Source: a virus
IMG/VR virus record: IMGVR_UViG_3300018080_000643
Span: 1 to 21,951 of that record
DNA: 21,951 nucleotides
Direction: 5' to 3' (one strand)
Of this stretch, positions 1 through 21,951 are shown one piece after another (positions within the stretch are counted from its first letter, which is position 1; each line of letters opens with the position of its first letter). The notes under the pieces were generated by a model. That model was given only the letters and a program-made list of their open reading frames with translations. It did not search any database and had not been told where the DNA came from. The position numbers and the translations under genes are program-made.

Positions 1-348
1 CATATTGATCCCGAAGTAAGGTTCACGCCTCTACCAAAAATGTCTTCTTTTGAAAGAAGATCATGGGGCGGGGACACTCTTAGTAAATGGATAAGATTTC
101 AACACCAATTGGGCATAATTACTTCTAAAGATGTAGAAATGTTACATAAACATCATAATATACAGGTAGAAAATCGTTTTTGGGAAGATGGTGATTTGAA
201 TACAAATTCAACCAGTAATGATGGAAGTGGAGCATTTAGGGGACAATGCGGGATATATGGACTTCCAGATGAAATAGATAAAAAGAACAATATGCGTAGA
301 AAATTCAAAAAACTACGCTTCTCCAAAAAAAAATCCCTCAAGGTGTGA
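1..348 (+). CDS. 3' end of a hypothetical protein (partial)
   Basis: The reading frame is open from the first base of the window, so the gene begins upstream. The Met at position 40 is probably internal, because the codons before it (HIDPEVRFTPLPK) read as ordinary protein. About 115 residues are visible up to the TGA at 346-348. The segment has a mixed helical part (SKWIRFQHQLGIITSKDVEM), an Asn/Ser/Gly-rich linker (TNSTSNDGSG) and a strongly basic tail (RRKFKKLRFSKKKSLKV). I do not recognise the family. The basic tail could bind nucleic acid, but that is inference. A weak 6-bp hairpin (CCTCAA/TTGAGG, 336-341 with 351-356) spans the stop codon. The gene lies ahead of the RNA region and reads in the same direction. 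Confidence 0.6.
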   Translation, partial: HIDPEVRFTPLPKMSSFERRSWGGDTLSKWIRFQHQLGIITSKDVEMLHKHHNIQVENRFWEDGDLNTNSTSNDGSGAFRGQCGIYGLPDEIDKKNNMRRKFKKLRFSKKKSLKV

Positions 349-389
349 AATTGAGGTTGCATGGATTTTTAGAATCGCTATACTTGGCT

Positions 390-407
390 TTTGTCCTTTG
401 GGGCAAA
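390..407 (+). other. Small hairpin downstream of the first gene
   Basis: TTTGTCC (390-396) pairs with GGGCAAA (401-407), including one G-T wobble, around the loop TTTG. No U-run follows it, so it is not a convincing terminator. It may protect the 3' end of the upstream mRNA. Confidence 0.3.
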
Positions 408-450
408 CAGTTCTTTGAAAACTAAGTTGGGCAATGTTAACGCTTCTGGG

Positions 451-478
451 GTTCGCCGCCTAATATTAGGCGGCGAAC
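451..478. repeat. Perfect 28-bp palindrome, possible terminator or operator
   Basis: GTTCGCCGCC (451-460) and GGCGGCGAAC (469-478) are exact reverse complements, and the central TAATATTA is itself self-complementary, so all 28 bases form a perfect palindrome. As RNA it would give a 10-bp GC-rich stem with an 8-nt loop, followed by TTCCAATTTTT, which is only a moderate U-tract. The simplest reading is a terminator for the upstream gene. Its end lies 15 bases before the first promoter -35 (494-499), so an operator or a DNA cruciform is also possible. Confidence 0.55.
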
Positions 479-493
479 TTCCAATTTTTGGTC

Positions 494-521
494 TTGACTG
501 AAAATTAAAGTTTGTTATCAT
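494..521 (+). promoter_or_regulatory. Promoter P1 of the RNA region
   Basis: TTGACT (494-499) and TATCAT (516-521) are separated by 16 bases. The -10 is preceded by TTTGT, the same context as in P2 and P4. This is a good sigma70-type match, pointing into the noncoding region. Confidence 0.5.
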
Positions 522-556
522 TAAGCCATCGTTGGAATTTGAGGCAAAAACTGATC

Positions 557-585
557 TTGACTAAATCATAATGATTTGTTAAAAT
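557..585 (+). promoter_or_regulatory. Promoter P2 of the RNA region
   Basis: TTGACT (557-562), a 17-base spacer and TAAAAT (580-585). The sequence ahead of the -10 is TTTGT, as in P1 and P4. It has optimal spacing and is one of the two best promoters in the window. Confidence 0.6.
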
Positions 586-648
586 TGCCTCAACCTTGGG
601 AAACTCACCTGTTGGCAATAGAGTACAAGAGGAGCCCTAAAAAAAACT

Positions 649-679
649 GTGACAACCTCTTCGGAAAAGTTGTTAAAAT
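649..679 (+). promoter_or_regulatory. Weak promoter-like site P3
   Basis: TAAAAT (674-679) is preceded by GTTGT, resembling P2 and P4, but the only -35 candidate is GTGACA (649-654) with a long 19-base spacer. It is kept because it repeats the TTGTTAAAAT core seen in the neighbouring promoters. Confidence 0.3.
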
Positions 680-715
680 CATGTGGGAACCCCCGGTAAC
701 TAAGACCATTCAAAT

Positions 716-746
716 TCGCAATATATCAACTACGGTTGATTAGCGA
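716..746 (+). other. UNCG-capped hairpin between promoters
   Basis: ATCAAC (725-730) pairs with GTTGAT (735-740) around the tetraloop TACG, closed by C-G, which is the very stable cUNCGg type. An outer stem TCGC (716-719) with GCGA (743-746) extends it across small internal loops. It lies in the transcribed leader of P1 to P3. It may be a processing signal, part of a separate small RNA, or 5' structure of the long transcript. Confidence 0.45.
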
Positions 747-796
747 GGATGAAAAAATTAGTACAAGGACACTCAGCAGTTCCGAACAAATTGGAC

Positions 797-824
797 TTGA
801 CACAAGTACAAAATTTGTTAAAAT
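797..824 (+). promoter_or_regulatory. Promoter P4, nearest to the tRNA-like RNAs
   Basis: TTGACA (797-802) is a perfect consensus -35. A 16-base spacer leads to TAAAAT (819-824), preceded by TTTGT as in P1 and P2. Transcription should begin around 831-834, only about a dozen bases before the first tRNA-like element at 845. That spacing suits a short leader removed during 5' processing. Confidence 0.65.
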
Positions 825-844
825 GCTGAGAACGAAACACAATT

Positions 845-982
845 GAATGGGTAGTTTAATCGCACTAATTATTACTTCTGCCAATACGTTCCACGTTTTG
901 GCAGAATGTTAAGTGGTGCAAAACGCTCAGCAATGTGATAAACATTGCTGCCAGAATGTAGGTGAAAATCCTACTCCATTCG
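845..982 (+). ncRNA. tRNA-like RNA 1 with enlarged interior
   Basis: The ends have exact tRNA geometry. GAATGGG (845-851) pairs with TCCATTC (975-981), one pair being G-T. It is followed by TA, D-stem-like GTTT and AAT at the positions expected for tRNA bases 8-16. The T-arm GTAGG/TGAAAAT/CCTAC (958-974) joins the acceptor strand directly, and G982 sits at the discriminator position. CCA is not encoded (CCT follows). The interior is about 100 nt, far more than a tRNA. It contains a 9-bp hairpin (876-884 with 898-906) and an 8-bp hairpin (928-935 with 943-950, loop TGATAAA). GGTGCAAAAC (915-924) could complete a D-loop and D-stem, which would place a 54-nt insertion in the D-loop. No proper anticodon arm is evident. 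It could be an intron-bearing tRNA, a decayed tRNA, or a tRNA-mimicking RNA. Confidence 0.6.
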
Positions 983-1011
983 CCTGCATTTTTGGTGTTT
1001 TCACCAGAAAG

Positions 1012-1202
1012 GAACAGATAGTTTAATAACGATTTTGATCTTGCCTCTATATTATCACTGCCGCTTTCGTATCTTCGGGTATGCTTTCTGGTAAGTTAAT
1101 TTTAGAGGACACCCCAACAGGTGTATTAAGGTCGTAGAATGCACGGGAATTAGTTTAATTACTATAAACCGTGAGATGTAGGTGCAAGTCCTACTCTGTT
1201 CG
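1012..1202 (+). ncRNA. tRNA-like RNA 2 with enlarged interior
   Basis: It has the same architecture as the element at 845. GAACAGA (1012-1018) pairs perfectly with TCTGTTC (1195-1201), followed by TAGTTTAAT as in element 1. The T-arm is GTAGG/TGCAAGT/CCTAC (1178-1194), with G1202 as discriminator and CTT rather than CCA after it. The T-loop TGCAAGT is close to a normal T-loop except for G at position 55. The interior is about 150 nt. CACGG (1142-1146) and CCGTG (1169-1173) make a 5-bp stem four bases before the T-arm, where an anticodon stem should lie, but it encloses 22 nt instead of 7. A TTCG-capped hairpin sits near 1068-1083. A small hairpin at 993-1006 (TGGTG/CACCA) separates it from element 1. 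This may be a paralogue of element 1 or a tRNA with insertions in its D- and anticodon loops. Confidence 0.6.
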
Positions 1203-2239
1203 CTTTTGATCTTTGACAATTTGGTACTGAGTTCCACACTTATGCTGTAAAGTGTAAGTGACCTCAAGAGTCCTGTGGAATCCGATGGTTTTAACCACGG
1301 GTACAAAACCCCAATCCGCACAGAAAAGGGGTGGGGGCTATCAAGCGGAAGTTTCCAAGGAAGTTTGCTTTGGCAAACATTTTAAAGAGCTTTGCGGCTT
1401 GAAGTCACGGGATGATGAAACAGACATTGCCCTGGCAAAGAGTCTGAGAATTCAAACCGGATACTCACAGGCGGGCTTCGATGCGAGGTTTGGACTAGAG
1501 ATGGGTATGTTTGACAGCTTACCTAAGCATTTATTTGTAAGTCTCTTTCCGGCTGTAATGGAATTTAACATTTGATGTCAATTAAATGAATTTCATACAG
1601 CAAAAACCTAGAGGGTGGGCCTGGCACATAAACCTTGCGTGCAGAAATGTGACAAGGAACAAAGTCAGATCACATCAGCATTTTCAGTCAGATACGAAGC
1701 CAAGTGATCCTTGGTGCTGATAAACTGGAAATTTACTGACACCCTAGCGCGTTGCGGGATAGACCACAAACAGCCAGTTGTTTGTGAGCAAATCCCCCGA
1801 GAATATCGGGAACAGTCGTCGGGCTGTATAGCAACGTTGAGCCTAATGTCAACCTAATGACATTCAGAAACGACGTGGAATCTAACCACGAAAAAAAATG
1901 GGAGGTTGAGGAGTAAAGCCATTACAAGGGCTCATGTGACACTCTGAGATATTAATAGCTAAACTGTGGTAACAGCAGCATGTTATGAAATAATTATCAG
2001 AAACTCACAGAAAGTTCAAGTAATAGGTAAATTTACCCACAACTATCACGCCGTAGGTTATACCAATTTTGTGTGCGGTGGGGTTAAAAGCCTCAAGGTA
2101 AGCACTACCTGCGGAGACTGGTTAAAAGGTGATGGAACTCAATGGAGGATTTAGTTATTTTAACGAATGCTGAATTCTAGAACGCGCTTGCCGAGAATGC
2201 CCCTTATTGATGGAAACTTCAATAAGGGGTTTTTCTTTT
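1203..2239 (+). ncRNA. Large ornate structured RNA candidate (GOLLD/ROOL-like by analogy)
   Basis: This kilobase has no convincing protein gene but many local helices. GCGTTGC (1749-1755) with GCAACGT (1831-1837) closes a junction. The junction holds GGGAT/ATCCC (1756-1760, 1792-1796) over CACAAAC/GTTTGTG (1765-1771, 1780-1786), then CCGA/TCGG (1797-1800, 1806-1809) and ACAGTC/GGCTGT (1812-1817, 1822-1827). Nearby are AATGTCA/TGACATT (1845-1851, 1858-1864), CGTGG/CCACG (1874-1878, 1886-1890), ATCAGCA/TGCTGAT (1674-1680, 1715-1721) enclosing CCAAG/CTTGG (1700-1704, 1710-1714), and ACACTT/AAGTGT (1236-1241, 1250-1255). A strong terminator ends it. Very large structured RNAs beside tRNAs are a known feature of phage GOLLD and ROOL RNAs. 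The size and setting fit, but I cannot match the sequence to either family. The 5' boundary is uncertain and could include the tRNA-like elements. Confidence 0.5.
2200..2239 (+). terminator. Strong rho-independent terminator of the RNA region
   Basis: CCCCTTATTGA (2200-2210) pairs perfectly over 11 bp with TCAATAAGGGG (2219-2229), with loop TGGAAACT. It is followed by TTTTTCTTTT (2230-2239). On the minus strand no U-run follows the stem, so it stops only rightward transcription. It shields the converging glycosyltransferase gene, whose stop codon is at 2243-2245. Confidence 0.9.
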
Positions 2240-2242
2240 GCG

Positions 2243-3016
2243 CTACTTCAACTGTTCATCTATTAATTCTTGATGAACGTATTTTTTTGAAGTATGAAAA
2301 TGAGGTATATCGTAGCTTGGATACAAATAATCAGGAATAGGAAAATCACAATCAGGCGGACTATTTCGTTTGATTGTGATGTTATGAAATGCTGATTTCT
2401 CACCAATATGTTGAATTACAATGCGATTTGGAACATATACCTTTATTTTTTCATCTTTGCAAAATTGATGCATTCTTACATCATGCCCTGGTTCATAATT
2501 GTCATTACGAAGAAAATGTCCCAATTTGATTGCTACAGAAGGAGTGTAATACATTCCCTGCGTGCCAAAAAATCTATCAATTGGATATTCAACAAAACCA
2601 TATTTGCCTGTTTCCATTTTTTTGTGCGGACTGTAGATGGATAGAATGAATGCATCAGAAATTTTTTCTATTTCGTTTATTATTTTTTCCGTATGTGTAA
2701 ACCAATCGGGATTTAAAATTATATCATCTTCAAGAATAAAAATGCCTTTTTTATTTTTATTAGCGTTTCTTAAGATTTTTGAGAAGTTCCAAGAAGCTTG
2801 TCTTTGTTTCATCCATGTTTTAATTTCACTAAAAGATTTTACAGTATGTAATCTTTTTAATTTAATTCTACCTTGTTGTAGATATTTTGTAACATAATTT
2901 CCATTTTCTACACCCAAGCATATATTGATATTTCCAGTCCAATCAGAAGACAACAAAGATGCTATGGTGATATAAAAATAATCATCTCTACAAGTTAAAA
3001 TATTAAGATCATACAT
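2243..3016 (-). CDS. GT-A type glycosyltransferase, GnT-IV (GT54)-like
   Basis: The 257-residue protein probably transfers a sugar from a nucleotide-sugar donor. The sequence has a GT-A layout: an N-terminal NILTCRDDYFYITIASLL strand-helix, and ILEDDIILNPDWF (residues 94-106), whose acidic EDD cluster at 96-98 is placed as the metal/nucleotide-binding DXD motif. Further along are FFGTQGMYYTP (149-159), GHDVRMHQFC (177-186) and IQHIGEKSAF (201-210). The ILEDD, GTQG and QHIG blocks resemble the conserved region of N-acetylglucosaminyltransferase IV-like proteins. There is no signal peptide or membrane segment, so it should be cytosolic. It could act on phage DNA bases, virion protein or host polysaccharide; the sequence does not say which. 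Its ATG (3016) overlaps the end of the upstream nucleotidyltransferase gene by 8 bases. It is the last gene of the minus-strand operon. No minus-strand terminator is visible beyond it. Confidence 0.75.
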   Translation of the reverse strand: MYDLNILTCRDDYFYITIASLLSSDWTGNINICLGVENGNYVTKYLQQGRIKLKRLHTVKSFSEIKTWMKQRQASWNFSKILRNANKNKKGIFILEDDIILNPDWFTHTEKIINEIEKISDAFILSIYSPHKKMETGKYGFVEYPIDRFFGTQGMYYTPSVAIKLGHFLRNDNYEPGHDVRMHQFCKDEKIKVYVPNRIVIQHIGEKSAFHNITIKRNSPPDCDFPIPDYLYPSYDIPHFHTSKKYVHQELIDEQLK

Positions 3017-4616
3017 TTTTAAGTTGACCGCTTTTAAGAATATCTAAAAATCTTTTGTGTGCCAATTCTGCTTGTCTTTGTGAAATACCAGGGGTTCCGT
3101 GTCTTATGCCGCTAAACGGGTCTATTACGAACAGGTCCGCAAACATAGGATCATCAGCAGAAACTTTAATTGGTCCGTGGCTAACGTGTTTTAAAAAAGC
3201 TTCTACAGAACCTTCGGGAAATCTACTTTTATTCATTTGAGCCCATGTTGAAAGTAGTGATTTTTGTCCCATTTCATTTCCATTAAGGTAACCACTAGAC
3301 AAACCACTTCTCATAAAATCAGAAGACATTCGGTTAAGATTGTTGGGATCAATTTCGGGGTGAAAATGAAGGAATTTAATTAAAAAAGCAATTCGCTTGG
3401 CTTCATCATTTGTCCAATGGGCATTCGTAAGCATATCATAAACACTATTGGCATCATTGTCTTTTAAAATCCAAGCAACCGCCAAGTGTTTCTCTTTTTG
3501 ATCGCTCACATCATCGGGACCGTCTTCTCTAAATTTCATGCCTGGGAAAACTGTAGGTAGTAATCCCAATTTCTTATAAAGCCCTACATAAACTTTGGGA
3601 TCAATTTTTTCCTTTTTAAGCCCCTTTAGAAATTCATCACGAATTCTTTTTCTTCTATCTCTTCGCCTTCCTGTTTTGGGATCATCGAAGGGCTGTAGGG
3701 ATTGCAGTCCTTTCATCTCAGCGATGGCTTCTATAACGTCTTCCGGTATATCTGTATCTTCAAAGAGAGATGCAAATCTAGCATATCGAAGCGCTCTTAA
3801 CTCATCTTCTTGCAATCGATCTTTAGGATTACCAACAAATCTTACCTTTTTAGACTTCAAATGTCGGACTCCACCATAAATATCAATTAATTTATTATTA
3901 GGACCATTTTCATTTGTTAGAGGGATATACATCGCATTAACTGTAAAGTCGCGTCTTGCGGCATCTTCCTCTAAATTAGGTGTAAAACTCATAGCAGTAG
4001 TTCTGCCGTCGCTTGCTCCTTTGGAATCTTTTCTAAATGTGGCAATTTCAAAGGTTTCACCATTTACTTTGGCCCCCATGACAAATTCTTGACCATTAAT
4101 ATCTGTTCCCTGGACATAGAATTTTTTTGATCCACTAGATTTTTTAGGAAGATTTGCATATTTTTGGTTTGGTTCGCCTTCTTCCCCATTTGTAGCAGTT
4201 TGGGGCGCAATCTCAGTGAAATCGGCATGTAATAAAATGAGGCGGATTTCATCCATTGTGGCATCAGTTGCCAAATCGTAGTCATTGGGGGTTTGTCCCA
4301 ATAAATGATCTCTTACAGCCCCACCAACCAAATAAAGAGTTTTTTTCTTTAATTTGTTTTTTGTAAGACCACTAGTATTTTGCCCGGCATTTTTAGGAGC
4401 TTTCACATCAATCATACTAGGTCCAAATTCAACTTCATTACTATTATTGAAGGCTTTAACAAGTTCACCTAGATTTTTTCGTCCATATTTAGATCCAACG
4501 AAGAATGGTTCAATTCCTTCATCTTTTCCCAAAATAGTGGTGTTTTTAGCGACAACATTTTCGCCACTAGATTCTTTGCCTTCTTTGAGCAAAATATATT
4601 CTTTAAATGTTTTCAT
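3009..4616 (-). CDS. cca: CCA-adding / poly(A) polymerase-family nucleotidyltransferase
   Basis: This class II tRNA nucleotidyltransferase-type enzyme adds nucleotides to RNA 3' ends. Counting from the chosen start, residues 95-103 are YLVGGAVRD, followed by NDYDLAT with the catalytic D-x-D at 112-114. ATFRKDS, then SDGRTTAM, leads to RRDFTVNAM (221-229) and DRLQEDELRALRYARFA (266-282), the RNA-binding head signature. The 535 residues exceed the roughly 400 usual in bacteria because of a 95-residue N-terminal extension and an insertion around residues 136-187. I chose the ATG at 4616 over a TTG at 4634. It has AGG seven bases upstream and overlaps the upstream stop as ATGA. It gives an N-terminus MKTFKEYILLKEG that matches other proteins in this window. 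The two tRNA-like RNAs on the facing strand lack encoded CCA, so they are natural candidate substrates. Activity (CCA versus poly(A)) is not decidable here. Confidence 0.88.
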   Translation of the reverse strand: MKTFKEYILLKEGKESSGENVVAKNTTILGKDEGIEPFFVGSKYGRKNLGELVKAFNNSNEVEFGPSMIDVKAPKNAGQNTSGLTKNKLKKKTLYLVGGAVRDHLLGQTPNDYDLATDATMDEIRLILLHADFTEIAPQTATNGEEGEPNQKYANLPKKSSGSKKFYVQGTDINGQEFVMGAKVNGETFEIATFRKDSKGASDGRTTAMSFTPNLEEDAARRDFTVNAMYIPLTNENGPNNKLIDIYGGVRHLKSKKVRFVGNPKDRLQEDELRALRYARFASLFEDTDIPEDVIEAIAEMKGLQSLQPFDDPKTGRRRDRRKRIRDEFLKGLKKEKIDPKVYVGLYKKLGLLPTVFPGMKFREDGPDDVSDQKEKHLAVAWILKDNDANSVYDMLTNAHWTNDEAKRIAFLIKFLHFHPEIDPNNLNRMSSDFMRSGLSSGYLNGNEMGQKSLLSTWAQMNKSRFPEGSVEAFLKHVSHGPIKVSADDPMFADLFVIDPFSGIRHGTPGISQRQAELAHKRFLDILKSGQLKNV

Positions 4617-4972
4617 TGTAAACCTAATTTCCAAATAAGAATAGTTGCTGTTAAAATAACAGCAAGTTTCATAACGGCATCAGTTATTAATTGCCATTTG
4701 CTTTGATTTCCAGTGGAAATAATTTCTACGGCACCCATTTGTAATTCTAATTTCCTTAACCGTTCGTTTAAATCTTTGACTGCTGTTCCCGAACCACTTT
4801 CCAACGCTACTACTCTTTGTAGTAATCCATTTTGATCTTGGCGTCCTTTTTCAATCGCCACATCTGATTTAGTCATGGTTGATCCCATATTTTTTACTCT
4901 TTCATCAATACGAGTTGTTAATTCATAGAGGGATCGGATTGATTCAGAAACTTGATTTTCAAAGTCGGCCAT
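4613..4972 (-). CDS. Small coiled-coil protein with C-terminal membrane anchor (XhlA-like)
   Basis: This 119-residue protein has a long amphipathic, probably coiled-coil N-terminal part (residues 5-80, with NERLRKLELQMG as its clearest heptad stretch). One hydrophobic segment lies near the C-terminus (about 94-117, LITDAVMKLAVILTATILIWKLGL). That plan is like the phage XhlA/hemolysin-type membrane proteins found with lysis genes, but no endolysin or holin is adjacent, so a lysis role is only a possibility. It could also anchor a complex at the host membrane. It is the first gene of the minus-strand operon and is coupled to the nucleotidyltransferase by an ATGA overlap. Its ATG has no clear Shine-Dalgarno sequence. 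The preceding bases TATAAATA overlap the start and look like a T4 late -10 box, but in that position it would give a transcript starting inside the gene. Confidence 0.7.
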   Translation of the reverse strand: MADFENQVSESIRSLYELTTRIDERVKNMGSTMTKSDVAIEKGRQDQNGLLQRVVALESGSGTAVKDLNERLRKLELQMGAVEIISTGNQSKWQLITDAVMKLAVILTATILIWKLGLQ

Positions 4973-5010
4973 ATTTATATGTATCTAATTACTTTAGGAA
5001 TACTGCATTA

Positions 5011-5041
5011 TATTGATATATATTTGTGTTATCAATAATTA
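5011..5041 (+). promoter_or_regulatory. Inverted repeat and weak promoter upstream of the structural operon
   Basis: TATTGATA (5011-5018) and TATCAATA (5030-5037) are perfect 8-bp inverted arms separated by 11 bases, a spacing suited to a dimeric repressor. The same stretch contains TTGATA (5013-5018), 17 bases, then TAATTA (5036-5041), a weak sigma70-like promoter. The region lies between divergent genes, so it must hold promoters for one or both directions. Confidence 0.35.
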
Positions 5042-5045
5042 TTTT

Positions 5046-5104
5046 GGAGGCGGGCATTCCTCCTACTACCCTAAAGTTGTAGGGGTTTACTGCCTGCAAA
5101 TTAA
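5046..5104 (+). promoter_or_regulatory. Split ribosome binding site bridged by a hairpin
   Basis: There is no SD within 20 bases of the ATG at 5105. GGAGG occurs at 5046-5050, 54 bases away. Between them lies a two-tier hairpin. GCGGGCA (5050-5056) pairs with TGCCTGC (5091-5097), and inside it CTCCTAC (5060-5066) pairs with GTAGGGG (5079-5085), with loop TACCCTAAAGTT; each stem contains one G-U pair. When folded, the structure leaves GGAG directly before the stem and AAATTAA directly after it, giving a normal effective SD spacing of about seven bases. T4 genes 25 and 38 are known to use such a split initiation region. Confidence 0.6.
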
Positions 5105-5569
5105 ATGAAAGAAATCAAAGAACCAGAAATTATAGACGAAAGTGTAGCATTGAAAAAGGTTAATTCAACGGAATTACAAACTAATGCAGAAGAAAATCCA
5201 TTAATTACCGATGAGAGATTGTTGAGTGTTTATGAAGGGGTGTTGGATCAAATTGAAAAAGATAGAGATGAAGCAAGCGAGTTGCTTGTGACGTTCATAG
5301 ATATGGTAACAAATGATGGCGAGTCGAGTGCAGCAGCTAAAGAAGCTATTGTTAATTTAATGAAATTAAAAGCAGACACCGCAGACAAAAAAATTAAAAT
5401 AGCCGACCTGATGACTCGGATTAAACTTAAAGAGCGAAATACAATGCCTGGTTATTTAGCAGCACAGCAGCACAACACTTATAATTTTGGTCCTAATAAA
5501 TCAGAGGAAGATACCAAACAAATGCTTATGGATGAAATAAATAAACATAGTAAAAAGGGTACACAATGA
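5105..5569 (+). CDS. Possible small terminase subunit (T4 gp16-like)
   Basis: This 154-residue, helical, acidic protein has a central helical pair (residues 40-110, from LLSVYEGVLDQIEKDRDEASELL to IADLMTRIKLKE). Its C-terminal part reads HNTYNFGP followed by MLMDEINKHSKK. The length (T4 gp16 is 164 residues), the central helical pair and the late NxxxFGP-LMDEI pattern recall T4 gp16, which recognises DNA for packaging with gp17. The resemblance is from memory of gp16 and is weak in identity. No large terminase lies in the window to support it. It is the first gene of the rightward operon. Its ATG follows the split ribosome binding site, and its stop overlaps the next start by four bases (ATGA). 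Confidence 0.4.
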   Translation: MKEIKEPEIIDESVALKKVNSTELQTNAEENPLITDERLLSVYEGVLDQIEKDRDEASELLVTFIDMVTNDGESSAAAKEAIVNLMKLKADTADKKIKIADLMTRIKLKERNTMPGYLAAQQHNTYNFGPNKSEEDTKQMLMDEINKHSKKGTQ

Positions 5570-6882
5570 GTAATGATATTGTTGTTGATGATTGGCTAGC
5601 GGAATATGACATTCCATCGCTCGGTGGGCAACCGGATGCGGGTATAAGCCCAGTCGGAGCAAATCCTTTGGGTAGCGGACCAGGGGGTTATCCCAATCAA
5701 ACTGCGCAAATGCCTGATCCAAATCAGCCTCCTGATCCCAATATTACCAATCAAGGAATGCCCGAACAACCACCTGAAGATATTACAAATGATCCTATAG
5801 GTCCAGATATGCCAGAGGATAAAGAAGATCTGGATTTTGAGGAATGGAAACGAAAATTTATTAAAGAGTCTGTAAAAGGCGATCCTAATGATCTTTTGGA
5901 ATTACTTAAAAATGTTCGCAACAGAGAATTAGAGCCATATGAAAGAAAATTTGTTGAAGACAATATCCAAGTTCAATATCTTCGTCAAAATGCGAATGTC
6001 AAACAAGCGTCAGATAAGGTTAGAAAGCTCATTAGAGATCAATTAGATCAAAATAATCCAGCGACTAGTTTATGCAATCACATACAAGATGTTCTTAAAA
6101 CGATGCCTGAATTAAATAATGTATTCATTAAAATGACAGGTTTGTATGGGGCCAAAAGTGATGCACATAGAAAATACATTGCTTCTTTAATTGGAGGCGT
6201 GCAAGTAGGTTCAGGTTCTACAAAAGAAGATGTTATCTTTAATGAACGAGAATTCTCTATTGGCATTTCTACAAGATTTAATTCCGAATTTGGTGATGTT
6301 ATGCTTGGTAAATGGGCTTTGCTGGAAGATGATCCAGAAACATACCTAGAGGAGCCAGAGTTAGACCGAATGGAAGAAGGTAGTCCCGAGGAGCGTGATG
6401 TGCTCCGTAGACGTGTGGTGATGGAATCTATTGCTAATAAATATAAAACTAGAGCATTTTTAATAAATGTTGTGGGAGAAGATGGCACAGTTTATTGTCT
6501 TGGTTGGGATTTGTCCAATTCACTAAGAAGTGCATACAAAGAAGGCAAAATGGTGGTTAGAGCAGTTAGATCAGAAAATTCAGAAGCAATGATTGATGAT
6601 AATGGATCAATTGTTCCTATGTTAGACCTAAAAATTGATTATTTAAAACCCACAGGAAAACTTGATGCTAGTGGGGCAAAAGAAATGAAAAAACTTCCAT
6701 TTATGGAACGAAGAGATGGTATGTTGTTTTTGTTGGCAGATGTTGAGTTGTTGCAAAATGCTGCTTCAACTCTACAAGGAATGAGTTTTAAAGAAATACC
6801 TTATAATGGCAACCCAAGCGATTTAAAAGCTTTGGCTAGAAGTGTACCAGATGTAAGTGAAATGTTATTAAGGAACCCATAA
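5566..6882 (+). CDS. Hypothetical 438-residue protein with disordered Pro-rich N-terminus
   Basis: I do not recognise the family. Residues 1-85 are rich in Pro, Gly, Asn and Asp (for example DPNQPPDPNITNQGMPEQPPED) and probably disordered. Residues 90-200 are charged and helical (DFEEWKRKFIKES, NVRNRELEPYERKFV). Residues 215-380 look like mixed alpha/beta (IGISTRFNSEFGDVMLGKWALL, TRAFLINVVGEDGTVYCLGWDLSNSL). There is no membrane segment or known enzymatic motif. Translation is coupled to the preceding gene by an ATGA overlap, and the next gene starts one base after its stop. The setting suggests a virion or packaging role, but that is position-based inference. Confidence 0.65.
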   Translation: MSNDIVVDDWLAEYDIPSLGGQPDAGISPVGANPLGSGPGGYPNQTAQMPDPNQPPDPNITNQGMPEQPPEDITNDPIGPDMPEDKEDLDFEEWKRKFIKESVKGDPNDLLELLKNVRNRELEPYERKFVEDNIQVQYLRQNANVKQASDKVRKLIRDQLDQNNPATSLCNHIQDVLKTMPELNNVFIKMTGLYGAKSDAHRKYIASLIGGVQVGSGSTKEDVIFNEREFSIGISTRFNSEFGDVMLGKWALLEDDPETYLEEPELDRMEEGSPEERDVLRRRVVMESIANKYKTRAFLINVVGEDGTVYCLGWDLSNSLRSAYKEGKMVVRAVRSENSEAMIDDNGSIVPMLDLKIDYLKPTGKLDASGAKEMKKLPFMERRDGMLFLLADVELLQNAASTLQGMSFKEIPYNGNPSDLKALARSVPDVSEMLLRNP

Positions 6883-6883
6883 A

Positions 6884-6905
6884 ATGAAAACATTTTTAGA
6901 ATTTT
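6884..6905 (+). repeat. 22-bp direct repeat, copy 1, at a gene start
   Basis: These bases, coding MKTFLEF plus one base, are identical at the DNA level to 7180-7201, the start of the next gene. The sequences diverge immediately afterwards. Identical codons throughout, rather than only identical residues, point to duplication or recombination of the N-terminal module. Confidence 0.8.
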
Positions 6906-7183
6906 TAGATGATGTAAAATCAAGTGATATGAGAATGGATCGCCCCCGAGATCCCAAGGCTAGTGATCCTGATATATGGGATTTAGATGATCGTTTAATA
7001 AAAGCCCTACAAAATCCCAGTAAAGTAAAAGAAATTAAATCAATTCTTCAGCAACATCCAGAAGTAGCTGAAAAATTGGAAAAATTAATCAAAGGTACAG
7101 CAAGTCGTTTTGGTGTAAATGATTTTCCACCAGGAACAGATATAGATTCTATTACTAGAAATACTATGAAAGGCTTTGAATGA
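6884..7183 (+). CDS. Small protein with MKTFLEF N-terminus
   Basis: This 99-residue protein opens with MKTFLEFLDDVKSSD. A linker rich in Asp and Arg follows (MRMDRPRDPKASDPDIWDLDD), then a helical section (residues 40-75, including VKEIKSILQQHPEVAEKLEKLIKG) and a Pro/Gly-rich end. I do not recognise the main body. The first residues resemble the capsid-targeting N-terminus of T4 internal protein III (MKTYQEFIAE), so it may be packaged in the head. The motif is suggestive, not proof. It starts one base after the upstream stop and its last codons overlap the next gene. Confidence 0.65.
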   Translation: MKTFLEFLDDVKSSDMRMDRPRDPKASDPDIWDLDDRLIKALQNPSKVKEIKSILQQHPEVAEKLEKLIKGTASRFGVNDFPPGTDIDSITRNTMKGFE

Positions 7184-7201
7184 AAACATTTTTAGAATTT
7201 T
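7180..7201 (+). repeat. 22-bp direct repeat, copy 2, at a gene start
   Basis: Second copy of the repeat at 6884-6905, again beginning exactly at an ATG and coding MKTFLEF. The bases before the ATG differ (GA here, AA in copy 1). Confidence 0.8.
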
Positions 7202-7437
7202 GTGAATCAAAAAATTTAGAACAAATTGCCAAAAAAGCAAAGGTAGATATTAAAGGTGTTTGTCCCAAACAATTATCAATGGGTATGGAAGTAGAAAAAG
7301 AACACGATGCCAAGATGGGGAAAGATACAGATGTTGTTCCAGGTCATGATAAAGGAACAATTATGAAAATTGCTGTTGCTCATCTTAGAGAAGACCCTAA
7401 ATATTATACAAAGCTAAAAAAGGTCGAGGATCACTGA
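7180..7437 (+). CDS. Small DUF5661-like protein with MKTFLEF N-terminus
   Basis: The protein has 85 residues. After the MKTFLEFCESKNLEQ leader the body reads CPKQLSMGMEVEKEHD (residues 28-43), then KIAVAHLREDPKYYTKLKKVE (63-83). This matches my memory of the small DUF5661 family, which has a G-MG-EVE-EH block followed by IA-AHL-E-P-YYT-L; its function is unknown. Here that domain appears fused to the MKTFLEF N-terminal module shared with the previous gene. The start overlaps the previous stop by four bases (ATGA) and the stop overlaps the next start by one base. Packaging into the capsid through the N-terminus is a reasonable guess. Confidence 0.7.
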   Translation: MKTFLEFCESKNLEQIAKKAKVDIKGVCPKQLSMGMEVEKEHDAKMGKDTDVVPGHDKGTIMKIAVAHLREDPKYYTKLKKVEDH

Positions 7438-7946
7438 TGAATACTTTTAACGAATTTGTTGATAAAAAATCAAGAGAAGCTAAAAAACAACTTGGTATCG
7501 TTAAAAAAATATTAGAAAAAAATAATTTGATTGTTGGCGACCACCTTGAAGATGAAGAACCTCATATATTCCTAAAATGTCCCGATGGCAGAACATCATT
7601 TGACGGTATAAGAATTTATAAAATTGCAGACTCTCTTGCATATCGCATTCAAAGAGAAGAAAAAACACATCCATTCGGAAAAGCATATCCTCTTGATATA
7701 GAAGATATGTTTTCTGATTATATGACGGATACGAAAAATCAAGAAAAGGCTGGCAAAGCAGTAATAAAATCTGTTGTTGAAGAATTAAACAGATTTTTTG
7801 TTAAAAGCGCTGAAGCTGAAAATGAATTAAAACAATCTGACTTCGATAAATCTGGTGATCCACTCGGTCGAGTTACAGTGCGAACTACAGGCACGGATTA
7901 TGCCAATCAAGTCCAAGGATGGACACATGGAACAACAACAAACTGA
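7437..7946 (+). CDS. Hypothetical protein with MNTFNEF N-terminus
   Basis: This 169-residue protein opens with MNTFNEFVDKKSREAKKQLG, a variant of the MKTFxEF start of its two neighbours. A basic helix (KKQLGIVKKILEKNN) is followed by a compact mixed region (residues 35-85, VGDHLEDEEPHIFLKCPDGRTSFDGIRIYKIADSLAYRIQREE), then helices and a Gly/Thr-rich tail. I recognise no family. The body could be a small beta-containing domain. It is the last gene before a terminator, so it closes the operon that starts at 5105. A role inside the virion is inferred only from the shared N-terminus and position. Confidence 0.65.
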   Translation: MNTFNEFVDKKSREAKKQLGIVKKILEKNNLIVGDHLEDEEPHIFLKCPDGRTSFDGIRIYKIADSLAYRIQREEKTHPFGKAYPLDIEDMFSDYMTDTKNQEKAGKAVIKSVVEELNRFFVKSAEAENELKQSDFDKSGDPLGRVTVRTTGTDYANQVQGWTHGTTTN

Positions 7947-7948
7947 TT

Positions 7949-8030
7949 GGGGCATATGTGAACTGCCCCGCCGTGCATACCCGCCGGGCCTCTGCCGCAA
8001 GGTACGCTATCTCTCGGCGGGTTTTTCTTT
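7949..8030 (+). terminator. Double-hairpin terminator
   Basis: GGGGCA (7949-7954) pairs with TGCCCC (7964-7969) just after the stop codon. CCCGCCG (7980-7986) then pairs with CGGCGGG (8015-8021), followed by TTTTTCTTT (8022-8030). The second stem has an unusually long 28-nt loop containing a possible inner CCT/AGG stem. Together they end the 5105-7946 operon. GC content is much higher than in the surrounding genes. From 8031 to 8166 I see only AT-rich sequence with no convincing promoter, ending in a TAAGGA ribosome binding site for the gene at 8167. Confidence 0.8.
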
Positions 8031-8166
8031 GTAGTCTTGCTATCTTCATTCTATATTTTTCACGATTATTACTACCTTTTACCTTCTTGGCAGATTTGAA
8101 TGTAAGAGGAATTGAAACATTTTTAAACAAAAAAAACTAAATATCAGTAATTAATTAAGGATAAAT

Positions 8167-8793
8167 ATGCCTTCAATCAGGAATAATATGGGATTACCAG
8201 CAGGACTTGGCATTCCGTCTACTTTGCGAGATCAATTCAAAAGAATTACCAAGCAACAAGGCCCAGTTCGCCCAGTTCCCGCTAACCAATATGGTCCAAG
8301 TGTTAAACCAATCGGCAAAGGCAGCTTGGTTCACTTTAATTATCAGTTCTGGCAACATGATCCGTATCCCCTTGTTATCATAACTGATATCTTTCCTATG
8401 TATATCCGAGGCGTAAATCTACACTACTTAACTTTTCCTTATATTAAAAATTTATTACAAGCTAACTGTGATAATAATGGCTTTTCTTATTATAACATAC
8501 GAGGAGATCAATATATAGTAAATGCCTTTAGAACATATAAACGCGCAGGCATAAAGCGACTTAAAACCCTAGATTGCGCTTTTATACTGCACGTTCTCGC
8601 CTCTGTTCGTGCTTTAGATCCTAATGAAGTTGACAATATACGAAAGGTAATTCAAGAACAAATTAGGAGGCGGGCTCAACCAAAGGCAGAAGAATTATCA
8701 GGTAAATATATGGAAATGATGCGAGGACAACAACAGCAAGGTTTCATAGATATAAATAATCCACCACCAGTGGCACCACCAGAACAAATTTAA
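8167..8793 (+). CDS. Conserved T4-like phage structural protein, function uncertain
   Basis: The 208-residue protein is Pro/Gln-rich at both ends. Its core (residues 50-150) reads LVHFNYQFWQHDPYPLVIITDIFPMYIRGVNLHYLTFPYI, then a basic stretch YNIRGDQYIVNAFRTYKRAGIKRL. The pattern 'F-Y-P---D--PLV---D---- I-G-NLHYL' recurs in a small virion-associated protein of large T4-like phages. I know it by appearance and cannot give a gp number with confidence. It has a clear TAAGGA site six bases before ATG and sits directly ahead of the tape measure gene. A tail-completion or neck role is therefore plausible but unproven. Confidence 0.6.
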   Translation: MPSIRNNMGLPAGLGIPSTLRDQFKRITKQQGPVRPVPANQYGPSVKPIGKGSLVHFNYQFWQHDPYPLVIITDIFPMYIRGVNLHYLTFPYIKNLLQANCDNNGFSYYNIRGDQYIVNAFRTYKRAGIKRLKTLDCAFILHVLASVRALDPNEVDNIRKVIQEQIRRRAQPKAEELSGKYMEMMRGQQQQGFIDINNPPPVAPPEQI

Positions 8794-8801
8794 GGTAATT
8801 A

Positions 8802-11800
8802 ATGGCAGATTTCACAGTTGACGATCTAATACGCGGAATGACAGCAGAAATCTCACAAGGAGAAACTGTTAAAAAATCTGATGTCGCTGCTGAATTACAA
8901 CAAATTTTAGATAAATTTGTTGATAATTTTAGTGAGAAATTGGATAGTGCCGCAAATCTCATTAAATCCGTAGGTGATGCTTATAAAACGGGCTTTAATA
9001 AAAAAGAAATTAAAAATCAAGCTCCAAAACTTAAAGATGTAGGAAACATGTCTTTACAAGGGATGACTAAAGGTTTCCGATCTGCTCTAAGTGGTGGTTT
9101 GGGAAGTGTTTCTTCGCCTCTTGATGTCATGAGTGGCTTAATGAAGACAGTTAGAAACCTACTCAATGTAAACATTAAACAAAATGATCGTTTCGTATTT
9201 GGAAGTGCTCAACACATTATCATTGAGGATATAGATGGTAAAGTAATGAAACAATTGAGGGGTGGAGAATTTGGAGCTGGTGGTGCAAAGGATACATTCC
9301 TGAGTGGTATTAAAAATATTGGAGAAGTTGGTGGAACGGCAATTGCTTTAAAATCAATATTCGAAGGAGCATTAGTAGGAGAATACGAATTCATTAGGGG
9401 CATGCGAGAAATTGCCTATCAAACTGACGCACTTGATTCTTCCATGTTTAATCTTCAAGGGCGATTAAGAGATATAGGGAAGCAAGTTCAATATACAGGG
9501 GTTAATAGGCAGAAATTCTTAACAGCTTACATGAAGAATCTTAAGAAAGGAATCAAAAGTCAACAACAAAGTTTAAAAGTAACACAAATTGGATTGTTTA
9601 CAGGCAAACAATTAGGGATGGATGCAGAAGCAACCGCCTCAAGATTTCATGATTGGCACATGCAACTTAGATTAAATACAGGAGAGTTGCAAGTCCTTAG
9701 TGGCGCAACGAGTGAAATAGCCAAGACTACGGGGGTTACGGGAGAGAATTTAGAACAAGCTGTACAGGCTTCCGATAAATTCATGAAAAATCTTCGAAAT
9801 TCAGCCAGTTTATCTGCAACTGGTGCTAAGAATATGATTGGAATGACGGCAGCAGCACAAAAATATGGTGTTGAAGAACAGGTTTCTTCAATACAACAAG
9901 CATTAAGCAGTTTAAGTGATTTTAGACGAACTGATGCTGGGTTTAGAGCGTTCTTAATGCGAGCCGGTGAACTTGCAGGGGTTGCACACGAAGTTTTCAC
10001 TACGGAAGTAATGCACGATCCTAAACTTGGAACGCGGTTTGTTGGTGGTTTAAAAAAACAAATGGATCTCATTTTAAAAATGGCTCCTGACGCAAGGGGG
10101 TATTTGTCGGGCAATATATTAGAAGCTGATTTGCAAGACATTCCATTTGAGATCAGACAATATTTAAATGAAATGACACAACAATTGACAGGAGGAGCAT
10201 TTAAAGGTTTGGGGGACATGCAATTAGCAATTAAATCCACCGAAGAAGGTTTCATGAGCTTTGAAGAAAGAATGAAAAAGCTAAAAACAGAACGAGATCA
10301 AAGTTTCAGAACAACTCAAGAGTATATGCAATATCAGCAAAAGATAGCCAGCAGTACGTTGCAAAAGACGGGTCAATTGTTAAACGAATATAACACAGCA
10401 ATTACAAAGGCTGATAAATTAGATCTTACAGGTAAGCCCTTAGAAGAATTATTTGCAAAAAGTGGCTCAAGATTTAAAACAGAAATGGAACGTAGCGCCG
10501 GTGCATTTGCCGAATTGGGATTGGCAGGTACATCACATGAAGAAAAAATAAATGGGTTATATAAAACTCGCTTTAATCTTGTTGCTAAAATGGGAAATGA
10601 ATTTGATGTTGATATAAAATCCACTTCTAAAATGATGCAAAAGGCATTGCAAGGCCCGAAAGACAAAAGGGATTCTTTAATTCGTGAGGCTATGACCACT
10701 TTAAATGAAGATTTGCAAAAAATAGAAACAGCGAGACAAAGAAAGTTAGACCCTGTTAAGTCCCTTCAATATCGCATTGCGGAAGCTAATGAGATAGTTG
10801 CCAAAAATACAGGCCAAATTATGAATTACTTATTCAGAACGTTGGGTGCAGGAGGGATAGGAGCAATTGCAATTGGCGCTATGTCACCAGCAGTCGTAGG
10901 TGCAATTCAAAATGGATTTGGCATGATTGGAACTGGTTTTCATGGTGCTGCTGGAGGGGGTAATTTAGCCAAAGGCGGCTTAACAATGCTTGGTGCTCCA
11001 TTTAATTTGTCAGCAGGCGGGGCATTGGTTGCTATTGCAGGCATTACGGCAGCAATAGGTGGAATAGTGTCCGCATTCAAAGCAGGTAAGCATGCAACCG
11101 ATATATTTAATACTTCCTTAGACGAATTAACAATAAATCAGAAATGGGCTGCCGAAGGTGCTGGTTTTTTAACCGGCGCGTTAAATTTTCTTACATTAGG
11201 GCTATTTAAAGGTGCTCTTGGTCCTACTGGGTGGCTGACTCAAAAACTTGCTTTGTTATTTGACGCTTTTCCTCCTCTTGCTTGGGCAATGCAAACAGTA
11301 ATGATACCGGCAAAGATACTTTGGGGAGTTCTTAAAGGCATAGGAAGATTCATTAAGAATGTATTTATTGGATTGTGGAATGGTATAAAAAAAATATTTA
11401 AACCATTTATTGAAATTGGAGAATTAGTCGGTGAGATTTTCCGTGATTTTCAAGAAGCATTTGGTGGCTTTGGAATAAAAGCAAAAGATACAATTGGTAT
11501 TGTTGAAACCATAGCTTCAGTATTAGGAGGAATAGGAAAAGGTCTCGGTTGGGTAATTGAACAAGTTGGTTGGTTGATTGGCGGACTTATTCGTATAGGT
11601 CTAATTCCACTTAAATTTATTATTGGTGCAATTTGCGGTTTAGTCAAAGGCATTTTGAAAGTAATAATGCCAATTGTAAAATCTTTCACAAAATTCTTCA
11701 AAGGTCTTGGTGAAATAATAAAAGGCATTTTCACACTTGACGGCAAAATGTTTATAAAAGGATTGCGAATGGCACTTTATGGTGCCGGGGAGTTTATCTG

Positions 11801-14800
11801 GGAGGTTTTTGTAGGCGCAATTACTAGGCTGCCGGCAATATTTATTGATTTGGTTGGAGGCGCAATTAAAGCCCTTCCTAAATTCATTAAAAATATTGGC
11901 AAATTTATGTGGAACACAATTACTTCGGCGTTAATAGGTCTGGGCGATTGGCTTTGGAGTGTTATTACTAAACCGTGGCAAGCAACCGGAGAAAAAATAA
12001 GTGGTGGTTATACTGGAACCAATGATAGTGAATGGAGTTCATTAGAGGGAGCAGGAAAAACCGCCAAAGGACAAATAGAACTACTTTTAGGAGATGAATG
12101 GAGTCTTAGAGGACAAACATTGGGCAGACTTGAAGGTTTAGGAAAGGCTGCGGCTGGTGCGACTGAATTTCTCACTGGTTGGATGTTTGAAAAGGGTGGT
12201 AAAGTTCCTGGGCAAGGGGCAGTGCCAGCTATTGTTCATGGAGGAGAACTTATTATTCCGGCTGATTATACCAAAAAAGGAACTGCTGGTGTTCTTCAAT
12301 TTCTAAAAGATAGATATGGAAATGCCCTTCCTCATTTTGCCAAGGGTGGCGTTGTGGGTGTTGCGCCAGACGTGGCAGCTATGCAATTTGCACCAATGCC
12401 ACAACCAACAAGAGATTATAAAACAGCGACGGAAGGAGAAATGCCATATTCTCCAGCACTTATGAATTATGTTTCGGCTAAACAAATTCCAATGTTTAAT
12501 CAATCTATGACGACAGTTACTATGAAAGGCAAGAAACATCTTGCAGAATTAGGCAATGTAGCTGCTGATGTGTTTAAAAATAAAGACATATCAAGAATGA
12601 CTGATTATGCAAGAGTAGGAATGGCAGCCGCAAAAGATCATGCCTATAGATTCCTTCAATATACGAGACAAATAGAATTCGGAAATGTTGGAAAAATGAT
12701 AACAGGTTTAACTAAAAAGACAGCAGAATGGGGCAAACTGACTACTGGTACTTTTACAAAAATTATGAAAGCATTTACTGCCATTTCTAAGGCTGCTAGT
12801 GGTGCGAATTTAATAAAGTATGGAAAGAATATACATGCAGTTTCTAAGAGAATTCCGATTTTAAAGAAAGCAGTGGATTTGACAGAGCAGGGAACCAAAA
12901 TTATTGCTCGTAGTAAATTCGGAAAAACAATAAAAGATGTATCACAATCTCTTGGGATAACAAAAGCTTCTATGTTTCCATTCTCAGCAGCTAAAATGCC
13001 GCCTACAACTAAAGCGGGAAGGTTTGCAGCGGCAGCAAAGACAAAGGTAATTGGTGCCGCAGGATCTGCGAAGGATTGGTTTAAAGGACTTAAAGTTGGA
13101 GAGGTTGTTAAACAATTAACACCACCATACATTAATGATGCAATAAAAGCTATTGCTAAACCAAAGACAGCAGCCGATGGAGGTAAAATTGCAAAGACAA
13201 TTACAAAGGCATTAACTACTGGTAAAAATGCAGCAAAAGGAATATCTCCTCCTGTTCTTACCAAATTAGTCACTGAAGCTGCCTCTAAAGTTAAATTAGC
13301 TAAAGGAGTTGCCACACTTGGCAAAGTTTCAAGATTTGGTGGTGTGGCTTCAAAACTTAGTGGGGCAGCCGGGGTTGTAGGACAAGGTGCCGGAAAAATT
13401 TTAAATATTCCTGGCCTTAGTCAAATTTTGGGTGGTATTAGTGGTTTTCTTGAAAGAGATGCTGCTACGGGCGTCTTTAAAGGACAAGGCATAGCAGGTG
13501 GCATTGAATCTACCATACTAGGGGCTTTAACTGGAGGTGCTGACACGGGAAGTATGTTTAGTGGAATGCTTGGCATTAAAAAAGGCGGGGCTGGCGATGA
13601 AGCTATGGGCGTTTTAGGCGCTACTGGAACGGGGGCATTAGGCGGTGCTGCTTTAGGCACAATGATAGCGCCAGTTATTGGCACAAGCATTGGTGCCGTT
13701 GTTGGTGGTATTGGTGGCGCTGTAGCTGAATTGTATAAAATAATGACAGATGCTGGATCGCCTCTTAAAAAATTCTTAGATCAATGGGCTCCTGCGGTTA
13801 ATATTATTATTCAACCATTAAAACATTTGGTTGTGGGCATACAAGAACTATTTGGTGGGGCGTGGAAAATTATTAAGGGTTTGTTTACACTTGATTTTAA
13901 ATCTGTGGGTGATGGAATTGTTCAAATGCTTTTATCCATTCCCAAGGCAATATTTAATACTGTCGTATCAATAGTTTCAGCTATCGTAAAACAAATTTTT
14001 ACACTTCCCAAGGTTTTTGCAACAGTATTATTTAAACTTCCTCAATTGGTTTATAATGCCATAGCAGAAATATTCACTAGCCTTGGTGGAATGGCCGATA
14101 AGATGAAAGGTCCGTTTGGAGAAATATTAAGAGCTATTTTGACCCCATTTAAGATTATAGGACAGATAGCCTCAGCGGCAGGTGGTGTTTTTGGCGGATT
14201 GTTTGATATGGTGATGGGGCTATTTAGTTTTGATTTTAATAGAATCAAAGAGGGGTTTATAGCAGCTATTATAACTTTGCCAAATATGTTCGGAAATGTT
14301 TTAGGCACAATTGGAAAATCTTTAATTGGTGTGATGGCTAATGTGCCTTTGTATATTCTAGGAATGTTTAAAAAAACATTTATTGATTTGCCAAAACATT
14401 TAATAGGTTCTATTACCAATGGATTAAAAAGGCTTTCTGACGGCATATTGGCTCCAATTTTTGAACCTATTTATAAAGCATGGTTGGATATCAAAGGCGT
14501 ACTAATGGAAATCATTGAACCCTTTGAATCAATATTTACAATGCTCAAAGGTGCTTTTTATAAAATTCAAGAGGCTTTATTGAATATTTTCCAACCATTT
14601 TTTAAACCATTAATGGATGCCAAATCAAGCATATCTAAAATTGCTCAATTATTAACTCCTTTGGTTTCTGTATTAAAAACCGTATTAATGAGTTTAATTA
14701 TATTAGTGGGTGCGTTTGTAAAGATAGCTGTAACTGTGCTTAAACCTATTATTATGGGTTTGGGTAAAATTATAGCAGGCGTAGCTAATAACATAGCGGG

Positions 14801-16034
14801 ATTTATACAAATATTAAAAGGGATATTAACTTTTAATTGGGACACAATAAAAGAAGGCTTTGGCAAAATTTGGAAGGGCATAGGCCAGATGTTGAAAGGT
14901 GTTCTTGTGGCAATTTTTGGACCAATAACAGATCTTGGCCAATTAGCAAGTTCCAGTTTAAAAGCTGTATTTATTAAATTTCCCCTTTGGGCGGGAAAAA
15001 CAATGCTGAAAGCATTAAAATCTGTATTTGTTGATTTCCCAGCTTGGATAGGCGAAACAATAATGGGCGGATTAAATAGTGTATTCGCCCACTTTTTAGA
15101 TGATATGAAAACAGTATTTGTTGATTTTCCATATTGGTTATTTACTTCAATCACAAAAGGACTCAATGATCTGGGTACTTGGCTTTGGGATCATACTATT
15201 GGTGCTCTTATTAATGCTTTGCCTGCATGGGTTAAAAAATTAATGTATCATCGTGAAGGGGAACAATCAACAGTTTCAAAGACTATTGCTGCTGTGCCTG
15301 GTGGAACGGCAATAGGAGGTGTGAACGACGTACTAAAAGGAGATAAAATTAAAGGAGCAAGTAAAATTGCACTTGGTGGACTTGAATTGGGAGCTATGGG
15401 AACGCCGATTGCTCCTGCGGTGGCTGCCTGGAAAATGGCTCAGGGCGTCAAAGGTTTATTTGGATATAAAGAAGGAACCCGAAAAATTATAAAACCGGGA
15501 CTTGGAATTTTACATGAAGGGGAGGCTGTAATTCCTTCTGATTCTCTAAAGGGAATACGAGCAGAAGGTGACGGAGCGTTTGACATCTCTAAATTTTATG
15601 AAACATTAACAACTGCCGGTGGTAGATTTGCAAATAATACTTTGATGGGCATGACAACCCCAGTTGCATCGATGGGTGCAGCCACAGTTGCATCTACAGC
15701 ATTACCAGCAATTCATGATGAAATTAAGAAAGAACAAGCGGGTGAAGAACCCACCACTACAAAAGTGGCAGGCGAAGAATTAAGTGAAATGGTTGCCCAT
15801 TTGAAGAAAAATGTAGATCTTTTAACAGCAATGAATGCTCACTTAATAGAGATGGTTAGCATTATGGGTGAAGGGTCTGAAATTATGCCTTATGAAAATA
15901 ATGGTATAGATGAAGTGCAATCTGGTGCTTCAAAGCCAATTGCACCATCAAAATACCCAACAATAACTGTTGGATTAGCAGCACAAAGTGCAGGCAGACA
16001 AAGCAGGATGGGCCAATCTGCTAGAGCTTATTAA
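8802..16034 (+). CDS. Tail tape measure protein
   Basis: At 2410 residues this is by far the longest gene here. It should set tail length, fill the tail tube and be ejected ahead of the DNA. The first 650 residues are helical and charged. Residues about 680-790 are Gly/Ala-rich and hydrophobic (GAGGIGAIAIGAMSP, GGALVAIAGITAAIGGIVSAF). Residues 860-1060 and 1650-2130 are long runs of hydrophobic amphipathic helices. Two copies of a tape-measure-type motif occur, GGKVPGQG...VHGGELIIP near residue 1130 and KPGLGILHEGEAVIP near 2230. A unit of the form KGLFTLDFxxIKEGF appears four times (see the repeat entry). A coiled-coil segment (about 2325-2355) precedes the C-terminus. I see no peptidase or lysozyme motif. 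AAGGT six bases upstream supports the ATG. At about 0.15 nm per residue the tail would be around 360 nm long. Confidence 0.92.
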   Translation: MADFTVDDLIRGMTAEISQGETVKKSDVAAELQQILDKFVDNFSEKLDSAANLIKSVGDAYKTGFNKKEIKNQAPKLKDVGNMSLQGMTKGFRSALSGGLGSVSSPLDVMSGLMKTVRNLLNVNIKQNDRFVFGSAQHIIIEDIDGKVMKQLRGGEFGAGGAKDTFLSGIKNIGEVGGTAIALKSIFEGALVGEYEFIRGMREIAYQTDALDSSMFNLQGRLRDIGKQVQYTGVNRQKFLTAYMKNLKKGIKSQQQSLKVTQIGLFTGKQLGMDAEATASRFHDWHMQLRLNTGELQVLSGATSEIAKTTGVTGENLEQAVQASDKFMKNLRNSASLSATGAKNMIGMTAAAQKYGVEEQVSSIQQALSSLSDFRRTDAGFRAFLMRAGELAGVAHEVFTTEVMHDPKLGTRFVGGLKKQMDLILKMAPDARGYLSGNILEADLQDIPFEIRQYLNEMTQQLTGGAFKGLGDMQLAIKSTEEGFMSFEERMKKLKTERDQSFRTTQEYMQYQQKIASSTLQKTGQLLNEYNTAITKADKLDLTGKPLEELFAKSGSRFKTEMERSAGAFAELGLAGTSHEEKINGLYKTRFNLVAKMGNEFDVDIKSTSKMMQKALQGPKDKRDSLIREAMTTLNEDLQKIETARQRKLDPVKSLQYRIAEANEIVAKNTGQIMNYLFRTLGAGGIGAIAIGAMSPAVVGAIQNGFGMIGTGFHGAAGGGNLAKGGLTMLGAPFNLSAGGALVAIAGITAAIGGIVSAFKAGKHATDIFNTSLDELTINQKWAAEGAGFLTGALNFLTLGLFKGALGPTGWLTQKLALLFDAFPPLAWAMQTVMIPAKILWGVLKGIGRFIKNVFIGLWNGIKKIFKPFIEIGELVGEIFRDFQEAFGGFGIKAKDTIGIVETIASVLGGIGKGLGWVIEQVGWLIGGLIRIGLIPLKFIIGAICGLVKGILKVIMPIVKSFTKFFKGLGEIIKGIFTLDGKMFIKGLRMALYGAGEFIWEVFVGAITRLPAIFIDLVGGAIKALPKFIKNIGKFMWNTITSALIGLGDWLWSVITKPWQATGEKISGGYTGTNDSEWSSLEGAGKTAKGQIELLLGDEWSLRGQTLGRLEGLGKAAAGATEFLTGWMFEKGGKVPGQGAVPAIVHGGELIIPADYTKKGTAGVLQFLKDRYGNALPHFAKGGVVGVAPDVAAMQFAPMPQPTRDYKTATEGEMPYSPALMNYVSAKQIPMFNQSMTTVTMKGKKHLAELGNVAADVFKNKDISRMTDYARVGMAAAKDHAYRFLQYTRQIEFGNVGKMITGLTKKTAEWGKLTTGTFTKIMKAFTAISKAASGANLIKYGKNIHAVSKRIPILKKAVDLTEQGTKIIARSKFGKTIKDVSQSLGITKASMFPFSAAKMPPTTKAGRFAAAAKTKVIGAAGSAKDWFKGLKVGEVVKQLTPPYINDAIKAIAKPKTAADGGKIAKTITKALTTGKNAAKGISPPVLTKLVTEAASKVKLAKGVATLGKVSRFGGVASKLSGAAGVVGQGAGKILNIPGLSQILGGISGFLERDAATGVFKGQGIAGGIESTILGALTGGADTGSMFSGMLGIKKGGAGDEAMGVLGATGTGALGGAALGTMIAPVIGTSIGAVVGGIGGAVAELYKIMTDAGSPLKKFLDQWAPAVNIIIQPLKHLVVGIQELFGGAWKIIKGLFTLDFKSVGDGIVQMLLSIPKAIFNTVVSIVSAIVKQIFTLPKVFATVLFKLPQLVYNAIAEIFTSLGGMADKMKGPFGEILRAILTPFKIIGQIASAAGGVFGGLFDMVMGLFSFDFNRIKEGFIAAIITLPNMFGNVLGTIGKSLIGVMANVPLYILGMFKKTFIDLPKHLIGSITNGLKRLSDGILAPIFEPIYKAWLDIKGVLMEIIEPFESIFTMLKGAFYKIQEALLNIFQPFFKPLMDAKSSISKIAQLLTPLVSVLKTVLMSLIILVGAFVKIAVTVLKPIIMGLGKIIAGVANNIAGFIQILKGILTFNWDTIKEGFGKIWKGIGQMLKGVLVAIFGPITDLGQLASSSLKAVFIKFPLWAGKTMLKALKSVFVDFPAWIGETIMGGLNSVFAHFLDDMKTVFVDFPYWLFTSITKGLNDLGTWLWDHTIGALINALPAWVKKLMYHREGEQSTVSKTIAAVPGGTAIGGVNDVLKGDKIKGASKIALGGLELGAMGTPIAPAVAAWKMAQGVKGLFGYKEGTRKIIKPGLGILHEGEAVIPSDSLKGIRAEGDGAFDISKFYETLTTAGGRFANNTLMGMTTPVASMGAATVASTALPAIHDEIKKEQAGEEPTTTKVAGEELSEMVAHLKKNVDLLTAMNAHLIEMVSIMGEGSEIMPYENNGIDEVQSGASKPIAPSKYPTITVGLAAQSAGRQSRMGQSARAY
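11697..14895 (+). repeat. Diverged internal repeats in the tape measure gene
   Basis: Four copies of a roughly 28-residue unit fall near 11700-11785 (LGEIIKGIFTLDGKMFIKGL), 13850-13930 (AWKIIKGLFTLDFKSVGDGI), 14196-14280 (LFDMVMGLFSFDFNRIKEGF) and 14800-14890 (FIQILKGILTFNWDTIKEGF). Further on, VFVDFPAWIGE and VFVDFPYWLFT form a second repeat type near 15020-15140. The DNA has diverged, so these are protein-level repeats spread through the hydrophobic half. Confidence 0.6.
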
Positions 16035-16048
16035 ATAGGAAAATAAAA

Positions 16049-16639
16049 ATGCCAAGAAGAACAGGTTCATATCCCAAAGCAACAGATCAACAAGGACAAC
16101 TTGTTGAAATTAAGGATTGCGCTCTAATTATTCCTGGCGCAAAGGCCATTCGTTTTTATAGTATGCCCATTATTCAAGATTCAAAAGGCGCAAAATGGAA
16201 TGATGAGCCTATTATGGGGCGAGCAACACCGCTCACAACTTATTCACATTCAGATATACGAATGATAACTATTGATATACCTTTGATTGCAACAAATAAC
16301 GGAAGCGAAAAAGAACCAGGAAGTTTTTTGTATAATAAAGCAACTCTACGAGCAGTTGAAAGTGCTGCTTATCCGCGAGGAGCAACAAATCAATCTCCCT
16401 ACACGCCCCCTCCTGTTTGCAGATTTAGATGTGGGCAGATGATTACAGGCAGTCAAAATAATCCAATCGAAGGTTTGTGTATGGTCTTAGACAATTATAG
16501 TGTAAAATTTGACACAAATGTTCCTTTTGATCCTGACACTTTAATTCCTTATAAATTTAATATAAGCACAAAATGGCGAGTGGTATATCGAAGCGATCAT
16601 TTGCCTAATCAAGATAGAATATGGCAAATAGGTAAATAA
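16049..16639 (+). CDS. Probable tube-fold baseplate protein (tail tube initiator)
   Basis: The protein has 196 residues. After a short basic N-terminus (MPRRTGSYPKATDQQGQ) it is mostly beta-strand-like. It ends with NPIEGLCMVLDNYSVKFDTNVPFDPDTLIPYKFNISTKWRVVY (residues 137-179). That 'GLCMVLDNYSVKFD...PYKFNISTKWRV' segment has the pattern of the tail-tube/hub fold, where a strand describing the tube axis is followed by a P-x-x-x-x-x-S-x-x-x-V strand. This suits a protein linking tail tube and hub, comparable to T4 gp48/gp54 or the XkdP class. I infer the role from pattern and from its place between the tape measure and gp53-like genes. AGGAAAATAAAA precedes the ATG. It is followed immediately by the next gene. 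Confidence 0.5.
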   Translation: MPRRTGSYPKATDQQGQLVEIKDCALIIPGAKAIRFYSMPIIQDSKGAKWNDEPIMGRATPLTTYSHSDIRMITIDIPLIATNNGSEKEPGSFLYNKATLRAVESAAYPRGATNQSPYTPPPVCRFRCGQMITGSQNNPIEGLCMVLDNYSVKFDTNVPFDPDTLIPYKFNISTKWRVVYRSDHLPNQDRIWQIGK

Positions 16640-16966
16640 ATGGCTAATCTTATTGAAATAACTGATATTAATGCTGCTTCGCTAGTGACCAGTTCAAGCA
16701 GATATATAAGTTCAAATGTTTTAAGATATTCAGAACAAGGATATTTAACATTTGAGACATATAAGCGAAACAAAAATACAACCCCAGAATCCTCTGAAGA
16801 TCAATTTACTTTATTAACAGCAAAATATGAATACAGGCCGGATTTACTTTCATACGATGTCTATGGTTTTCCTGATTATTGGTGGAAGATTATGCAAATC
16901 AACAATATATGGGATGTTTTTGAATTTACTGCCGGTAAGAATATTAGAATCCCACGCAAAATATAG
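16640..16966 (+). CDS. 53: Baseplate wedge protein, T4 gp53-like
   Basis: This 108-residue protein carries the gp53/LysM-like block YRPDLLSYDVYGFPDYWWKIMQINNIWDVFEFTAGKNIRIP (residues 65-105). In baseplate proteins of this family the same order appears: RPD-I-x-x-x-YG-P-xx-WW-I-x-xN-I-D-xx-x-x-x-G-x-x-x-x-IP. T4 gp53 joins neighbouring wedges in the baseplate. Here the protein is shorter than T4 gp53 (196 residues) and keeps mostly the C-terminal module. It directly abuts the previous gene's stop codon, lies just before the hub gene and is eight bases away from it. Confidence 0.75.
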   Translation: MANLIEITDINAASLVTSSSRYISSNVLRYSEQGYLTFETYKRNKNTTPESSEDQFTLLTAKYEYRPDLLSYDVYGFPDYWWKIMQINNIWDVFEFTAGKNIRIPRKI

Positions 16967-16974
16967 GAGATGAC

Positions 16975-18636
16975 ATGCCAGCATACAAACCCAAAGAAAC
17001 ATCTTGTACAGCCTTTTTATCTAGGTGTAAATGTAGTAATCTTAGTCCTCGTTTTGCCAAACCTATATCAGCGGAAGGAATTGCTCCTTGGGTTAAATTA
17101 GAATGTGTTGCTGGATCAGGGCGAATTATTACTGTGGGAAATGAATCTTCAACCATTAAAAAGGGGTCATTAAAAAATTCAGCAGTAATTAAATCTTTTC
17201 ATTATGCTTTTGGTGGCGGACCTAATGCATCAGATGAAGTTACAATAGAAATTTTTGATGAAGAAGGTGGTGATTTTGAAGCTTTTATATTGGATTCTTG
17301 GCCTAAAAATAGAAATATGGAGATAACAATACAAGAGGCTTTTTCAATGAGATTTGAATTTGGATGGACAACAACATACTGTCAGGCAGGTACAGAAGTC
17401 ACGAATATAGGAATTAATTCCAAAGAAGCTGCTCATGTATCACCTAAAAACAATTATGCGATGCCGACAGGAATAGATATTGAATTTGAACAAGGTAAAA
17501 TCAAATTTACTATTCATGCTAATTGGATGCCCGCTATTATAAAGCAGGCTACAACTGATGGTGTTTTTGGAGAAGTGGAAGGACAAGACCGCGATAGAAT
17601 TCCTTTAAAACAAGCTATTAGAATGCTTTTCGGAATGTATCATATAGGTGTTTTATTTTTAACTAGAAAGAATGGGCATGGAGCAAGGGCAGCCGAAGAA
17701 CAATTTAGTGAAAAATTTAACATTGTGCCTAAAATGAATGTTAGTGGTCTATATGAATGGGCTTTTCATGGAAATTATGAAGACATTAATGGAAAACGAT
17801 GGGGGTGGCAACCCAATCAGAGAAATCCAATTGAAGCGGCAAGTGCATGGCTGCAAGGTTACAGAACAACTAATGATAAAGGATTTATCATTAGAACAGA
17901 TAATTCAGTACCCGGAACACCCATTATTGTTTTTTGGGAATCAGGAGAACCGAATTGTAACGGTGAAATGGACACTTCTGCTCCATTAGATTTAAATGTT
18001 GGGACATATATTGTTCATGGGGGAGCATGTAGCCCTGTTATTAAATTTGAGCCTAAAATTACTGTGTTTCCACCAACCATACATCCAGGCAGTAGCATTA
18101 GTGATTCCGGCGGACCTCCTGCTGCTCAAAAAAAACCACACTCAAGAATTTGTCCAACGATTACAGGACGTGGAGAAGGATCAAGTGCGCCAATATCTGA
18201 TGATATTAAACATCAATTTAAAGATAAAGCAGCCGAAGAGCAAGCGACATCATTAGAAGCAAATGAAAAAGCACAACTTATTCATGCAAATGCGGTTACT
18301 GCTGATCTCATTATTCAAGGTGATCCTTTTTATACCAAAATGTTAACGCTTACAAATAGGTATGTCACTATTATTGTTATAAACCCTTTTCATCTACGGG
18401 GAGGTGATAACCAAACGCCTTGTGGCGATTATACAGTGAAACCTCCTTGTAATCCTTTGTTTACTAATAGAAATTGGCTTATTGAAGGGGTAGACCACCA
18501 AATGAAGGAAGGTTCTTATCACACTATATTAAAATTAGGATTGCGAGCACCGGGCATAACAATGGATCAAAACGTACCGTTAGGCGGTGCTGATTCTTGT
18601 GGAATAGATTATTTAAAAGGGAGATTAAAACCTTAA
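16975..18636 (+). CDS. Baseplate hub protein (gp27/gpD-like)
   Basis: This 553-residue protein should form the central hub that joins spike and tail tube. Features seen are beta-rich N-terminal domains (VIKSFHYAFGGGPNASDEVTIEIFDEEGGDFEAFI, residues 64-98) and an Ala/Glu-rich helix AEEQATSLEANEKAQLIHANAVTADLIIQGDP (about 421-452). The C-terminus is NRNWLIEGVDHQMKEGSYHTILKLGLRAPG (about 501-530), the typical final strand pattern of phage hub proteins ('W-x-x-x-GV-x-H-x-x-x-xG-x-Y-x-T-x-L-x-L'). It holds about 11 Cys, including an N-terminal CxxxxxxCxC cluster, unusual for a hub. GGAG seven bases upstream supports the ATG at 16975. The stop TAA is followed directly by the ATG of the spike gene, so the two are probably translated together. 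Confidence 0.7.
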   Translation: MPAYKPKETSCTAFLSRCKCSNLSPRFAKPISAEGIAPWVKLECVAGSGRIITVGNESSTIKKGSLKNSAVIKSFHYAFGGGPNASDEVTIEIFDEEGGDFEAFILDSWPKNRNMEITIQEAFSMRFEFGWTTTYCQAGTEVTNIGINSKEAAHVSPKNNYAMPTGIDIEFEQGKIKFTIHANWMPAIIKQATTDGVFGEVEGQDRDRIPLKQAIRMLFGMYHIGVLFLTRKNGHGARAAEEQFSEKFNIVPKMNVSGLYEWAFHGNYEDINGKRWGWQPNQRNPIEAASAWLQGYRTTNDKGFIIRTDNSVPGTPIIVFWESGEPNCNGEMDTSAPLDLNVGTYIVHGGACSPVIKFEPKITVFPPTIHPGSSISDSGGPPAAQKKPHSRICPTITGRGEGSSAPISDDIKHQFKDKAAEEQATSLEANEKAQLIHANAVTADLIIQGDPFYTKMLTLTNRYVTIIVINPFHLRGGDNQTPCGDYTVKPPCNPLFTNRNWLIEGVDHQMKEGSYHTILKLGLRAPGITMDQNVPLGGADSCGIDYLKGRLKP

Positions 18637-20799
18637 ATGTCATTTTTTTCAATATTACATGAATCACGACAAAGAGTGAGAGCGCTTGAAGAAAAGCTAT
18701 CAGATGAACTCTTCAGTATGGCAAAATTTGTAGGAAGTGTACAACATGGCTCGGATCAAATTCCTCATAGAAATCCGGCTGAATTATCCGTGTATAAAGC
18801 ATGGGTAATTAGCACAGAAGATCCACATTTGCAAGGTAGAGTTCGGTTTTTTAGTCCTTATCTTCACAAGCCGGACATGAATACTCGGGAATATCCTTTT
18901 GCCTCGCCAATTTCATCATACAGTGGTTTTGATGATTCGGGAATGGTGGCTGTGCCCCCAGCAGGGGCAACTATTATGATTATTTTTGAAGCTGGTTTTA
19001 CTAATGCTCCGTATTATTTAGGTTCAATTTGGACTAGAAATAGAGGAAAAGGGGGAGCGAAAATTTGGGATAATATTGTGAACATGAAAGAATATGATGA
19101 TATTCATGACACTCACAGAAAAGGTTATTTTATTGGTCCTGGAGATAATCCCAATGATGAATCACAAGTTTTGCCGCCATGGAATACTGATAATTATCAA
19201 ATGCTTGATCCAGATTCTTTAAGTGATATTGAAACAGACCCGGATGCATGGTTGAGGGCAACCATTCCACATCAGTCAGGCATAAAAAGTATTCAAAAAC
19301 ATATGATTAAAATGGATGATGGCGACCCTAAATGCAATTATCGTTGGAAAAGAATGGAAATTATGTCTAGCACGGGGAATTGGATGATTTTTAAGGACGA
19401 TCATATGCATGAAGGAGGACAATGGGCTCATCCTCAATGTTGTGATAGTTCAAGTGGTGGTTCGGGTGGAAATGCTGATTGTCTTGATGAGAAAGGTGAT
19501 CCCATAGAAAAATTAGGTTCGCCCGGACATTGTGATCCACAACCATTTGTTATTCAAGGGGAATGTAAAAATAAATACTTTAAGCATAAAAACGAATGCC
19601 GCCCTTATACAGGTCCAGGGACGCCTCAAAATAATAAATGTGAACTTCCTCAAAGTGGTGTTCAAATTTTAACTTATGGTGGTCATTCTGCTATTTTTGA
19701 TGATTCTGTTGCTGAGCCCGTAGGTGTACCAAAATGGGAACGATCAATGCAACCTTTTCATTGGGGTTGCAAGAACATGTGTTTAGGAAAAATGTTATTT
19801 AAATCAATGACGGGGCATCGTTTGGAATTGAATGATGAAGAATATCAACTTAATGAAAAATGGTCAACAGTACATGTTAAGGGAATGGAAACGGGGAAGC
19901 CTGGATTAAGAGGTGGTAAAATAAAAGTGGAGGATGGAAAATATGATCCTTGGGATGTAATATCGCTTCCATCTCAAATTAATGAAGATCTTGAGATGGT
20001 TCCTCGCCCTCGTCCATCTAGAAATGGAATTCTTTTATTGACTGCTAATGGGAATAGGGTTGAATTAAATGACGACACACTTCCCGGCGATACAGGGGGT
20101 CCAAATCGTGGGATTACCATGCAAAGTACAAGTAATCACACATTTGAAATGATTGACTTTAATAATGAGCAACCATCTTCAAAAAGAAAAGAAGGGGGAG
20201 TACCCGCCCCAAAAGCAAAGAATGCTTATGTTAGAATTAGATCTGGCTATGGTTTAATGTTAGAAATGATGGATAATTTTTCTCAAGAAGAAATGCAATC
20301 ACAATATGTGAGATTAGTGACACCCCAGAAAGGTTCATGTTGTGGTCCTCATGAAATTAGATTGCAAGAAAATAGTGACAATGAGTGTGGTCAAATATTG
20401 GTACGTGCAGGAGGTGATTATGTACGCACTGTAATGGGCAATGATATGGTTATAGTAGGTGATGATGAAGGTTGTTTGGAACAGGCTGATAAACTTTTAT
20501 TTGTGGTAAAAGGCAAATACATAATAGATGTTCCAAAAGATTTATATTATAATCATGCTGACCAACATATATTCTTTGCAGAAAAACATATTATATTAGC
20601 AGCAGGACGTGATTGTCCACCTGCTGATAATGATAATCCTACTTTTGATGAAATGGGTCCGTGTTTATATCCCGTATTAGTTGGACGATGTATTAAAAGA
20701 TGTCCCATTTTCCCAATGATGTTGCATATTAGTGAAAAATCCTTGAGCGAAAGAGTATTTGCTTCCGCTAAAAAGCCAGATGAATGTTCAGATACATAA
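18637..20799 (+). CDS. Baseplate spike / gp5-VgrG-like protein without lysozyme domain
   Basis: This 720-residue protein should form the trimeric membrane-piercing spike below the hub. Residues about 50-135 are the gp5/VgrG OB-fold: VYKAWVISTEDPHLQGRVRFF, then YPFASPISSYSGFDDSGMVAVPPAGATIMIIFEAG and APYYLGSIW. Later segments repeat a beta-helix-like pattern: GHRLELNDEE, GNRVELNDD, HTFEMIDF, GYGLMLEMMDN and AGGDYVRTVMGNDMVIVG. I see no lysozyme domain between them, unlike T4 gp5. About 19 Cys are clustered around residues 225-390 and again in the last 150 residues (GRCIKRCPIF), which suggests metal sites or disulfides. The next gene begins 26 bases on, preceded by AATAGGTGAATA. Confidence 0.78.
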   Translation: MSFFSILHESRQRVRALEEKLSDELFSMAKFVGSVQHGSDQIPHRNPAELSVYKAWVISTEDPHLQGRVRFFSPYLHKPDMNTREYPFASPISSYSGFDDSGMVAVPPAGATIMIIFEAGFTNAPYYLGSIWTRNRGKGGAKIWDNIVNMKEYDDIHDTHRKGYFIGPGDNPNDESQVLPPWNTDNYQMLDPDSLSDIETDPDAWLRATIPHQSGIKSIQKHMIKMDDGDPKCNYRWKRMEIMSSTGNWMIFKDDHMHEGGQWAHPQCCDSSSGGSGGNADCLDEKGDPIEKLGSPGHCDPQPFVIQGECKNKYFKHKNECRPYTGPGTPQNNKCELPQSGVQILTYGGHSAIFDDSVAEPVGVPKWERSMQPFHWGCKNMCLGKMLFKSMTGHRLELNDEEYQLNEKWSTVHVKGMETGKPGLRGGKIKVEDGKYDPWDVISLPSQINEDLEMVPRPRPSRNGILLLTANGNRVELNDDTLPGDTGGPNRGITMQSTSNHTFEMIDFNNEQPSSKRKEGGVPAPKAKNAYVRIRSGYGLMLEMMDNFSQEEMQSQYVRLVTPQKGSCCGPHEIRLQENSDNECGQILVRAGGDYVRTVMGNDMVIVGDDEGCLEQADKLLFVVKGKYIIDVPKDLYYNHADQHIFFAEKHIILAAGRDCPPADNDNPTFDEMGPCLYPVLVGRCIKRCPIFPMMLHISEKSLSERVFASAKKPDECSDT

Positions 20800-20825
20800 A
20801 GATTAAACCCAACAATAGGTGAATA

Positions 20826-21257
20826 ATGGCAGAAGAAAAATTTAAAGGCGCACCATATCCAATCAACACACACCCTCTTGGATATCTTCACACTCAAACT
20901 GGTTTACACACAATTAAATCAGATTTACTAATATTATTATTGACCAATATTGGCGAGCGAGTTATGTTGCCAGAATTTGGCACGCCTCTTAAGAAATTGT
21001 TTTTTAATCCAAACGATCAAGAAGTTATTGAAGAGGCTCGATCTATGATTGCGGGTGCAATTCAAGCATGGGAACCAAGAGTTGTAATAGAACAAATAGA
21101 TATAAATATAGGATCAAGCGACAGTTGGCAAGACAGTATAAATGAATCCGATGCAATGCAAGATTTAGACCACATTCTAGGTATTAGAATTACATTGTTT
21201 GATCCCGAAGATATACAGTCGGTTCAAGAGTTAGTATTGGAAGTACCATTGGCGTAA
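20826..21257 (+). CDS. 25: Baseplate wedge protein, gp25/GPW family
   Basis: This 143-residue protein matches the gp25/gpW family of baseplate wedge subunits shared by T4-like phages, phage P2 (gpW) and type VI secretion (TssE). The diagnostic stretch is HTIKSDLLILLLTNIGERVMLPEFGTPLKKLFFNPND (residues 28-64), containing the conserved E-PEFG--L--LLF core. A C-terminal beta part (RVVIEQIDI, ILGIRITLF, LVLEVPLA) follows. Family members form the inner wedge and nucleate the sheath by strand exchange with the sheath protein. Length is normal (T4 gp25 has 132 residues). It lies directly upstream of a gp6-like gene, as expected for the wedge module. Confidence 0.93.
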   Translation: MAEEKFKGAPYPINTHPLGYLHTQTGLHTIKSDLLILLLTNIGERVMLPEFGTPLKKLFFNPNDQEVIEEARSMIAGAIQAWEPRVVIEQIDINIGSSDSWQDSINESDAMQDLDHILGIRITLFDPEDIQSVQELVLEVPLA

Positions 21258-21271
21258 TTTGGAGGATTTGA

Positions 21272-21951
21272 TGGCAGTTAATTGTTCTTTTGAAGTCAGG
21301 CCCTATGATGTATCAGAGCCTATTGCAACTACAAATATAGTTAATTTCAATTATACGAACCAAGATTTTTGGTCAATTAAAAGTAGATTAATTAATTTTA
21401 TTAATGAAAGGTTTTCCGACGATTTTAATGATTTTGTAGAATCATCCCTTGCAATTATGTTAATGGAAAATTTTGCTTTTATTGGAGACACTTTAAGTTT
21501 TAAAATAGATCAAATAGCCAATGAAATTTTCATTGACACAGTAACAGAAATTGACAATGCCTTTAGATTATCTAAATTGGTTGGTTTCGAACCTTTGCCT
21601 CCGATAGCATCAAAATCAATGTGGACAGCTATCACTAACAAGGTGTTAACTGAACATTTAACAATTCCCACGCCTTACACAATTGAAAGTGGAACTCCTG
21701 ATGGGCCTATTACAATTGAACTTTTTCCTGCTGATTCTGATAACAATCCTATTTTAGATGAAGACATTGTAATGCCCGCAGGGAAAACTACAATTTCTAA
21801 TATAGTTGGTTTAGAAGGAGTCACAATAGAAGCGTTTTTTGAAGGTGATGGAAGTATTGGGCAAACTGTTTTAATTCCCAATTTGCCGATTATTTATCAA
21901 TCCGTTCGGGTTTATGTAGAAGGAGTTCAATGGGATCAGGTTGAATATTTC
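21272..21951 (+). CDS. 6: Baseplate wedge protein, T4 gp6-like (5' part)
   Basis: The frame begins MAVNCSFEVRPYDVSEPIATTNIVNFNYTNQDFWSIKSRL and runs open to the window edge (226 codons seen), so the gene is cut off. GGAGG six bases before the ATG supports the start. INFINERFSDDFNDF, followed by SSLAIMLMENFAFIGDTLSFKIDQIANEIFIDTV (about residues 60-95), is the N-terminal signature of gp6/gpJ-type wedge proteins. In that signature a helix pair with D-L-F-ID--ANE-F--TA leads into a beta-rich middle. In T4, gp6 forms the inner ring joining the wedges with gp7 and gp53. The gp25-gp6 order is the common one in phage baseplate operons. Confidence 0.85.

Follow-up and report, generated by a model that had tools for sequence, protein, structure and literature searches.

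Paralogous tRNA-derived elements with rebuilt D and anticodon arms lie upstream of a giant structured RNA in a huge phage

The window analysed here, i.e. the whole 21,951-bp stretch of IMG/VR record IMGVR_UViG_3300018080_000643, derives from a huge phage and carries two real, paralogous tRNA-derived RNAs, E1 and E2, each keeping a cloverleaf in which the D-loop holds a structured insertion and the anticodon loop has been enlarged or replaced. Sequence and covariation establish their cloverleaf helices, tRNA-type ends and replaced loops, their conservation in a second phage, G008, and the presence of a giant structured RNA downstream. E1 and E2 look like tRNA parts reused for a non-decoding purpose. 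We tentatively propose, with slightly less than even confidence, that they could be non-decoding tRNA-like modules, the acceptor/T-arm halves of which would be kept for tRNA end-processing and would define the 5' end of the giant RNA.

Results

A conserved non-coding locus in two phages

The window contains phage structural genes, encoding a baseplate wedge protein (20826-21257), a 2410-aa ORF product that is read as a tape measure, and a protein of 720 aa. The 720-aa protein has 80% identity to its counterpart in G008, a 527-kb phage contig (IMGVR_UViG_3300005613_000001), and 36% to that of the 595-kb phage LR756511.1. No convincing ORFs were found across the 1.9 kb between an ORF end at 348 and a gene start at 2243, and positions 345-2239 are kept in G008 with 72-80% identity. 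A protein-coding reading was discarded, because single-base indels separate both phages and there is no long ORF. The features of the locus are the following.

797-824, plus strand: strong, near-consensus sigma70-type promoter TTGACA-16-TAAAAT (11/12), with TG before the -10
832-844, plus strand: 5' leader of E1, 13 nt; 11/11 aligned bases identical in G008, with one 2-nt indel
845-982, plus strand: tRNA-like element E1
1012-1202, plus strand: tRNA-like element E2
1207-1224, plus strand: boxA-like element TGATCTTTGACAATTTGG, identical in G008
1227-2198, plus strand: giant structured non-coding RNA of about 970 nt, 86% identical in G008 (3' half, 91%)
2199-2238, plus strand: intrinsic terminator, conserved in G008
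3009-4616, minus strand: class II nucleotidyltransferase of the CCA-adding or poly(A) polymerase family (Pfam PolyA_pol, 4e-27), conserved in G008

Transcription is predicted to start at about 831, and the promoter region is 80% identical in G008. The order promoter, leader, E1, E2, boxA-like element, giant RNA and terminator constitutes a predicted conserved non-coding operon of 1.4 kb. As leader, boxA-like element and terminator are all conserved, one shared transcript is predicted. We take TGATCTTTGACAATTTGG to resemble the boxA antitermination signal of rRNA operons; only two other near copies were found in the G008 sequence searched, both inside tRNA arrays. The nucleotidyltransferase gene lies 1.8 kb from E1 and E2, and its product scores under the cut-offs of the NCBIfam CCA and PcnB models.

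Two separate observations concern the upstream DNA. In G008 (L107, near 15480-15600, minus strand), the promoter region preceding E1 is doubled, with two tandem TTGACA..TTAAAATGCTG copies. In the window, positions 345-796 are further conserved non-coding DNA, which holds two promoter-like sites (494-521 and 557-585), a boxA-like sequence, GTTCTTTGAAAACT, near 410, and, at 448-481, a strong hairpin.

Architecture of E1 and E2

Both elements sit where the original prediction had placed them and have exact tRNA-type ends. Their parts, all on the plus strand, are as follows.

845-851/975-981: E1 acceptor stem, GAATGGG/TCCATTC, followed by discriminator G982; TA at 852-853
854-857/921-924: E1 D-stem
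861-919: E1 D-loop insertion, which folds into a GCAC..GTGC stem enclosing a further hairpin; retained, with changes, in G008
926-954: E1 anticodon arm, lengthened to a long hairpin with pentaloop GATAA (CCAAA in G008)
958-962/970-974: E1 T-stem, with T-loop TGAAAAT
1012-1018/1195-1201: E2 acceptor stem, GAACAGA/TCTGTTC, followed by discriminator G1202; TA at 1019-1020
1021-1024/1137-1140: E2 D-stem
1028-1134: E2 D-loop insertion with several hairpins, a covarying closing stem and a fully conserved GACACCCCAACAGGTGTAT hairpin
1142-1146/1169-1173: E2 anticodon stem
1147-1168: E2 anticodon loop with TTAGTTTAA, 22 nt long here and 25 nt in G008
1178-1182/1190-1194: E2 T-stem, with T-loop TGCAAGT

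E1 and E2 thus resemble tRNA (RF00005) in their acceptor, D, anticodon and T stems, their TA at positions 8-9 and their single discriminator, and an A15-U48 Levitt pair is possible. The 7-bp acceptor stem and the 5-bp T-stem with its 7-nt loop are correctly spaced, and D-stem and anticodon stem are present, for E2 on the evidence of compensatory changes. The two elements had been described as lacking a tRNA-sized middle, which does not hold, since both stems were found in each of them. The proposal of tRNAs with D-loop insertions was right for both; these measure about 55 nt in E1 and 107 nt in E2, and their own stems are kept or covary in G008. An insertion in the anticodon loop had been assigned to the second element only: it is indeed found in E2, but E1 is altered there as well, by its hairpin. 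The pair differences reported between the two acceptor stems were correct (4-69, T-A to C-G; 5-68, G-C to A-T; 7-66, G-T to A-T).

When both strands of the window were scanned for a 7-bp acceptor stem, TA or TG, and a 5-bp T-stem with a 7-nt loop, E1, E2 and one weaker chance match were retrieved. The reversed-sequence control, over 2.78 Mb strand-bases of related loci, gave 10 long matches, none of them with a TAGTT D-arm. Folding z-scores against shuffled sequences are -6.9 for E1, -3.7 for E2 and -5.4 for E1 of G008.

Covariation between the two phages

E1 precedes E2 in G008 too, and compensatory changes affect the acceptor, T-, D- and anticodon helices taken together. The E1 acceptor GAATGGG/TCCATTC becomes GAACAGG/CCTGTTC in G008, the T-stems GTAGG/CCTAC become GCAGG/CCTGC, the E2 D-stem GTTT/GAAT becomes GTTC/GAAC and the E2 anticodon stem CACGG/CCGTG becomes CTTGG/CCAGG. 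The E1 D-stem (GTTT/AAAC) is invariant, hence uninformative for covariation; free-energy folding of E1 from G008 by itself nevertheless yields a complete cloverleaf that includes it. When the pairs of a plain cloverleaf are counted over the four sequences (E1 and E2, two phages), 97.6% of the cells are paired and 7 of the 21 pairs are changed on both sides, with a covariation score of 0.405, compared to 34-50% of paired cells and at most one doubly changed pair in slid controls. The original prediction, that the acceptor stems are selected as RNA, had named in advance the loss of pairing in homologues as the result that would speak against it; pairing is maintained, with changes, in G008. The covariation thus appears strong helix by helix, yet few independent changes stand behind these four sequences, as the unit was found in two phages only.

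The spacer between E1 and E2 shrinks from 29 nt in the window to 3 nt in G008, and the insert tips differ in length between the two, while the element ends are exact in both. In both phages, G73 of E1 is followed by CC (GCC).

Departures from ordinary tRNA

E1 and E2 differ from tRNA by the structured D-loop insertions and by an anticodon loop that is enlarged or replaced by a hairpin; they also lack U55 and a conserved D-loop GG, and escape ARAGORN and Rfam. Neither element has the 7-nt anticodon loop carrying U33, nor an anticodon shared by the two phages: E1 has an extended hairpin, and E2 a loop of 22-25 nt without U33. Nor was a D-loop GG found together with T-loop U55-C56, since GG is absent from G008, for which reason an early reading of a conserved G18-G19 was dropped. 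The T-loops (TGAAAAT, TGAGAAT, TGCAAGT and TGCAAGC) have G at position 55; among the 58 ARAGORN tRNAs of G008, TTC dominates and TGC occurs in only 2.

Neither E1 nor E2 was called by ARAGORN, including its intron options, or by Rfam at curated cut-offs. In the ARAGORN check that had been suggested, very loose settings returned 193 nonsense matches. With the tRNA covariance model, only E2 leaves a trace, below threshold (13.4 bits, E 0.097). Ordinary tRNA and tmRNA were accordingly rejected as identities, ARAGORN being negative with intron options too.

The giant RNA

The fold of the giant RNA reaches -312.6 kcal/mol, compared to -258 +/- 9 for shuffled sequences (z = -6.2). The consensus structure of 1203-2240 comprises 315 pairs, of which 17 are changed on both sides and none is broken, while 12 column shuffles give at most 11. 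The giant RNA has no match among Rfam families, the GOLLD and ROOL covariance models give none up to E 5 in the window or in G008, and the group I core (RF00028), sought as a sign of a group I intron in the tRNA-like elements, gives none in the window or at the G008 locus. A known RNA family was therefore rejected, for E1 and E2 as for the giant RNA, on the basis of negative Rfam searches.

Search for relatives and other unusual phage tRNAs

No DNA relatives were found among named phages. Among 2.9 million viral contigs (IMG/VR), G008 was the sole other carrier of exact E2 and giant-RNA fragments, and one giant-RNA fragment had no match in the genome contigs queried with it. A covariance-model search (R1) of the kind proposed earlier was run over 47 related records and recovered only the two G008 copies strongly. 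Its match in LR756511.1 turned out to be a tRNA whose D-loop is interrupted by another kind of insertion; homology of the E1 and E2 inserts to that element is unsupported, its motif being absent from G008.

A pattern scan for further tRNA-like genes with D insertions (37 contigs) yielded, besides G008 and among the candidates inspected, mostly paired neighbouring ordinary tRNAs. A possible exception is L158 (minus strand, IMGVR_UViG_3300010413_000140), a tRNA-like sequence of about 98 nt missed by ARAGORN, with GGCCCAG..CTGGGCC, GTAGG-TGCAAGT-CCTAC and a hairpin in the D-loop region.

Otherwise ordinary tRNA genes of huge phages are interrupted by a recurring module of about 42-65 nt, ACTTGGA-[hairpin]-TCCCCNA-N6..20-TACAAAC. 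It was seen in LR756511.1 (W01; 287.2-291.5 kb, minus strand), in L170 and L171, in L193 (minus strand, 7154 and 7548 from the 5' end) and in L198 (8894 and 10475). It lies either inside the D-loop, as in the tRNA at LR756511.1 291306-291442 (50.6 bits; insertion of 55 nt), or in the stretch that separates D-arm from anticodon arm, and at one site appears permuted around a tRNA. This module looks like a compact family of tRNA introns or insertions. The phage tRNA array of L193 also holds two compact group I introns (7988-8175 and 8980-9178, minus strand; 67.0 and 65.1 bits). In G008, the tRNA arrays at 155000-169000 (L110, 12266-12426) include predicted suppressor tRNAs CTA (called Pyl) and TTA (called Stop), suggesting possible stop-codon recoding.

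Discussion

Decoding by E1 and E2 is unlikely, because their anticodon loops have been altered, and differently in the two phages (GATAA vs CCAAA in E1; 22-25 nt without U33 in E2). They would also be dispensable for codon reading, since G008 has 68 other tRNA-model matches. The giant RNA and the promoter-boxA-terminator layout, which the original prediction had missed, change the most likely role of the two elements.

In the mechanism that we favour, RNase P and 3' tRNA maturation, including the addition of CCA, would act on the acceptor/T-arm stack and excise E1 and E2 from the precursor, which would leave the giant RNA with a defined 5' end. The boxA-like element could guard RNA polymerase against premature stops along so long an untranslated transcript, and the inserted arms might have a structural role, either for the freed modules or for a complex joined by them. 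The RNase P and CCA part of the tRNA-mimic idea put forward initially seems to fit. Processing is favoured by the exact tRNA-type ends in both phages, by the shortening of the spacer that leaves these ends undisturbed, as in tandem tRNA arrays, by GCC at the E1 3' end, by the location of the two nearest boxA-like copies of the searched G008 sequence within tRNA arrays, and by the layout as one shared transcript. The neighbouring gene of the CCA-adding/poly(A) polymerase family favours it weakly, because this gene also occurs in related contigs in which no element of the E1/E2 type was detected. Two points count against it: the usual elbow contacts, an aid to RNase P, are lacking, since the T-loops have no U55 and the GG pair of the D-loop is not kept, and, for processing as sole role, large conserved insertions would be superfluous.

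Those insertions, with their invariant loops, speak for the main rival, which we consider rather unlikely: E1 and E2 could remain attached to the giant RNA as a tRNA-like 5' domain, aiding its folding or assembly or recruiting a tRNA-binding partner. The predicted common transcript would suit this arrangement, as would the occurrence of GOLLD and ROOL near phage tRNA islands and the tRNAs that GOLLD linkers can hold (PMC12286853). The variable spacer (29 vs 3 nt), the variable insert tips and the exactly tRNA-like ends argue against it. A selected tRNA-like shape, together with the large tRNA set of G008, might also be expected of decoys for host tRNA-directed factors, such as anticodon nucleases, tRNA-sensing defences or aminoacyl-tRNA synthetases. 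We find this improbable: the giant RNA of the same operon would be superfluous for a decoy, and the anticodon loops are replaced and unlike between the phages, which disfavours in particular the anticodon-nuclease decoy suggested at the outset.

That E1 and E2 are functional tRNAs, from which D-loop and anticodon-loop introns are spliced, is more doubtful still. Other huge phages do have D-loop insertions in otherwise canonical tRNAs, like the 55-nt one of LR756511.1, but the motif common to such insertions is absent from E1 and E2, no standard 7-nt anticodon loop with U33 would remain, and the "anticodons" differ between the phages. The failure of tRNA programs to call the elements could point to decaying pseudogenes; compensatory changes across helices and conserved operon signals make this scarcely credible.

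The favoured reading, end-processing of non-decoding modules, can be compared with known systems. In rRNA operons punctuated by tRNAs and in MALAT1/mascRNA, an adjoining tRNA or tRNA-like element sets the end of a long RNA via RNase P and 3' processing. In the phage unit, unlike in these systems, the long RNA is preceded by two modules, their D and anticodon arms are rebuilt and their processing is predicted. The 3-nt E1-E2 spacing and the boxA-like copies in tRNA arrays, both in G008, recall tandem tRNA arrays of phages. Like tmRNA, the unit joins tRNA-like ends to other RNA, but ARAGORN finds no tmRNA, E1 and E2 have a D-stem, and the stretch between the tRNA halves showed no recognisable reading frame for a tag. 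It resembles GOLLD and ROOL as a giant structured phage RNA with associated tRNA genes and a conserved 3' part; it differs from them by the lack of an Rfam match and by the modified tRNA-like modules, in place of ordinary tRNAs, at its 5' end. GOLLD and ROOL are further characterised by a homo-oligomeric nanocage. The phage tRNA-associated theta ribozymes, which are HDV-like with cleavage sites at tRNA 3' ends (PMC10879173), are another phage means of making tRNA ends beside other RNA elements, but no ribozyme family was matched by Rfam at the E1/E2 locus.

With somewhat less confidence than in the processing role, we suggest that this unit may represent a new class of operon for giant phage RNAs: a pair of non-decoding tRNA mimics, their D and anticodon arms rebuilt, would constitute or define the 5' end of an unnamed ornate RNA of about 1 kb, and transcription would resemble that of an rRNA operon, with its strong promoter, boxA-like element and terminator. 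Standard tRNA programs miss such selected tRNA-like genes in huge phages. A huge phage reuses tRNA bodies, with strongly selected helices and apparently without decoding, beside an unnamed giant RNA. Should the processing model be true, it would provide a parallel, in a bacterial virus, to the tRNA-like punctuation of long RNAs and a handle on the function of the giant ornate RNAs of phages.
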